Of a DNA stretch of 64,000 nucleotides, positions 1-64,000 are shown one piece after another. How positions within the stretch are numbered: the first letter of the stretch is position 1; the number at the start of each line of letters is the position of its first letter. A model generated the notes under the pieces. That model saw only the letters and a program-made list of their open reading frames with translations. It did no database searches and had not been told where the DNA came from. The position numbers and the translations under genes were made by a program. Location of the stretch: assembly GCA_003138975.1 (NCBI GenBank), contig PLHQ01000153.1, positions 102,433 through 166,432 on the forward strand, written 5' to 3'. This DNA is from Acidobacteriaceae bacterium (GTDB lineage Bacteria; Acidobacteriota; Terriglobia; Terriglobales; Acidobacteriaceae).

Positions 1-221
1 GCATCTGCCTTGGCGCTTCGCGAGATCAGGTAAATCACCGAAGCCACCAGGTTCACGGAAAATAACAGGAACGCGGTCCAAGCCGAAGGCACATGGTAGT
101 AGAAAATCCGCTGCACATCGCCCATGGTCCGCTCCATGGGCGCGACCCAGAAAGCTTCATAGAAAGCGTAAGCCAGCAGCAGTGCTGTAAGAACTGCGAG
201 GATGGGGAAGGCCCGTTTCAT
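1..221 (-). CDS. ccmC: Heme exporter protein CcmC, N-terminal part (truncated by window edge)
   Basis: Reverse-strand translation MKRAFPILAVLTALLLAYAFYEAFWVAPMERTMGDVQRIFYYHVPSAWTAFLLFSVNLVASVIYL...; GDVQRIFYYHVPSAW is typical of CcmC; ATGA overlap with ccmB. Confidence 0.9.
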   Translation of the reverse strand, partial: MKRAFPILAVLTALLLAYAFYEAFWVAPMERTMGDVQRIFYYHVPSAWTAFLLFSVNLVASVIYLISRSAKAD

Positions 222-895
222 TCTGCCTGCAGAATGGTTCCGAACAAAGCCAGACAAGCAGTAGTAAACACCACATCATAGGTGAGAAGCAATACGATCC
301 AGAATCGCGCTGAGCCGTCACCGGCGAGGATGATGCGTGTAGCCTCCACCATCGACTGCACGGCTGGAATTGAGATGGGGAACAGCAGGAGCGGCAGCAT
401 GATTTCGCGGCTGCGGGTGCGCAATGACATGGCCGCAAAAAATGTTCCATTCACCACCAGGGCCCACGTTCCTAGAATCGCCACGGGAATCAACTGCCAT
501 GAGGGACCGAGCACGCGGAGGTTGTAAAAGATCATGAACAGCGGCGCCATCACCGCTTCCAGCAGGCTGACCAGGATGAAGTTGCCCAGCGCTTTGGCAA
601 CAAACAACGCATTGGCCGGTGCGGGAGAAACACGGTAGGCATCGAGTACCTGGTTGCGCAGCTCGCGTGCCCAAGTCTGGTTCAAGGCAACCACGGCGGC
701 AAACAGGAAGGCAACCCATATCAACCCTCCCGCAATTTCCCGCGACTCTTCGGCGTTCGGATCGAAAGAGAAGCTGAAGATCACCACCACTAGCAGTGAG
801 AAAAACAGCATGGAGTTGATCGCATCCCGGGAGCGCCACTCCAGCCGGATGTCTTTCGTGAGCGTAGCTAGAGTGATGGAGCGGAGCGAACTCAT
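218..895 (-). CDS. ccmB: Heme exporter protein CcmB
   Basis: 225-aa multi-pass membrane protein between ccmA and ccmC; CcmB-like sequence (LPLLLFPISIPAVQSMVEAT). Confidence 0.88.
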   Translation of the reverse strand: MSSLRSITLATLTKDIRLEWRSRDAINSMLFFSLLVVVIFSFSFDPNAEESREIAGGLIWVAFLFAAVVALNQTWARELRNQVLDAYRVSPAPANALFVAKALGNFILVSLLEAVMAPLFMIFYNLRVLGPSWQLIPVAILGTWALVVNGTFFAAMSLRTRSREIMLPLLLFPISIPAVQSMVEATRIILAGDGSARFWIVLLLTYDVVFTTACLALFGTILQAE

Positions 896-1566
896 TGTGT
901 CCCCGCTCGGTCCGGAGTCAGGGTAGACGTGCGGTCCACGATCTGCCCGTCCCGCATCCAGACAAATTCGTCGGCCACGCCTTCCAGCAGCGATGCCTGG
1001 TGTGTGACTACGAAAATGGTTTTGCCGGCATAGCGCATGCCTTTGAGCAACACCACCATTTCTCGCGCCGAATGGACATCCACGTTGGAAAATGGCTCAT
1101 CCAGCAAAAGAATCGTGGGATCGTGCAGGATGGCCCGTGCCAGCGACATGCGTTGCCGCATGCCTTGCGAATACTGCCCGACCGGACGTGCCAACTCGGG
1201 ATCAAGCCGCACCGAGCGAATCACCTGCTCACAGCGGCCGTCGCCGGCAATGTCGTAGAGTCGAGCGAAGTAGCGCAGGTTCTCGAGCCCACTCATCTCG
1301 TCGTAAAGCAGAGACGGATGCGCCATATAGCCAACCTCGCGGCATGCATCCTGCGGATTCTTGCCAAGGATGGAAATCGTGCCACGAGTAGGATGAGCTA
1401 ACCCGGCCAGGGCTCGCAGCAGAGTGGTCTTCCCTGCCCCGTTGTCGCCGAGAATCACGTGGAACTTGCCGGCATCGAACTCCGCGGTCACGCCGCGCAG
1501 CGCGGCAAAACGGCCGAACTGCTTGATCAGGTTGCTGACGGTGATGATAGGAGCGGCGTCGGTCAC
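892..1566 (-). CDS. ccmA: Heme exporter ATP-binding protein CcmA (ORF opens at 1662; GTG at 1566 is a likelier start)
   Basis: ABC ATPase: Walker A GDNGAGKTTLL, signature YSQGMRQRMSLARAIL, Walker B LLLDEPFSNVD; overlaps ccmB. Confidence 0.88.
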   Translation of the reverse strand: MTDAAPIITVSNLIKQFGRFAALRGVTAEFDAGKFHVILGDNGAGKTTLLRALAGLAHPTRGTISILGKNPQDACREVGYMAHPSLLYDEMSGLENLRYFARLYDIAGDGRCEQVIRSVRLDPELARPVGQYSQGMRQRMSLARAILHDPTILLLDEPFSNVDVHSAREMVVLLKGMRYAGKTIFVVTHQASLLEGVADEFVWMRDGQIVDRTSTLTPDRAGTQ

Positions 1567-1695
1567 GGGCGTCGGGAAATTACAGCACTCTGAGTCCGGC
1601 CTGAGTTTACCCGAGCGCAGGATTCTCTGCATTTCGTTCGTCACGATGACGAGGTCCGTCACCTTGCGAAGGGATGGAACGCAGCAGACAGGCAG

Positions 1696-2175
1696 TTAGT
1701 TCGAGACGCCTGCAGAGGTCGCAGGTTGCGCCTGCGTCATGCTCTTGGCTGGCTCGGCTTGCATCTGGTTGCCAGGCTGCTGCGGCGCATATTTCGACGC
1801 GCACTTGGCTTGCAGGGCTTTGGCGTGGAAGACGCCATCGCGGCCAAAGCTGCCATCGGCCAGCGCCTGAGAGTCGTCCTTGAAAGTGTCGGGAGGCGCT
1901 TCGGTTCCAGTGTAGTCCACCGAGAGCAACTGATCCTGCTCCATCAGCACAAACTGAACGTGCGTTCCGGTGCGCTTGATGGAGCCAGGTTGCACATTCC
2001 CCGCCACCCGCAGACGCTTCGTGTAAGCGCCGTTCCCCATCTTGTGCAGCTCGCTGATGGTGACGTAGTAACTCTTGCTGTCCTGTACGCCGGTGTAAGC
2101 GAGATAGCCAAGTAGAAGCAGGATCACAACCGTGGCCGTGCCGAACTTCAGATAGGTCTTGGCTTGATTGGACAT
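1696..2175 (-). CDS. ccmE: Cytochrome c-type biogenesis protein CcmE, CxxxY variant
   Basis: N-terminal TM anchor plus OB-fold-like domain (RVAGNVQPGSI...DYTGTEAPPDTFKDDSQALADGSF); C-terminal AKCASKYAP where canonical CcmE has AKHDENYTP; upstream of ccmA. Confidence 0.87.
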   Translation of the reverse strand: MSNQAKTYLKFGTATVVILLLLGYLAYTGVQDSKSYYVTISELHKMGNGAYTKRLRVAGNVQPGSIKRTGTHVQFVLMEQDQLLSVDYTGTEAPPDTFKDDSQALADGSFGRDGVFHAKALQAKCASKYAPQQPGNQMQAEPAKSMTQAQPATSAGVSN

Positions 2176-2326
2176 AGAGGACCACCCCACAGGTACGTAC
2201 GTTTATGACTCTACGCGACGCCGAGCCCAGAATCAAGATTCCGGAGGAGCCAATGGTCTTCTACCTGCCCTGCGACCATCTCATAAAAGCTTGCGTCCGC
2301 TAGAATGGAAATGGTTTGGCAAATCT

Positions 2327-2884
2327 ATGATTCATCCCTGGCACGACGTAACTCCCGGCGACAAGCTCCCGCAAGAATTCGACTGCGTGATCGAGATCCC
2401 TTTCGGATCCAGCGTGAAGTATGAACTCGACAAAGCGAGCGGCTTGATCAAGCTGGACCGCATTCTCTACTCCGCCGTTTACTATCCCGCGAACTACGGT
2501 TTCATTCCGCAAACGCTGGCGGAAGACGATGATCCGCTCGACGTCCTGGTACTCTGCCAGGAACCCGTGGTGCCGCTCACCATCATCCACGCCCGCGCCA
2601 TTGGCCTGATGACCATGATCGACGCCGGCAAGCAGGATCACAAGATCATCGCTGTGGCCACCGAAGACCCCGAGTTCAACTCCTACCGCGAGGCCGCAGA
2701 GATGCCGCCGCACCGCATGCTGATGCTGCGTCGATTTTTCCAGGATTACAAACAGCTCGAAGGCAAAGCTGTGGAAGTAGATGAGATACGCCCCGCCGGC
2801 GAAGCATATCCCATCATCCTCGACGCCCTGCACCGCTACAGTGAACAACGCCGCAAAGGCTTCAAGATTCCAGAGAAGCACTGA
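2327..2884 (+). CDS. ppa: Inorganic pyrophosphatase
   Basis: MIHPWHDVTPGD...VIEIPFGSSVKYELDKASGLIKLDRILYSAVYYPANYGFIPQTLAEDDDPLDVLVL, family I PPase signature. Confidence 0.95.
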   Translation: MIHPWHDVTPGDKLPQEFDCVIEIPFGSSVKYELDKASGLIKLDRILYSAVYYPANYGFIPQTLAEDDDPLDVLVLCQEPVVPLTIIHARAIGLMTMIDAGKQDHKIIAVATEDPEFNSYREAAEMPPHRMLMLRRFFQDYKQLEGKAVEVDEIRPAGEAYPIILDALHRYSEQRRKGFKIPEKH

Positions 2885-2912
2885 GACGTTACAGAGGACA
2901 AGATTCAGAAGT

Positions 2913-2948
2913 AACGAAGGCCCGGATCGATTGGTCCGGGCCTTCGTT
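2913..2948. terminator. Bidirectional stem-loop between convergent ppa and the M13 peptidase
   Basis: AACGAAGGCCCGGA-tcgattgg-TCCGGGCCTTCGTT, perfect long stem, 28 nt after the ppa stop. Confidence 0.75.
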
Positions 2949-2983
2949 GTGTCAAACATATTGTCTAAGTATTTTGTTAGCAC

Positions 2984-5024
2984 TCACCAAACGTGGCAGG
3001 CGTTCTCAGCCACCATGGGCTGCCCCGCCTTGCAACCCCAAGCCTTCTGAAACTCCGGCATGTTCTGCACCACGCCATCCACGCGATACTTGCCCGGTGA
3101 ATGCGGATCGGTGAGCACTCTGGTACGCGCGATTTCCGGACGCCTTTTCTCGCACCACACGCGTGCGAATCCCAGGAAGAAGCGCTGCTCGGGCGTGTAA
3201 CCGTCGATTTTCTGGCCTTCTTTCCCGGTCTTGTCATCGGCAATCATATGCTGGAGCGCCATCAGCGCAATGCGAGCGCCTCCATTGTCGGCGGTATTTT
3301 CACCCAGCGTGAGGCGTCCGTTCAGCTTCAGGTCGTCAACGGCCACAAAATTTGAGTATTCGTCGGCAACGCAACTCACGCGCTTCTCGAACTCCTTGCC
3401 GTCCTGTACCGTCCACCAGTCGTGCAGATTGCCTTGCGGATCGAACTTACGGCCTTGGTCGTCGAAGCCGTGTGTAAGTTCGTGGCCAATCACCAGGCCG
3501 ATGCCGCCAAAGTTCACTGCGTCGTCCATGCTCTTATCAAAGAACGGCGGCTGCAATATGCCCGCTGGAAATACGATTTCGTTGAACGAACCGTTGTAGT
3601 AGGCGTTCACGGTCGGCGGAGTCATGCCCCACTCTCTGCGATCGAGCGGCTTGTCAATCTTGGCGATCTGGCGCTTCGACTCAAACTCATCGGCACGAGC
3701 GACGTTCCCCAGCAAGTCGTCGGGCTTGATTACGACCGAACTGTAGTCGCGGTACACATCCGGATAGCCGATCTTGTTTCGAATGGCATCCAGTTTAACT
3801 TTGGCCTGTTTCTTGGTTTCGTCGCTCATCCAGGAAAGATCGTGGATATCTTCCGCGAGAGAGTTTTCGAGGGCGTCCACCATCTTGAGCATGCGCTGCC
3901 TGCCGTCGGGACCGAAAGTTGCGTCGACATATCTCTGCCCCAGCGCCTCTCCCAGTTCGCGATCGGTGAGGGTGACGCAACGCTTCCAGCGCGCCTGGAT
4001 TTCTTCCTGGCCCGTGAGCTTTTGCTGAAGTTTGAAGTTGGCCTCCACAAATGGCTGCGAAAGCCACGGAGCCGCCGCGTTGAGCACATGCCAACTCACG
4101 TAAGTTTTCAAAGCATCCAGAGGCTCAACCTCCAGCACGCCGTTTACCAGCTTGAAGAACTCGGGATTCGTAACATTAAGCTGAGTGAAGTTCGGAGCGC
4201 CCACGGCCGTGAAGTAGCGATCGAGATAGAAATTGGGACCAAGCGCGGCCGCCTCGTCGCGGGTCATCTTGTGATCGCGATTCTTCGGATCCCGGCGCTT
4301 GGTGCGATCCATCGAGTCGACGGCCAGCATGGTTTCGATTACCAGGACGGTCTGCGCCGAATGGGCCGCCTGCTGCGGAGTCTGGCCCGCCAGGGTAAAC
4401 AGCTGCGTGGCATAGTCAACCAGAAATTGCCGCTTCTCCACTTTGTCAGGATCGTCCTTGATGTAGTAATCGCGATCCGGCAAGGTGAGCCCGCCCTGGT
4501 CAATATAGGCGATAACCTGATCGGCGTTGTGCAGATCGGGTGCGGAGTAAAAGTTGAACAGCGGACTTGGTCCGGTCAGGTGCACGTGCGCGATCTCGTC
4601 AATGAGAGCGCCTTTGTCTGGTACGGCTGCGATTCGGTCCAGTTCGGGCTTGAGCGGTACGATGCCTTTTGCGTTCACCGCCTTCTCGTCCATGCAGGAT
4701 CCGTAGAGATCGCCGATTCTCTGGTCGATAGCGTTGCGGCTGGCCCCGCCTGCGGCAGCCTTTTCCAAAATGTCATGCTCTATGTCAAGATTGCGCTCGC
4801 GAAGTTCCACGAAGCTGCCCCACTGTGATTGGTCAGGAGGAATTTTCGAATTCTTGATCCAGTTGCCACAGGCATACTGGTAAAAATCCACACAGGGATC
4901 AATTGTCTTGTCGACATTATCGAGACTGAAGCCGGGAGCGGGCTTCGAGGAGGAAGATGTTTGGGTGAAGCCGCCAACGCTCGTCAGAAGCAGCAAAGCC
5001 GGCAAGAGACGGGACACACGCATA
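2984..5024 (-). CDS. M13 family metallopeptidase (neprilysin/PepO-like), secreted
   Basis: VIGHELTHGFDDQGRKFDPQGNLHDWW (HExxH), ENTADNGG, C-terminal CxVW; signal peptide MRVSRLLPALLLLTSVGG. Confidence 0.93.
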
Positions 5025-5093
5025 TCGAGACTTCTCCTTTGAAGAACGGTTGAGATTTTAAGCCCCGATCTCCGTAGGAGCAAGGATGGAAGA

Positions 5094-6743
5094 CTACGAA
5101 GCTGCAATCCAGTGGCTGCGCTCGATGAACGTGGGCGGTTCGTAGGTCTGTCCCGACGCCAGTCGGCGTGCCTCCCGGCGCGTCGACCACAACAAGACAG
5201 GACCCAACGATGCGGCAGTAAGGCGGGCTACGACTGGGAACTCCTTCTCCACTTCGCGCCGCAGATGGTGAATCTTCTCGCTCACGGTGCGATTCACTTT
5301 CTTGAAGTCTCGCTCCATCGCCCATAGCGCTGCATTATAAGCGCCAATGATCTTCTTCACTTGGCGCGTAAACCGCTCGCGGACGCGTGGATCGGGGTGG
5401 TCTTTGTAGCGCTGCCAGCCTTGCAGCATGGTTTGGCACAAACGATAAAGACTCGGTCCGTTGCGTTCAAAGTCGCGCCAAAACGCCCAATCGAGGAAGC
5501 GCTTTGAATCGTCGCGGGAAATCGCGCCGTGCTGAAAGTTGAATTTGTATTGTCCGTGAATGTCGGCATAGTCAACATTTGGCAGCAGACGCCCCTGATC
5601 AGCCATCTCCTGATAGAGCGGCGTACCGGGAACTGGCGTGTAAAGCATGAACTGGTGGAAGTCGGTCTCGTAATCAATTGCTGATTCGATTTCGTCGATG
5701 ATATTGTCCGGCGTGTGGTGTTCGAGTCCGATGATCGTCGAGCCCTGCACACGTATTCCGTGTTCGCGAAGTTCCCGCGTCAGCTGTGTGAGATCCTGGC
5801 CCTGCAACTTGCCATAACTTGATCTGGGAGATTCCAACCCCATCCAGACCCAAGAAACGCCAAGCTCCACAAGTTCCAGCATCGTGTATTTTCGAATCGC
5901 GTTAGCGGAGGCAAAGACGGAAAGCTCCCAGCTCTTGCCTGCTTCCTTCATGCGCTCCAGCAGGCGCATCGCGCGCGTACGGTGCAGCAGGAAGTTCTCG
6001 TCCATCACAAAGAAAGATTTTACCTTGAGCTCAGATTCGATCCGGCACATCACATCAAACAGTTCATCGCCGGTTTCGTAGAAGTTGATGAACTTTCCTT
6101 TGCCACCAAAAAAAGCGGACGTGGTACAGAAGTTGCATCCCATGGGACAGCCCACCGACGGAATGATGGTTGCTGCCGTCCCGCCCTTCCGCTGTGGCAG
6201 ACGCACTCCCATGATGCGTGTCTGCAGGCCGGAAACGATGGCGGGATGACGGATGGGCGCGTGCTCGTCTTCTCCCAGGTACCGACGCATCCACGAGATT
6301 CCCTCTCCACGCACGATGTGATCGGCATCGATCATCGCATCCAGAGCGGGAATGGCGGCTACGTGTCCTCCTATCACGATCACAGAATCCGGGGACAGTT
6401 CTCGCACCATTCGGCACATCTCCCGGACCTTCAAAACATTCACGATGATCGAAGAAATGCCAACGATGTCATACTGGTTCGTGGTCAATTCACGGGCAAA
6501 AGCTTCGCGCGTGGGGAAATCCAGCACGCTGCAGGGCGCCGAAATATTTTCCTGAATCATCATGATGCCCCAGGATCGATGAAACATGCGCAGCGAGAAG
6601 CTGCCCTGAGCCCGGGTTACCTGGTTGTGATAGAGCTCCATGGGATTGATAGCGCGGCTGCCAAATTCATCGTCTTGCGCATAAGGCCCGAAGACCGAAC
6701 TCAGAAGGATGCGAGCGTGACTGCCTTTTGGATGAGGTTTCAT
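5094..6743 (-). CDS. B12-binding-domain radical SAM protein
   Basis: IIPSVGCPMGCNFCTTSAFF (CxxxCxxC) preceded by a cobalamin-binding-like region (NQYDIVGISSIIVN...VIVIGGHVAAIPALD). Confidence 0.85.
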   Translation of the reverse strand: MKPHPKGSHARILLSSVFGPYAQDDEFGSRAINPMELYHNQVTRAQGSFSLRMFHRSWGIMMIQENISAPCSVLDFPTREAFARELTTNQYDIVGISSIIVNVLKVREMCRMVRELSPDSVIVIGGHVAAIPALDAMIDADHIVRGEGISWMRRYLGEDEHAPIRHPAIVSGLQTRIMGVRLPQRKGGTAATIIPSVGCPMGCNFCTTSAFFGGKGKFINFYETGDELFDVMCRIESELKVKSFFVMDENFLLHRTRAMRLLERMKEAGKSWELSVFASANAIRKYTMLELVELGVSWVWMGLESPRSSYGKLQGQDLTQLTRELREHGIRVQGSTIIGLEHHTPDNIIDEIESAIDYETDFHQFMLYTPVPGTPLYQEMADQGRLLPNVDYADIHGQYKFNFQHGAISRDDSKRFLDWAFWRDFERNGPSLYRLCQTMLQGWQRYKDHPDPRVRERFTRQVKKIIGAYNAALWAMERDFKKVNRTVSEKIHHLRREVEKEFPVVARLTAASLGPVLLWSTRREARRLASGQTYEPPTFIERSHWIAAS

Positions 6744-6798
6744 TTTGATTGTGCTTCCAGCCTAACGTCCCAACTCAGCTTCACGCGGTGATCCCTGA

Positions 6799-8385
<1,587 letters not shown>

Positions 8386-8439
8386 TCGCTTTCGTGGTCC
8401 AAGGTTTGCTCTGGAATTGTCGAAGGGCGCGTTCGAATT

Positions 8440-9087
8440 TCAGCTCTTGAAGTCGGCCACGCCGTCCCACACCAACTGGACGGCGATGGCCAAAATCAGA
8501 AAGCCAAAAATCTTGTTGATGGCTCCTACGGCGCCGGGCCCCAGCCGGCGAACTAGCGGCCCTCCCAGCCAGAGAAACAACAACACAGAAAGTGCCACTC
8601 CGGCGATGCCGATAATCATCCCAAGGTACGAAGTGGTGCTATCCACGTGCGCCGCGAGCGCCATCACGACGCCGATGGCTCCCGGACCCGACAAAAGCGG
8701 CATAGCCAGCGGAGTAAGAGAAATATCTTCTTTGTCCTCCGCTTCATGGCTTTCCTCCGGCGTGATACGCGCATGAGACGTGACCATGCCCCAAGCGGTG
8801 TTGGCCACGATCAATCCGCCCGCAATTTTCAAAACCGGCAGCGAGATGCCGAAAAAATAAAGCACGAAGCGGCCAAAAAACAGAAACGTGACTAGGATGA
8901 CAAAAACCCAGACGCCAGTCTTCACAGCGGTACGCTGCCGGTCCTGAGCGGTCCAGGTAGAGGTCATGGTGAAAAAGATAGGAACCCCGCCGAAGGGATT
9001 GACAATCGGAAAGAGCGCGAGGAACGTCTCCGCCGCCGAAGCAGGCAGCGTACGCAGGAACTGTCCCAGCGCGTGTGCAGAATTCAT
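8440..9087 (-). CDS. MarC/UPF0056 family integral membrane protein
   Basis: FLALFPIVNPFGGVPIFFTMT...ISLPVLKIAGGLIVANTAWGM...TPLAMPLLSGPGAIGVVMALA. Confidence 0.88.
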   Translation of the reverse strand: MNSAHALGQFLRTLPASAAETFLALFPIVNPFGGVPIFFTMTSTWTAQDRQRTAVKTGVWVFVILVTFLFFGRFVLYFFGISLPVLKIAGGLIVANTAWGMVTSHARITPEESHEAEDKEDISLTPLAMPLLSGPGAIGVVMALAAHVDSTTSYLGMIIGIAGVALSVLLFLWLGGPLVRRLGPGAVGAINKIFGFLILAIAVQLVWDGVADFKS

Positions 9088-9090
9088 GCT

Positions 9091-11265
9091 CTACCGGTAT
9101 CCTTCCAGCGCCTTGGCGGCGCGTTCGAGCGCTGCGGCTAGAACTGCCAACTGCTGGCGCGCGCGCTCCACATCCCCTTTGTCCAGAGCTTCGTTCACCC
9201 CCGGAATGACCACCGCCGCATATCCTGTGTATTCCCCTGGAGCATAAATAGCATGGCGAAACCAGGGACGGTGCGGCAACCCTTCTGGCAGCAGTAGCGC
9301 CCGCTCGGCCCCGCGCAGCGCCTGGTTTAGTCGTGCTGCATCACGCGGCGGATTCTTCTGCTTCGACAGAATTTTCGTCCCCGCATCCTGAAAGTGCTTC
9401 GCAGCCGCAGTCGCTGCACCCAGATCGAGCACGTGGTCGCCAAACTTGTTCTCCGCCCGCTTGCCGGCCGCATCCAGATAAGTGGCAACTTCCTTGCCAT
9501 ATTCTTCGTAATCGTAAGGCAGAACGTCGGCATCGGCCATGCGCACCGCCTCCAAACCAAAAATTCTCGCCATCTGCTGCTCGTAAACGAAATCCGGATC
9601 TCCGAATTTCTTGAACCACGCGAAATTATCAAAAACCGAATGATACACGCCATAGGGCCCGCTTGAACTGATGTCACTGGAAGGCACGCCCAGGTGCTGC
9701 TGGAAAGCGCTGTAATCAGAACCGCTGCCCAGATCCCCGACTGGAACCTCGCCCTTGGCTGACGCGGCTGGCACGCGGCGGCCGTCCCCAATTGCTTCAG
9801 CAGGCGACTGTGTCGACGGAACACCCGGTTGATCCACTTTCTGCCACGCCTCGTAAACAGTTCCGCCCTTCGGACTGGGCACCGCCTTGGTCACATCGCG
9901 CAAAAATTGCTTCAGACTCGGCACCGCCGAGGCCCCAAACTTCGGCCCTGAGACTCCCACGTCCATGTTGAAATATGCGGGAGCATTGGCCAGTTCGGAT
10001 TCATGCTGCTCGGCCCACTCGGTGGAACCGATCAGTCCCTCTTCCTCGCCGTCCCAACTTGCAAAAATCATCGTGCGCTTCGGCTTCCAACCTGACTTCA
10101 ACAACTCGCCGACCCCGTGGACCGCTTCGAGCATCGCCGTCGTGCCGCTGTTCGGATCGACTGCGCCGTATACCCACGCGTCGCGATGATTTCCCGCAAC
10201 CACCCACTCATCGGGCAACTCGCTGCCACGCACCCGGCCAATCACATCCCACAGCGTGCGGAACTGATAGTCCTGCTTGAGATGCATCCTCACTCGTACC
10301 GGTCCGGGCCCCACGTGATAAGTAAAAGGCAGCGCACCCTGCCACTCGCGTGGCGAGTCAGGCCCGCCCAAGTGCTGCAGAATTGGCCACGCATCGTGAT
10401 ACGAAAGTGGAGTAACCGGAATCTTCGGCATCTGCGCGGACTGCTCGGGAGAAATGCGCTTACTCTCTGGCAACGAAGGCACTGATGCAAATCCGGGCGT
10501 TGTTGGATCGCCGGGAAACTCGAACATGTATCCCACCGATCCACGCTGCACGCCGGTATCCGGCCGCCAGGGTCCATCAGGATACTTATCACCGCGCCGC
10601 CAGCCATCGTCGAACGGGTCCGAGTAGATGATCACTCCCGCCGCTCCATGTTCCTGAGCGACAAATTCCTTCACGCCGCGAAAATTCTGGCCGTAGCGCA
10701 CCAGCACGATCTTGCCACGCACGTCGATCTTCAACCTTTCCAGCTTCTCGAAATCTTCCGGCGTGCCGTAGTTGCCGTAAACCACATCCGCCTCGGCATC
10801 TCCTGACGGCGACATGCCATTGAATGGCATCACAACGCGAGGATCATCGTCGTAAGGATCTCCAGCGACATGCTCGCGAGTAGGCCCGTGCATTTCGACT
10901 CCAGCCGGCGCAGTAACATCCACGCTGATTTCCAACGGATAGTTCATCCACACTTTGTATTCGACGATTTCGGTGTCGAGCCCGGCGGCACGAAACTTCT
11001 GCGCCACATAGTCCGCCGTGGCTTTGTCCTCGAGCGTGCCCGCCATGTGCGGAGCCTGCGTCAGCGTGCGCAAGTGCTCTTCCGCCAGCTTGGGATCAGG
11101 CACCGCAAGAAACCGGGCTTCAGTGGCGTTTTCGGCGGCAGCATCGCGAAAGCCAAAAATGGGAGCTGGCGCACCGGAAGAGTTCGCGGCATGGCCGCTC
11201 ACCCTGGCCAACACAAAGCCGAGGAAGACGACCGAACAAGCAAGTGCCGAATAAAAGAATCTCAT
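9091..11265 (-). CDS. M28 family peptidase (glutamate carboxypeptidase II/transferrin-receptor-like, PA domain)
   Basis: VVAGNHRDAWVYGAVDPNSGTTAMLE...IFASWDGEEEGLIGSTEWAEQ...SGSDYSAFQQHLGVPSSDI; signal peptide. Confidence 0.92.
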   Translation of the reverse strand: MRFFYSALACSVVFLGFVLARVSGHAANSSGAPAPIFGFRDAAAENATEARFLAVPDPKLAEEHLRTLTQAPHMAGTLEDKATADYVAQKFRAAGLDTEIVEYKVWMNYPLEISVDVTAPAGVEMHGPTREHVAGDPYDDDPRVVMPFNGMSPSGDAEADVVYGNYGTPEDFEKLERLKIDVRGKIVLVRYGQNFRGVKEFVAQEHGAAGVIIYSDPFDDGWRRGDKYPDGPWRPDTGVQRGSVGYMFEFPGDPTTPGFASVPSLPESKRISPEQSAQMPKIPVTPLSYHDAWPILQHLGGPDSPREWQGALPFTYHVGPGPVRVRMHLKQDYQFRTLWDVIGRVRGSELPDEWVVAGNHRDAWVYGAVDPNSGTTAMLEAVHGVGELLKSGWKPKRTMIFASWDGEEEGLIGSTEWAEQHESELANAPAYFNMDVGVSGPKFGASAVPSLKQFLRDVTKAVPSPKGGTVYEAWQKVDQPGVPSTQSPAEAIGDGRRVPAASAKGEVPVGDLGSGSDYSAFQQHLGVPSSDISSSGPYGVYHSVFDNFAWFKKFGDPDFVYEQQMARIFGLEAVRMADADVLPYDYEEYGKEVATYLDAAGKRAENKFGDHVLDLGAATAAAKHFQDAGTKILSKQKNPPRDAARLNQALRGAERALLLPEGLPHRPWFRHAIYAPGEYTGYAAVVIPGVNEALDKGDVERARQQLAVLAAALERAAKALEGYR

Positions 11266-11354
11266 GACGCTCCCGCTGGGAAAGTAAGTAAAGTAGTACA
11301 GCGGGTGTGAAAGTATGCAGATGAGCGCGCGAGAGGCAGGCCCACAGCAAAAGA

Positions 11355-12608
11355 CTACCGCACCTGCCCCGTCCCAATGATCTCGTACTTCGAGGATGTC
11401 AGTTCAGCCAGCGCGAAAGGCCCACGGCAGTGCAGCTTCTGCGTGCTGACTCCCATCTCGGCGCCGAAGCCGAACTCTGCGCCATCGGTGAAACGCGTCG
11501 AAGCATTCCAGTAAACGGCAGCTGAATCCACGCCACGCAGAAACTTGCGAGCACTGGCCTCATCGCGCGTCACGATGGAATCGGAGTGCTTTGTCGAATA
11601 GCGGTTGATATGGACAATGGCTTCATCCACATTCGCGACCACGCACACCGCCATGCACAACCGCAGATATTCTTCGTACCAATCCTGCTCCGCGGCCGGC
11701 TCAATGTTCAATCCAGCCGCCAGGCTGCGAGACTTCCCGTCTCCACGAACTTCCACTCCAGCCTCAATCAGCTTCTTCACGATTCGCGGGATGTATTCCG
11801 CCGCGATCCGTTCATGCACCAGCAGCTTCTCCGCTGCATTGCACACAGACGGCCTCTGCGTCTTGGCGTTGATCACGATCCGGTCGGCCATCTCAAAATC
11901 GGCGGATTCATCCACGAAGATGTGGCAGTTCCCTGCACCGGTTTCTATCACAGGTACAGAGGAATTCTCGGTAACGAAGGTGATCAGTCCCACGCCGCCG
12001 CGCGGAATAATCACGTCAACCAGCCCCCGGGCTTTAGTGAGTTCCTGCACCGACTGCCGTGTGCTCGAATCGAGGAGCTCGATTGCTCCCTCTGGCACTC
12101 CCGGCACCGCCGCAAGAATTTCCACCAGCCGTTGATTGCTGCACGCCGCTTCTTTGCCGCCGCGCAACACGATGGCGTTGCCCGTTTTCAGCGCGAGGAC
12201 AGCCGTATCCACAGTAACGTTCGGTCGCGACTCGTAGATAATTCCCACCACTCCCAGCGGCACGCGCACCTTGCGGATGCGCAGGCCGTTGGGGCGGGTC
12301 CACTCCACCAGAGTCTCGCCAATCGGATCGCCGAGCGCCGCCACTTCGCGCACCCCCTGCGCCATCTCCCTGATTCTCACCGCGGTCAACAGCAAGCGGT
12401 CGCGCATAGCACCTTCGAAACCCGAACTTTCCACATCTTTCCGGTTGGCCGCAAGAATCGCCTGGGTCTGGGCTTCAATCGCATCGGCGATCGCCAGCAG
12501 CAACACGTTCTTCTCGTCCGTGGAGAGCAGTCCCAGTTTCGCAGCCGCTGTGCGCGCGCGCAGCAGCTTCCCCTGCGTGGAAACCGAGCTGGCAATGGTC
12601 GTCGCCAT
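11355..12608 (-). CDS. proA: Gamma-glutamyl phosphate reductase
   Basis: MATTIASSVSTQGKLLRARTAAAKLG...VPLGVVGIIYESRPNVTVDTAVLALKTGNAIVLRGGKEA...NASTRFTDGAEFGFGAEMGVSTQKLHCRGP; ATGA overlap with proB. Confidence 0.95.
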   Translation of the reverse strand: MATTIASSVSTQGKLLRARTAAAKLGLLSTDEKNVLLLAIADAIEAQTQAILAANRKDVESSGFEGAMRDRLLLTAVRIREMAQGVREVAALGDPIGETLVEWTRPNGLRIRKVRVPLGVVGIIYESRPNVTVDTAVLALKTGNAIVLRGGKEAACSNQRLVEILAAVPGVPEGAIELLDSSTRQSVQELTKARGLVDVIIPRGGVGLITFVTENSSVPVIETGAGNCHIFVDESADFEMADRIVINAKTQRPSVCNAAEKLLVHERIAAEYIPRIVKKLIEAGVEVRGDGKSRSLAAGLNIEPAAEQDWYEEYLRLCMAVCVVANVDEAIVHINRYSTKHSDSIVTRDEASARKFLRGVDSAAVYWNASTRFTDGAEFGFGAEMGVSTQKLHCRGPFALAELTSSKYEIIGTGQVR

Positions 12609-13363
12609 CAGACTCTTCCTCGCTGCGGAGGAAAATAGGTTCCAATCTTGCGTTCCATGCCCAGCGTAATTCCCTGCGGATGGCGCCCATTCACAATCGC
12701 CACATGGACTCCGGCTTCGCTGGCCAGCTTCGCCGCCCGCAGTTTGGAAATCATTCCGCCGCGCCCCAACTTGCTCTTCCCATTGCATTGCGCTTCCAGC
12801 GCCGGAGTCAGCTTCCGCACAACCCGCACCAGGCGCGGCTTCTTGCGCCCATTCGGCAAGTAGAACCCGTCGACGTCAGTCAGCAGCAAGAGCCAGTCGG
12901 CTTTCACAGCAGTGGCCAACAGAGAACTCAGTTCGTCGTTGTCTCCGAAAGCGCCAACTAACTCACGCACCGAGACGCTGTCGTTTTCATTCACGATGGG
13001 CACAACTCCTAGCGAAAGCAACTCAGCCAAGGCGTTTTGCAAGTTGCGGTAGCGGACAGGCGACGTGAAGTCGTCACTCGATAGCAGGAGCTGTGCCACA
13101 ACCTTCTTGCCAAAGAACAAGCGCTCATAAGTATGCATCAGTTTGCTCTGCCCGACGGCCGCGCAAGCTTGCATTCCCGGAACGTCGCTCGGTCGTTTGC
13201 CCAATCCCAGTCCCGACATTCCTGCAGCGATTGCGCCGGAAGTAACGATCAGGTATTCGTTCCTGCTGAGATCGAGCTGGTCGACCATGGCACGCAACAG
13301 GTTCGCGTCAATCTGACCGCCAGGGGCGATCAGGCTGGTACCGACTTTGATGACGACTCTCAT
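12608..13363 (-). CDS. proB: Glutamate 5-kinase, short form without C-terminal PUA domain
   Basis: VIKVGTSLIAPGG...YLIVTSGAIAAGMSGLG...VVPIVNENDSVSV..AFGDNDELSSLLAT...GRGGMISKLRAAKLA; 251 aa. Confidence 0.92.
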   Translation of the reverse strand: MRVVIKVGTSLIAPGGQIDANLLRAMVDQLDLSRNEYLIVTSGAIAAGMSGLGLGKRPSDVPGMQACAAVGQSKLMHTYERLFFGKKVVAQLLLSSDDFTSPVRYRNLQNALAELLSLGVVPIVNENDSVSVRELVGAFGDNDELSSLLATAVKADWLLLLTDVDGFYLPNGRKKPRLVRVVRKLTPALEAQCNGKSKLGRGGMISKLRAAKLASEAGVHVAIVNGRHPQGITLGMERKIGTYFPPQRGRV

Positions 13364-13565
13364 GCGATAGAAGATTTCCTAGCTCACTTGGAATGGTACC
13401 GCACTCGGTCTCGGAGGAGGATTTCCCCTTAATGGTCTATGAACATTCCTTATCGAAGTCACCCGGGCTTGAGGCCCAAGGAACCCGGTGCGCAGGACAA
13501 CATCCCTATCGTCGAATTAAAATGGATTTCTGGCAAGACGAAAACTGTTGCCACTTTTTAAATTC

Positions 13566-14330
13566 ATGCCCGCCTCCAATGCCACCAGCCGTTTTTCCGA
13601 TCGCGTAGAAAACTATGTGCTATACCGGCCCGGATATCCGCCGGAAGCGCTGCACGCCCTGAAAACCGAATGCGCCCTCGCGCCCACTCACTTCGTGGCT
13701 GACATCGCCTCCGGAACCGGCATTTGGACTCGCACCTTGCTGGAGAATGGTAACCCAGTTTTCGGTGTCGAGCCCAATCCCGAGATGCGCGAAGCGGCCG
13801 AAGGGCTGCTGATTGGGTTTCCGAAGTTTAGCAGCGTCGCAGGGACAGCCGAGGCAACCACTCTGGGACATCAGAGCGTGGATTTTGTCACCGCAGCGCA
13901 AGCCGCTCACTGGTTCGACCGCCAGCGGGCGAGGCGTGAATTCGTTCGCATTCTGAAGCCCGGCGGTTGGCTGGTGCTTCTGTGGAATGAGCGCCTCACG
14001 GATTCGACAAAGTTTCTTCGCGCCTACGAACAGCTGCTGCTGACCTACGGAACCGACTATGAAGAAGTTCGACACGAACGCACGACCTCCGCGGTCAACG
14101 AATTCTTCGACCCCGCCCCATTTCAGGAACGAGTCTTTGGGATTCTCCAGAAATTCGATTACGCGGGGGTAGAGGGTCGCCTACTGTCGTCGTCGTATGC
14201 GCCCGGACCGGATCATCCCCAGCACGTGCCAATGCTGCGCGAATTGCGCCGCATCTTCGATGATTGTGCCGCCGAGAACCGGGTCGCATTCGAGTACAAG
14301 ACCCGGCTTTACTTCGGCCGGTTGACTTAA
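13566..14330 (+). CDS. Class I SAM-dependent methyltransferase
   Basis: VADIASGTGIWTRTLLENGNPVFGVEPNPEMREAAE...FVTAAQAAHWFD...LKPGGWLVLLWNER. Confidence 0.88.
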   Translation: MPASNATSRFSDRVENYVLYRPGYPPEALHALKTECALAPTHFVADIASGTGIWTRTLLENGNPVFGVEPNPEMREAAEGLLIGFPKFSSVAGTAEATTLGHQSVDFVTAAQAAHWFDRQRARREFVRILKPGGWLVLLWNERLTDSTKFLRAYEQLLLTYGTDYEEVRHERTTSAVNEFFDPAPFQERVFGILQKFDYAGVEGRLLSSSYAPGPDHPQHVPMLRELRRIFDDCAAENRVAFEYKTRLYFGRLT

Positions 14331-14386
14331 AAGAAAAACAGGATCTGCTGATACGATCAGCTTTGGTCTTATCCTGCGAGGCCTAA

Positions 14387-15832
14387 GTGTCCGACGAAAA
14401 ATCTTTTCACATGACGCCCGACGAATTCCGCCGCTACGGCCACACCGTGGTCGACTGGATCGCGGACTATCATTCCCGCATCGAGTCGTTCCCTGTGCTC
14501 TCACAGGTGAAGCCTGGAGAAATTCGTGCGTCGCTTCCGGCGGATCCTCCGGCACACGGAGAACCGTTCGACATCCTAATGAAAGATGTCGAGAATCTCA
14601 TCCTGCCAGGAGTCACGCACTGGCAGTCGCCGAATTTTTTCGCCTATTTCCCGTGCAACGCCTCCGGCCCAGGAATTCTTGGTGATCTTCTCTCTTCCGG
14701 CCTGGGCGTTCAGGGCATGCTCTGGTCCACCAGTCCGGCCTGCACCGAACTGGAAACGCATGTGCTCGACTGGCTCGTAACCATGCTGGGATTGCCGGAT
14801 AAATTTCTGTCGTCGAGTACCGGCGGCGGAGTGATTCAGGACACTGCCTCGAGTGCAGCGCTCTGCGCGCTTTTGGCTGCCCGCGAACGCGCCACCAACT
14901 ACATCAGCAACAAAAAGGGATGCGACGGCCGCATCGTAGCCTACGTCTCCACGCAAACCCATTCGTCATTGCAGAAAGCTGCAATGATCGCAGGAATCGG
15001 CGTCGATAATCTGCGCTCCATCGAAGTGGACGAAAACTTCGCCATGCGCCCCGACCTGCTCGCCCGCCAGATTGAAGCCGACAAGCGCGCTGGCCTGGTT
15101 CCCAGCTTTGTCTGCGCCACAGTTGGCACGACATCCTCAAACGCGATGGACCCGATCGCCGAGATCGCCCGCGTCGCGCATCAGCACAACCTCTGGCTGC
15201 ACGTGGATGCAGCCATGTCGGGCACTGCCGCACTCTGTCCGGAATTCCGTCCCTTGCAAAAAGGTGTGGAACTGGCCGAGAGCTACAACTTCAACCCGCA
15301 CAAGTGGATGTTCACCAACTTCGATTGCAACTGCTTCTGGGTCGCCGATCGCAAAGCGCTCATCCAGACTCTAAGCATCTTGCCGGAATACCTGCGCAAC
15401 CAAGCCACGGAATCGGGCGCGGTAATCGATTATCGCGATTGGCACATCCAGCTCGGCCGCCGTTTCCGCTCGCTTAAGCTCTGGTTTGTTATTCGCCACT
15501 ACGGCGTGGAAGGCCTGCAGCACCACATCCGCCGCCACGTCGAACTGGCGCAACAGTTCGCTGGCTGGGTGCGCAACGACAAGCACTTCGAACTCGCTGC
15601 CCCCGCCCCGTTGAACCTGGTCTGCTTCCGCCACAAAGCCGGAGACGCGGCGAATCAAACCATCATGGATCGGCTGAATCGCAGCGGCGATCTCTTTCTC
15701 ACGCACACCAAGCTGAATGGAAAACTGACGCTGCGTCTGTGCGTCGGCCAGACCAACACCCAAGCCAGACACGTCGAGCGCGCGTGGCAGAGGATTCGCG
15801 AGGAAGCGGACAAATTAACGGCTGTCGCGTAA
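14387..15832 (+). CDS. PLP-dependent group II (aromatic-L-amino-acid) decarboxylase
   Basis: MTPDEFRRYGHTVVDWIADY...HWQSPNFFAYFP...SSTGGGVIQDTASSAAL...HVDAAMSGTAALCPEFR...NFNPHKWMFTNFDCN (PLP lysine). Confidence 0.93.
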   Translation: MSDEKSFHMTPDEFRRYGHTVVDWIADYHSRIESFPVLSQVKPGEIRASLPADPPAHGEPFDILMKDVENLILPGVTHWQSPNFFAYFPCNASGPGILGDLLSSGLGVQGMLWSTSPACTELETHVLDWLVTMLGLPDKFLSSSTGGGVIQDTASSAALCALLAARERATNYISNKKGCDGRIVAYVSTQTHSSLQKAAMIAGIGVDNLRSIEVDENFAMRPDLLARQIEADKRAGLVPSFVCATVGTTSSNAMDPIAEIARVAHQHNLWLHVDAAMSGTAALCPEFRPLQKGVELAESYNFNPHKWMFTNFDCNCFWVADRKALIQTLSILPEYLRNQATESGAVIDYRDWHIQLGRRFRSLKLWFVIRHYGVEGLQHHIRRHVELAQQFAGWVRNDKHFELAAPAPLNLVCFRHKAGDAANQTIMDRLNRSGDLFLTHTKLNGKLTLRLCVGQTNTQARHVERAWQRIREEADKLTAVA

Positions 15833-15881
15833 GCAAGCCCTTACGTGAACCTCTCTCGCGCCACTTCGGCTAAAGTGAAGT

Positions 15882-17132
15882 ATGCGAACCATTCTCGGTC
15901 AGCGCCCACTGCGCTTCGTCTTTGCCGCCAACGTGATCTCCATGTTGGGCAGCGGGATGAACTCGGCCGCGGTCGCCTGGTACATCCTCGAAGCCACGCA
16001 CTCGGAAATGGCGCTCGGCACGTTCGCCGTTCTGCAGACCATTCCCGCCATGCTCATGCTTCCCTTCACCGGCGTCATTATTGATCGCGAAGATCGCCGC
16101 CGCCTGGTCATGTGGCTCGATGCCGTAAGAGCCGTAATTATTGTGACGGTGGCCATCCTCGCGTTTCGCCACCATGTACAAGTCTGGCAACTCTATTTGA
16201 TGAATACCCTCGTCGCCGCCGGCTTCTGGATGTTCTGGCCCACCATCACCGCTCTCATCCAGGAACTCACGCCTGAAGGACAATTTGTGGAATCGAATAC
16301 CTTCCTTTTGGCGGGCGTTCAAGGCGGCTGGCTCATCGCCGGATCTCTGGTCGGCTTCATGTATAACCACATCGGCCTCGGCGGCGTGCTGTTGATCGAC
16401 GTTTCCACCTACGTGGTTTCATTCTGCTGCTATTTCGCGGTGCGTAAGGGACGTCACGTTGTACTCAGCCCGGAAGAATTGCGAGCCGACATCCTCGCCG
16501 CCGAAACCCAGTTCGAGCGCTTCTGGCGCGATATGCGCGAAGGCCTGCACTTTCTCCGCGACCATCGCGCTGTAATCTTGCTCGGCATTAGTTGGGCATT
16601 ATTTCTTGGCGCCATGATCACGGGAGTCGTCGTCACTCCGTCGCTGAGCGAACGCATCTTTCATGCCGGTGCCGTCGGCTACGGATGGCTCAACGCGGGA
16701 TGGGGCACCGGCGCCTTTCTCAGCGCGCTGTATGCCCCAGCTATCATCGCCAGCCTGGGCGGGCGTCGTTCCGTTGCGTTTTCCATGGCGATCATCGCCG
16801 CATGCGTGATTTGCGCTCCAGTGTCGCATTGGCTGGTGGCCGCCATATTGTTGTATGCCGTGATGGGTTCGGCGCGCGGCGTCGGAGGCATCGCCATGAA
16901 CACCAGCCTTATGGAAATGGTCCCAAACCATCTCATGGGTCGGGTGCAAAACACCTTTTACTTTTTCGGAACATTCCTCCAGCTTGTGCTGGCCCTAGCG
17001 GTCGGAGCGGTCGCACACAAAGTCAGCCTGGTAGCCGCATTCGCCATTCTGGCGTGCGTTTACGGGCTGTCGTTTGTAGCTGCCAGCTGGCCAGTAGGAA
17101 CGGTAAATCGCGACACCGTTCCAGCCGATTAG
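15882..17132 (+). CDS. MFS transporter (EntS/MFS_3-like)
   Basis: Multi-TM protein: FVFAANVISMLGSGMNSAAVAWYILE...GVIIDREDRRRLVMWLDAVRA. Confidence 0.87.
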   Translation: MRTILGQRPLRFVFAANVISMLGSGMNSAAVAWYILEATHSEMALGTFAVLQTIPAMLMLPFTGVIIDREDRRRLVMWLDAVRAVIIVTVAILAFRHHVQVWQLYLMNTLVAAGFWMFWPTITALIQELTPEGQFVESNTFLLAGVQGGWLIAGSLVGFMYNHIGLGGVLLIDVSTYVVSFCCYFAVRKGRHVVLSPEELRADILAAETQFERFWRDMREGLHFLRDHRAVILLGISWALFLGAMITGVVVTPSLSERIFHAGAVGYGWLNAGWGTGAFLSALYAPAIIASLGGRRSVAFSMAIIAACVICAPVSHWLVAAILLYAVMGSARGVGGIAMNTSLMEMVPNHLMGRVQNTFYFFGTFLQLVLALAVGAVAHKVSLVAAFAILACVYGLSFVAASWPVGTVNRDTVPAD

Positions 17133-17182
17133 CGACTCCTGAAACGCCCCAGACGCATTGGCGTATAGTCACAAGAATCTAT

Positions 17183-18010
17183 ATGGCGCGACGCGCGAAC
17201 TTTGCAATTGGACTGCTCTGTTTGCTGGCTTGCGTTGTGGCGCTCCGGCCAGTGATCCTGAACTTCGAGTCCAAGACATTTTTGAACACCGGCCCCAACG
17301 GGCCTGAAACACCCGCCACCGTTGGTCTTGCCTTTGATAGGCTGAAAATTTCCAGTGGACGCCGTGTTCTCGATGCCTACCTCGTACGCGCCCCTGGCAC
17401 CTGCCAGCCTCGTGTCGCGGTGTTAATCTTTCACGGCGTCATGGAAACTATTTCCGAATGGATTCTGGCGCAAAGGTTTCTCTACGACCACTGCATCTCC
17501 TCGATCGTATTCGACTACTCCGGTCACGGAGACAGTTCACGTCCCGGAACCATTGCTCATCTCAATGAAGACGCGATCCCAGCCTACGCAACTTTCGTAT
17601 CACAATTTCCCAGCGAGCGCCTTTGCGTGCTGGGTCACTCCATGGGTAACTCGCCACTGCTTGAATCCCTGCCGCATTTTCGCCCTCCTCCATCTTGCGT
17701 GGTTGTAGCAAACGCCTTTTCCTCTCTGAGGGACGCGGGCCGAAAACGTGGGACCTCGCTCGCATTGCTCTATGCGATCCCGGACGCCTGGGACAACGTC
17801 GAGAATGCCAAACTCGTGCGCGTGCCTTTGCTGGTTGTTTACAGCGATGCAGACAAGGTGAATCCCCCTGCGATGGGCCAGCGCATTTTCGAATCCGCGC
17901 CGGAACCAAAACAACTGGCAGTTCTTCACGGGTTTCCGCACGATGCACTCTACCGCACTCCAACGGACGATTGGTGGGCGCCGGTGCTTCGGTTTCTCCG
18001 TTCCCAATGA
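17183..18010 (+). CDS. Alpha/beta hydrolase with N-terminal membrane anchor
   Basis: VLIFHGVMETISEW...CISSIVFDYSGHGDSS...LCVLGHSMGNSPLLESL...VPLLVVYSDADKVNPP...HGFPHDALY. Confidence 0.83.
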   Translation: MARRANFAIGLLCLLACVVALRPVILNFESKTFLNTGPNGPETPATVGLAFDRLKISSGRRVLDAYLVRAPGTCQPRVAVLIFHGVMETISEWILAQRFLYDHCISSIVFDYSGHGDSSRPGTIAHLNEDAIPAYATFVSQFPSERLCVLGHSMGNSPLLESLPHFRPPPSCVVVANAFSSLRDAGRKRGTSLALLYAIPDAWDNVENAKLVRVPLLVVYSDADKVNPPAMGQRIFESAPEPKQLAVLHGFPHDALYRTPTDDWWAPVLRFLRSQ

Positions 18011-18094
18011 AAGCTGACTCGAACTCTGCATTTTGACTTCTGCCTTCTGGCTTTTCTTCCCACCTGTTATTCTTTTCCATTCCAAGGAGCACTC

Positions 18095-18865
18095 ATGTCC
18101 GCCGACTTGCAGGGCCGCAATGCCGTCGTCTTCGGGGTCGCCAACAAGCGTTCAATCGCCTGGTCCATCGCTCAGGGACTCCACGCCGCCGGCATGAAGC
18201 TCGCCATCACATACCAGAACGAGCGTCTGGAGCAGGAAGCAAAAGACCTCATCCTCTCTCTGCCCGGCGCTGAAGGCTATATGTGTGACGTCAGCAAAGA
18301 TGAAGAGATCGAGCGCCTCTTTGCCACTCTCAAAGAGCGTCACGGAAAACTGCACACGCTGGTGCATTCGGTCGCTTACGCTCCCGCTGACGAACTGAAA
18401 GGCGACTTCATCAACACCACGCGCGAAGGCTTTCGCGTCGCAATGGATGTGAGCGTCTATTCGCTGGTCGCCGTTTCCCGCGCCGCCGCTCCCCTCATGG
18501 AGGACGGCGGATCAATCCTCACCATGACTTACTACGCTTCGGAGAAAGTTGTGCCGCGCTATAACGTTATGGCAGTCGCAAAGGCTGGACTAGAATGCAC
18601 GGTGCGCTATCTAGCCTTCGAGCTCGGTAAGAAGAAAATTCGCGTGAACGCTATTTCCGCTGGCCCAATCAAGACTCTAGCGGCGCGCGGCATCGCCGGC
18701 TTCGGAGACATGCTCAAGGGCCACGAGGAGCGAGCCCCGCTGGGCCGCCGCGTGGAAGTCGAAGAAGTCGGCTCGACCGGAGTCTTCCTCGCCTCCGATG
18801 CCAGCAGCGGCATCACAGGCGAAGTCATCTACGTCGATTGCGGCTACAACATCATGGGGTTTTGA
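18095..18865 (+). CDS. fabI: Enoyl-[acyl-carrier-protein] reductase
   Basis: VVFGVANKRSIAWSIAQGLHAAGMKLAITYQ...YYASEKVVPRYNVMAVAKAGLE...VNAISAGPIKTLAARGI; SD aaggagc. Confidence 0.95.
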   Translation: MSADLQGRNAVVFGVANKRSIAWSIAQGLHAAGMKLAITYQNERLEQEAKDLILSLPGAEGYMCDVSKDEEIERLFATLKERHGKLHTLVHSVAYAPADELKGDFINTTREGFRVAMDVSVYSLVAVSRAAAPLMEDGGSILTMTYYASEKVVPRYNVMAVAKAGLECTVRYLAFELGKKKIRVNAISAGPIKTLAARGIAGFGDMLKGHEERAPLGRRVEVEEVGSTGVFLASDASSGITGEVIYVDCGYNIMGF

Positions 18866-19059
18866 AAGCAGTTTTAGGTTCTCAGTCGCCATAGAACCGC
18901 CACTACAAGCTCTCCCCATGGGATAATGGATGGGATGAGAAGAGACCGCCTGATCTTCGCTTTCTTCGCGGCCGCCATCCTCTTCTCGATGGTGCGCGAA
19001 TGGAGCGCGCCTGCGTCCTGCGCACGGGCGCTCCTAATTCTGCCAGCCGCGGCGCAACC

Positions 19060-19485
19060 CTAACTGACGGTCCTGATCCTCCGCCCATTTTCCCCGGCGC
19101 GCTCCAAAGAAATCTCCACATCCCGCTCCCGCTGCAGACGCGGAAATTTCTCTCCCCACTCAACCAGCAAAATACTGTCCTCGGATCGCAAATCATCCAA
19201 GCCCAGCGTCTCCAGCTCGCGCTGCGTATCGACGCGGTAAAGATCAATGTGATAAAGATTGGCTCGCGGCCCACGATATTCGTGTACCAGTGTGAAGGTG
19301 GGACTGGTAACGTCATCTTCCTTCGCTGCCTGAAACGCCGCCGCAATTCCCTTGACCAGCGTGGTTTTCCCAGCTCCCAGATCTCCGCGCAAAAGAACGA
19401 GCTTGGGTGGCGCGAGCAATTCCGCCAGCGTGCGCCCGAAGGCAATCGTCTCCTCCGCCGAGTGTGTAGTGATCTCCCGCGTCAT
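19060..19485 (-). CDS. tsaE: tRNA threonylcarbamoyladenosine biosynthesis ATPase TsaE
   Basis: LLRGDLGAGKTTLVKGIAAAF...VTSPTFTLVHEYRGPRANLYHIDLYRVD...LVEWGEKFPRL. Confidence 0.93.
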   Translation of the reverse strand: MTREITTHSAEETIAFGRTLAELLAPPKLVLLRGDLGAGKTTLVKGIAAAFQAAKEDDVTSPTFTLVHEYRGPRANLYHIDLYRVDTQRELETLGLDDLRSEDSILLVEWGEKFPRLQRERDVEISLERAGENGRRIRTVS

Positions 19486-19590
19486 TTCCTGAATCTTGGT
19501 CGCAGATAAATCGCGCCCAAGCCAGGATCAGTATATCGAGAGCGTTGAACTCAGCGCCGGCACCGATCCGCGTATGCGACGGCGTCAGGA

Positions 19591-19986
19591 CTAGATCGTC
19601 TTTGGCACCACGAAAACGGACGACTTCAGCCCCAGCAGATTCCGGTCCGTTACATGATCGACCGACGTGCGCAAGCGGCGGTGGTCGTCATCCTCGAACG
19701 CGACGAAGCGGAACGGCTGCAATACTCCGTTCACCGTCTTCCGCATGGGGCTCAGGATCTCAGCCATGCCATGGACTGGCCCCGATTGCGTCTGAAATGC
19801 CAGTTCGACGAAAGAACCGGTTCCAAGGGGATGCTGCAATTGCAACAGTCCACCGGTCACGGAGATGCTTTGGAGTTTAGCTCTTGTACGCCGGCCATCT
19901 TCTAAACGGATCGCAGCCAGGACTGAATCTCCAAGCTGGACCCGGGCCGCTCGCCTCGATGGGTGCGGTTGGGGGAAGTGGGTCAT
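19591..19986 (-). CDS. PilZ-like domain protein
   Basis: RRAARVQLGDSVLAAIRLEDGRRTRAKLQSISVTGGLLQL resembles the PilZ RxxxR...(D/N)xSxxG pattern. Confidence 0.6.
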   Translation of the reverse strand: MTHFPQPHPSRRAARVQLGDSVLAAIRLEDGRRTRAKLQSISVTGGLLQLQHPLGTGSFVELAFQTQSGPVHGMAEILSPMRKTVNGVLQPFRFVAFEDDDHRRLRTSVDHVTDRNLLGLKSSVFVVPKTI

Positions 19987-20202
19987 AAGCTGACTGGACT
20001 ATGACACGCCGTGGGAACAGGTAACAGGTTACGGAAGCAAATGGCCGGATTCCCGCGCTGCTAGCCTCTCTACAGCGCACCCAAATCTTTCGCACACAAG
20101 CGTTTAGCAGTCTGTTTACTATTGATACAATGTCCCATCAGACGAAGTGGATTTAACAGCAGCCGCGAGAACCACCTTCATCTTGGCGCTAGGAGCACTT
20201 CA

Positions 20203-21324
20203 ATGCGTCGTTATTCATCTCTAGCTTGTTCCATCGTGATTTTCTTATCCTTAACCGTATATTTCCAGAGCCAGACTGCCTCGCCGAAGACTCGCACTCC
20301 ACTCCGCGTCGGCATCGTTGGTCTCGTTCACGGACATGTTCAGGGATTTTTTGAGCATTCGCTTTACAATCCAGAAATTGAGATCGTCGGCATTGCTGAA
20401 CCTGACCAGTCCCTCGCTTCTCAATACGCGACGCGTTATGGCATCGATCGAGGATTATTGTTCCCCGACCTGGAACAAATGCTCGCACGAGCACATCCGC
20501 AGGCCGTCCTCGTCTACACCAATACTTACGACCATCGCCGCGTGGTCGAAATCTGCGCCCGGCACGGCGTCCATGTCATGATGGAAAAGCCGCTGGCGGT
20601 CAGTTTGGAGGATGGACTGGCTATCCAGAAGGCAGCACACCTGGGCGAGATTCATGTCCTCGTCAACTACGAGACGACATGGTACCCGAGCAACCGTGCC
20701 GCGTACGATCTAGTCCACGAGCACGCACTCGGTGACGTGCGCAAGGTCGTCGTCCACGATGGTCACAGTGGGCCCAAGGAAATCGGTGTCGGCCCCGAAT
20801 TCCTGACGTGGCTTACCGATCCCAAACTCAACGGCGGAGGCGCCCTGTTCGACTTCGGATGCTACGGCGCCGACCTAATGACGTGGTTGATGGACGGGCA
20901 ACGCCCCGAAACAGTCACCGCCGTCACCCAGCAGATCAAACCCGAAATCTACCCGCGAGTCGATGACGAGGCGACAATCATCCTGACGTATCCCAAAGCC
21001 CAAGCCATCGTACAAGCCTCCTGGAATTGGCCGTTCGACCGCAAAGACATCGAAGTATACGGACAAACGGGATATGTGATCACGGTGAAGCGGGATGATG
21101 TTCGCGTACGGCGTGCCGGCGGCCAGGAAGAGCAGGCCGCCGCCAAGCCCCTTCCTGCCCCATACGATAACTCGCTTTCTCTTCTAAGGGCAGTGGTAAT
21201 CGATGGAATGAAACCGGATGACTTGTCATCCCTTGAAACCAATCTCACTGTAACGGAAATCCTGGATGCCGCACGTCGTTCCGCATCTTCAGGAAAGACG
21301 ATTCACTTGCCAGCTTCGAGGTGA
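20203..21324 (+). CDS. Gfo/Idh/MocA family oxidoreductase, secreted
   Basis: LRVGIVGLVHGHVQGFFEHSLYNPEIEIVGIAEPDQ...VVEICARHGVHVMMEKPLAVSLEDG...GGGALFDFGCYGADLMTWL; signal peptide. Confidence 0.88.
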   Translation: MRRYSSLACSIVIFLSLTVYFQSQTASPKTRTPLRVGIVGLVHGHVQGFFEHSLYNPEIEIVGIAEPDQSLASQYATRYGIDRGLLFPDLEQMLARAHPQAVLVYTNTYDHRRVVEICARHGVHVMMEKPLAVSLEDGLAIQKAAHLGEIHVLVNYETTWYPSNRAAYDLVHEHALGDVRKVVVHDGHSGPKEIGVGPEFLTWLTDPKLNGGGALFDFGCYGADLMTWLMDGQRPETVTAVTQQIKPEIYPRVDDEATIILTYPKAQAIVQASWNWPFDRKDIEVYGQTGYVITVKRDDVRVRRAGGQEEQAAAKPLPAPYDNSLSLLRAVVIDGMKPDDLSSLETNLTVTEILDAARRSASSGKTIHLPASR

Positions 21325-21345
21325 GGGCGGGATCCCAAGGGCACT

Positions 21346-22914
21346 CTAGTCACCCCAGCACACCAATTTTTCTTTCGCGGCCTTCTGTGTGCGCTGGAAA
21401 GCCTTCGGCAATCCCTTCAGCAAATCCGTCGCCACCAGTGAATGGTCGCCTACGCTCTCGCGCATCACATCGCCGGCAAGACCGTGTAGATGCACGGCTG
21501 CGAGCACTGCGGCGAACGCATCCTTCGTGTGCTGTGCAATCATGCCCGCAACAATACCTGTCAGAATGTCTCCCGTGCCACCGGTGGCCATTCCCGGATT
21601 GCCCGTCGTGTTCACCCAAGCTTCGCCGTCTGGCCTCACCACCAGAGTGCGATGGCCTTTGAGCACGACAATCAATTCGTGTTCGCGCGCAAACTTCCGC
21701 GCCACTCCCAATCGATCTTTTTGCACATCGGCAATGCTGGATCCCGCCAGCCGCGCCATCTCTCCCGGATGCGGAGTGATCACCAGCGTCCGGCCCTTGC
21801 CATTCAATTCATCCGTGCGGCCCTCAAACGCATTCAGGCCGTCGGCATCTACCACCATAGGGACGTGCAACTTGGCGACCAGACTACGCACCAGCTCCGA
21901 AGTCTGCGGATCCCGCGAAATTCCCGGCCCAATCGCGAGCACGTTCTTCCCTTTCGTCAACTCTGCGATTCGATCTTGTGCGTTAGCCGAAATCGTGCCT
22001 GCATCCGTCTCGGGCAATGGCTCGGTCATCAACTCCGGATGGAATCCCGCCACCGTTCCCAGCACGGACCTCGGCGTCGCCACCGTCGAAAGCCCCGCCC
22101 CCGCACGCAGGGCCGACATTCCTGCCATTGCCACCGCTCCAGATTTCCCGAGTGATCCTCCAACCACCAGCACGTGGCCGTAGTTGCCTTTGTTCGACTC
22201 GGCTGGGCGTGGCCCAATCAGCGGGGCAAGGTCGTGCGACGTGATGACATTTAATTGCAGGGCTGAAACAATCGCTTCTTGCGGAGAGCCGATACCAGCC
22301 ACAAAGGTTAATCCCGCAGTGAGTGAGCTAAACACGTGCGCCGGACGAGGCGCTGTAAAAGTAACGATCGCATCAGCTCGGGCGATGATCCCAGTCTGCG
22401 CGGTCATCGCGTCTGCATCAGCCCCGGAAGGAATGTCCACGGCAATTACGGGCGCCTCATTCGCATTCATGATCGCGATCGCGTCGGCATAGAGTCCGCT
22501 CACCGGCGGTTTGAAACCCGTGCCCAGAATCGCATCCAGATAAAGATCCGCATGCAGCGAGGGCCGCACCCGGTCACTCTTCAATTCTTCGCTGGAATGC
22601 ACCGCGATTGCAGGCGACGGTAATTTGCCAAGCATGATCGCCGCATCGCCCCGCAAATCGTCGGGGTTCGCCAGCAGGATCACCTGAACCCGTTTTCTCG
22701 CCTGATGCAACCGCCGCGCCGCCACAAAACCGTCGCCGCCATTATTCCCTTTACCGCAGAAAACCACGATGCTCCGCGCCGCTCCGTGATGCGAGAGCAC
22801 GCAATCCGCCACGGCCGCGCCCGCATTCTCCATCAGCGTGAGTGAGGGCACCCCGAAACGCTCGCTGGTGGCGACGTCAATGGCTCGCATTTCTGCAGCA
22901 GTAACGATTTTCAT
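21346..22914 (-). CDS. nnrD: Bifunctional NAD(P)H-hydrate repair enzyme (epimerase + ADP-dependent dehydratase)
   Basis: N-terminal YjeF_N (VVFCGKGNNGGDGFVAARRL), C-terminal carbohydrate-kinase-like domain (VVDADGLNAF...VITPHPGEMARL...TGNPGMATGGTGDILTGI). Confidence 0.94.
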   Translation of the reverse strand: MKIVTAAEMRAIDVATSERFGVPSLTLMENAGAAVADCVLSHHGAARSIVVFCGKGNNGGDGFVAARRLHQARKRVQVILLANPDDLRGDAAIMLGKLPSPAIAVHSSEELKSDRVRPSLHADLYLDAILGTGFKPPVSGLYADAIAIMNANEAPVIAVDIPSGADADAMTAQTGIIARADAIVTFTAPRPAHVFSSLTAGLTFVAGIGSPQEAIVSALQLNVITSHDLAPLIGPRPAESNKGNYGHVLVVGGSLGKSGAVAMAGMSALRAGAGLSTVATPRSVLGTVAGFHPELMTEPLPETDAGTISANAQDRIAELTKGKNVLAIGPGISRDPQTSELVRSLVAKLHVPMVVDADGLNAFEGRTDELNGKGRTLVITPHPGEMARLAGSSIADVQKDRLGVARKFAREHELIVVLKGHRTLVVRPDGEAWVNTTGNPGMATGGTGDILTGIVAGMIAQHTKDAFAAVLAAVHLHGLAGDVMRESVGDHSLVATDLLKGLPKAFQRTQKAAKEKLVCWGD

Positions 22915-23911
22915 GACCGGGAACCTGCGGTCTGTTCCAGTTGCCGCAGTTGCGAGGGTTCGCCCATTGCGATCAGGCAGTCTCCGGGCTCGATGCGTTC
23001 ATCGGGTGCAGGATTGAATCGCATTCCCGCCTGCCGCTTAATGGCGAGGATAATCACGCCGCGATCCTGACGGATGCGCGAACTTTCGATCGTTGTGCCC
23101 GCAAAGACGGACCTGGCGGTGATGTGAATCTCGCCAATCTCCAGATCCATGCCAAGATGAGTCGTTGCGGTATCGAGAAAGCTAACCACGTGCGGCCGCA
23201 ACAGCGACTGCGCAATGCGCTGTCCAGCAAACGAATACGGCGAAACGACAGAGTCCGCGCCGGCAGTCAGCAGATGTTTCTCCGCCCCGTCTTCACTGGC
23301 CCGCGCAATGATTTTCAGATGCGGATTCAATCCCCGCGCGGTGAGCACAATGTAGAGGTTGGTCGCATCCGTAGTAGTGGCGGCGATAAGCCCGCGGGCC
23401 CGCTCGATCTGTGCGATGCGCAAAACTTGCTCTTGCGTAGCATCGCCCGTAACCACCAGCCAGTCCTCGCCGCTATAGCGCTGCAGCTTGGCTTCGGCGC
23501 TCTCGATGATGACGAACGGCGCTGGCTTGCGCGCCAATTCTCGCGCCACGCTGCGCCCTACCCGTCCCATGCCACAGATGATGTAGTGGTCGTCGAGACG
23601 CCCGATGTCGCGCTCCATGCGCCGCCTTCCAAAGAAGCTCTGCAACTCGAATTCTAGCAAAGCCTGGCTCAGGGCCCCCACGCCCAACAACACCAGCGAT
23701 ACACCCGTCAGAATCACAATCACGTTGAAGACGCGCCCGGCGTGGGAAAGCGGATGCACCTCCTGATATCCGATGGTAGTCAAGGTCGTAACCACCATGT
23801 AAAAGCCGTCAAACCATGGCCATCCCTCGATGAAGTGATATCCGGCCGTTCCCACTGCCATGACTATCAGCAGCAGCGCACCAATCACTCGCAGATTGCG
23901 GACAGCTTTCA
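22911..23911 (-). CDS. TrkA-N domain potassium channel
   Basis: FDGFYMVVTTLTTIGYQEVHPLS (selectivity filter TTIGYQ), HYIICGMGRVGRSVARELA (RCK), C-terminal TrkA-C; MKAV start at 23911 preferred because the longer ORF reads through a heptamer array. Confidence 0.9.
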
Positions 23912-24003
23912 TGGAAATGCAGTGGTGAGTGATCGGTAGCCAGTGATTAGTAACAGCGACCGAGTAACGCCGTTGGTTTTGCTGACCACTAGCCACTGAC
24001 TAT

Positions 24004-24038
24004 AAAACAAAAAGGCCCTCCGCGCTGTGCGGAGGGCC
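24004..24038 (-). terminator. Intrinsic terminator of the downstream APC permease gene
   Basis: Minus strand GGCCCTCCGC-acagc-GCGGAGGGCC-TTTTTGTTTT. Confidence 0.9.
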
Positions 24039-24051
24039 GCGCTACAAGACG

Positions 24052-25617
24052 TCAGTCCGCCATGGTCGGAGCAGGACTAGGCTTGGCAAGGGCAGCCTGC
24101 ACCCGGCTGTGGTGCCTTCCATAACCGAAATACACCACCATCCCGATGATGAGCCAGACAATCAGCCGCAGCCACGTATCGCGAGGCAAGCTAGCCATCA
24201 TGAATCCCGCAATAAGAATCCCCATGAACGGAACGAATGGAACCCACGGAGTCTTGAACGGACGTTTCAGTTCGGGCCGGCGGCGGCGCAGTATCCACAC
24301 ACCGGCACAGACAATCACGAAGGCCAACAACGTGCCAATGCTGACCAATTCGCCCAAAATTCCGATCGGGATGACCGAAGCGAAAATAGCTACAAAGATT
24401 CCCACTGTGATGCTGGAGATCCAGGGCGTGCGAAATTTGGGATGAATTGCGCCAGCCCACGGCGGCAGCAAGCCGTCCCGCGACATGGAAAAGAAGACGC
24501 GCGACTGGCCTAGCAACATCACCAGCATGACACTGCCCAACCCGGCAATCGCTCCAAGTTTCACCAAGATGCTGCCCCAGCGCACGCCGGTATGATCGAT
24601 TCCTACCGCTACCGGATCGGGGACATTCAGCGTTGTGTAGGACACTACGCCTGTTAGCAGTCCGGCCACTAGAATGTAGAGGATAGTACAGATTACCAGC
24701 GAACCCAAAATCCCGATGGGCATATCCCTCTGCGGATTCTTGGCTTCTTGTGCAGCGGTAGACACCGCATCGAAACCAATATAGGCAAAGAAAATCACCC
24801 CTGCTCCGCGGGCAATACCCGACCAGCCGTAGTGTCCGAATTCGCCGGTGTTGGGAGGGATGAAAGGGTGCCAGTTGGCAGCGGCAATGCCGGGATGCTT
24901 ACTGACAAAAATGGCAGCAATCCCAATGAAGGTGAGCACAATCGCAATCTTTATCATCACAATCCCAGAGTTGAGGTTCGCCGACTCTTTGATGCCGATC
25001 ACAAGGACCACGGTTACGGCTGTGATCGCCAGAAATGCCAGCATGTTAAAGACGCCCTGCACGTGTGGAAGGGTTGATGGGTTCACTCTGTGCGCCTGCA
25101 GCGTTGGCAGGATGGTCGCCAGCCGTTCCCAGCGGGCGTTGTACATTACCAAGTCTGTTCCCGGCGTAGCCGTCCATGCAGGCGGAAGATGAATCCCGAA
25201 GTCCTGCAGGAAGCTGTTGAAATATCCGCTCCAGCCGGATGCCACCGTCGCAGCCCCGAAGGCATACTCCAAAATCAAGTCCCAACCGATGATCCAGGCG
25301 AAGATCTCGCCCAGCGTCGCATAGCCGTAAGTGTAGGCGGACCCGGCAATGGGAATCAGCGAGGCAAACTCCGAATAGCATAGGCCGGCAAAAGCGCAGC
25401 CAATGCCCGCCAGGACAAACGAGAGTACGATGGCGGGGCCCGCATACTGAGCCGCTGCCGCTCCGGTCAGCACGAAGATCCCCGCACCGATGATGGCTCC
25501 GATTCCCAGCGTAATCAGATTGGTTGGACCGAGGGCGCGTTTGAGGCTGTGTTCGCCTGTCTCGCGGGCTTCCTCCATCAGCAGGTTCAGTGGCTTGGTT
25601 GCCAGCAGATTTGCCAT
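24052..25617 (-). CDS. APC superfamily cationic amino acid permease
   Basis: LKRALGPTNLITLGIGAIIGAGIFVLTGAAAAQYAGPAIVLSFVLAGIGCAFAGLCYSEFASLIP. Confidence 0.93.
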   Translation of the reverse strand: MANLLATKPLNLLMEEARETGEHSLKRALGPTNLITLGIGAIIGAGIFVLTGAAAAQYAGPAIVLSFVLAGIGCAFAGLCYSEFASLIPIAGSAYTYGYATLGEIFAWIIGWDLILEYAFGAATVASGWSGYFNSFLQDFGIHLPPAWTATPGTDLVMYNARWERLATILPTLQAHRVNPSTLPHVQGVFNMLAFLAITAVTVVLVIGIKESANLNSGIVMIKIAIVLTFIGIAAIFVSKHPGIAAANWHPFIPPNTGEFGHYGWSGIARGAGVIFFAYIGFDAVSTAAQEAKNPQRDMPIGILGSLVICTILYILVAGLLTGVVSYTTLNVPDPVAVGIDHTGVRWGSILVKLGAIAGLGSVMLVMLLGQSRVFFSMSRDGLLPPWAGAIHPKFRTPWISSITVGIFVAIFASVIPIGILGELVSIGTLLAFVIVCAGVWILRRRRPELKRPFKTPWVPFVPFMGILIAGFMMASLPRDTWLRLIVWLIIGMVVYFGYGRHHSRVQAALAKPSPAPTMAD

Positions 25618-25638
25618 TCGTCCGTTTCTCCTTGGAAG

Positions 25639-27228
25639 CTATGCCGGTACGCGCTTTGCGCCCGCGCTTCTCGACCACGCGTGATATACCGGGATACCCA
25701 GCAGCACCACAATCAGCCCCGGCCATGTGAACTGCGGTTTGTAGCGTAATAGTACGACATCAATAGATAAAGCCATCGCAATATAAATCGCCGGCAGCAC
25801 GGGATAGCCCACGGCACGATAAGGCCGCTCGGCATCGGGATGCGTGCGCCGCAGCACAAACAGTCCCACGATCGTCAAAATGTAAAACACGAGCACCGCG
25901 AAAATAATGTAGTCCAGAAGTTGCCCGTAGCTGCCCGACACGCAGAGCAGACACGCCCACACCATCTGCACCATCAGCGAAACTGCCGGCGTCTTGTACG
26001 TGGGATGCAGTTTGGCGACGCTTTTGAAGAACAAGCCATCTTTCGCCATGGCATAGTAAACGCGCGCGCCAGAGAGAATCAGGCCATTGTTGCAGCCGAA
26101 ACTGGAAATCAGAATGGCCCCGGCCATCAGCAGACCTCCCACGGAGCCGAACATCTGCGTCATCACCGCCGTTGCCACACGATCCTCAGCCGCATACTTG
26201 ATGCCCCGCCCTAGAACCGTTGCTGCGCTCGGTGTTCCGTCGAGCGGGAGCGCGTTCAGATAAATCAGGTTGCAGGCAATGTAGAGCGCGATCACCACCC
26301 CCGTGCCCAACGCCAGCGACAACGGCAAGTTGCGGCTGGGATTCTTTACTTCACCGGCAGTGAACGTCACGTTGTTCCAAGCATCCGCGGAAAAAAGCGA
26401 ACCCACCTGTGCCACCGCAAGAATCGTCAGTGTGCCCACCGTCACCACCGGCCCCCCCACTCCCACCTGCACGGCGTGCTGCGCGCCCAGTCCCGCATTC
26501 CGCCAGAAATGTCCGCTGAAGTTCGCAGCCAAAGCATGAGCATTCCGCCCCAGCGCCAATCCGAACAAGGCCAATCCCAGAAGCGCCGAGACCTTTGCTG
26601 CAGTAAAAACATTCTGGATAAGAGCCCCGGTTTTCACACCGAAGATATTCACCACCGAGAGGAACACTACAAGGAGAATGGCAACCAGGTTCTGGGTATT
26701 GATTCCGACATCCATGTTGCCCAAAACCATGGGCCCAAGACGAATCGGCGGGACTTTCCAGAGATGCAGAATCCAATGGGAAGAAGAAATTGCGGGAAAG
26801 AAAACACCCAGAAACTTCCCGAAAGCCACGCCCACGGCCGCAATCGTCCCAGTCTGAATTACGAGGAATAGAGTCCAGCCGTAGAGGAAGCCCCACAACG
26901 GCCCCAAGGCTTCGCGCAGATAGACATACTGCCCACCGGCTCGCGGCATCATGGCCGCCAGTTCGCCATAGCTGAGAGCAGCGACGATGGTCATGAATCC
27001 GGCCACAGCCCACGCGCCAATCAGCAGCGCGGGTGAATCCACTTCGCGGGCAATCTCCGCCGAAACAATGAAAATGCCCGAGCCGATCATCGACCCCATG
27101 ACCAGCATGGTGGCGCTGGTCAGGCCCAGGCCCTTGACCAACTCCTTATCTTGATGGCTATGAATCTCCCAATCGCTGCCGGCAGCCGGCCGCGTTGTCG
27201 GTGTGCTCAGGATCCCTCCTTGAAGCAT
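25639..27228 (-). CDS. APC superfamily amino acid permease
   Basis: KGLGLTSATMLVMGSMIGSGIFIVSAEIAREVDSPALLIGAWAVAGFMTIVAALSYGELAAMMPRAGGQYVYLREA. Confidence 0.93.
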   Translation of the reverse strand: MLQGGILSTPTTRPAAGSDWEIHSHQDKELVKGLGLTSATMLVMGSMIGSGIFIVSAEIAREVDSPALLIGAWAVAGFMTIVAALSYGELAAMMPRAGGQYVYLREALGPLWGFLYGWTLFLVIQTGTIAAVGVAFGKFLGVFFPAISSSHWILHLWKVPPIRLGPMVLGNMDVGINTQNLVAILLVVFLSVVNIFGVKTGALIQNVFTAAKVSALLGLALFGLALGRNAHALAANFSGHFWRNAGLGAQHAVQVGVGGPVVTVGTLTILAVAQVGSLFSADAWNNVTFTAGEVKNPSRNLPLSLALGTGVVIALYIACNLIYLNALPLDGTPSAATVLGRGIKYAAEDRVATAVMTQMFGSVGGLLMAGAILISSFGCNNGLILSGARVYYAMAKDGLFFKSVAKLHPTYKTPAVSLMVQMVWACLLCVSGSYGQLLDYIIFAVLVFYILTIVGLFVLRRTHPDAERPYRAVGYPVLPAIYIAMALSIDVVLLRYKPQFTWPGLIVVLLGIPVYHAWSRSAGAKRVPA

Positions 27229-27278
27229 GCTCGCGGCTCTTGCCGCAGTTCCACGGGCACTCTCAGGGTGGAATGACT

Positions 27279-27893
27279 TTACCTCAAGACGCGAAAAAAT
27301 TCCTCTGCTGATTTGCGCGGCTCCCGTAACAAATCCGATATCACCGCCACGGAATCGGCCCCGGCCTCAATCACGGAAGCTGCGTTACCTCGAGTGATTC
27401 CCCCAATAGCCACTAGTCGTTTTCTCGTCAACGGCCGCGCCCGGCGCACACCGTCGAGGCCGACCACCGGATCAGGCTGGTTCTTGCTGGACGTGGAAAA
27501 CACGGGTCCAATCGCGAGATAGTCGGCAGAGGTTTGATCAGCCTCCTCAAGCTGCCCTGGTTTATGCGTCGAAACTCCGAGCCAGCGGTCGGGTCCAATG
27601 ATCCTTCGCACCGATTCCGGCGAGAGATCATCCTGCCCCACATGGACGCCGTCGAACTCTGCAGCCAGACACAAGTCTGCGCGGTCGTTCATGATCAGCT
27701 TAACCGCACCACCGACACGCTTCTTTAGCTCCCGCGCCTGCTCCAGCATCACGCGTGGGTTTCCGCTTTTGTTGCGGTACTGCAGTAGTGTGCATCCGCC
27801 AGCAACAAGTTCCTCGGCAAAGATTTCCAAGTCTTCCGTGGATGAGAAGCACGCTGCATCCACAATGGCGTAAAGAAGAGGGACAGAAATCAC
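27279..27893 (-). CDS. thiE: Thiamine phosphate synthase
   Basis: [15 protein letters not shown]...[45 protein letters not shown]...[14 protein letters not shown]. Confidence 0.93.
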
Positions 27894-29254
27894 GCCGCCG
27901 AATCCTTATTGCCGGCCGCCAGAAATCGGTCGATGAATCCCGTATCAAACTTCCCGGCGCGGAAGTCCGGATCCGCCAGAATCTTCCGGTGCAGGGGAAT
28001 CGTCGTGTACACACCTTCGACGATGAACATCTCGAGCGCCCGCGTCATTCGGGAAATCGCTTCGCCACGGTCTTTGCCGCGCACGATCAACTTGGCGATC
28101 AGCGAATCATAGTACGGAGGAATCACGCCCTCCGCATACGCGGCTGTGTCCACACGTACCCCGGTGCCTCCGGGCGGATGAAACGAAGTGATCTTTCCCG
28201 CCGACGGCGTGAACTTCTCGGGATGCTCCGCATTGATCCGGCACTCAATGGCATGTCCGCGATGCACGATGGGGCCTTGCAGCACGTCTGACATGGGAGC
28301 GCCGGCGGCGATCATAATCTGGCTCTTCACCAAATCCACATCCGTCACCATCTCCGTCACAGGATGCTCCACCTGAATGCGCGTGTTCATCTCGATGAAG
28401 TGCAGCCGGCGGTCTTGGTCCATCAAAAATTCAATCGTACCCGCATTCGTGTAGCCGATCTCCGCCAGCGACTTGCACAAGACCGCGCCGATCTGATCGC
28501 GCAACTCCGATGTGACTTGGGTCGACGGCGACTCTTCCAGCAACTTCTGATGCCGCCGCTGGATCGAACATTCTCTTTCCCCCAGGCTCACCACATTGCC
28601 ATGCTCGTCCGCCAGCACCTGAAACTCAATATGCCGCGGATGCTCGACATACTTTTCCATGTACAGGTCGCCATTGCCGAACGCGCCCGCCGCCTCCGAC
28701 TGTGCCGCCCTGAATAGCCCAGGCAGTTCCTCTTCGGTGCGCACGATGCGCATGCCACGTCCGCCGCCGCCCGCCGACGCCTTCACAATCACCGGGAAGC
28801 CCACCTGCCGCGCCCACTCCACGGCCTCCCCTTCGGAGGCGAGGATTCCATCCGATCCCGGCAGGATCGGCACGCCCGCTTGTTTCATGGCCGCACGCGC
28901 TTTTTCTTTTTCGCCCATCAGCCGCGTCACTTCCGGCCGCGGCCCGATGAACTTGATCCCGCTGGTCTCGCACACTTCCGCGAAATTGGCATTCTCCGCC
29001 AGCAATCCGTAGCCCGGATGCACCGCATCCACGTTCGCGATCTCCGCTGCGCTGATTACGGCGGGGATGTTCAGATAGCTCAGTGCCAGTTGTGGCGGCC
29101 CGATGCAGATAGCTTCATCCGCAAAGCGCACCGGCAAGGAATGGCGGTCCGCCTCGCTGTAAATAGCGACGGTGCGGATGCCCAGTTCCTTGCACGCGCA
29201 AATGACGCGCAGCGCAATCTCTCCGCGATTCGCAATCAGAATTTTCTTAAACAT
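27890..29254 (-). CDS. accC: Acetyl-CoA carboxylase, biotin carboxylase subunit
   Basis: [36 protein letters not shown]...[18 protein letters not shown]...[14 protein letters not shown]...[16 protein letters not shown]. Confidence 0.96.
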
Positions 29255-29358
29255 TTAGATCAATGTGGGAACAGCCGCCCTTCGACTTCGCTCAGGGCAA
29301 GCTCTCGGCTGTCCGCGCCGGGTGGCAGCCCGGCTCCCTAACCGCGCCTCCTCAGACG

Positions 29359-29384
29359 CAAAAAGGCGCGCGAGGTGCGCGCCT
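29359..29384 (-). terminator. Intrinsic-terminator-like hairpin between accB and accC
   Basis: Minus strand GGCGCGC-acct-(C)GCGCGCC-TTTTTG. Confidence 0.7.
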
Positions 29385-29398
29385 GTTCTAACAATACT

Positions 29399-29890
29399 TC
29401 ACTTCCTCGCCCGGATGGCGAACAACTCCTGGCCGTACTCGATCGGCTGGCCGTTGCTTCCCATCTTTTTCACGATTTCTCCGGCCACATCCGACTCAAT
29501 CTCGTTCAGCAGTTTCATTGCCTCCACGATGCACAGCACCTGCCCTATTTCCACCGTATCCCCGACCTTTACGAAAGGCGGTGCGCCCGGCGAAGGTGCC
29601 TCGTAGAACGTTCCCACAATAGGAGACTTCACGAATTGCAGGTTTTCTTCCGGAGCGGGTTCGCTCGAAGCAGGCGGGGCGATTGGGGGAACCGCTGCGG
29701 ACGTCGGTCTCGGCTCCGCCGCCCCCCCAGCCACGTATGCCGGATAGGACATCTCCCCGTGCGCGTGGACTACGGTGGCTTGTCCCCCGCGCTTGATCTT
29801 GACCTTGACGTCGCCGCGCTCCAACTCGAACTCGGCAATGTCTTTTTCGATTAAGAACTCGATGAGTTCCTTCAGCTCTTTTTGATTCAT
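29399..29890 (-). CDS. accB: Acetyl-CoA carboxylase biotin carboxyl carrier protein
   Basis: MNQKELKELIEFLIEKDIAEFELERGDVKVKIKR...IVGTFYEAPSPGAPPFVKVGDTVEIGQVLCIVEAMKLLNEIESD (biotinylation EAMKL). Confidence 0.95.
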   Translation of the reverse strand: MNQKELKELIEFLIEKDIAEFELERGDVKVKIKRGGQATVVHAHGEMSYPAYVAGGAAEPRPTSAAVPPIAPPASSEPAPEENLQFVKSPIVGTFYEAPSPGAPPFVKVGDTVEIGQVLCIVEAMKLLNEIESDVAGEIVKKMGSNGQPIEYGQELFAIRARK

Positions 29891-30014
29891 TCGTATAAAG
29901 GCGGAAGCGCTTTCCGCTCCGCGCCAGAACTATCCCGCCGGAAACAGCCACGCGTTCCGCATGAACCGCTCGATTTAGCCAGCTGAATCTAACCTGCTTG
30001 AAATCTAAGAAGAC

Positions 30015-31103
30015 CTAAACGGACAGGAAATCTTTGCTCGTCGGAGTCAACACCTCACAGCCACTTTCGCGGACAGCCACCATGTCCTCGATCCTCACGC
30101 CCCATTTTCCGGGGAAGTATACTCCGGGCTCAATCGTGATCACCATGCCCGGCCGCAGGATTTCCTTTTGCCCAGCTGCGACTCTCGGAGACTCGTGGAT
30201 TTCCAGCCCCACGCCATGCCCGGTGGAATGCGTGAAATAACGCCCCAGCCCGGCCTTGCGCAACACGCTGCGCGCCGCGGCGTCCACGTCGCCCACCCTA
30301 ATTCCGGGTCGAACCGCCGCAATTGCGGCCTCCTGGGCTTCCCTCACCGATTCATGGGCGTGGCGTGCCTCCTCTGACACGGTGCCCACCCAAACGGTGC
30401 GGGTCTGATCCGAACAATAACCTGCGAGTATAACACCGAAATCACACACTACGAACCCACCGGCAGCGATGGGCTGCGCGGTAGCTCTCCCGTGAGGCAA
30501 CGCCGATCTTGTCCCCGAGGCAATGATGGTCGGAAACGACATCGCTTCCGCGCCATGCCGCCGCGCCGCGTATTCCATCTCGGCAGCTACTTCCGTTTCC
30601 TTTATCCCCGGTCGCAAAATTTCCAGCGCGCGGTCAAACAAAGTCGCGCCCAACTGCACCGCCGCGCGGATGTTTCCCAGTTCATCGGCATCCTTCACCA
30701 TGCGGGCGCGCTCCACTACAGCGGGCGCGTTCCTCAACCGCACGCCGGAAGGCAACAGATCCGTCAGCCTCTTCTTTTCGGCCACCGTCATGTGTTCGCC
30801 TTCTACCCCGATCGTCCATCCTCCCGACCTCTTGCGCCGGGATCCCATCCACTCCCCAAGCGCCTGCAACACCGACTTTCGCGCGATCACCACCTTGGCA
30901 CCCTTCACCTCTTCGCGACCCTGCGTGTCATAGCGAACATCAGAGAAGAAGACGCTCCCGGCCTCTTCGACCAGCAGAAAACCCGCACTGCCAGTGAAGC
31001 CGCACAGATATCGAATGTTAGGAAGATGACTGATGAGCAGCGCATCAAACCGGGTCGTAGCAAGGTGCTCCCGCAGTTTCTTCTGGCGCGCAACGAAGTC
31101 CAT
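30015..31103 (-). CDS. M24 family Xaa-Pro aminopeptidase
   Basis: CDFGVILAGYCSDQTRTVWVG...FTHSTGHGVGLEIHESPRV...LRPGMVITIEPGVYFPGKWGVRIEDMV. Confidence 0.93.
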   Translation of the reverse strand: MDFVARQKKLREHLATTRFDALLISHLPNIRYLCGFTGSAGFLLVEEAGSVFFSDVRYDTQGREEVKGAKVVIARKSVLQALGEWMGSRRKRSGGWTIGVEGEHMTVAEKKRLTDLLPSGVRLRNAPAVVERARMVKDADELGNIRAAVQLGATLFDRALEILRPGIKETEVAAEMEYAARRHGAEAMSFPTIIASGTRSALPHGRATAQPIAAGGFVVCDFGVILAGYCSDQTRTVWVGTVSEEARHAHESVREAQEAAIAAVRPGIRVGDVDAAARSVLRKAGLGRYFTHSTGHGVGLEIHESPRVAAGQKEILRPGMVITIEPGVYFPGKWGVRIEDMVAVRESGCEVLTPTSKDFLSV

Positions 31104-31170
31104 TGCTGTCGAGTTTAGCAGGCGGAAGGCGGGGAATTCTCAGTTCTGGGATCTATCCGGGCAATGCCCG

Positions 31171-31213
31171 AAAAACAAAACCGCCGGCCCTGACAGGTTC
31201 TTCAGGCCGGCGG
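31171..31213 (-). terminator. Intrinsic terminator of the pil operon
   Basis: Minus strand CCGCCGGCC-tgaagaacctgtcag-GGCCGGCGG-TTTTGTTTTT after the pilQ stop. Confidence 0.9.
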
Positions 31214-31237
31214 CTCTAAATCTTCAACTGCGCGCTG

Positions 31238-33402
31238 CTATGTCTGAATGATTCGCGGCGTGATGAAGAAGATCAATTCCTGGTTCGAGGTGTTCACCTG
31301 CGTGTGCTTGAACAGGTTGCCCAGGATTGGGAGGTTCCCCAGCAATGGCACCTGCGTGATATTGATCGAGTTCTGCGTCTGGATGACGCCGCCGATCACC
31401 ACCGTGCCACCATCGGTCACCAGCACCTGTGTTGTCGCCTGCTGCGTGATCAACTCGGGGTTGCCTTGCACTTCCTGACCGAAGTTTGGCGTAGTATTTT
31501 CCACATCCACGTTCAGGAAGATCGTATTTTCCGAAGTGATTTGCGGCGTAACGGTCAAGCGCAGGAACGCATCGACGTAGGTCACGGTCGGAGGACCGCC
31601 CAACTGCGCCTGAGTCACGATGGGCACGCGCACGCCCTGCTTCACCAACGCTTGGATATTGTTTTGGGTTACCACTCGAGGCCGCGACAGAACCTTCAGC
31701 AGACCGCGCGACTCGGCCATCGAAAGCACGGCATCGATTCGCACCGTGTTGCTGGCGTTCAGGAACGTCAAGCCGCTGGTGGGTGCAGTCGAACCCAAGT
31801 TGGAAAACAGTGGGATGGATGATCCTGAGCCCGTGCCACTACTTCCCGGTACGGTGATGTAGCCGGGAGTGGAGGAAGTGCTCGCTGTCGTCGGTGAGCT
31901 GCCCACCGCGGAAGCACCGCCGATCGCGCTGTGGCCGTCGCCCCAGCCGAAGCCTAGCTGCGTACCGATGTCGCGGGCAAACTGCCGCGTCGCCGCTACT
32001 ACGCGCGCCTCGATTTCCACTTCCTGCGTCTTGCGGTCCAGCTGAGTCAGCAGGCGGTCGATGATCGGAATCACTTTCGGAATATCGTTGACGATCACGG
32101 CGTTGGTACGTTCATCCGCAACCACATCACCGCGCTGCGAGAGGAACTTTTTCACCGTGACCATCACATCCTTGGCATGGGCATAGCTCAGGAAACGGGT
32201 GACAGAAACCTTTTCTACGGCCAAGGCCTCGGCTTCCACCTGGGCGCGCCGTCCATCAGCTTCTTTCTTCAAAGTATCAACCGTGGCGATGCGCAGGACG
32301 TTGCCTTCCAGCTCCCGTGCCAGGTCGTTGTTCTTCAGCACGATGTCCAGCGCCTGATCCCACGGCACATCGTCTAACACAACCGTCAGGGTGCCATGAA
32401 CATTCGGATCAAGCACCACGTTCAATCCGCTGATTTCGTGAATCAGGCGGAAGAAGTCTTTGAGATCCACATCTTTCAAATTGACTGAAATCGGTTCGCC
32501 CGTGTACTTGGGACCAACCGAAGCGGGCTGCTGTCCAGCTTGCGCTTTCTGCTCCGCTGCAAGATTTACCGCCGGCTGTATGCCAGTGCTGGAAGAAGGG
32601 CCCTGCGATGATTGCGCTGCGTTCACGCTCACCGGCAGTAGCTCAGCAGCCGTTTTGTCGGCAAACTTTGCAGCCGCTTCCTGGGCGCGTTCTGTGGGCT
32701 CAACCGTTGTTTCCGGCGTATTCGTCTTGGCCGCGTAGGTAGGCTCAACGAATACAAAATCGCTGGATGAAGCTGGCTCCGGCTTTTGGTTAGAGGTGGT
32801 CGCACTCGCGGTTACCGCTTTCGGATTAACTGGGTCGCTGATCGCCGATGGAGCCGACACTTCCTGCTTGGCTTCCGCTTTCACTTCCATGACGCGCGGC
32901 GCAAACGGAGACACGCTCTTGCCTGACGGCAACGGAGAAGGCTCCGCCACGGTTTTGGGGATGCTCGCGCTCGCCGCTGCGGTTGGCTGCGTGTGCAGCG
33001 TCAGCACCAGCTTTCCGTCGGAAGTCGAGTTGAGTTCATAACGGCAAGCATGCTCCAGATCGACCACGACGCGGGTGGTGGGAGGCTTCTGGCCATCCAT
33101 GGCGATGCGCACACCCTTCACGCCTGCGCTGCCTACGCTGATCCGGCTCTGCCCTGTCACCATGACGGTGCCGGGCAAATCCACGATCAGGCGCGCCGGC
33201 GAATTCGCCGTGCTCAGCTTGGGCGTCACTGACCCACGAGCGCTGATCTCGACCCGGATTTCATCCGTGCCGCGGACCACGTTCACTCGTTGCAGTTCGT
33301 TTCGTTGACTCGCCCCTTGCAGCGCCGGAGTCTCCGCGGCTGAAGCCATCAGCCCCAAGAGCAACAACGGTAGGAATACACTCAGCAGTTGCTTTCGCAT
33401 TT
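31238..33402 (-). CDS. pilQ: Type IV pilus secretin PilQ (AMIN domain, secretin domain)
   Basis: Signal peptide MRKQLLSVFLPLLLLGLMASAAE; ISVNLKDVDLKDFFRLIHEISGLNVVLDPNVHGTLTVVLDDVPWDQALDIVL; VPLLGNLPILGNLFKHTQVNTSNQELIFFITPRII. Confidence 0.94.
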
Positions 33403-33497
33403 CGCCTCTCCCCAACTCGCGGGGTCTGCCCCGCGTGTCCTTACTGGAACTCGATTTTGTTGGCGCTCCGGTTTCTCCGGCGCGCTTCTTTCGCACG

Positions 33498-34283
33498 CTA
33501 AACAGCCGGCGTGAAAATTCGCTTCGTCACTTCCCGCGTCAGCGGCTTACCCAACTTGTCCTGCACCGTTTCCTGGAACACAACCGTATCGCCGGTAATT
33601 CTCACCACATACCCGTTGAACACCGGATCGTTCTCGCGCAGGAAGTAAGCCTTGTTCAGGCTGTTGGTCACGACTGCGATGAAGCCATTTTCGGATTTCA
33701 CCACGCCGCGCAGATTAATCTGCCCGATCTCCAGGCACTTTTTCCCCGTGGAGCAGCCCGAGCCAGAAGGCTCCTGCACTACCGGACTGAAGAAGGGATC
33801 GCGCTTCCCGCTCATTGCCCATTTCTTTTCCTCGGGCTTGGGCGGCTTGGGTGCTTCTGCGACCTTGCTAGCATCAGCCGTTTTGGCATCCGCCGAAATC
33901 TTCGTGGCCGCTGAAATCACGGTTTTGACGGCTGGCTTCGGTGCGGTCCCTTTGGCCGCGATTTCCGGCTGCGGCTTCGCAGTTGGCTTGGCTGCAGGGG
34001 CCGCGTGCGGTTTTGCAACTACAGTCACCGGAGCAGGAGCGCTCTTCACCGGCGCGGCCACCGACGGAGTTGCCCCCGGTTTCGCCGCCGCACCAGCAGC
34101 TGGTTTCGCTGCCGGCTTGGCCGAAGGTGTACTCGTGACTCCGAGCGCGGCGTTTGAGTCATTCGTCTTCGTCTGCTGCACCGCGTCCATGGTGCCCTGC
34201 ACCTTGTTGATGATGTTCGGATTCTGTGCCCAGAGTCCGCCCGTCATCATTCCCACTGCCAGAATGCCTGTCGTTAGCTTCAT
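33498..34283 (-). CDS. pilP: Pilus assembly protein PilP-like, Ala/Lys/Pro-rich linker
   Basis: Position between pilO and pilQ; C-terminal KRDPFFSPVV...INLRGVVKSENGFIAVVTNSLNKAYFLRENDPVFNGYVVRITGDTVVFQE. Confidence 0.82.
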   Translation of the reverse strand: MKLTTGILAVGMMTGGLWAQNPNIINKVQGTMDAVQQTKTNDSNAALGVTSTPSAKPAAKPAAGAAAKPGATPSVAAPVKSAPAPVTVVAKPHAAPAAKPTAKPQPEIAAKGTAPKPAVKTVISAATKISADAKTADASKVAEAPKPPKPEEKKWAMSGKRDPFFSPVVQEPSGSGCSTGKKCLEIGQINLRGVVKSENGFIAVVTNSLNKAYFLRENDPVFNGYVVRITGDTVVFQETVQDKLGKPLTREVTKRIFTPAV

Positions 34284-34291
34284 AGCGATTC

Positions 34292-34939
34292 CTATTTGCT
34301 CACGCCCGTTGTGGCGGGCTTGGTTCCAGGTGCCGCTCCGGCCGGCTCCAAATCGTGGCTGAAGAACGTCGTCGCCGTAAACGTGGCCACTACGCTCTCG
34401 TTTGGCGCATATTGATACGAACGCTTCGCCTTCGCCCCACTTGGATTCTTCGTATTCGAGACCAGCAGCCCGCTGACGTTCACGATGCGCTCCAGCTTGC
34501 CCACGCGGTCAAAGAAGTTCAGCATCGAGTAATACGGACCGTCCAACTCCATCTCGAAAGGAACTTCCGAGTAGTACTCCTTCGAAGCAACCGGCTTCGC
34601 CGTATAGCGTCTCAGTTCGACGCCCGCCTTCGTCGCTTCGCCATCCAGCGTCTCGATAAACGTGTCGACCTGCTTCTCGTCTGGAACGATGCGCCGCTCG
34701 ATTTCCAGTTGCTGTTTCAAGTTGGCGAGCTGCCGTTCCATATCTTTCAGTTTGGGACGGTAAGACTCGAGTTCGTTGTTTTCCCGAACTTTGTCTTGCA
34801 GCGCGTGTTGTGCCGCGGCATTCTTATCGCTTTGGCTCTTGAATACCGTGAAGTACAGCGCTGTTGTTACGATAGCGCCGCCGACAATCACCGCTCCCCA
34901 CTGCTTCAAGCCCGACAGTTCGTTGAAATTCATCGCCAT
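34292..34939 (-). CDS. pilO: Type IV pilus inner-membrane protein PilO
   Basis: Single TM near N-terminus, coiled coil, then VPDEKQVDTFIETLDGEATKAGVELRRYTAKPVASKEYYSEVPFEMELDGPYYSMLNFFDRVGKLERIVNVSGL. Confidence 0.92.
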   Translation of the reverse strand: MAMNFNELSGLKQWGAVIVGGAIVTTALYFTVFKSQSDKNAAAQHALQDKVRENNELESYRPKLKDMERQLANLKQQLEIERRIVPDEKQVDTFIETLDGEATKAGVELRRYTAKPVASKEYYSEVPFEMELDGPYYSMLNFFDRVGKLERIVNVSGLLVSNTKNPSGAKAKRSYQYAPNESVVATFTATTFFSHDLEPAGAAPGTKPATTGVSK

Positions 34940-34949
34940 AGGTCCGCCT

Positions 34950-35543
34950 CTACGACTTTCCCTTCTCGCAGGTCAGCGTGAACTGGAACGCCTGCATGTC
35001 CTTGATCGCGTCGTCCTGGAAGGTCTCCTTGATCTCGACGTTCTTGAAGAAACCTGTCTTCTGCAGATTCGCGATCAGGTTCGCCACCGCGTCCGTACTT
35101 AGCGCAGTGCCTTCCAAACTTACATTCGCGCCCGTGTCATCCATGCTCCTCAGCCAGACCGCTTCGGTTCCGTTCACGGTTTCGCCCAGCATGGCCAGCA
35201 AGTTAACCGGGCCGGCCTGACCAGCGCGCAATGAATCGATCACATCGACCCGCCGCTTGTAGTTGTTGGCCTGGGTCTGCCGTTCCAGGTACCGCGCCTT
35301 CACATCGCTGAGTTCGCGATTCTTCTGCTCGGCAGACTGCATCTGCGTCGCAATGGTCTTACCCTGACGGTCCAGCCGGTACCAGTAGCCAAAATTCAGC
35401 AGTCCTGCCAGCAGCAGCACCACCAGCACCTTCAGCTTGGGCGACCCCATGTCGCCCATTTCCATCGTGGGCATCGTCGGCCCGCTGCTGCCGCCGCGCT
35501 TGTTTTTCCCCTTGGAGGATTCCAGCAGATTGATTTTGATCAT
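34950..35543 (-). CDS. pilN: Type IV pilus assembly protein PilN
   Basis: MIKINLLESSKGKNK... then TM and coiled coil; between pilM and pilO. Confidence 0.9.
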   Translation of the reverse strand: MIKINLLESSKGKNKRGGSSGPTMPTMEMGDMGSPKLKVLVVLLLAGLLNFGYWYRLDRQGKTIATQMQSAEQKNRELSDVKARYLERQTQANNYKRRVDVIDSLRAGQAGPVNLLAMLGETVNGTEAVWLRSMDDTGANVSLEGTALSTDAVANLIANLQKTGFFKNVEIKETFQDDAIKDMQAFQFTLTCEKGKS

Positions 35544-36595
35544 AGGGATTCAAAGCTCCTCAACGCCAAACCTACTGCTACCGCGAGCTGGCCCGGGTTC
35601 TGCTCCACCAGCTCCGCCCCGGGGCCGTCCGCCGGTGGCACCACGCGCTGGAATGGATTCAATAATTCGACCGGCATGGAAAATTCCTGCCGCAATGCTT
35701 CCATCAGTCCCGGCACTTTCGCCGAACCGCCTGCCAGGTAAATCTTCTCGATGTGCTCGCCCGCTGCACTCGCCCGGAAGAAGTCGAACGTCTTCTGAAT
35801 TTCCAGCACAATGATCTCGGTCACCTGCTGCAGGATCGGCGCCTTCGCATCCTCGCTCACGGTGCCAACCTTCTCGCCCAACTTCAGCTTCTCGGCATCT
35901 TCAAAGTTCAGATCCAGTTCCTTCTGCAATGAGTCCGTGTACTGATGCCCGCCCACGCTGACGTCGCGCGGGAACAGCGGCGTTGTCCCCTTCACAATGT
36001 TGATGTTCATCACGCTGGCGCCCAGGTTCAAAAGCGCCACCACCTGGCCCGGCGCCGGCTGGTAGTTGTACTCGTAGCAGTTCTGCAAAGCCAGCGCATC
36101 AATGTCCACAATAGCCGGGGTACGCCCGGCCATCGAGAGTACGTTGGTGTAGTTCAAAATCTTGTCCTTCTTGACGGCGACCAGAAGCACATCCATCTGC
36201 GGGCTGCCTGCTTCCTCCGAAAGAATCTGATAGTCGAGGCTCACGTCCGCCAAATCGAAGGGAATGTGCTGGGCCGCTTCCTTCTCGATGGTTTCCGCCA
36301 GTTCCTGATCACTCATCGAGGGCAGCGAGATTTTCTTGACGATCACCGAGTGGCCGCTCACCGCCGTCGCCACCGACTTGGTTTTAATCAGGCAGTCGGC
36401 AAACAACTTCGAAATCGCGCTCGACACTGTTCCCGAATCCACAATCATCGAGTCCACTACAATGTCGGAGGCCAGTGCTTCCAGTCCCAGGTGCGCCACT
36501 TCAATTTGCCCACCCTTCTTCTTCAACTCCACTGCCTTAATGCTGGAAGAGCCCACATCCAGACCTACAATCGTCTTCGATCCCATTCCAAACAT
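35540..36595 (-). CDS. pilM: Type IV pilus assembly ATPase-like protein PilM
   Basis: TIVGLDVGSSSIKAVELKKKGGQIEVAHLGLEAL... actin/FtsA-like; IYLAGGSAKVPGLMEALRQEFSMPVELLNPFQRV. Confidence 0.94.
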   Translation of the reverse strand: MFGMGSKTIVGLDVGSSSIKAVELKKKGGQIEVAHLGLEALASDIVVDSMIVDSGTVSSAISKLFADCLIKTKSVATAVSGHSVIVKKISLPSMSDQELAETIEKEAAQHIPFDLADVSLDYQILSEEAGSPQMDVLLVAVKKDKILNYTNVLSMAGRTPAIVDIDALALQNCYEYNYQPAPGQVVALLNLGASVMNINIVKGTTPLFPRDVSVGGHQYTDSLQKELDLNFEDAEKLKLGEKVGTVSEDAKAPILQQVTEIIVLEIQKTFDFFRASAAGEHIEKIYLAGGSAKVPGLMEALRQEFSMPVELLNPFQRVVPPADGPGAELVEQNPGQLAVAVGLALRSFESL

Positions 36596-36609
36596 GTGCC
36601 CGCCTTTTC

Positions 36610-36846
36610 TTACTGTGACCCGGCGGCTTTCATCGCCGCCTTCGGTTTACGTTTCGCTCCCAACTCCATCTGGCTCGACTTCTCTTCCATCCACTGGTCC
36701 AGCCTCGACTTCTTGAAGCGCCAGCGGTTGCCCAGCTTGAAAGCCGGAATACTCTGCTCCCCGACGTACTTGTACAGCGTGTCCGGACTCACTCCCAGAT
36801 ACTGCGACGCCTGGCGAATGGTCATCACTTCCCGCGAGTCGGCCAT
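36610..36846 (-). CDS. Excisionase/BldC-type helix-turn-helix DNA-binding protein
   Basis: EVMTIRQASQYLGVSPDTLYKYVGEQSIPAFKLGNRWRFKKSRLDQWM, HTH_17-like; 14 nt gap to pilM. Confidence 0.9.
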   Translation of the reverse strand: MADSREVMTIRQASQYLGVSPDTLYKYVGEQSIPAFKLGNRWRFKKSRLDQWMEEKSSQMELGAKRKPKAAMKAAGSQ

Positions 36847-37293
36847 ATTTCCTTACCCTGTCTCCAGAACATCCTGCGCCCATGTCTCCGGCCCCAGGTT
36901 CATCTCGGGAGACGCCCTCGCCCTCTATGCCTGTCGAAGGGCTTTCGGTGTCCCGAGCATATATCAGCCCCGAAAAACCCCGCGCTCACGCGAGTTTCCC
37001 GTTTTTACTGGGGTTTTTAAGGGTTTTCTGGAAAAGAGAAACTTGAGGTTTTCGAGCTGATTCTACAGGCTGTGGACACGTCCATTGATGTGTCTATTAG
37101 TAGTGGTGGTCATGCATGTGGGGATAGGTCACTGGTGTATCGATAACCGAAGTACTAGAGACGGTACGGAAGTACTATGTCGCTGGTCCCAGCGGTTGTT
37201 TTTATTGGCTCAACCCGAAGCCGCACCCGCCAGGTGCCTGGTGCCTGGCAAGCTCCGCCTTGGCGAATATCCAACCCGTTTTTCTCCGCCGAC

Positions 37294-38124
37294 CTATTGC
37301 ACGTCCGAAACTTTCCCGTTCAGAAAAGTCACTTTCAGATCTTTGTAGACGTAGATTTGTTTTGTCCCGAGCGTCACTTTCTTTTCCGGCTTGCCCATGG
37401 CCGCCTCGACCTGATCCGTGGTCATTCCCTTTTCGATGCTTTGGGGCTCAGCTTGGGGCTGCTCGGCCTGCTGTGGCTGCGCCTGATCCGCTGCTTGCTG
37501 CGGCTGCTGCCCACCCTGATCTCCGCCCTGCTGCTGACCGCCCTGGCCCTGCTGCGCATCGTCACTGCTGATAGAAAGAACCTGCCCGATCGTGTCCTCC
37601 ACCTGACCGGCACTCGCATTCGCTAACGACCCCTTGGGAAACTGGAAGACCACCTGCGCCTTGTTGTAGGTCGGCGGATCGGTCTTATTGCAGGTGTCGC
37701 AAGCCACGATGCCGAGAGTCACGCTATCTTTGGCCAGGTTCACATCGATCTTCATGGGATAAACTTTGTCTCCCACCACGAATAAGTGGGTCGTCTGTTC
37801 CTTTCCAAATTTTCCCATGATCGACTTCCGTCCCATCAGCGCCAGACCGCTGGGGCCGTGAATCGTCCCGCCTTCATACCTGGTGGCAGGGACGTTCTGG
37901 TCGCCATAAGGTACGCCCAGAACTCCGCCTTTCTGAATGGCTAACAGCGTGCCCGCATCCACCACGGAGTATCCGCTCGTGTCCGATCCCATCTTCACAA
38001 GCTTGTACTGCGCTGCAAGTTGCTCCTGCAGAGAAACCGCCTGAGCACCGGCCAATGAAAACGGAAAAACTGTGGCAGCCAGCAGCACGATCCCTGGCAT
38101 TACGTTGTCGAATTTCCGCGACAT
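37294..38124 (-). CDS. Secreted hypothetical protein with C-terminal SmpA/OmlA(BamE)-like segment and Gln-rich linker
   Basis: Signal peptide MSRKFDNVMPGIVLLAATVFPFSLAGAQA; SIEKGMTTDQVEAAMGKPEKKVTLGTKQIYVYKDLKVTFLNGKVSDVQ; Q/G-rich linker. Confidence 0.7.
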   Translation of the reverse strand: MSRKFDNVMPGIVLLAATVFPFSLAGAQAVSLQEQLAAQYKLVKMGSDTSGYSVVDAGTLLAIQKGGVLGVPYGDQNVPATRYEGGTIHGPSGLALMGRKSIMGKFGKEQTTHLFVVGDKVYPMKIDVNLAKDSVTLGIVACDTCNKTDPPTYNKAQVVFQFPKGSLANASAGQVEDTIGQVLSISSDDAQQGQGGQQQGGDQGGQQPQQAADQAQPQQAEQPQAEPQSIEKGMTTDQVEAAMGKPEKKVTLGTKQIYVYKDLKVTFLNGKVSDVQ

Positions 38125-38290
38125 CTTAGACCCTCCGACTCGTTGTTTCCTAACTTGATTCTGATTGGGCGCTGAACAGCAACCGCTCAATCGCAAGAGA
38201 TATCGTCCGTTGATTGAAGAAGGGAGCGTCGTCGTCCGACGCCCCCGTAATTGACGATCAGCGGAACCCACCCCTTTACAACCGCCGGTC

Positions 38291-40015
38291 CTAGTTTCCT
38301 CCGCCGGACGCAGTTTCCTGCTTGACCTGCGACTCCGTCTGGTCGGCCTGCTGCTGTTGGTCTTGCAGAGTTTTCGCCACGCTGGTATCCGGTGGCGGAG
38401 GTTGAACGGCCCCTGCCTGGGTGCCGGTGTCCGGCGCCTTCGGCATACCGCCAGTACCCTGCTTTTTCGCCAGTTCGCCCATGCCGCTGGTGATGTTCTC
38501 CTGGAAGTGGTTGTACATTTCCTGCAGATCATCCACTTTCACGGCAACGGTTTGTCCCGACGCGCAGTCGCCTTTCTTGGTCGCCGAGACGCTGGCATTC
38601 ACGGTTTGGTCCGCGTCTGGAGTGTCTGTGAGGCGCGTAATCACATCACCCGACGTCAAGCCACATTCCTGCCCGTTGGCCACCACCGTCACATCGGTAT
38701 CCACCACAAAAGTACGCTGCGCTGGATCCAACGCCGGCGGCGGTTGATCGCTGGTCGGTGCCGGAGCTGCCGAGGCTTGTCCGCCACCCGTATCCTGGCC
38801 GGCCTGTGCCTGCTGTGCGGCCAATTGGGCTTTCACTTCTTGGGCAATTGCTTCCTTCACCTCGGGAGTCAGCGCCACTGGGCCGGAGGATGCTGCTTGA
38901 GCCGCATCTCCGCCACCATCGCCAGCGCTGGCAGCTGCGTCTGCTGCCATCGCGTCGGCATTGGCCTCAGTCCGCGCCGCATACGCTGCCTGTAAGTTCG
39001 CCGCAATCAGGTAATCCGTCAGCCAGTAGTACGGAGCAGCATAAACGGGATAAGGATTCCACCATCCGCCATAGAATCCCCACCAGGGCGCTCCTCCCCA
39101 ACCCCATGCCCCGATGCCCCAGGCAACCGACACTCCCCAAGGCTGGTAGCCCCATCCATAAAATCCCGGATGGTACCAAACGCCTGGGTAATAGCCGTAG
39201 TACATATGTCCACCCCAGCCGTAGCCGCGATAAAGGCCGACATGATAGCGCCCGCCGGCAAAGTATGTCCGCGAGTAATAGGCATGGCCTCCGCGGGTCA
39301 CGTACGCCCGCTGCACGTAGCCTCCATGTCCTCGGGTTACGATGCGCGCTCCGTTGCGCTCACTCACCACCGTGCGCCCGCCGTGGAGTCCGTGGTTAAT
39401 CTGCATGCCGTTGCGATTGATGGAACGAATCGATCCATTAGGACGAATGCTCGCCGATCCTCCGCCCCTGAGAGAAACATTCCTGCCGGGAGGAGTACGA
39501 CTGCCCACGTTGCTTCGGCTGGCCGTCGCCGGGCGACCTCCCGCTGCTCCCGGACGTCCGCCGGTTGTCGTATGGCCCGCTGCTGTGCCCGGACGGCTGC
39601 CTGTCGTCGTGTGGCCCGCTGCCGCACCTGGACGGCTGCCCGTAGCCGCGTGCGTCCCACCCGTCGTCGTGTGCGTTCCCGTCGCCGCGTGCGTACCACC
39701 CGTCGTCGTATGCGTTCCCGTCGCCGCGTGCGTACCGCCCGTCGTCGTATGCGTTCCCGTCGCCGCGTGCGTACCACCCGTCGTCGCGTGCGTTCCGCCC
39801 GTCGCCGCGTGCGAAGGCGTCGAAGTGTGCGACTGCGTTGCGCCATGCGAAGCTGTCGACGGATGCGAAGGTGCGCTCGCTTTTGGCGCCGCCTTGGGAG
39901 CGCCCCCACCCCCGCTCGGCTTGTGCTGGCCCCAGGCCAATGTCGGAACCACTACACATAACGAAAACACTAGCCACTTCTGCAGCATCTTCTCACTTCT
40001 CGAAGTGCGATTCAT
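38291..40015 (-). CDS. Secreted low-complexity protein (Thr/Gly/His tandem repeats, then Gly/Tyr/Trp-rich domain)
   Basis: Signal peptide MLQKWLVFSLCVVVPTLAWGQ; HTTTGGTHAATGT repeats; GYGWGGHMYYGYYPGVWYHPGFYGWGYQPWG; 574-aa frame. Confidence 0.75.
   Translation of the reverse strand: MNRTSRSEKMLQKWLVFSLCVVVPTLAWGQHKPSGGGGAPKAAPKASAPSHPSTASHGATQSHTSTPSHAATGGTHATTGGTHAATGTHTTTGGTHAATGTHTTTGGTHAATGTHTTTGGTHAATGSRPGAAAGHTTTGSRPGTAAGHTTTGGRPGAAGGRPATASRSNVGSRTPPGRNVSLRGGGSASIRPNGSIRSINRNGMQINHGLHGGRTVVSERNGARIVTRGHGGYVQRAYVTRGGHAYYSRTYFAGGRYHVGLYRGYGWGGHMYYGYYPGVWYHPGFYGWGYQPWGVSVAWGIGAWGWGGAPWWGFYGGWWNPYPVYAAPYYWLTDYLIAANLQAAYAARTEANADAMAADAAASAGDGGGDAAQAASSGPVALTPEVKEAIAQEVKAQLAAQQAQAGQDTGGGQASAAPAPTSDQPPPALDPAQRTFVVDTDVTVVANGQECGLTSGDVITRLTDTPDADQTVNASVSATKKGDCASGQTVAVKVDDLQEMYNHFQENITSGMGELAKKQGTGGMPKAPDTGTQAGAVQPPPPDTSVAKTLQDQQQQADQTESQVKQETASGGGN
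39560..39808 (-). repeat. 39-bp (13-codon) tandem repeat inside the low-complexity CDS
   Basis: Units at 39650, 39689, 39728, 39767 (gtgcgtaccacccgtcgtcgtatgcgttcccgtcgccgc); degenerate 13-aa units (SRPGTAAGHTTTG) continue to about 39560. Confidence 0.88.
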
Positions 40016-40391
40016 TACAGCCTCCTGATCTCTAGACTTCTACCGCGGCTTTTTCCGGCAACCACCCCGCTTGCGCAATGCGTAGTCAGTTCCGGACTCT
40101 GTCCACCTTAAACACGAAGCTCGCAGATTCCACCCTGCGTGATTGAAAATTTCCTGAGCCAAAGCGGAAGGCCCGCAAGATGCACGAACCCAGATGCGAC
40201 TAAACGTCACCGGCAACCTGTATCGTGGGGCGAAAAAACGTTACCAGAACTTCGCCACTCGCGCAATCACTTGTATTGTCATCGACAAGCCCGGAGCCTC
40301 ATCGGGTCCAGTGTTGATACTGCGGGCGGACTACTTCCCTCTAAACCTCCGCTGCTGTAATCTATGCTATCTTTTCTCGGAAAGGAACTCC

Positions 40392-40805
40392 TTGCGCTAC
40401 CTCGATCGCCTGCAGCCCCTCGCACTTCTTTTCATGCGTCTCGCCCTTGGCGCCGTCATGGTCGGACACGGATACCACAAGGTTTTCGGTGGACTTCAAC
40501 AGCATGCTCACTTCGTCGCCAGCCTCGGACTGCCCGCATGGACCGCCTATCTTTCCGCCTTCACGGAGTTTTTCGGTGGTCTGCTCGTGCTCCTTGGCCT
40601 GTTCACCCGGGCCGCCGCTTTCGCCATCTGCATCGATCTGTCCGTTGCCATCGCTAAAGTCCACTTTCACAACGGATTGATGGGCGAGCATGGCTACGAA
40701 TTCCCCCTGGCGCTCGCTGCCATCGCCTTCGGCCTTATTTTCCTAGGCGCTGGCCCTATCGCCTTCGACCACATCCGGGCTCCGGGCGGCGGCAAATCAA
40801 AGTAG
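40392..40805 (+). CDS. DoxX family membrane protein (probable TTG start)
   Basis: LRYLDRLQPLALLFMRLALGAVMVGHGYHKVFGGLQQHAHFVASLGLPAWTAYLSAFTEFFGGLLVLLGLFTRAAAF; SD ggaaaggaac. Confidence 0.85.
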   Translation: MRYLDRLQPLALLFMRLALGAVMVGHGYHKVFGGLQQHAHFVASLGLPAWTAYLSAFTEFFGGLLVLLGLFTRAAAFAICIDLSVAIAKVHFHNGLMGEHGYEFPLALAAIAFGLIFLGAGPIAFDHIRAPGGGKSK

Positions 40806-41065
40806 CTGCCGAACCTCCATAATTCCTGAAGGACAGGAAAACGGACAAATATTCCCCACCCGCGCAACTTTTTGCCGGCTTCCGGGTTTTATTGCACGTT
40901 GCGGACGGTGTCTCGAATAACGGGGGTTTACCAAATCCCTTTGACGTTTCTTTACGTCTTCTGAAATTATGATGAGTCGGGACCAACTTTGTCGCATCCG
41001 AGTTGCATCCGAACGATTTCGTAGGCGCATCTTATCGCTTACCACGAACTGATTGGAGGCTTCCC

Positions 41066-41671
41066 TTGAGAAAGTTAGCGCTTCTCGCACCGGTTCTTGC
41101 TCTTGTGTTTTCTTGCCACTTCGCTACGGCCCAGCAGGGCGACATCATGTTTTTCGGCGGTACTCTGTTGTCGTCCTCGCCCAGCACGAATCAGCTGTTT
41201 TCCGGAAACATCGCGGAGAAGGGCGGAACTTACCTCGGCATTAGCGGGGATGTTGTTGGCTTCAAGAAGCGCCTCGGCTTCAACATTGAAACTGCTTGGA
41301 GAGCGAGTCAGGCGAGTTACCTCGGCTACGAAACCTACCGTCCGATCTTGACCGACTTCAACGCGCTCTTCCAGCCGAAGCTGGGCAAGAAGGTCGGTCT
41401 CGATCTTTTCGGCGGCATCGGCATTGCCAGCACCCGCTTCTACGTGCCTTATGCCACTTCGTGCAGCTACTTTTCCGGTTGCATCAACTACACTACCAGT
41501 GATCACTTCATGGAGGATCTCGGCGCCGGTCTCCGCTATTACGTCTGGCACCATTTCTTTGTCCGCCCCGAGGTTCACTACTACCACATTCAAAATAACA
41601 CCGACGTTTTTAGCACCGACAATGTATTCCGCGTCGGCGCGTCCATCGGGTACACCATCGGCAACGACTAG
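41066..41671 (+). CDS. Outer-membrane beta-barrel protein (OmpA/opacity-like), TTG start
   Basis: Signal peptide MRKLALLAPVLALVFSCHFATAQQ; alternating aromatic strands, GLRYYVWHHFFVRPEVHYYHIQNN...VFRVGASIGYTIG. Confidence 0.82.
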   Translation: MRKLALLAPVLALVFSCHFATAQQGDIMFFGGTLLSSSPSTNQLFSGNIAEKGGTYLGISGDVVGFKKRLGFNIETAWRASQASYLGYETYRPILTDFNALFQPKLGKKVGLDLFGGIGIASTRFYVPYATSCSYFSGCINYTTSDHFMEDLGAGLRYYVWHHFFVRPEVHYYHIQNNTDVFSTDNVFRVGASIGYTIGND

Positions 41672-41836
41672 GCTTTGACTCCGTCGCGTCGCCGCGGGTT
41701 TGGTATCATCGGGAACAAGCCAACTCCGATAGCCGGGATAATTCTGTTCCTGCAACCGTTCGCGGCTGCTTCCCAGGTGCGCCACCAATCCAGTGGCCGC
41801 ATTCCAGAGGCCCAGACGAACTGACAAGGGGATGTA

Positions 41837-42454
41837 TTGAGAAAATTCGCGCTGCTCGCATCCGCGTGTGTGGTGTTTCTGTTCACGAACTTCGCCTCTG
41901 CCCAGCAAGGGGACATCATGGTCGGGGGCAGCACCCTCATGTCCTCCGCCCCAAACAACGACTCGGTGAGCTTCCAGCCACCCACGCAAAAGGGTGGCAC
42001 CTACCCCTCCATCAGCGGTGACTTCATCAAATTCAAGCACCGCCTCGGCTTTAACGCAGAAACCGCCTGGAGGGATAAGCGGGCCAACTACTCTGACAAT
42101 GGCCAAACCTACCGCCCTTTCTTTACCGACGTCAACGCGCTCTTCCAGCCGCGTGTAGGCAAGAAGTTTACCCTCGACCTTTTTGGCGGCGTCGGCTTCG
42201 CCAGCTACCGCTTCTCACCTCCCTACACCACTTCCTGCAGAGTCCCCACGGGCGGATGCACTTTCTACACCAGCAGCAATCATTTCATGGAAGACCTTGG
42301 CGGAGGGGTCCGCTATTACGTTTGGCACCACTTACCCCACGTCTTCGTCCGCCCCGAGATTCACTACTATCACATCCAGAACAATTTCCAGTTCCACTCC
42401 GACAGCGTGTTTCGCGTCGGCGCCTCAATCGGCTACACCATCGGTCAAAAGTGA
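41837..42454 (+). CDS. Outer-membrane beta-barrel protein, paralog of preceding gene, TTG start
   Basis: Signal peptide MRKFALLASACVVFLFTNFASAQQGDIM; shares GDF..FKHRLGFNAETAWR...YRP..TDVNALFQP..GKK..LDLFGGVGFAS...SVFRVGASIGYTIG. Confidence 0.82.
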   Translation: MRKFALLASACVVFLFTNFASAQQGDIMVGGSTLMSSAPNNDSVSFQPPTQKGGTYPSISGDFIKFKHRLGFNAETAWRDKRANYSDNGQTYRPFFTDVNALFQPRVGKKFTLDLFGGVGFASYRFSPPYTTSCRVPTGGCTFYTSSNHFMEDLGGGVRYYVWHHLPHVFVRPEIHYYHIQNNFQFHSDSVFRVGASIGYTIGQK

Positions 42455-42504
42455 CTTCTCCGCGGAATCCGCCTTGAGATTCCGCGGCGCACCCAAACCC
42501 TTAA

Positions 42505-42534
42505 ACAAAAAAAGCAGCGTCTTCTCGACGCTGC
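42505..42534 (-). terminator. Intrinsic terminator
   Basis: Minus strand GCAGCGTC-gagaa-GACGCTGC-TTTTTTTGTTT after the 42558 stop. Confidence 0.9.
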
Positions 42535-42557
42535 CTCAATTCTTCTTGTTCCAATCT

Positions 42558-42866
42558 CTACGGTTCCCGCTCACAGATCTCAGCTTCGTGAATCGCCGCG
42601 TCGATATGCTCAATCGCTTTGTCGCGATGGCCATGGAACTCGCCTTCGGCGTGCGCCATGTGATCCCGGGCGCTTCGCAACGCCTCAATCGCCTCATGCA
42701 CGCGCGGGTGTGGAGGCATTGGGGTCGGGGCAGCCGCCGCGGGACTAGCCGGAGCCACCGCCACAGCAGCAGCCGGTGCCTTTGGACCAGCCGCCGCTGC
42801 TGTTAAAGCCATGGTCAACAAGAGCGTTGCTGTGATCAATAGTGTCAAGAACCCGATTTTCTTCAT
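42558..42866 (-). CDS. Small secreted Ala/Pro-rich protein with His-rich helical C-terminus
   Basis: MKKIGFLTLLITATLLLTMALTAAAAG signal peptide; HPRVHEAIEALRSARDHMAHAEGEFHGHRDKAIEHIDAAIHEAEIC; SD and own terminator. Confidence 0.7.
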   Translation of the reverse strand: MKKIGFLTLLITATLLLTMALTAAAAGPKAPAAAVAVAPASPAAAAPTPMPPHPRVHEAIEALRSARDHMAHAEGEFHGHRDKAIEHIDAAIHEAEICEREP

Positions 42867-43028
42867 ACGTTCCTCCTCGTCGGAATTCCGGCGCGGACGC
42901 CGCCGGTAAGATCGAAAATCAATGGCCACGGACCCGGCCTGCACGCCGGCACGCCCGAGACACCCGCACAGTATAAGCTGCCGCTCGCCGAAATCCTCAT
43001 GTACAGAAGTTGACTGATAAGGTGCGCT

Positions 43029-43640
43029 CTACAGACCCAGCTGCGGCCTGCGGCTTCTCCACCACAGCAACAACGCGGCCACCACAACCACAATGCTAAC
43101 CACTAAATCGAAGCGCCTGAGATCGTTGGCCAGCCGCCCCCAATGTCCGCCAAACAAATATCCCGCGCTGCAGATCGCTGTCACCCAAACCGCTGCTCCC
43201 AAGAAGTTGAACAGGACGAACTTCCGCCACTGCATGTGCAGCGCTCCCGCCAGCAGCGAGGCCAGCACGCGCATACCGAAGAGAAATCGTGCCAGAAAAA
43301 CAGTTGCCGATCCGTACCGCTCGAAAAGCCGCTCCGCCCTCGCCACGCTCTCCGCGCGAATGGAGAAGACGTGCCGGTAACGTTCGATCAGCGGACGTCC
43401 CCCGTGTCGGCCCAGAGCAAAGCCGAACTCTCCGCCCACCGTCGTGGCCACAGTCCCGACCAGAATGATCCAGGGGAATCGCAACTCATGTTGGGAATAC
43501 GCCAGGAAGCTGGCCAGCAGCAGCACGGTCTCACCAGGCAGGGGCAACCCAGCGCTTTCCAACAACAACGCGGCTGCCACGGCCCAGTATCCGTAGTGCA
43601 CCAGCGCGTCGCGCAGCAGCGTGAGAATGTGGTGGGTCAT
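43029..43640 (-). CDS. DedA family membrane protein
   Basis: YWAVAAALLLESAGLPLPGETVLLLASFLAYS...GGEFGFALGRHGGRPLIERY...RFLFGMRVLASLLAGALHMQWRKFVLFNFLGAAVW. Confidence 0.9.
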   Translation of the reverse strand: MTHHILTLLRDALVHYGYWAVAAALLLESAGLPLPGETVLLLASFLAYSQHELRFPWIILVGTVATTVGGEFGFALGRHGGRPLIERYRHVFSIRAESVARAERLFERYGSATVFLARFLFGMRVLASLLAGALHMQWRKFVLFNFLGAAVWVTAICSAGYLFGGHWGRLANDLRRFDLVVSIVVVVAALLLWWRSRRPQLGL

Positions 43641-43667
43641 GATTGGAATGTTGCGGGCCGAAGTTGC

Positions 43668-44615
43668 TCAGGCAGGAAGCTTCTCACGCGTCAGGAATTC
43701 AATCAATACTCGGTTGAACTCCTCCGGACACTCTTCGTAGGGCAGATGCCCAATCCCGGGAAAAACGATCAACTCGGAATTCGGAAAGTATTTCGCCAGC
43801 GGCGCGGCCGAGGAAGCAAATACTGCGGGATCTTTTTCGCCCCACATCAAAAGCGTAGGGACGCTCGCCAACTTCGGCAGGGTCGCCTCCAGTTCGCGCA
43901 AATCTTCAGTCCAGGTGCGGACGATGCTCAGCGCATGCTCAAACAACCCGGGCTTCGCCAGCGGAGCCTCGTAACCGGCAAGAGCTCCCGGCGGAATGCG
44001 GCGACGGTCAGCATACAGGCGCCTGTGCCAATAGGGATAGGAGAAGCGCGTACGCGCGATTACCTGCCGGAACAGGGCAGCACCAAAATTCGTGCCAAAA
44101 AATGGTGCCAGCCGCCGCCCGTGCGCCGAATACGGATTCACCGGAGCCACCAGCACCAACCGCCGCAAGTGCAGCCCGGCTTTCCCGCTCAGGCATTCCG
44201 CGGCCGCCATCATCGCAACCGCCCCGCCATGCGAAGTCCCCAACAAATCAAACGAAGAAATTCCCAGGCGTTCGATAAATCTCAGAAGACGCTGCGCCGT
44301 TCCCCGCATCGAATAATCGATCCCCGGCACGCGATCCGAAAATCCCGCCCCCATCATGTCCGGCGCATACACCGTCGCGTGAGGCGCCAAAGCCGGCATC
44401 GTAAAGCGCCAGGAAAACGAATATCCCAATAACCCATGCACCAGAATCAGCGCCGGTCCCGAACCTGCGCGCAGATACCGCATGCGCGCTCCATCCAGGT
44501 CCATCCAGCATTCCTCTACGCCCGGACTGAACCCTGGAAAGCTCGCGGAAGACTTTTCCCGCTCCGCCGTCAGCACCGTCAATTCTTCTCTCTTTCCGGA
44601 CAACTTTTTCCCCAC
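43668..44615 (-). CDS. Alpha/beta hydrolase
   Basis: ALILVHGLLGYSFSWR...TVYAPDMMGAGFSDR...FDLLGTSHGGAVAMM...LLMWGEKDPAVFAS...GIGHLPYEECPEEFNRVLIEFL. Confidence 0.9.
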   Translation of the reverse strand: MGKKLSGKREELTVLTAEREKSSASFPGFSPGVEECWMDLDGARMRYLRAGSGPALILVHGLLGYSFSWRFTMPALAPHATVYAPDMMGAGFSDRVPGIDYSMRGTAQRLLRFIERLGISSFDLLGTSHGGAVAMMAAAECLSGKAGLHLRRLVLVAPVNPYSAHGRRLAPFFGTNFGAALFRQVIARTRFSYPYWHRRLYADRRRIPPGALAGYEAPLAKPGLFEHALSIVRTWTEDLRELEATLPKLASVPTLLMWGEKDPAVFASSAAPLAKYFPNSELIVFPGIGHLPYEECPEEFNRVLIEFLTREKLPA

Positions 44616-44660
44616 CGCGCGATTCTATTTAAATGAACATCGCCTCTGTTCGCTTCACTT

Positions 44661-44686
44661 GGGGAGCTGCGGCTCCCCGTTTTTTC
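44661..44686 (+). terminator. Terminator-like hairpin, + orientation, no upstream + gene
   Basis: GGGGAGC-tgc-GGCTCCCC-GTTTTTT. Confidence 0.65.
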
Positions 44687-44689
44687 TGC

Positions 44690-44750
44690 GTCATCCTGAG
44701 CGCAGCCGATGGATCGCGAAGCGAGCCATCGGCGCAGTCGAAGGATCCCT
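44690..44750 (+). repeat. Intergenic hairpin repeat (GTCATCCTGAGCG...GTCGAAGGATC family)
   Basis: TCATCCTGAGCGCAG-CCGATGGATCGC-GAA-GCGAGCCATCGG-CGCAGTCGAAGGATCCC. Confidence 0.85.
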
Positions 44751-44822
44751 ATTACCCGACGTCGTGGCCAGCGCCGCAAAGCCTTTCGCTCGACGCTTTC
44801 TCGTGGGTACTCACGCAAATCC

Positions 44823-46031
44823 TCACGCTGCCGCCTTCCGCTTCTTCCTCAGCAGCTTTTTCAGCACCCGTATCCCCTTGTCCACGTGCTTCTCCTCCAG
44901 CAAGAACGGAGGCAAAAACCGCACCACCGTATCCTGTGTGCTGTTGAACAGGACGCCCTCCGCCAGCGCCTCATCCACAATCGGCCGCGCCGGAATCTCC
45001 AGATTGATCCCCTGAATAAATCCTCGCCCGCGCACTTCCTTAGCCGCCGCGCTCTTCTCGACGATCATCTTCAACTCCTGCTGCAAGTACGCGCCAACCA
45101 CATTCACATTATCCAGCAGCTTGTCTTCTTCCACGATCGCCAAAAACTCGAGCGCCACGCGGCAAGCCAGTGGACCGCCGCCAAAAGTTGTCCCGTGTTG
45201 TCCCGGCGCAATCGCATTGGCAAATTCTTCCTTCGCGATAAATGCCCCCAGCGGAAGTCCCGCTGCAATCGGCTTCGCGATCGCCACAATGTCCGGAGTG
45301 ACGCCAAAGCCCTGGAACGCAAACATCGTACCCGTACGCCCCAGTCCGCACTGAATCTCGTCAAAGATCAGCGCCGCCCGGTGCCGATCCGCCGCCGCCC
45401 GGCACTCTCGCAGAAACTCCACCGAACACTCGTAGATTCCGCCCTCGCCAAAAATCGGCTCCAGCACAATCGCGCAGGTGTTGTCGTTCACCGCCGCCCG
45501 CAAACCTTCCACGTCATTCTGTTCCACAAAAGTCACTTCTTCCAGCAGCGGCTCAAATCCCTTGCGATGCTTCTCCTGCCCGGTCAGCGACAGCGCTCCA
45601 AACGTCCGCCCGTGATACGACCCCTGCAGCGCCACCAGCCGGCACTTTACCTCGCCACCCGCGCGATGTCCCGCCAGCCTCGCCAGCTTGATCGACCCCT
45701 CGATGGCCTCAGTCCCGCTGTTCGAGAAGAACGCACGGCTAAGCCCGGAGAGCGTGCACAACTTCTCCGCCAGCGCCCCTTGATACTCGTGGTAATAAAG
45801 ATTGGAGACGTGAATCAGCTTCCCCGCCTGCTCCCGAATCGTCTTCACGATCCGCGGATGCGCGTGCCCCAACGCATTCACCCCCAGTCCCGAAACAAAG
45901 TCGAGATAGCGCTTGTCGTCAAGGTCGTAAAGAAATACGCCCTTCCCCCGCGTCAACGCGAGGGGATAGCGATTGTAAGTCCCCAGCAAATATTTCTTTT
46001 CCAGCTCCGCGATTTGTTCGAATGTTTTCAT
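44823..46031 (-). CDS. argD: Acetylornithine/succinyldiaminopimelate-type aminotransferase
   Basis: MKTFEQIAELEKKYLLGTYNRYPLALTRGKGVFLYDLDDKRYLDFVSGLGVNALGHAHP...FFSNSGTEAIEGSIKLAR...IFDEIQCGLGRTGTMFAFQ...HGTTFGGGPLACR. Confidence 0.92.
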   Translation of the reverse strand: MKTFEQIAELEKKYLLGTYNRYPLALTRGKGVFLYDLDDKRYLDFVSGLGVNALGHAHPRIVKTIREQAGKLIHVSNLYYHEYQGALAEKLCTLSGLSRAFFSNSGTEAIEGSIKLARLAGHRAGGEVKCRLVALQGSYHGRTFGALSLTGQEKHRKGFEPLLEEVTFVEQNDVEGLRAAVNDNTCAIVLEPIFGEGGIYECSVEFLRECRAAADRHRAALIFDEIQCGLGRTGTMFAFQGFGVTPDIVAIAKPIAAGLPLGAFIAKEEFANAIAPGQHGTTFGGGPLACRVALEFLAIVEEDKLLDNVNVVGAYLQQELKMIVEKSAAAKEVRGRGFIQGINLEIPARPIVDEALAEGVLFNSTQDTVVRFLPPFLLEEKHVDKGIRVLKKLLRKKRKAAA

Positions 46032-46083
46032 AGGAAGATTCGATTCTACAGGAAGACGAATTGTGCCAATACGGGAACGAAAG

Positions 46084-46168
46084 GCGTCCGGAGGACGTTT
46101 GACAATAGCCCGGCGTTTCAACGCCGGGTACGATTGTGGGATGTTGGAACCCCGTCCCGTAGGGACGG
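46084..46168 (+). repeat. Left multi-hairpin inverted repeat of RAYT element
   Basis: GCGTCCGGAGGACGTTTGACAATAGCCCGGCGTTTCAACGCCGGG (46084-46128) plus CCGTCCCGTAGGGACGG (46152-46168). Confidence 0.85.
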
Positions 46169-46192
46169 TTGAACTCTCCCCCGGAGCCTACC

Positions 46193-46690
46193 GTGTCCCA
46201 CACCTACGTCTCTGAACTCATCCATTGCGTCTTCTCCACCAAGCAACGCCGCAATCTAATCTCGCCTGAGGTGCAACCACAACTCTGGTCCTTCCTCGGC
46301 GGCATCGCTCGCAAGAACGGATTCAAAGCGCTCATGGTCGGCGGAACCGAAAATCACGTACACATCCTGCTGTCATTACCCGCAACCCTGACCTTAGCCA
46401 AAGCCATGCAATTGGTAAAAGGCGCATCCTCCCATTGGATGAACGAACAATTCAAATCAGAATTCGCCGGGCAAGAAGGCTACGGCGCCTTCACCCTCGG
46501 AATCTCGCAAAAGAAAGACACCATCGCCTACATCCGGAGCCAAGCGGAACATCATCGCAAGCATAATTATGAAGAAGAATTTCTCGCATTCTTGAAGAAG
46601 AACGGCGTGGAATATGATCCGAAGCACGTGCGGGGATATTCAGGCATCCCTACGGGATGCGCTTCCGAATTCCCGACCACCCGGCGTTAA
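46193..46690 (+). CDS. REP-associated tyrosine transposase / IS200-like transposase (ORF opens at TTG 46169; GTG 46193 likelier)
   Basis: SHTYVSELIHCVFSTKQRRNLI...GGTENHVHILLSLP (HUH), KKDTIAYIRSQAEHHRKHNYEEEFLAFLKKNGVEYD (Y1). Confidence 0.92.
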   Translation: MSHTYVSELIHCVFSTKQRRNLISPEVQPQLWSFLGGIARKNGFKALMVGGTENHVHILLSLPATLTLAKAMQLVKGASSHWMNEQFKSEFAGQEGYGAFTLGISQKKDTIAYIRSQAEHHRKHNYEEEFLAFLKKNGVEYDPKHVRGYSGIPTGCASEFPTTRR

Positions 46691-46724
46691 AACGCCGGGC
46701 TATTGTCAGGCGTCCTTCGGACGC
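46644..46724 (-). repeat. Right multi-hairpin inverted repeat of RAYT element
   Basis: GCATCCCTACGGGATGC (46644-46660) and CCCGGCGTTAAAACGCCGGGCTATTGTCAGGCGTCCTTCGGACGC (46680-46724). Confidence 0.85.
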
Positions 46725-46737
46725 AGACGCGTGCGCG

Positions 46738-47637
46738 TCAATACAACGCCTTCTCCCCCGGCGGCCGCGTCTTCCACCTCCGGTGCACCCACAGCCACTG
46801 CTCCGGATACTTCCTCACGTAGTCTTCAATAATCAAATTAAATTTCTGCGTGTTGGCCTTGATGTCCGCCTCCAGGTCGCCTGTGCGCACCAACTCCACC
46901 GCCGGATCAAACCGCAGCCGGTATTTCCCCAGCGCCGCGTCCCAGATCGTGAATGTCGGCACCACGGCCGCATCGGTGCGCAGCGCAATTCGAGCCAGCC
47001 CGCTCGCCGTGCATGCAGGGATGCCGAAAAAATCTACAAAAATTCCCTGCGGCGGAGTCATATTCGTATCCATCAGCATGCCCACAACTTCGCCCGCGTG
47101 CATCGCCGAGAGCAGCCCGCGCACAAAGTTGTCTTTGTCCACGGTCTTGTTGCCATGCATCGTGCGGTACTGTCGGATCAGGCGGTCTAGATACTCATTA
47201 TCCAGCGCCCGCATCACCACATGCATCCAGTGTCCGTGCATCGAATGCGTAAACGCGGAAAGCTCCCAGCCGCCAAAATGCGCGGTCAGGAACAGCACCC
47301 CCTTGCCGCGCGCATAGGCCCGCTCGTAATTCTCCAGCCCGTCATACACCACAACCTGCTCAACGTTTTCCAGCGTGTACTTGGGAAAGTGGCAGACCTC
47401 CGCCAGTTGACGCCCGAGCGAAGCAAACTCTCCGCGCAGAATCCGCGCCCGCTCCGCCTCACTTTTTTCCGGAAACGCCAAGGCGAGATTGCGCATACCC
47501 ACCTGCCGCAATCGCACGTGCAGAAGATAAACCACCCAACCCAGGCCAATGCCAATGCCTCGTGCCAGAGGCCGCGGCAAAATACCGAGGATTTTTATAA
47601 ACGGCCAGGCTGCCGTGTACTCAAGTCGCTGCCGCAT
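46738..47637 (-). CDS. Lysophospholipid/lipid A acyltransferase (LpxL/HtrB-like)
   Basis: GVLFLTAHFGGWELSAFTHSMHGHWMHVVMRALDNEYLDRLI...GEVVGMLMDTNMTPPQGIFVDFFGIPACTASGLARIALRTDAAVVP...YPEQWLWVHRRWKTRPPGE. Confidence 0.92.
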   Translation of the reverse strand: MRQRLEYTAAWPFIKILGILPRPLARGIGIGLGWVVYLLHVRLRQVGMRNLALAFPEKSEAERARILRGEFASLGRQLAEVCHFPKYTLENVEQVVVYDGLENYERAYARGKGVLFLTAHFGGWELSAFTHSMHGHWMHVVMRALDNEYLDRLIRQYRTMHGNKTVDKDNFVRGLLSAMHAGEVVGMLMDTNMTPPQGIFVDFFGIPACTASGLARIALRTDAAVVPTFTIWDAALGKYRLRFDPAVELVRTGDLEADIKANTQKFNLIIEDYVRKYPEQWLWVHRRWKTRPPGEKALY

Positions 47638-47694
47638 CGGGGAAGCGTGACGGTACCACCGTCAAGAATTATTTGCAAACGAGAGGAAGTAAAT

Positions 47695-47735
47695 TGTCAT
47701 TCCGAGCAAGCGCTTTTTGCGTAGCTAGGAATCTG
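47695..47735 (+). repeat. Intergenic hairpin repeat (GTCATTCCGAGC...GGAATC family)
   Basis: TTGTCATTCCGAGCAAGCGCTTTTTGCGTAGCTAGGAATCTGG. Confidence 0.75.
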
Positions 47736-47810
47736 GGCGAGTCGGCGTGAATCCACAGAGCCTGCCCTGAGAGAGCTCTAGCGACCGAAGGGCGCGTTTG
47801 GCTCGCTTCC

Positions 47811-48494
47811 CTACTTCGCCGCTTCCTGCGCCCACTTCGCCAGCGTCGTCAGAAACGTATTGGCCGCCGGCGGCGGCTCAATCTCTCCCGTGAGCGACGT
47901 CCGAAACGGCACCATGCGTCCATAAAACTCCCGCGTACTATCCTTGTCCTGCTTAATCGCGGCCCCGTTCAGGCTTACGCCGGCAAACAGCCCGCGCGCC
48001 CGCGAATAGGTCAACACCTCCGCCCGCATCTTCCAGTCCGTGTTCCCCTCGGCATGACGCCCCACCGGCCCCGCGGCCACCGAAGCGTCCGCCCCCAGCG
48101 CAAACTCGCTCGACAGCAAATGCCTCATTCCATCTTTATTCATGATCAGCATCACCAGGTCCACCGCCTGGCCGCCAATCTGGAAACCAAAACTTCCACC
48201 GGTCACGACAAAAAATGCCGGAGCGCTCCATCCCTTCGGTGTGCGGCAACTGGCAAGCCCGCGCCCATACTTCGCGCCCACAATAAAACCGCCCTTCAGC
48301 ATCGACGGCACCACCGCCACGCACTCCGCCGAGCCCAACACCTCTTCGGGAATACCCTTATCCGGCGCGCCTTGAATGTCGTTCAATACGTCCGCCGCCG
48401 CCTGCACCCGTTCCGTAGCCTTCGTTTCCTCATCCGCCGCAAAAGAGAAAGCACAAAGAGAAACAATCAGGATCAACAACAAGAACTTTTTCAT
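47811..48494 (-). CDS. SYLF (Ysc84-like) lipid-binding domain protein, secreted
   Basis: GIPEEVLGSAECVAVVPSMLKGGFIVGAKYGRGLASCRT...WSAPAFFVVTGGSFGFQIGGQAVDLVMLIMN...SRARGLFAGVSLNGAAIKQD. Confidence 0.92.
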   Translation of the reverse strand: MKKFLLLILIVSLCAFSFAADEETKATERVQAAADVLNDIQGAPDKGIPEEVLGSAECVAVVPSMLKGGFIVGAKYGRGLASCRTPKGWSAPAFFVVTGGSFGFQIGGQAVDLVMLIMNKDGMRHLLSSEFALGADASVAAGPVGRHAEGNTDWKMRAEVLTYSRARGLFAGVSLNGAAIKQDKDSTREFYGRMVPFRTSLTGEIEPPPAANTFLTTLAKWAQEAAK

Positions 48495-48632
48495 GGTTCC
48501 TCGTCACACAAGAATTTTCTGGGATCTGATGCTCTGGATTGTAAACGAACCGTGCGGCTCTGTGTCAGGAACGCTTAACTAGGAAGGAAGGATCGATTGT
48601 AAAACGGGTGGAAGAGTCGAGCTCATTGCGGA

Positions 48633-48683
48633 CAAAAAAATCGGGGCTGAAAGTAGTGACCCTAATCGCCACTCTCAACCCCG
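48633..48683 (-). terminator. Stem-loop plus T-tract downstream of the LuxR-type regulator gene
   Basis: Minus strand CGGGGTTGA...TCAGCCCCG-ATTTTTTTG. Confidence 0.7.
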
Positions 48684-48784
48684 TCTCCCAGGTTCTGTGG
48701 TAGGTAGGCCGAGTATCCTTTACACGCGCCTTCCCTACAAGATTACCAAGGTCATCGTCCCAAAGTAATCATCCGATCCACACT

Positions 48785-48847
48785 GAAATCTGAAACTCAT
48801 AAGCTGAAGGCTGATAGCTAGCGGCTGGAAGCTAGCAGCCAGAAGCG
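48785..48847 (-). repeat. Heptanucleotide-periodic array, 9 units
   Basis: + strand GAAATCT GAAACTC ATAAGCT GAAGGCT GATAGCT AGCGGCT GGAAGCT AGCAGCC AGAAGCG; ends 3 nt from the LuxR-gene stop. Confidence 0.85.
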
Positions 48848-48850
48848 CAC

Positions 48851-49507
48851 TTACTTCGCCGCCACCAGCGAATGCGTGATCGCATGCACTGACAGTGCAA
48901 TCCGATTCTGCACGCCCACCTTGCGCATCAACTTCGCCACGTGAGCCTTTACCGTGCGCTCCTCAATCCCCAACTGCGAGCCAATCTCTTTGTTCGAGCG
49001 TCCCGCCACCAGCATCTCCAGCACTTCTTTTTCGCGGTCGGTAAACGTCACGCGACCCGCCGGAAAGATCCTCCCTGGCGCCGACGACACCCGCTCGATG
49101 AACATGGATAGCACTCTCCGCGGCGCCCACACCGACCCCTGACTCACGATGCGAATCGCCTGCGCAAATTCAGCCGGTGAGGCCGCTTCGTCCACATAGC
49201 CCTTGGCCCCGGACGCGATCGCCTTAAGAATCGTCTCTTCGTCCACTCCCGACCCAGTCACAATAATGCGCAGATCCGGCCGTGTCGCCTTCAGGCTCGC
49301 CATCACATCAAACAAGTTTTGGCCGGAGCGGTTCCCCAGCAGAATCAGGTCCACGTCCTGCAATGTAGAAATCTCAGGCAGTCCGGCGGAGATCAGTTCG
49401 AATTCGGGCTCAGTGTCGAAAAGGGCGCGAAATCCCACAAACCTCAGCGGGTCGCTCTCCACCACGGCAATCTTAATGGTTGGTTTTCTCGCTACGGCTG
49501 CTTTCAT
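48851..49507 (-). CDS. LuxR/NarL-family transcriptional regulator with degenerate receiver domain
   Basis: C-terminal FTDREKEVLEMLVAGRSNKEIGSQLGIEERTVKAHVAKLMRKVGVQNRIAL; receiver IAVVESDPLRFVGFRALF...VDLILLGNRSGQN lacking the phosphoacceptor Asp. Confidence 0.9.
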   Translation of the reverse strand: MKAAVARKPTIKIAVVESDPLRFVGFRALFDTEPEFELISAGLPEISTLQDVDLILLGNRSGQNLFDVMASLKATRPDLRIIVTGSGVDEETILKAIASGAKGYVDEAASPAEFAQAIRIVSQGSVWAPRRVLSMFIERVSSAPGRIFPAGRVTFTDREKEVLEMLVAGRSNKEIGSQLGIEERTVKAHVAKLMRKVGVQNRIALSVHAITHSLVAAK

Positions 49508-49687
49508 AGGTTTCCCTGTGGAGCGTAGTTACGTAGCTAGAGCATAGCGGCATTTGGCCGCCCTGCAAAGAGAACGTGACCGAAGTTGAATTACGGGAGT
49601 AACATGAAAAAGGAAGGTGGAGAAGCGTTTCTTGAGACGGAAATTGGCCCGTTTATTCCGCCATGCCGCTCGCGGAGAACATTCAGC

Positions 49688-50146
49688 ATGAGAACTAGTA
49701 CCACTCATTTCGCAGCCGTAATCGGCAGCGTCGCACTCCTCGCGGCCATTATGTTTGCTCTGACTCCAGCACTGCCCGCCCAGGCTCCCACTGCCACCTA
49801 CCAGCCGAAATTTACCGGAGACCCCGCCCGATCTGATTCCGAAGCTGCCGCCCTCGCCTACATGCGCGTCGTCCTCCGCGCCCAGCACCGCTTCGAAAAA
49901 CAATACGGCCACTTCGCCACTTCACTCTCCGAACTCGTCCACTCTGGCTCCTTCACCAAACGCATGGTCAATCCCGACCGCGGCGACTACACCGCCAGCT
50001 TCCGCGGCAAGAAAGACAGCTTCATCCTTACCATGACGCCCCAGCATCTTGACGCCGAGCATCGCTCCTTCTACGCTGAAGACGACGGCAAGATCCACTG
50101 CGATGAAGAAAAACCCGCCGACGCTGACTCTCCCATCGTGAAATAG
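49688..50146 (+). CDS. Secreted/membrane-anchored hypothetical protein
   Basis: MRTSTTHFAAVIGSVALLAAIMFALTPALPAQA signal; ALAYMRVVLRAQHRFEKQYGHFATSLSELV. Confidence 0.65.
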   Translation: MRTSTTHFAAVIGSVALLAAIMFALTPALPAQAPTATYQPKFTGDPARSDSEAAALAYMRVVLRAQHRFEKQYGHFATSLSELVHSGSFTKRMVNPDRGDYTASFRGKKDSFILTMTPQHLDAEHRSFYAEDDGKIHCDEEKPADADSPIVK

Positions 50147-50201
50147 GTAAGCACGGCAAGAATAAAATAAAGAAGCTAGAATGGAATCTCATGGAGGAAT
50201 T

Positions 50202-50663
50202 ATGTCAGCAAACATCGGCGCAGCCGCGCCCGAATTTTCATTGAAAGATCAGGACCAAAAGGAAGTAAAGCTCAGCGATTACCGTGGCAAGAAGCGCGTA
50301 GTTCTCGTCTTCTATCCACTCGACTGGAGCCCGGTCTGCACCAAAGAGCACGCCTGCATGGTCAACGATAAGAAACAATTCGATCAACTCGACGCCCAAG
50401 TCCTCGGCATCAGCGTAGACAGCGTCTGGTCCCACAAGGCCTACGCCGACAAGATGGGCATCCACTACCCGCTGCTCGCCGATTTCCACCCACGCGGCGC
50501 CGTCGCCGCCAAGTACGGCGTCTATCTCGAAGACAAAGGCATCACCGGCCGTGCCATCTCCATCATCGACCGCGACGGTAAACTCGCATGGCACAAAAAC
50601 TACGACATCCCGGTTGTGCCCGATATTAACGAAGTCTCGAAAGCGCTAGCGGCCGTGAAGTGA
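50202..50663 (+). CDS. Peroxiredoxin (AhpC/TSA family)
   Basis: PEFSLKDQDQKEVKLSDYRGKKRVVLVFYPLDWSPVCTKEHACM...VLGISVDSVWSHKAYAD; SD atggaggaatt. Confidence 0.93.
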   Translation: MSANIGAAAPEFSLKDQDQKEVKLSDYRGKKRVVLVFYPLDWSPVCTKEHACMVNDKKQFDQLDAQVLGISVDSVWSHKAYADKMGIHYPLLADFHPRGAVAAKYGVYLEDKGITGRAISIIDRDGKLAWHKNYDIPVVPDINEVSKALAAVK

Positions 50664-50766
50664 AGTAAGTTGCGGTTTTAGATATTTAGATAAACCTGGA
50701 CGACCGACGCCACGCCGCCGCGTAAACCGTCCAGAGTATTTTCGCGTTCCGGGTCCCTGAGCGAGT

Positions 50767-51495
50767 TTACGTCCCCGGTTTAATCTCCGTCGCCTTCTCG
50801 CCTTGATAAATCACCACCAGCGGTTTCCCACCGTTCGGATACCGCACCGTTTTCTCGTCAGACGATGTGCCCGCGTCCGGCACTCCCATTCCCACCGCGA
50901 AGTCCGCCTGCAGTTCATCCATTCCCGGCTTTACTTCGTGCTGTTCGACCGCCTGCCACACATCCGCCGGCCAATGCTTGTACAGCTCATGCGGATCTTC
51001 GACATAAAAAATCTCATCGGAATAGATTTTGAACTGTCCCTCCGCCTCGAATCCAATTTGCACCGCGTAGCTCTTCCCTTCTTTCTCGAACACCGCCATC
51101 ACCTGCCGCCGGTTCCCTGCCCCCACCGGAATATCCGTTACCACATCCTTAATCTCCAGCCGGTCGATCGGCGGCAACAACCCCGCCTCATGCCCAAAGT
51201 CCGTCCGTTTGCGCGCCACATCGTAGGGATAATAGGTATATCGATATCCTTCCTTCACCCACACCGGCTGCTGCGTCAACTGCTTCGCCGACTTCAAGTC
51301 ATACGGATACAGCTTCTTCGGCGTAACATAGTAATCCGCATTCGAGTAGCCCGCGCTTTTCGCTTGCTGCTGCTTCTGCGCAGCGACATAATCCTCATGC
51401 CGCTGGTAAAGAATGTATCCCGCGCGCGCGCCCGCAACCACAATGGCCAGTGCCAGCGCAATCTGAATCCCCTTCTTGGCCTCTTCGCTCATCAT
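50767..51495 (-). CDS. Membrane-anchored hypothetical protein
   Basis: N-terminal TM (GIQIALALAIVVAGARAGYILYQRH), long ORF, codon usage consistent with coding. Confidence 0.6.
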   Translation of the reverse strand: MMSEEAKKGIQIALALAIVVAGARAGYILYQRHEDYVAAQKQQQAKSAGYSNADYYVTPKKLYPYDLKSAKQLTQQPVWVKEGYRYTYYPYDVARKRTDFGHEAGLLPPIDRLEIKDVVTDIPVGAGNRRQVMAVFEKEGKSYAVQIGFEAEGQFKIYSDEIFYVEDPHELYKHWPADVWQAVEQHEVKPGMDELQADFAVGMGVPDAGTSSDEKTVRYPNGGKPLVVIYQGEKATEIKPGT

Positions 51496-51607
51496 GCAAG
51501 TGATTCCCTGCCCTGTGATCCCCTGCGCCCTCTGTGTTGAAGATTTTAGACGCTATCGCGAGTAAACAGCCGTCCTACGGTACACTGAAATGAAGGAAAC
51601 CCGATCA

Positions 51608-51943
51608 ATGCCCCCAGTTACCGAACAGGACGTCCTAAGCGCTCTGAAAAGCTGCTACGATCCCGAGATCCCCGTCAACATCGTCGACCTCGGCCTCATC
51701 TATACCGTCACATTCGCGCCCGTCCCCGCCGACACGCCTGAACAAGCCAGGCAGGACGTCACCGTCGACATGACCCTCACCTCACCCGGCTGCCCCGAGC
51801 ACGTCAACATCAGCGCCCAAGTAAAATCACGCCTCGAACAGTTGCCCGGCATCCGCAACGCCGCAGTCAATGTTGTCTGGACTCCGCCCTGGACCCCCGA
51901 ACGCCTCAGCCCCGATGCCAAGAAACAGCTCGGCATCGACTAA
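51608..51943 (+). CDS. MIP18/DUF59-family Fe-S cluster assembly protein (SufT/PaaD-like)
   Basis: VLSALKSCYDPEIPVNIVDLGLIYTVTF...DMTLTSPGCPEHVNISAQVKSRLEQLPGIRNAAVNVVWTPPW. Confidence 0.92.
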   Translation: MPPVTEQDVLSALKSCYDPEIPVNIVDLGLIYTVTFAPVPADTPEQARQDVTVDMTLTSPGCPEHVNISAQVKSRLEQLPGIRNAAVNVVWTPPWTPERLSPDAKKQLGID

Positions 51944-52025
51944 AGTCAGAAGTCAAAAGTCAAAATACAAAAGTAACAAGGTGGTCGATTTTCACTTCTG
52001 CATTCTGACTTCTAACTTCTACATT
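51943..52025. repeat. Inverted pair of heptanucleotide arrays between convergent genes
   Basis: AAGTCAG AAGTCAA AAGTCAA AATACAA AAGTAAC ... TTTTCAC TTCTGCA TTCTGAC TTCTAAC TTCTACA. Confidence 0.87.
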
Positions 52026-52029
52026 GCGC

Positions 52030-52335
52030 TCACCCGCCAAACTCCTCCCACACATCCATCGCGCTCTGCCCCGCCGCCTCAGTAATCCTCTTCCCGGCGC
52101 GCGCCGCCATCTCCATCACCTGCATGCCACGGTCGAAATAATCCGGCAACTGCTTCCGCACGTTCTCAAACTTTTCCGGATACTCCGCCGCCAGCACTGC
52201 CAGCGCCACCCCACCCGCCAGCACTCCCGCCGCATTTCTCCTCTTCAAAAACAAGACCGTTGCAGCCCCAACCGAAGCCGCAACCACCGCTTTCTTCCAG
52301 CTCTCCATGTTTGCCTCGCGAAATTTTTTCTTCAC
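52030..52335 (-). CDS. Small hypothetical membrane-associated protein
   Basis: MESWKKAVVAASVGAATVLFLKRRNAAGVLAGGVALAVLAAEYPEKFENVRKQLPDYFDRGMQVMEMAARAG. Confidence 0.6.
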   Translation of the reverse strand: MKKKFREANMESWKKAVVAASVGAATVLFLKRRNAAGVLAGGVALAVLAAEYPEKFENVRKQLPDYFDRGMQVMEMAARAGKRITEAAGQSAMDVWEEFGG

Positions 52336-52483
52336 GCGATTGTACCCCGCTCCCTCACCATTTATTCACATCTCTCCGATGCCTCTTCTCCCTCCCGCGT
52401 TGTCAGCCGCATGCCCGCACCAAGCCTGACAGCCGGACCGTCACATCTATCCTTTATACTTCTCCGTTCTTCCCGGAGGCCCC

Positions 52484-53725
52484 ATGTCGCGCCGCTCAAC
52501 CGCCCACGCCGCTCCTAATGCAACTCCAATCGTAGCCAGCCGGAAGCCCGATAGCCGAAGCCCGAAGCCCGCTTTTTTGCTAAAGTCACTCATCGCTCTG
52601 GTCCTCACTCTGACTCTCGCCGCCTCAGCCCAAACCAGGCCCCGCGCCCGCGATCTCGGCGTCCCCTTCGACGGCACTCCCGGCCTCAACAACGCCATTA
52701 CAGATGTCAAAGGCGTCGAGGTCGGCCACACCACGATCATCACCGGCAGCGGCAAACTCATAGTCGGCAAGGGTCCCATCCGCACCGGCGTCACCGCCAT
52801 TCATCCCCGCGGCAAGAACGCCAACGACGCCGTCTTCGCCGCCTGGTTCACCCTCAACGGCAATGGTGAAATGACCGGCACCACCTGGGTCGACGACTCC
52901 GGCTTCCTCAACGGCCCCGTCATGATCACCAACACTCACAGCGTCGGCGTCGTCCGCGACGCCGTCATCGCCTGGAAAGTAAACCACGGCACACCCGACA
53001 TGGAAGGCTACTGGTGGTCCCTCCCCGTCGTCGCCGAAACCTGGGATGGATGGCTCAATGACATCAACGGATTCCACGTCCACCCCGAAGACGCCTTCCA
53101 CGCCCTCGACGTTGCCCGCTCCGGCCCAGTCGAGGAAGGCAACGTCGGCGGCGGCACCGGCATGATCTGTAACGAATTCAAAGGCGGCATCGGCACCTCC
53201 TCCCGTATCCTCGACACTAAAGCTGGAGGCTATACCGTCGGTGTCCTCGTCCAGTGTAACTACGGCCGCCGCGACCAGCTACGCATCGCCGGCGTTCCCG
53301 TCGGTAAAGAAATCCCCGAGCATCCCGCCTATGGCGACAGTGAAGATACCGGCTCCATCATTGTCATCGTCGCCACCGACGCACCGCTCATCCCCACGCA
53401 ACTCAAGCGCATCGCTAAAAAGGTCTCTCTCGGCCTCGGCCGCGATGGCAGCTACTCCGGAGATGGCTCTGGAGACATCTTCCTCGCCTTCTCCACCGCC
53501 AATCCTGGCGCCGTCGGCACCAAGGGACTCCACCAGTTAACGATGCTCCCCAACGATTCCCTCGACCCCATCTTCCTCGCCACCGTCCAAGCCACCGAAG
53601 AAGCCGTCGTCAACGCTATGGTCGCCGCCGAAACCATGAAAGGCATCGACGACCACGAAGTCATCGCCTTACCGCACGACCGCCTCCGCGAAGTGCTAAA
53701 AAAGTACAACCGCCTGGCAAGATGA
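52484..53725 (+). CDS. P1 family peptidase (DmpA/L-aminopeptidase D-esterase-like), secreted
   Basis: RARDLGVPFDGTPGLNNAITDVKGVEVGHTTI...RTGVTAIHP...GEMTGTTWVDDSGFLNGPVMITNTHSVGVVRDAV...GNVGGGTGMICNEFKGGIGTSSRIL; SD ggagg. Confidence 0.92.
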   Translation: MSRRSTAHAAPNATPIVASRKPDSRSPKPAFLLKSLIALVLTLTLAASAQTRPRARDLGVPFDGTPGLNNAITDVKGVEVGHTTIITGSGKLIVGKGPIRTGVTAIHPRGKNANDAVFAAWFTLNGNGEMTGTTWVDDSGFLNGPVMITNTHSVGVVRDAVIAWKVNHGTPDMEGYWWSLPVVAETWDGWLNDINGFHVHPEDAFHALDVARSGPVEEGNVGGGTGMICNEFKGGIGTSSRILDTKAGGYTVGVLVQCNYGRRDQLRIAGVPVGKEIPEHPAYGDSEDTGSIIVIVATDAPLIPTQLKRIAKKVSLGLGRDGSYSGDGSGDIFLAFSTANPGAVGTKGLHQLTMLPNDSLDPIFLATVQATEEAVVNAMVAAETMKGIDDHEVIALPHDRLREVLKKYNRLAR

Positions 53726-53743
53726 CCCTGAACTAACTAAACT

Positions 53744-53795
53744 TTGTCATTCCGACCGGAGCCGGAGCGCCAGCGACGGCGCAGCGGAGGAACCT
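53744..53795 (+). repeat. Intergenic hairpin repeat (GTCATTCCGA... family) 3' of P1 peptidase
   Basis: TTGTCATTCCGACCGGAGCCGGAGCGCCAGCGACGGCGCAGCGGAGGAACCTG. Confidence 0.8.
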
Positions 53796-53908
53796 GTTTT
53801 TTGCTGGCGTCGGCACAACTCGTGTGGAGACGGGCGACTCGCCCGTCCGCCGAGCGAAGCTCGGCTCAGGTTGCCGACGATCTCCATCTTGTTCAGCGCA
53901 GCTTTTGG

Positions 53909-53974
53909 GTGGCGCAGCACTTCAGCGCTGCAATAAAGCCACAAACTGAAATGGCGGCTTCAGCCGCCGAGGTA
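53909..53974 (+). repeat. Two-hairpin REP-like element, copy 1
   Basis: GTGGCGCAGCACTTCAGCGCTGCAATAAAGCCACAAACTGAAATGGCGGCTTCAGCCGCCGAGGTA. Confidence 0.75.
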
Positions 53975-54042
53975 AGACTCATTCCCAATTTGGGGAACTC
54001 CCATCCCCCCACTATCCTCATTACTTTCGCTGCCCCACCCCC

Positions 54043-54318
54043 GTGCCTTCCACTTCTCCGCCAAAAGACTACACTCGAACTGTGAAACGCCTCTACACCA
54101 TCGGACGCGTCAAAGGCGGCATGCAGTTCACCTGCACCCACTGCGCCCATCACGTCAGCACTCTCGACTTCGATCCCCGCGACGGCAACCTCCGCACCCA
54201 AGCCGCCACTGCCATCAATCAACACGCCACCAGCGTCCACCACGAGCCCGTAATGTTCTCCTCCCTCGACGCCCAGCAACACGTCTGGCACACCTCACCT
54301 CCATTGAAGGCCTTTTAA
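54043..54318 (+). CDS. Small hypothetical protein, possible zinc-binding CxxC...HxxxxH(H)
   Basis: MQFTCTHCAHHVSTLDFD...INQHATSVHHEPVMF; short ORF flanked by repeats. Confidence 0.5.
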   Translation: MPSTSPPKDYTRTVKRLYTIGRVKGGMQFTCTHCAHHVSTLDFDPRDGNLRTQAATAINQHATSVHHEPVMFSSLDAQQHVWHTSPPLKAF

Positions 54319-54322
54319 AGCC

Positions 54323-54350
54323 TTGTCATTCCAAGCGCGCGGGAAATCTG
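54323..54350 (+). repeat. Short copy of GTCATTCC-type intergenic repeat
   Basis: CTTGTCATTCCAAGCGCGCGGGAAATCTG, 5 nt after a stop codon. Confidence 0.65.
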
Positions 54351-54463
54351 GCTTTTTTGCGAATGTGCAATGCTCGTCTGTCGAGAACCAGCCTCAAAAT
54401 CTGAATCGACCTCATAGGCAAATTCGATTGGACTTGCGTCTGCCCGCGACTTAGAGTCCTAGC

Positions 54464-55984
54464 GTGCAGCCTAGTCGCACTCGAACCCGCGGTCTGCTCC
54501 GGCGCGTCACCCTGCCGGACTCTGCCCATCCCTTGTTCCGCCCGCCTTTCCGGAATTACCAGTTCGACAGTGCCTACGACGAGATGTTCGAGGCCCCAGG
54601 CATCCCGCGCCCCCACTATCGCGCTCTCTTTCAGACCTTGCTCGATCTGCCCTCGGAGGAATTGCGCAAAAGCCAGCAAGCCGCCGAACTGTCATTCCTC
54701 CATCAAGGCATCACCTTCACCGTTTACGGCAACTCGGAAGGCACCGAGCGGGTCTTCCCCAACGATCTTCTGCCCCGCATTATTCCCCACGCGGAATGGC
54801 GCAAGATCGAAAGCGGGCTCACTCAGCGCATCGCAGCCCTGAATTTGTTTCTGGAAGACATCTACCACAACGGAAGAATCCTGGCGGACGGAATCGTCCC
54901 CAAAGAACTTGTCTACACCTGCCGCCACTTCCGCCGCGAGATGCGCGGTCTCAACGTCCCCCGCGGAATCTACGTCAGCATCTGTGGCACCGATCTCGTC
55001 CGCCTTCCCGATGGCAACTTCGCCGTACTGGAGGATAATCTGCGCGTCCCCAGCGGCGTCTCCTACATGCTGGCCAACCGGAAAGTCCTGAAAAAGGTTT
55101 TTCCCACACTCTTCCGCGACTACGGTGTCTGTCCCGTCGATCACTACGCCCAAGCCCTGCTGGCAACGCTGCGCGCCCTTACCCCGCCCAATTTCTACGG
55201 CCGGCACGAGCCCACTGTTGTGCTGCTCACTCCCGGAGTTTTCAACTCGGCATATTTCGAGCACACCTTCCTGGCGCAGCAGATGGGCATCGAGCTCGTC
55301 GAAGGGCGCGATCTACTGGTCCACGACAACGTCGTCTACATGCGCACGACCGCGGGACTTCGCCGTGTCGACGTCATCTACCGCCGCGTCGACGACGACT
55401 TCCTCGACCCCCTCTGCTTCCAGCGCGATTCCAGCCTCGGGGTTCCCGGATTATTCAACGCCTATCGCACCGGCAATGTGAGCCTGGCCAATGCCATCGG
55501 CACCGGCATCGCCGACGACAAAGCCGTCTACGCCTACGTCCCCGCGATCATCCGCTACTATCTTGGCGAAGATCCCATCCTGGCCAACGTTCCCACCTAC
55601 CTGCTCACCGATCGTTCGCAACAAAATTACGTTCTCGATCACCTCGACGAACTGGTCGTGAAAGCCGTAGGTGAATCGGGCGGCTACGGCATGTTGATCG
55701 GCCCTCAAAGCACAGCCGAGCAGCGCGAAGATTTTCGCCGCCGCATCCAGGCCGAGCCCCGCAACTACATCGCCCAGCCCACGCTTAGCCTCTCACGCGC
55801 TCCCTGCTTCCTCGATGGAGAAGCCCAAGCCCGTCACGTCGACCTTCGCCCTTACATCCTCTACGGTGAAAACGTAACACTCGTCCCCGGCGGCCTCACT
55901 CGCGTAGCTCTGCGCCGCGGATCGCTCGTCGTGAACTCCTCACAGGGCGGCGGCAGCAAAGACACATGGGTACTACGCGCATGA
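54464..55984 (+). CDS. Circularly permuted type 2 ATP-grasp protein (DUF404/DUF407)
   Basis: [62 protein letters not shown]...[27 protein letters not shown]...[19 protein letters not shown]. Confidence 0.94.
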
Positions 55985-56964
55985 CCGATCACCGCGAAAC
56001 CACCATGCTCTCCCGCGTCGCGGACAACCTCTACTGGATGAGCCGCTACCTCGAGCGCGCCGAGCACACCGCGCGCCTCATCGACGTTGACCTTCAACTC
56101 CGTCTCGACCAATCCCCCGAAGCCGGCTCTGACCGGTGGCTCGGTCTCCTCAAAGCCCTTCAAGTACCCGCTCCGGAAAATGTCCCCCTCGACGCCGAAA
56201 TTCTCACTCACCTTCTCACCCTGGACCGTACGAATCCTTCCTCAATTATTTCCTGCGTCGCCGCCGCCCGCGAAAATCTCCGCCAAGCCCGCGAACAGTG
56301 CAGTTCCGAAATGTGGGAGCAACTCAACCGCCTCTTCCTGCAAGTCAAGAGCACCGCATCCAGCGACTGTGGCCTGCCCGATTCTCACGGCTTCTTCCGC
56401 GCCGTGCAGGACGGCGCACACCTGTTTCAAGGCATCACCGATTCCACCATGTCGCACGGCGAGGGCTGGCATTACATCCAGCTCGGACGCTTCGTCGAAC
56501 GCACCGAAGCCGTCGCCCGCCTGATCGGCACTCACTTCATCCGCCTGCCTCATCCTCTCGATCAGGCCGTCGAAAGCGAAGAGTATCTCGAATGGGTGGG
56601 ATTGCTGAAGTCCTGCGCCGCCTTCCAGGCCTACTGCAAAGCTCACACCGCCGAACTGCGCCCTCTGCGCGTCGCGGAATTTCTCCTGCTCAATCCAGGC
56701 TTTCCGCACTCCATAGCATTCTCCGTCGACCGCGTCCACACCGCTCTTACCGCCATCGCCGAGTTAACCGAGCGCAAGGCCGAGCAACCCGTTCGCATCG
56801 CCGGACGCCTTCGCGCCACTCTCAGCTTCAGTCAGATCGACGAAATCATGGCCTCCGGCGCCATCGCCTACGTCGATAGCATCCGCTGGCAGTGCGCCCA
56901 GGCCCACACCGCCATCCAACAAGTTTATTTCGACTATTCCGTAGAATCGGCCCTGGTCGCGTAA
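55966..56964 (+). CDS. Alpha-E domain-containing protein (DUF403)
   Basis: [36 protein letters not shown]...[31 protein letters not shown]...[20 protein letters not shown]. Confidence 0.94.
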
Positions 56965-56980
56965 CAACGCACGCAGCACC

Positions 56981-57046
56981 GTGGTAGAGCGGCGCTTCAG
57001 CGCCGCGTAAAGCGCAAGAATGATTCGGGCTTTAGCCCCTGAGGGA
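56981..57046 (+). repeat. Two-hairpin REP-like element, copy 2
   Basis: GTGGTAGAGCGGCGCTTCAGCGCCGCGTAAAGCGCAAGAATGATTCGGGCTTTAGCCCCTGAGGGA. Confidence 0.75.
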
Positions 57047-57054
57047 AATCCTCC

Positions 57055-58029
57055 ATGATCTACTCCGTCCTCCACACCACCACCTTCACCTACCAGCCCG
57101 CCGTCCGCGAGAGCGTGATGGAAGTCCGCCTGCAGCCCCGCAGCGACGGCCCTCAGCACTGCCTCACCTTCGAACTCGACGTCACTCCCGCCGCCAACAT
57201 CATGCAGTACCGTGATTTCATGGGCAACACCGTCCATCATTTCGATATCGCCGGAAAACACTCCGAGGTCAAAGTCACCGCCCGTTCCTCCGTCGAAGTC
57301 CAGTCCGCACCGCCTCCCAACTCCGCCGACGCCGGCTCCTGGTCCGACCTCGACCGCGCCATTTCCTCCGTCTCCGGATCCGACGATTACTGGGAGATGC
57401 TTCTCCCCAGCCAGTTCGCCAAATCCACCTCCTGCCTCGAAGCCTTCGCCAAAGATCTTCGCTGCGAGCGCCGCGACACTCCGCTGCAACTTCTCACCGA
57501 ACTCAATCAATCCATCTACGAGTCTTTCGCCTACGTCCCCAACAGCACCAACGTCGACTCGCCCATCGACGACGCCCTCCACTCCCGCCAGGGAGTCTGT
57601 CAGGATTTCGCTCACATCATGATCGCTCTCGTCCGTCCCCTGCGCATTCCCTGCTGTTACGTCAGCGGATACATGTTTCACCGCGACGCAGCCGAAGAAA
57701 AAAAGGATCGCTCGCTCGAAGGTGCGTCCCACGCCTGGATTGAGGCCCTCATCCCTAATCTAGGATGGATCGCCTTCGACCCCACCAACAACCTGATCGG
57801 CGCCGACCGCCACATCCGCGTCGCCCTCGGACGCGACTACGCCGACGTCCCTCCCACCCGCGGCGTCCACAAAGGCGAAGCGCAGAGTGCCCTCAGTGTC
57901 TCCGTCACCGTCAGCCCCTCCGACGCTCCCCCGCCCGTCCAACTCCCTCCCACCCTGGTCATCCAATCCCGCCCCACCACCGCCCGCACCCCGCGCATCG
58001 ACCACGAACAACAACAGCAACAACAGTAG
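57055..58029 (+). CDS. Transglutaminase family protein (N-terminal bacterial transglutaminase-like region, poly-Gln C-terminus)
   Basis: YSVLHTTTFTYQPAVRESVMEVRLQPRSDGPQHCLTFELDVTP...SRQGVCQDFAHIMIALVRPLRIPCCYVSGYM...SHAWIEALIPNLGWIAFDPTNN (C-H-D triad). Confidence 0.94.
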   Translation: MIYSVLHTTTFTYQPAVRESVMEVRLQPRSDGPQHCLTFELDVTPAANIMQYRDFMGNTVHHFDIAGKHSEVKVTARSSVEVQSAPPPNSADAGSWSDLDRAISSVSGSDDYWEMLLPSQFAKSTSCLEAFAKDLRCERRDTPLQLLTELNQSIYESFAYVPNSTNVDSPIDDALHSRQGVCQDFAHIMIALVRPLRIPCCYVSGYMFHRDAAEEKKDRSLEGASHAWIEALIPNLGWIAFDPTNNLIGADRHIRVALGRDYADVPPTRGVHKGEAQSALSVSVTVSPSDAPPPVQLPPTLVIQSRPTTARTPRIDHEQQQQQQ

Positions 58030-58053
58030 GCCTGCATCGCGTCTCTATATCTC

Positions 58054-58092
58054 TTGTCATTCCGAGCGCGCCGAAGGCGGGCGAGGACCCTG
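58054..58092 (+). repeat. GTCATTCCGAGCG-type intergenic repeat 3' of transglutaminase gene
   Basis: TGTCATTCCGAGCGCGCCGAAGGCGGGCGAGGACCCTG. Confidence 0.75.
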
Positions 58093-58095
58093 CTG

Positions 58096-58485
58096 CTATC
58101 CCGCCCCAACCCTTGCTTCCGCCCCTGTCGTCTCCGACAAGAGGCTGCGCACGATGTCCCTCGCCCATTCCGGAGCCTCTTCGATACCGGCGCGCTCCGG
58201 CGTTTTTCGCTTATCTGCACGAACCTTACCCGAGGGAACCTCGGCCTGCACTTTCTCGCCGCTTGCCGCCGCTCGGCTCGGTTCGCCTTCTTCCACTCCA
58301 TCCGCGAAATCTCGCGCAAACCACTGTGGCCCGTTGATGCAGGTCTGATCCACGGTATGGCGGTCGATCACCACATCGGTCGCCTTCTCCGCCTCGAACT
58401 TCGTATGCGTTAGGTTGGCGCTCGCCGTCTGAAGCCCGTAGAGCTTCAGTCCCGCCGTCTTCGGGTCCATCTGCCCGCTCCCGAG
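58096..58485 (-). pseudogene. Truncated C-terminal fragment of a hypothetical protein
   Basis: MQVLQLLGSGQMDPKTAGLKLYGLQTASANLTHTKFEAEK...; the remaining part of the 256-aa ORF is antisense to the GIY-YIG remnant and a repeat, so no intact N-terminus. Confidence 0.5.
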
Positions 58486-58488
58486 CAG

Positions 58489-58713
58489 TTGCAACACCTG
58501 CATGCCCGTTACGACGTAGTTCGCCTGCTCTACTGGGAATCGTACGATGACGTCCACAAGGCGCTGGCCCGCGAGAAGCAACTCAAAGGATGGGCGCGCG
58601 CCAAGAAAGTCGCTCTGCTGGAACGGCGCAATCCACACTGGAAGGACTTGGCCTCGGAGTGGTACCCGTGGATGCAGCCGAGTGAAGGTAGGGATGCTTC
58701 GACTCCGCGGTGA
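58489..58713 (+). pseudogene. GIY-YIG endonuclease remnant (C-terminal part only)
   Basis: ARYDVVRLLYWESYDDVHKALAREKQLKGWARAKKVALLERRNPHWKDLASEWYPW matches the C-terminal half of YhbQ-like GIY-YIG proteins; GIY...YIG motif absent upstream. Confidence 0.75.
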
Positions 58714-58752
58714 CGATCGCTTCGCGGTCGTCGCCGATCCGCTCAGCATGAC
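58690..58752 (-). repeat. Intergenic hairpin repeat (GTCATGCTGAGCG...GTCGAAGCATC variant)
   Basis: GATGCTTCGACTCCGC-GGTGACGATCGC-tt-CGCGGTCGTCGCC-GATCCGCTCAGCATGAC. Confidence 0.8.
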
Positions 58753-58884
58753 AGTCGCCTTCGGGATGGCCTCAGCGGCAAAGGCCTCGGATCCACGCAG
58801 AGGGCTGCGGGAAAGATTGGGAGTCCTGCACGTGGAAAGACACGGACAAGAGTGTCCGTGCCACACAAGCCGAGCACGTCGGGT

Positions 58885-58920
58885 CTTGCTAAGAACTAAA
58901 AGCTAAGAGCCAAGAGCTAG
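58885..58920 (-). repeat. Heptanucleotide-periodic array overlapping a stop codon
   Basis: + strand TTGCTAA GAACTAA AAGCTAA GAGCCAA GAGCTAG; supplies the TAG stop of the aminotransferase gene. Confidence 0.82.
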
Positions 58921-60266
58921 GTCACAGCCTTATCCGTGATCTCGAGCCCGCGATCGATAATGGCGAACGCTTCGCGCATCTGCTGCTCGTTGATGCACAG
59001 TGGAGGATTGGTGAAGAAAGTGTTCCAGCGAACAAACGTGTAAAGGCCTTGCTCGCGGAAGAAGCGTCCGAGCGCAACCATTTCATCGGACGTGCCATTG
59101 AACGGCGCCATCGGCTGACGCGTTTTGCGATTGCGAATCAGTTCGACGATGCCGAACAATCCAATCGAGCGCACCGCGCCCACTGACGGATGTTTCGCCT
59201 GCATCTCCGCACCCAGCTGCTTCAGGATCGCGCCCATTTTTTTCGCGTTGTCGATCAGTCCATCTTCTTCATACACGCGAATGGTCGCCAGCGCCGCCGC
59301 GCATCCCATGGGATGGCTGTTGTAAGTCAGCCCTCCATAAAACACCTTGTCCTGAAAATGCTGCGCGATGTGATGCCGCATGCCAACCGCTCCCAGCGGC
59401 AAATAGCTGGACGTCAATCCCTTCGCCATGCAAAGCAGATCGGGAACCACCTTCCAGTGATCGACCGCAAACCACGCGCCGGTGCGTCCGAAGCCAGCCA
59501 TCACCTCATCGGCAATCATCAATATGCCGTACTTGTCGCACAGCTTGCGGATACCTTCGAGATATCCATCAGGAGGAACAAGAATGCCATTCGTCCCAGT
59601 TACGGGCTCGAGGATGAATGCCGCAATCGTCTGCGGGCCTTCGAGCTGAATCGTTTCTTCAATCATGGCGAGTGAAGTCTCGGCCGATTCCCATCCGCGC
59701 TCAATGCCGTGATAAGGATCGAGCACGTGAATCACGCCCGGAATCCCAGGCTCCGCGGCCCATCTGCGAGGATCGCCGGTAAGACTCATCGCTCCCGCGG
59801 TCGCGCCGTGATAGGAACGATAGCGCGCGATGATCTTGTGGCGTCCGGTAAAGAAGCGCGCGATCTTGATGGCGTTCTCGTTGGCCTCAGCGCCGCCGTT
59901 GGTGAAGAAGAAGGTGTCGATGTCTCCGGGAGTGATTTCGGCGAGCTTCGCGCCAAGGCGCGCGCGAACTTCTGTCGCCATGAAAGGATTCGCATAGGCG
60001 AGCGTTGCTGCCTGCTCGCTGATCGCCTGAATGACGCGCTCGTCGCCGTGTCCGATGTTGACGGACATGAGTTGGCTGTTGAAGTCGATGAAGCGCTTCC
60101 CTTCCGGCGTATAGAAGTAAATCCCTTTGGCGCTGGCGACGGGAATGGGATCGACCTTCGACTGTGCCGACCATTCATAAAGCGTGTGCTTGCGGGAAAG
60201 GTCGACGATTTCCTTGCCAGTCATCTTCGTGGTCGTCACCGGATTAGCAATGGTAGTAGTCATCAA
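58917..60266 (-). CDS. Class III (omega) aminotransferase
   Basis: GIYFYTPEGKRFIDFNSQLMSVNIGHGDERVIQAI...FFFTNGGAEANENAIKIARFFTGRHKIIARYRSYHGAT...LMIADEVMAGFGRTGAWFAVDHWKVVPDLLCMAKGLTSSYLPLGAV. Confidence 0.93.
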   Translation of the reverse strand: MMTTTIANPVTTTKMTGKEIVDLSRKHTLYEWSAQSKVDPIPVASAKGIYFYTPEGKRFIDFNSQLMSVNIGHGDERVIQAISEQAATLAYANPFMATEVRARLGAKLAEITPGDIDTFFFTNGGAEANENAIKIARFFTGRHKIIARYRSYHGATAGAMSLTGDPRRWAAEPGIPGVIHVLDPYHGIERGWESAETSLAMIEETIQLEGPQTIAAFILEPVTGTNGILVPPDGYLEGIRKLCDKYGILMIADEVMAGFGRTGAWFAVDHWKVVPDLLCMAKGLTSSYLPLGAVGMRHHIAQHFQDKVFYGGLTYNSHPMGCAAALATIRVYEEDGLIDNAKKMGAILKQLGAEMQAKHPSVGAVRSIGLFGIVELIRNRKTRQPMAPFNGTSDEMVALGRFFREQGLYTFVRWNTFFTNPPLCINEQQMREAFAIIDRGLEITDKAVT

Positions 60267-60308
60267 TAGAACTCCGTTATGGAACGAGAGGTAACATGCC
60301 GAGCGTTG

Positions 60309-61799
60309 CTAGAACTTGCGGCTGTGCTCTTTGGCCCAACGCTCGACGACAACCTTCTTATCGGTATAGAACTCGATAGCATCGCGGCCCTGGCCGTGAA
60401 GATCGCCGAAGAAGCTGTTCTTCCACCCGCTGAAGGGGAAATAGGCCATGGGCGCGGCGACTCCGATGTTGATGCCGATATTTCCGGCGGGCGCTTCGTA
60501 GCGGAAGCGGCGCGCGGCTGATCCGCTGGACGTGAAAAGCGATGCTTGATTGCCGTAGGCGCTGCGTTCGAGGAACGCGAGAGCTTCGTCCATGTTATCG
60601 GCGTGGACGAGGCTGAGCACGGGACCGAAGATTTCCGTATCGGCAAGATCGCTGGTTGCGGGGACGTTGTCGAGGATCGTGGGCTTTACGAAGTTGCCGG
60701 ATTCATACTTCGGGATCTTCGAGTTGCGGCCGTCGAGCAGAACTTTTGCGCCCTGTTTTTCGCCGAGGCCGATCAGCGATTCGACGCGTTCTTTGCTCTG
60801 CGGCGTAATCACGGGACCCATCTGCACGCCTTCGTCGAGGCCGTTGCCGACTTTGAGTTTGGAGGCGGCGTCGGCAATGGAATCGCGGAAGGTCTTCTGC
60901 GCTTCGCCGATGGTGACGGCGACCGAGACGGCCAGGCAACGCTGGCCAGCGCACCCGAAGGCACTGTCGCTGATGATCTGCGTGGCCATCGGCATGTCGG
61001 CGTCGGGAAGAATGATGACGTGATTCTTAGCTCCGCCCTGGCACTGGCAGCGCTTCCCCTTTTCGCCGGAGCGCGCATAGATGTAACGCGCGACCGGAGT
61101 TGATCCGACGAAGCTGATGGCGCGAACCTTGGGATGGTCGACGAGCGCGTCGACAACAGCTTTGCCGCCATTAACCAGACTCACGACGCCTTTGGGTAAT
61201 CCGGTTTTCTCCAGCAGTTCGTAAATGTAGCGCATGGTGAGCGGAACGCGCTCAGACGGCTTGAGGATGAACGTGTTGCCGGTAGCGATAGCATAGGGCA
61301 GATACCAGAATGCAATCATGCCAGGAAAGTTGAAGGGCACGATGGCAGCGGTGACGCCGAGCGGTTGGCGGATCATCATCTCGTCGATGCCGCGAGCGAC
61401 GTCTTCGAGATTATAGCCTTGCATCATCATGGGAATGCCGCAGGCGACTTCGACGTTCTCGATGGCACGGCGCATCTCGGCTTTGGCTTCAGTGAAGGTC
61501 TTGCCGTTTTCCTGGGTGATGATGCGGCCGACGTCGTCGATGTGATCTTCGAGAAGCATCTTCAGCTTGAACAGTGGCTGGATGCGGTCCTCGGGCGGAG
61601 TGCGGCGCCATTCGGGGAAGGCTGCGGCGGCGGCTTCGACAGCCTGATTGACTTCGGCTGCCTCGGCGAGAGGGACCTGGGCGAGAGTTTCTCCGGTTGC
61701 GGGATTGAGGACGTCTCGCCATTCGGTCGCGTGCGAGTCGGTCCATTGGCCGTTGATGTAGTTGGTGAGCTTGGTGATGGGAGGTGCGGCTACGGGCAT
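60309..61799 (-). CDS. mmsA: CoA-acylating methylmalonate/malonate-semialdehyde dehydrogenase
   Basis: ALDH fold: [10 protein letters not shown]...[65 protein letters not shown]...[18 protein letters not shown]...[25 protein letters not shown]. Confidence 0.93.
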
Positions 61800-61904
61800 G
61801 ATGAGGCCTCTGCTATCGCGAAGAATGTCGTGCGCGGGAAATCACGAAAGCCATGGGCAACGTGAGAATTCCCTCGAACAATAACTAATGATACAGCGTT
61901 ACAG

Positions 61905-61970
61905 AGATCCTTCGACTGCGGTTAGCCTTCGCGCTTTGAGGCGCGAAGGCCAATCCTCGCTCAGGATGAT
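61905..61970 (-). repeat. Intergenic hairpin repeat between gabT and mmsA
   Basis: GATCCTTCGACTGCGGTTA-GCCTTCGCGC-tttgag-GCGCGAAGGC-CAATCCTCGCTCAGGATGA. Confidence 0.88.
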
Positions 61971-61985
61971 AAATCTACTGAAGCA

Positions 61986-63347
61986 CTACACCAACTGCGC
62001 AATCGCGCCTTTTTTGACGCACACCGCCGCCAGCGCCGATTCGAGCACGTCAAGGCCTTCGTCCATTTGCTCGTTGGTTGCAACGAGCGGGACCAGGACG
62101 CGGATCACGTTGGAGTACGAACCGGCGGTGATGGTGATCAAGCCGTGCTCGTAGCAATACTGTGTGATCTGTTTGGTTTCGTCGGTGGCTGGAGTTTTCA
62201 ATTCTTGCGATTTGACCAGTTCGATGGCCTGCATACCGCCGAGACCGCGCACGTCGCCGACGATGGGCCAGCGGCGCTGCCATTCGCGAGCACGGCGTTG
62301 GAAGCGCTCGCCGAGTTCGTTGGCGCGGGCTAACAAGTTTTCTTTCTCAAACAAATCGAGCACGGCGAGCGCGGCGGCGCAGGAAAGCGGATTGCCGGCA
62401 AAGGTGCCACCGAGTCCGCCGGAAGCGGGCGCGTCCATGATTTCGGCACGGCCGGTGACGGCGGCAAGCGGCAAACCACCGCCAAGGGATTTCGCCGTGA
62501 CGAGAAGATCGGGCTCGATGCCGTAGCGTTCACTGGCGAAGAGCGCACCGGTGCGTCCGAAGCCAGATTGAACTTCATCGGCGATGAAGAGGATGCCGTG
62601 CTTGTGGCAGAGATCGATGAGAACCTTGAAATAGTCAGGCGGTGGAGCGACGAAGCCGCCTTCACCCAGGACCGGTTCGGCAATGACTGCGGCGACTTCT
62701 TCATTGGCGACGACGCGCTTAAAGGCATCTTCGAGATGGCGGGCGCAGTAGAGATCGCAGGAGGGATATTTCAGGTTGTACGAACAACGGTAACAGTAGG
62801 CGAACGGGACGCGATACACCTCGCCGGGGAACGGCGCAAACCCTGCCTTGTAAGGATGCGTCTTGCTGGTGAGCGCCAGCGTCATCATGGTCCGGCCGTG
62901 GAAAGCATCTTCGAAGGCGATGATGGCGGGACGCTTGGTGTAAGCGCGGGCGATCTTCACAGCATTTTCAACTGCTTCAGCGCCGCTGTTTACGAAAAAA
63001 GTTTTCTTGGGAAACTTGCCGGGCGTGACCTGATTCATGCGTTCGGCTAATCGAACGTAGCCTTCGTAAGGCGTAACCTGGACGCAGGTGTGAAGGAATT
63101 TGTCGAGCTGGCCGCGGACGGCATCGACCACAGCTTCCTGGCGATGGCCAACATTGAGGCAGCCGATGCCGCCGGCGAAATCCACATAGCGGTTGCCGTC
63201 GACGTCTTCAAGCCATGCGTCTTCGGCCTTGGCGATATAAATGGGCGTGCCGTGAGAAAGGCCGCGGGGCACGGCCTTGGCGCGGCGCTCGGCGAGGGCC
63301 CGGGAGTTCGGGCCGGGGATCGGGGTTTTGATGCGGATCGTACTCAT
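61986..63347 (-). CDS. gabT: 4-aminobutyrate aminotransferase-type class III aminotransferase
   Basis: VPRGLSHGTPIYIAKAEDAWLEDVDGNRYVDFAGGIGCLNVGHRQEAVVDAV...FFVNSGAEAVENAVKIARAYTKRPAIIAFEDAFHGRT...ADEVQSGFGRTGALFASERYGIEPDLLVTAKSLGGGLPLAAVTGR. Confidence 0.92.
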   Translation of the reverse strand: MSTIRIKTPIPGPNSRALAERRAKAVPRGLSHGTPIYIAKAEDAWLEDVDGNRYVDFAGGIGCLNVGHRQEAVVDAVRGQLDKFLHTCVQVTPYEGYVRLAERMNQVTPGKFPKKTFFVNSGAEAVENAVKIARAYTKRPAIIAFEDAFHGRTMMTLALTSKTHPYKAGFAPFPGEVYRVPFAYCYRCSYNLKYPSCDLYCARHLEDAFKRVVANEEVAAVIAEPVLGEGGFVAPPPDYFKVLIDLCHKHGILFIADEVQSGFGRTGALFASERYGIEPDLLVTAKSLGGGLPLAAVTGRAEIMDAPASGGLGGTFAGNPLSCAAALAVLDLFEKENLLARANELGERFQRRAREWQRRWPIVGDVRGLGGMQAIELVKSQELKTPATDETKQITQYCYEHGLITITAGSYSNVIRVLVPLVATNEQMDEGLDVLESALAAVCVKKGAIAQLV

Positions 63348-63400
63348 ATCAGTTTCTCGTGAGAACTCCTTGGACCGGCTGAGGACGTAGACAACAAGCA

Positions 63401-63490
63401 GGGATCCCCTTCGGCAAGCTCAGGGCAGGCTTTCGACTGCGGTTGATCTTCTCGCTTTGGCGCGAAGATCAATCCTCGCTCAGGATGACA
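63401..63490 (-). repeat. Composite intergenic hairpin repeat between the ALDH gene and gabT
   Basis: Minus strand GTCATCCTGAGCGAGGATTGATCTTCGCGCCAAAGCGAGAAGATCAACCGCAGTCGAA|AGCCTGCCCTGAGCTTGCCGAAGG|GGATCCC. Confidence 0.85.
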
Positions 63491-63510
63491 ATGCTTGAGA
63501 GCTTCGTTCA

Positions 63511-64000
63511 TCAATACCAGCCGATTGGCGCTTCGTTCAGATTGATGTAGACCTGCTTGGTTTCGAGATATTCTTCGATGCCCCAGGGTCCCAGTTCGCG
63601 ACCGAAGCCGGATTGTTTGTAACCGCCCCATGGAGCTTCGACGTACGTTGGCTGCATGTGATTTACCCAGACGATGCCGGCCCGCAGGGCTTTCACGGCG
63701 CGCAGGGCTTTGAAAATATCGCGGGTCCAGACTGCGGCGGCCAGACCGTAAGGCGAATCATTTGCGATCTTCAGCGCGTCTTTTTCGTCTTCAAAAGGAA
63801 TCACGGCCGCAACGGGGCCGAAGATTTCCTCGCGCGCGATGCGGGCGGAGTTAGAGACGTCGGAGAAGATCGTAGGCTGGACGTAGTAGCCCTTCCCTAT
63901 CTTCTCGGGGCGTCCGCCACCGGAGGCGAGCTTAGCTTCTTTCTTGCCGATCTCGATGTAGGAGTTGACGCGGTCGTATTGTTCTTTGCTGACGAGCGGA
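63511..64000 (-). CDS. Aldehyde dehydrogenase, C-terminal part (truncated by window edge)
   Basis: Frame stays open to window end: LVSKEQYDRVNSYIEIGKKEAKLASGGGRPEKIGKGYYVQPTIFSDVSNSARIAREEIFGPVAAVIPFEDEKDALKIANDSPYGLAAAVWTRDI...APWGGYKQSGFGRELG. Confidence 0.93.
   Translation of the reverse strand, partial: PLVSKEQYDRVNSYIEIGKKEAKLASGGGRPEKIGKGYYVQPTIFSDVSNSARIAREEIFGPVAAVIPFEDEKDALKIANDSPYGLAAAVWTRDIFKALRAVKALRAGIVWVNHMQPTYVEAPWGGYKQSGFGRELGPWGIEEYLETKQVYINLNEAPIGWY

Follow-up and report, generated by a model that had tools for sequence, protein, structure and literature searches.

Two heptamer arrays separate an iron-sulfur assembly gene from a convergent gene in the window (the whole 64,000-nt stretch of Acidobacteriaceae DNA that was analysed), and judged by their sequence they are one copy of a dispersed family of heptamer hairpins, here called type A. 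We favor, with a probability of roughly 55%, the reading that type A is a REP-like dispersed heptamer hairpin found at gene 3′ ends, which acts as an RNA stem-loop and not as an intrinsic terminator.

A One-Sided Hairpin between Convergent Genes

The features of the site, together with a second copy in the window, are as follows.

51590..51943, plus strand: FeS_assembly_P (DUF59/MIP18-type) gene, ending in the array (Pfam PF01883, E 1.2e-16)
51943..51977, plus strand: array arm 1, five AAGTCAG-like heptamers from the last base of the TAA (sequence reading; period 7 in TRF)
51978..51988, no strand: 11-nt spacer between the arrays (sequence reading; the minus-strand fold puts the loop at 51977-51991)
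51989..52023, plus strand: array arm 2, five TTCTGAC-like heptamers, GAAGTCA-like on the minus strand (sequence; TRF)
51947..52021, minus strand: hairpin of 30 contiguous pairs (7 G·U) with a 15-nt loop (RNA fold; covariance model R2, E 1.1e-12, this copy being part of the R2 training alignment)
52030..52335, minus strand: conserved 101-aa gene, convergent, without a Pfam family (matches in 31 of 61 genomes, own genome counted)
18025..18053, plus strand: second copy, a half-lost array upstream of fabI (start 18095)

The stop codon of the FeS_assembly_P gene is the TAA at 51941-51943, and its last A opens arm 1, whose plus-strand units read AAGTCAG, AAGTCAA, AAGTCAA, AATACAA and AAGTAAC (51943-51977). 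The units of arm 2 are TTTTCAC, TTCTGCA, TTCTGAC, TTCTAAC and TTCTACA (51989-52023). TRF recovers both period-7 arrays, in agreement with an earlier, sequence-only reading in which the convergent gap consists of five AAGTCAR-like and five TTCTGAC-like heptamers and the first unit shares the last base of the TAA at 51943. The gap itself, given there as 83 nt, is 86 nt between the stop codons (51944-52029). The FeS gene adjoins the 101-aa gene in all 30 loci fetched from the same genus.

On the minus strand, the gap folds at −37.2 kcal/mol (z −8.3; none of 200 shuffles was as good), with 52021-51992 pairing with 51976-51947, so that the mRNA of the 101-aa gene would carry a strong hairpin 8 nt beyond its stop. 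The plus-strand fold is weak (−17.0 kcal/mol, z −2.0), because the seven G·U pairs of the minus strand become A·C mismatches. The hairpin is real, yet strongly one-sided: the long, imperfect, gap-filling hairpin that had been proposed exists as 30 pairs on the minus strand and is only weakly formed on the plus strand.

A Dispersed Family of Heptamer Hairpins

Period-7 arrays are common in this genome. Within 1.08 Mb, they occur at 19.4 per Mb, versus 0-2 per Mb at lags 4, 5, 8, 10 and 11, and 22 were observed versus 3 in a Markov simulation (one of the 22 being a run of N); given this over-representation, the array at the site is more than chance. Lags 7 and 14 also dominate the self-similarity of 16 long inverted-repeat stems in the 1.08-Mb sample, and further period-7 arrays, some of them inverted pairs, are built from GAACTGA, AGCTGA(A/T), GAAGCCC, GAGGTCY, GAGTACC, CAACGAC and AATCAAC. 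Period-7 or period-14 arrays near gene ends or starts are likewise seen in the window at 58888-58923 (GCTAAGA-like), 48809-48846 (GCTGAAA/GCTAGC-like) and 52538-52571 (AGCCCGA-like).

The form common to 31 aligned type-A hairpins is (GAAGTCA/GAAGTAA/GAAGGCA)n-GAATGCA-GAAGTAA, a loop and the mirror of the first half, and copies are ~60-110 nt long. The heptamer motif recurs in the genome under study, for example on contigs C39, C122 and C155, and the motif CAGAATGCAGAAGTNA (one mismatch) is found in 35 of the 45 genomes of the genus, a reversed control giving few matches. Wider searches relied on a covariance model with a hand-set structure (R2), used in place of an RNAalifold consensus (R1) that was dropped for its wrong register. 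Each hairpin scores on both strands under R2, and the eight strand-matches in the genome under study thus represent about 4-5 strong hairpins. Two genomes of the same genus, G061 and G026, have 30 and 18 strand-matches; the same search gave none in G035 and none in G037, the latter from another family. At least 150 occur in G494, an acidobacterium from a different family, and the genomes reached via Pyrinomonadaceae, Verrucomicrobia and two Anaerolineales records have 63, 22, 7 and 4. Rfam covariance models gave no match to the hairpin at E 1 or better.

A scan of GTDB contigs for exact hairpins returned 14 records, mostly Acidobacteriaceae and other Acidobacteria metagenome-assembled genomes (MAGs), the others being from Pyrinomonadaceae, two Anaerolineales MAGs and one Verrucomicrobia MAG. 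The cross-phylum cases are MAGs; one Anaerolineales copy lies between putative prfA and prmC genes on a 719-kb contig, a setting in which chance binning is less likely, though possible. The distribution of type A is patchy over order and phylum, with copies scattered through soil Acidobacteria. G494 probably holds at least 75 near-perfect TGAAGGCAG...TCA hairpins, which mostly begin on stop codons; its copies have near-identical stems and loops that are only weakly alike.

Position Relative to Genes

Gene contexts were read from about 1.1 Mb of the genome under study and the fetched stretches, using a simple purpose-made gene caller. In tandem contexts, full type-A copies follow the upstream stop at a median distance of 8 nt, with ~50 nt separating them from the next start; divergent-gene gaps hold 6 of the 37 full copies by these rough gene calls. 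In G494, stems usually begin with TGA, and in 13 of 20 copies, which were the best-scoring ones and not a random draw, an open frame at least 120 codons long terminates in frame at this TGA (p 1.5e-5 against a background of 10% per TGA, or 20% for two ends). Furthermore, 13 of 19 G494 copies are flanked on both sides by open frames of one strand, and the second frame starts a median of 10 nt and at most 22 nt past the stem. A new promoter would not fit into so short a space, and transcription must therefore pass through these copies. Operon-internal copies are also found between petB and petD (cytochrome bc operon) and, in the Anaerolineales MAG, between prfA and prmC.

These positions bear on the sequence-only reading's proposal that the hairpin is a bidirectional intrinsic terminator between convergent genes. 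Three observations favor such a terminator: the hairpin is long and sits in a convergent gap, copies hug stop codons, and full copies are mildly enriched in convergent gaps (11 of 37, p 0.03). However, the fold is one-sided, with a weak plus strand, and the scan found no U-tract after the stem at this copy; over the family, a U-tract (at least 6 T in 8) follows only 1 of 40 hairpin-strands. Compared with the stable GC-rich hairpin of intrinsic terminators, this copy is mixed: its minus-strand stem is strong but AU-rich. A strong terminator within an operon, or just before a same-strand start as in G494, would silence the operon, and canonical terminators with a GC-rich stem and a U-run (38 strict ones) coexist with the family in these genomes. 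Together, these data leave the bidirectional terminator poorly supported and very doubtful at this site, and termination is unlikely to be the family's general role. They also caution that a gap-filling hairpin between convergent genes is not automatically a terminator. In the window at 23912-24050, a canonical GC-stem and U-run terminator is directly followed by a heptamer-like hairpin, the two coexisting.

Replacement of Hairpins at Orthologous Gaps

Among the 30 same-genus loci, the gap between the FeS gene and the 101-aa gene is 7-49 nt in 12 genomes, where it has no clear hairpin, and at least 59 nt in 18. The long gaps hold a type-A hairpin in the genome under study, in G029 (5+5 units) and also in G062, an AAGCCCG heptamer hairpin in G036, G026 and G015, a GAGGTCY hairpin in seven genomes (that of G031 having a stem of roughly 50 bp and a fold of −119 kcal/mol) and a CCGGAAG hairpin in G004 and G035; the remainder contain other palindromes or unrelated sequences. 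The families differ between the sister species G036 and G029, both in this gap and at one other site. Where the genome under study has the half array upstream of fabI, a complete type-A hairpin is present in five relatives.

In the petB-petD gap, three species have type A and others have unrelated palindromes in its place. Two more dispersed palindrome families, GGGGACAGCCGCC..GGCTGTCC and TTCCTCACCGGGC..GGAATGACA, occupy this gap in different species. When the whole gap is folded, type-A and most TTCCTC-type copies are weak (z −2.7 to 0.5) and most GGGGACAG-type gaps fold strongly. The idea that a strong hairpin is always kept in the petB-petD gap is unsupported, given the weak scores of the type-A and TTCCTC-type copies.

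Orthologous copies are 83-86% identical in their stems and 54% in their loops. Whether the two arms change in concert had been put forward as a check on the hairpin, and the answer is negative: the two arms of a single copy are no better matched than arms taken across copies (87.0% of cells paired versus 87.8% after shuffling). In the petB-petD copy of G036, moreover, a single arm is two units longer than in the orthologues, and we reject arm co-evolution. An excess of G·U over A·C, considered as a sign of selection on one RNA strand, is striking at this copy and absent over 20 sense-oriented copies (19 versus 18). Neither arm covariation nor a G·U excess thus speaks for selection on RNA pairing, and the copies could be neutral passengers, retained at the places where they are least harmful.

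This is the main rival to the reading we favor. It holds that type A is a neutral or selfish repeat, whose hairpins are scattered by slippage plus palindrome copying, or by a transposase acting in trans, and are purged by selection from coding and promoter DNA alone, gene ends being where they stay. The absence of covariation and strand bias would fit it, as would the patchiness over order and phylum and the replacement of copies by unrelated palindromes at the same sites; polymerase slippage has also been named as the cause of the excess of heptamers in bacteria (PMC4692102). On the other hand, the exact start on a stop codon in G494 (13 of 20) argues against it, and a simple decaying copy would not show orthologous stems that are kept while loops diverge, nor the weakly similar loops that accompany the near-identical stems of G494. 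Furthermore, Y1 transposase genes are present but not associated with the copies: the type-A motif lies near 1 of 30 Y1_Tnp loci, about background, and thus gives no link to RAYTs. On balance, we consider neutral scattering possible and rather less probable than an RNA role. The window contains one gene with a Y1_Tnp (PF01797) domain (46220-46543, plus strand; G000:C107:148652-148975), which has no type-A hairpin within 1.5 kb.

A Possible Role as an RNA Stem-Loop

For the REP-like, gene-end RNA stem-loop, we infer arrival by copying, survival at gene ends and action of the hairpins in RNA. Copies would arrive and be replaced through slippage plus palindrome copying, or through a transposase acting in trans, and would survive mainly at gene 3′ ends. 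An RNA stem-loop placed at the stop codon or a short way beyond it could then block 3′ exonucleases, or separate or adjust the translation of neighboring genes; for this copy, the minus-strand mRNA of the 101-aa gene is the main transcript expected to form the stem.

A more general proposal, which seems unlikely, is that these hairpins form a cross-phylum intercistronic class, with the stop codon in the base of the stem and the far end just before the next start. With the spacer folded out, the stop would lie close to the start, and translation and mRNA decay of the neighboring genes would thereby be coupled or set. Any hairpin sequence would serve, and unrelated families could therefore swap at conserved sites. 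Hairpins that hug stop codons, appear in widely separated phyla and give way to unrelated ones at one and the same gene end offer a direct test of whether bacteria need "a hairpin here" or a particular sequence.

Comparison with Known Repeats

Heptamer repeats are over-represented in bacteria without a clear role, and REPs have RAYT partners. Our search of a literature library found no paper on these acidobacterial hairpins. Type A is like REPs in being a dispersed extragenic palindrome with many copies; unlike REPs, it has no RAYT link that we could find. REPs are 20-40 nt long and most carry GTAG/CGTC tags, whereas type-A copies are ~60-110 nt, built of heptamers and without a common tag. 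REP/BIME elements are dispersed extragenic palindromes, and ribosome stalling has been reported for REPs near stop codons (PMC3733652, PMC12306157).

The GGGAATC heptamers of Xanthomonas occur as 70-75 inverted pairs per genome that can fold into stem-loops; they are mostly intergenic, at distances of ~28 nt to the 5′ gene and 160 nt to the following gene, and are few between divergent genes (PMC4692102). Type A shares with them the inverted heptamer arrays, the intergenic location and the proximity to the 5′ gene, although the Xanthomonas unit is G-rich, quadruplex-prone and unrelated in sequence (PMC4692102). Replacement by other hairpin families at orthologous gaps is seen here, and we found no report of it for Xanthomonas (PMC4692102).

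TAACTGA heptamer repeats occur in Beggiatoaceae, Cyanobacteria and Bacteroidetes (PMC4679880). They are direct repeats, and in the Beggiatoaceae genome they lie mostly upstream of starts, with inverted pairs nearly absent (PMC4679880). Type A resembles them in its intergenic, degenerate 7-nt arrays, its patchiness across phyla and its indels in steps of 7. Cyanobacterial STRRs, too, are intergenic degenerate 7-nt arrays akin to the TAACTGA repeats.

The P6b stem-loops of the Nostoc trnL intron consist of degenerate heptamers of two classes, TDNGATT (Class I) and NNTGAGT (Class II) (PMC4476775). As in type A, the stem is made of heptamers, one class can replace another wholesale at one site with the structure kept, and loops vary more than stems; unlike type A, P6b is a single intron locus and not a dispersed gene-end family. 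Type A has the degenerate 7-nt tandem units and mainly intergenic location of the tandem heptamer repeats, and its units GAAGTCA, GAATGCA and GAAGTAA differ from GGGAATC, TAACTGA, TDNGATT and NNTGAGT (PMC4692102, PMC4679880, PMC4476775).
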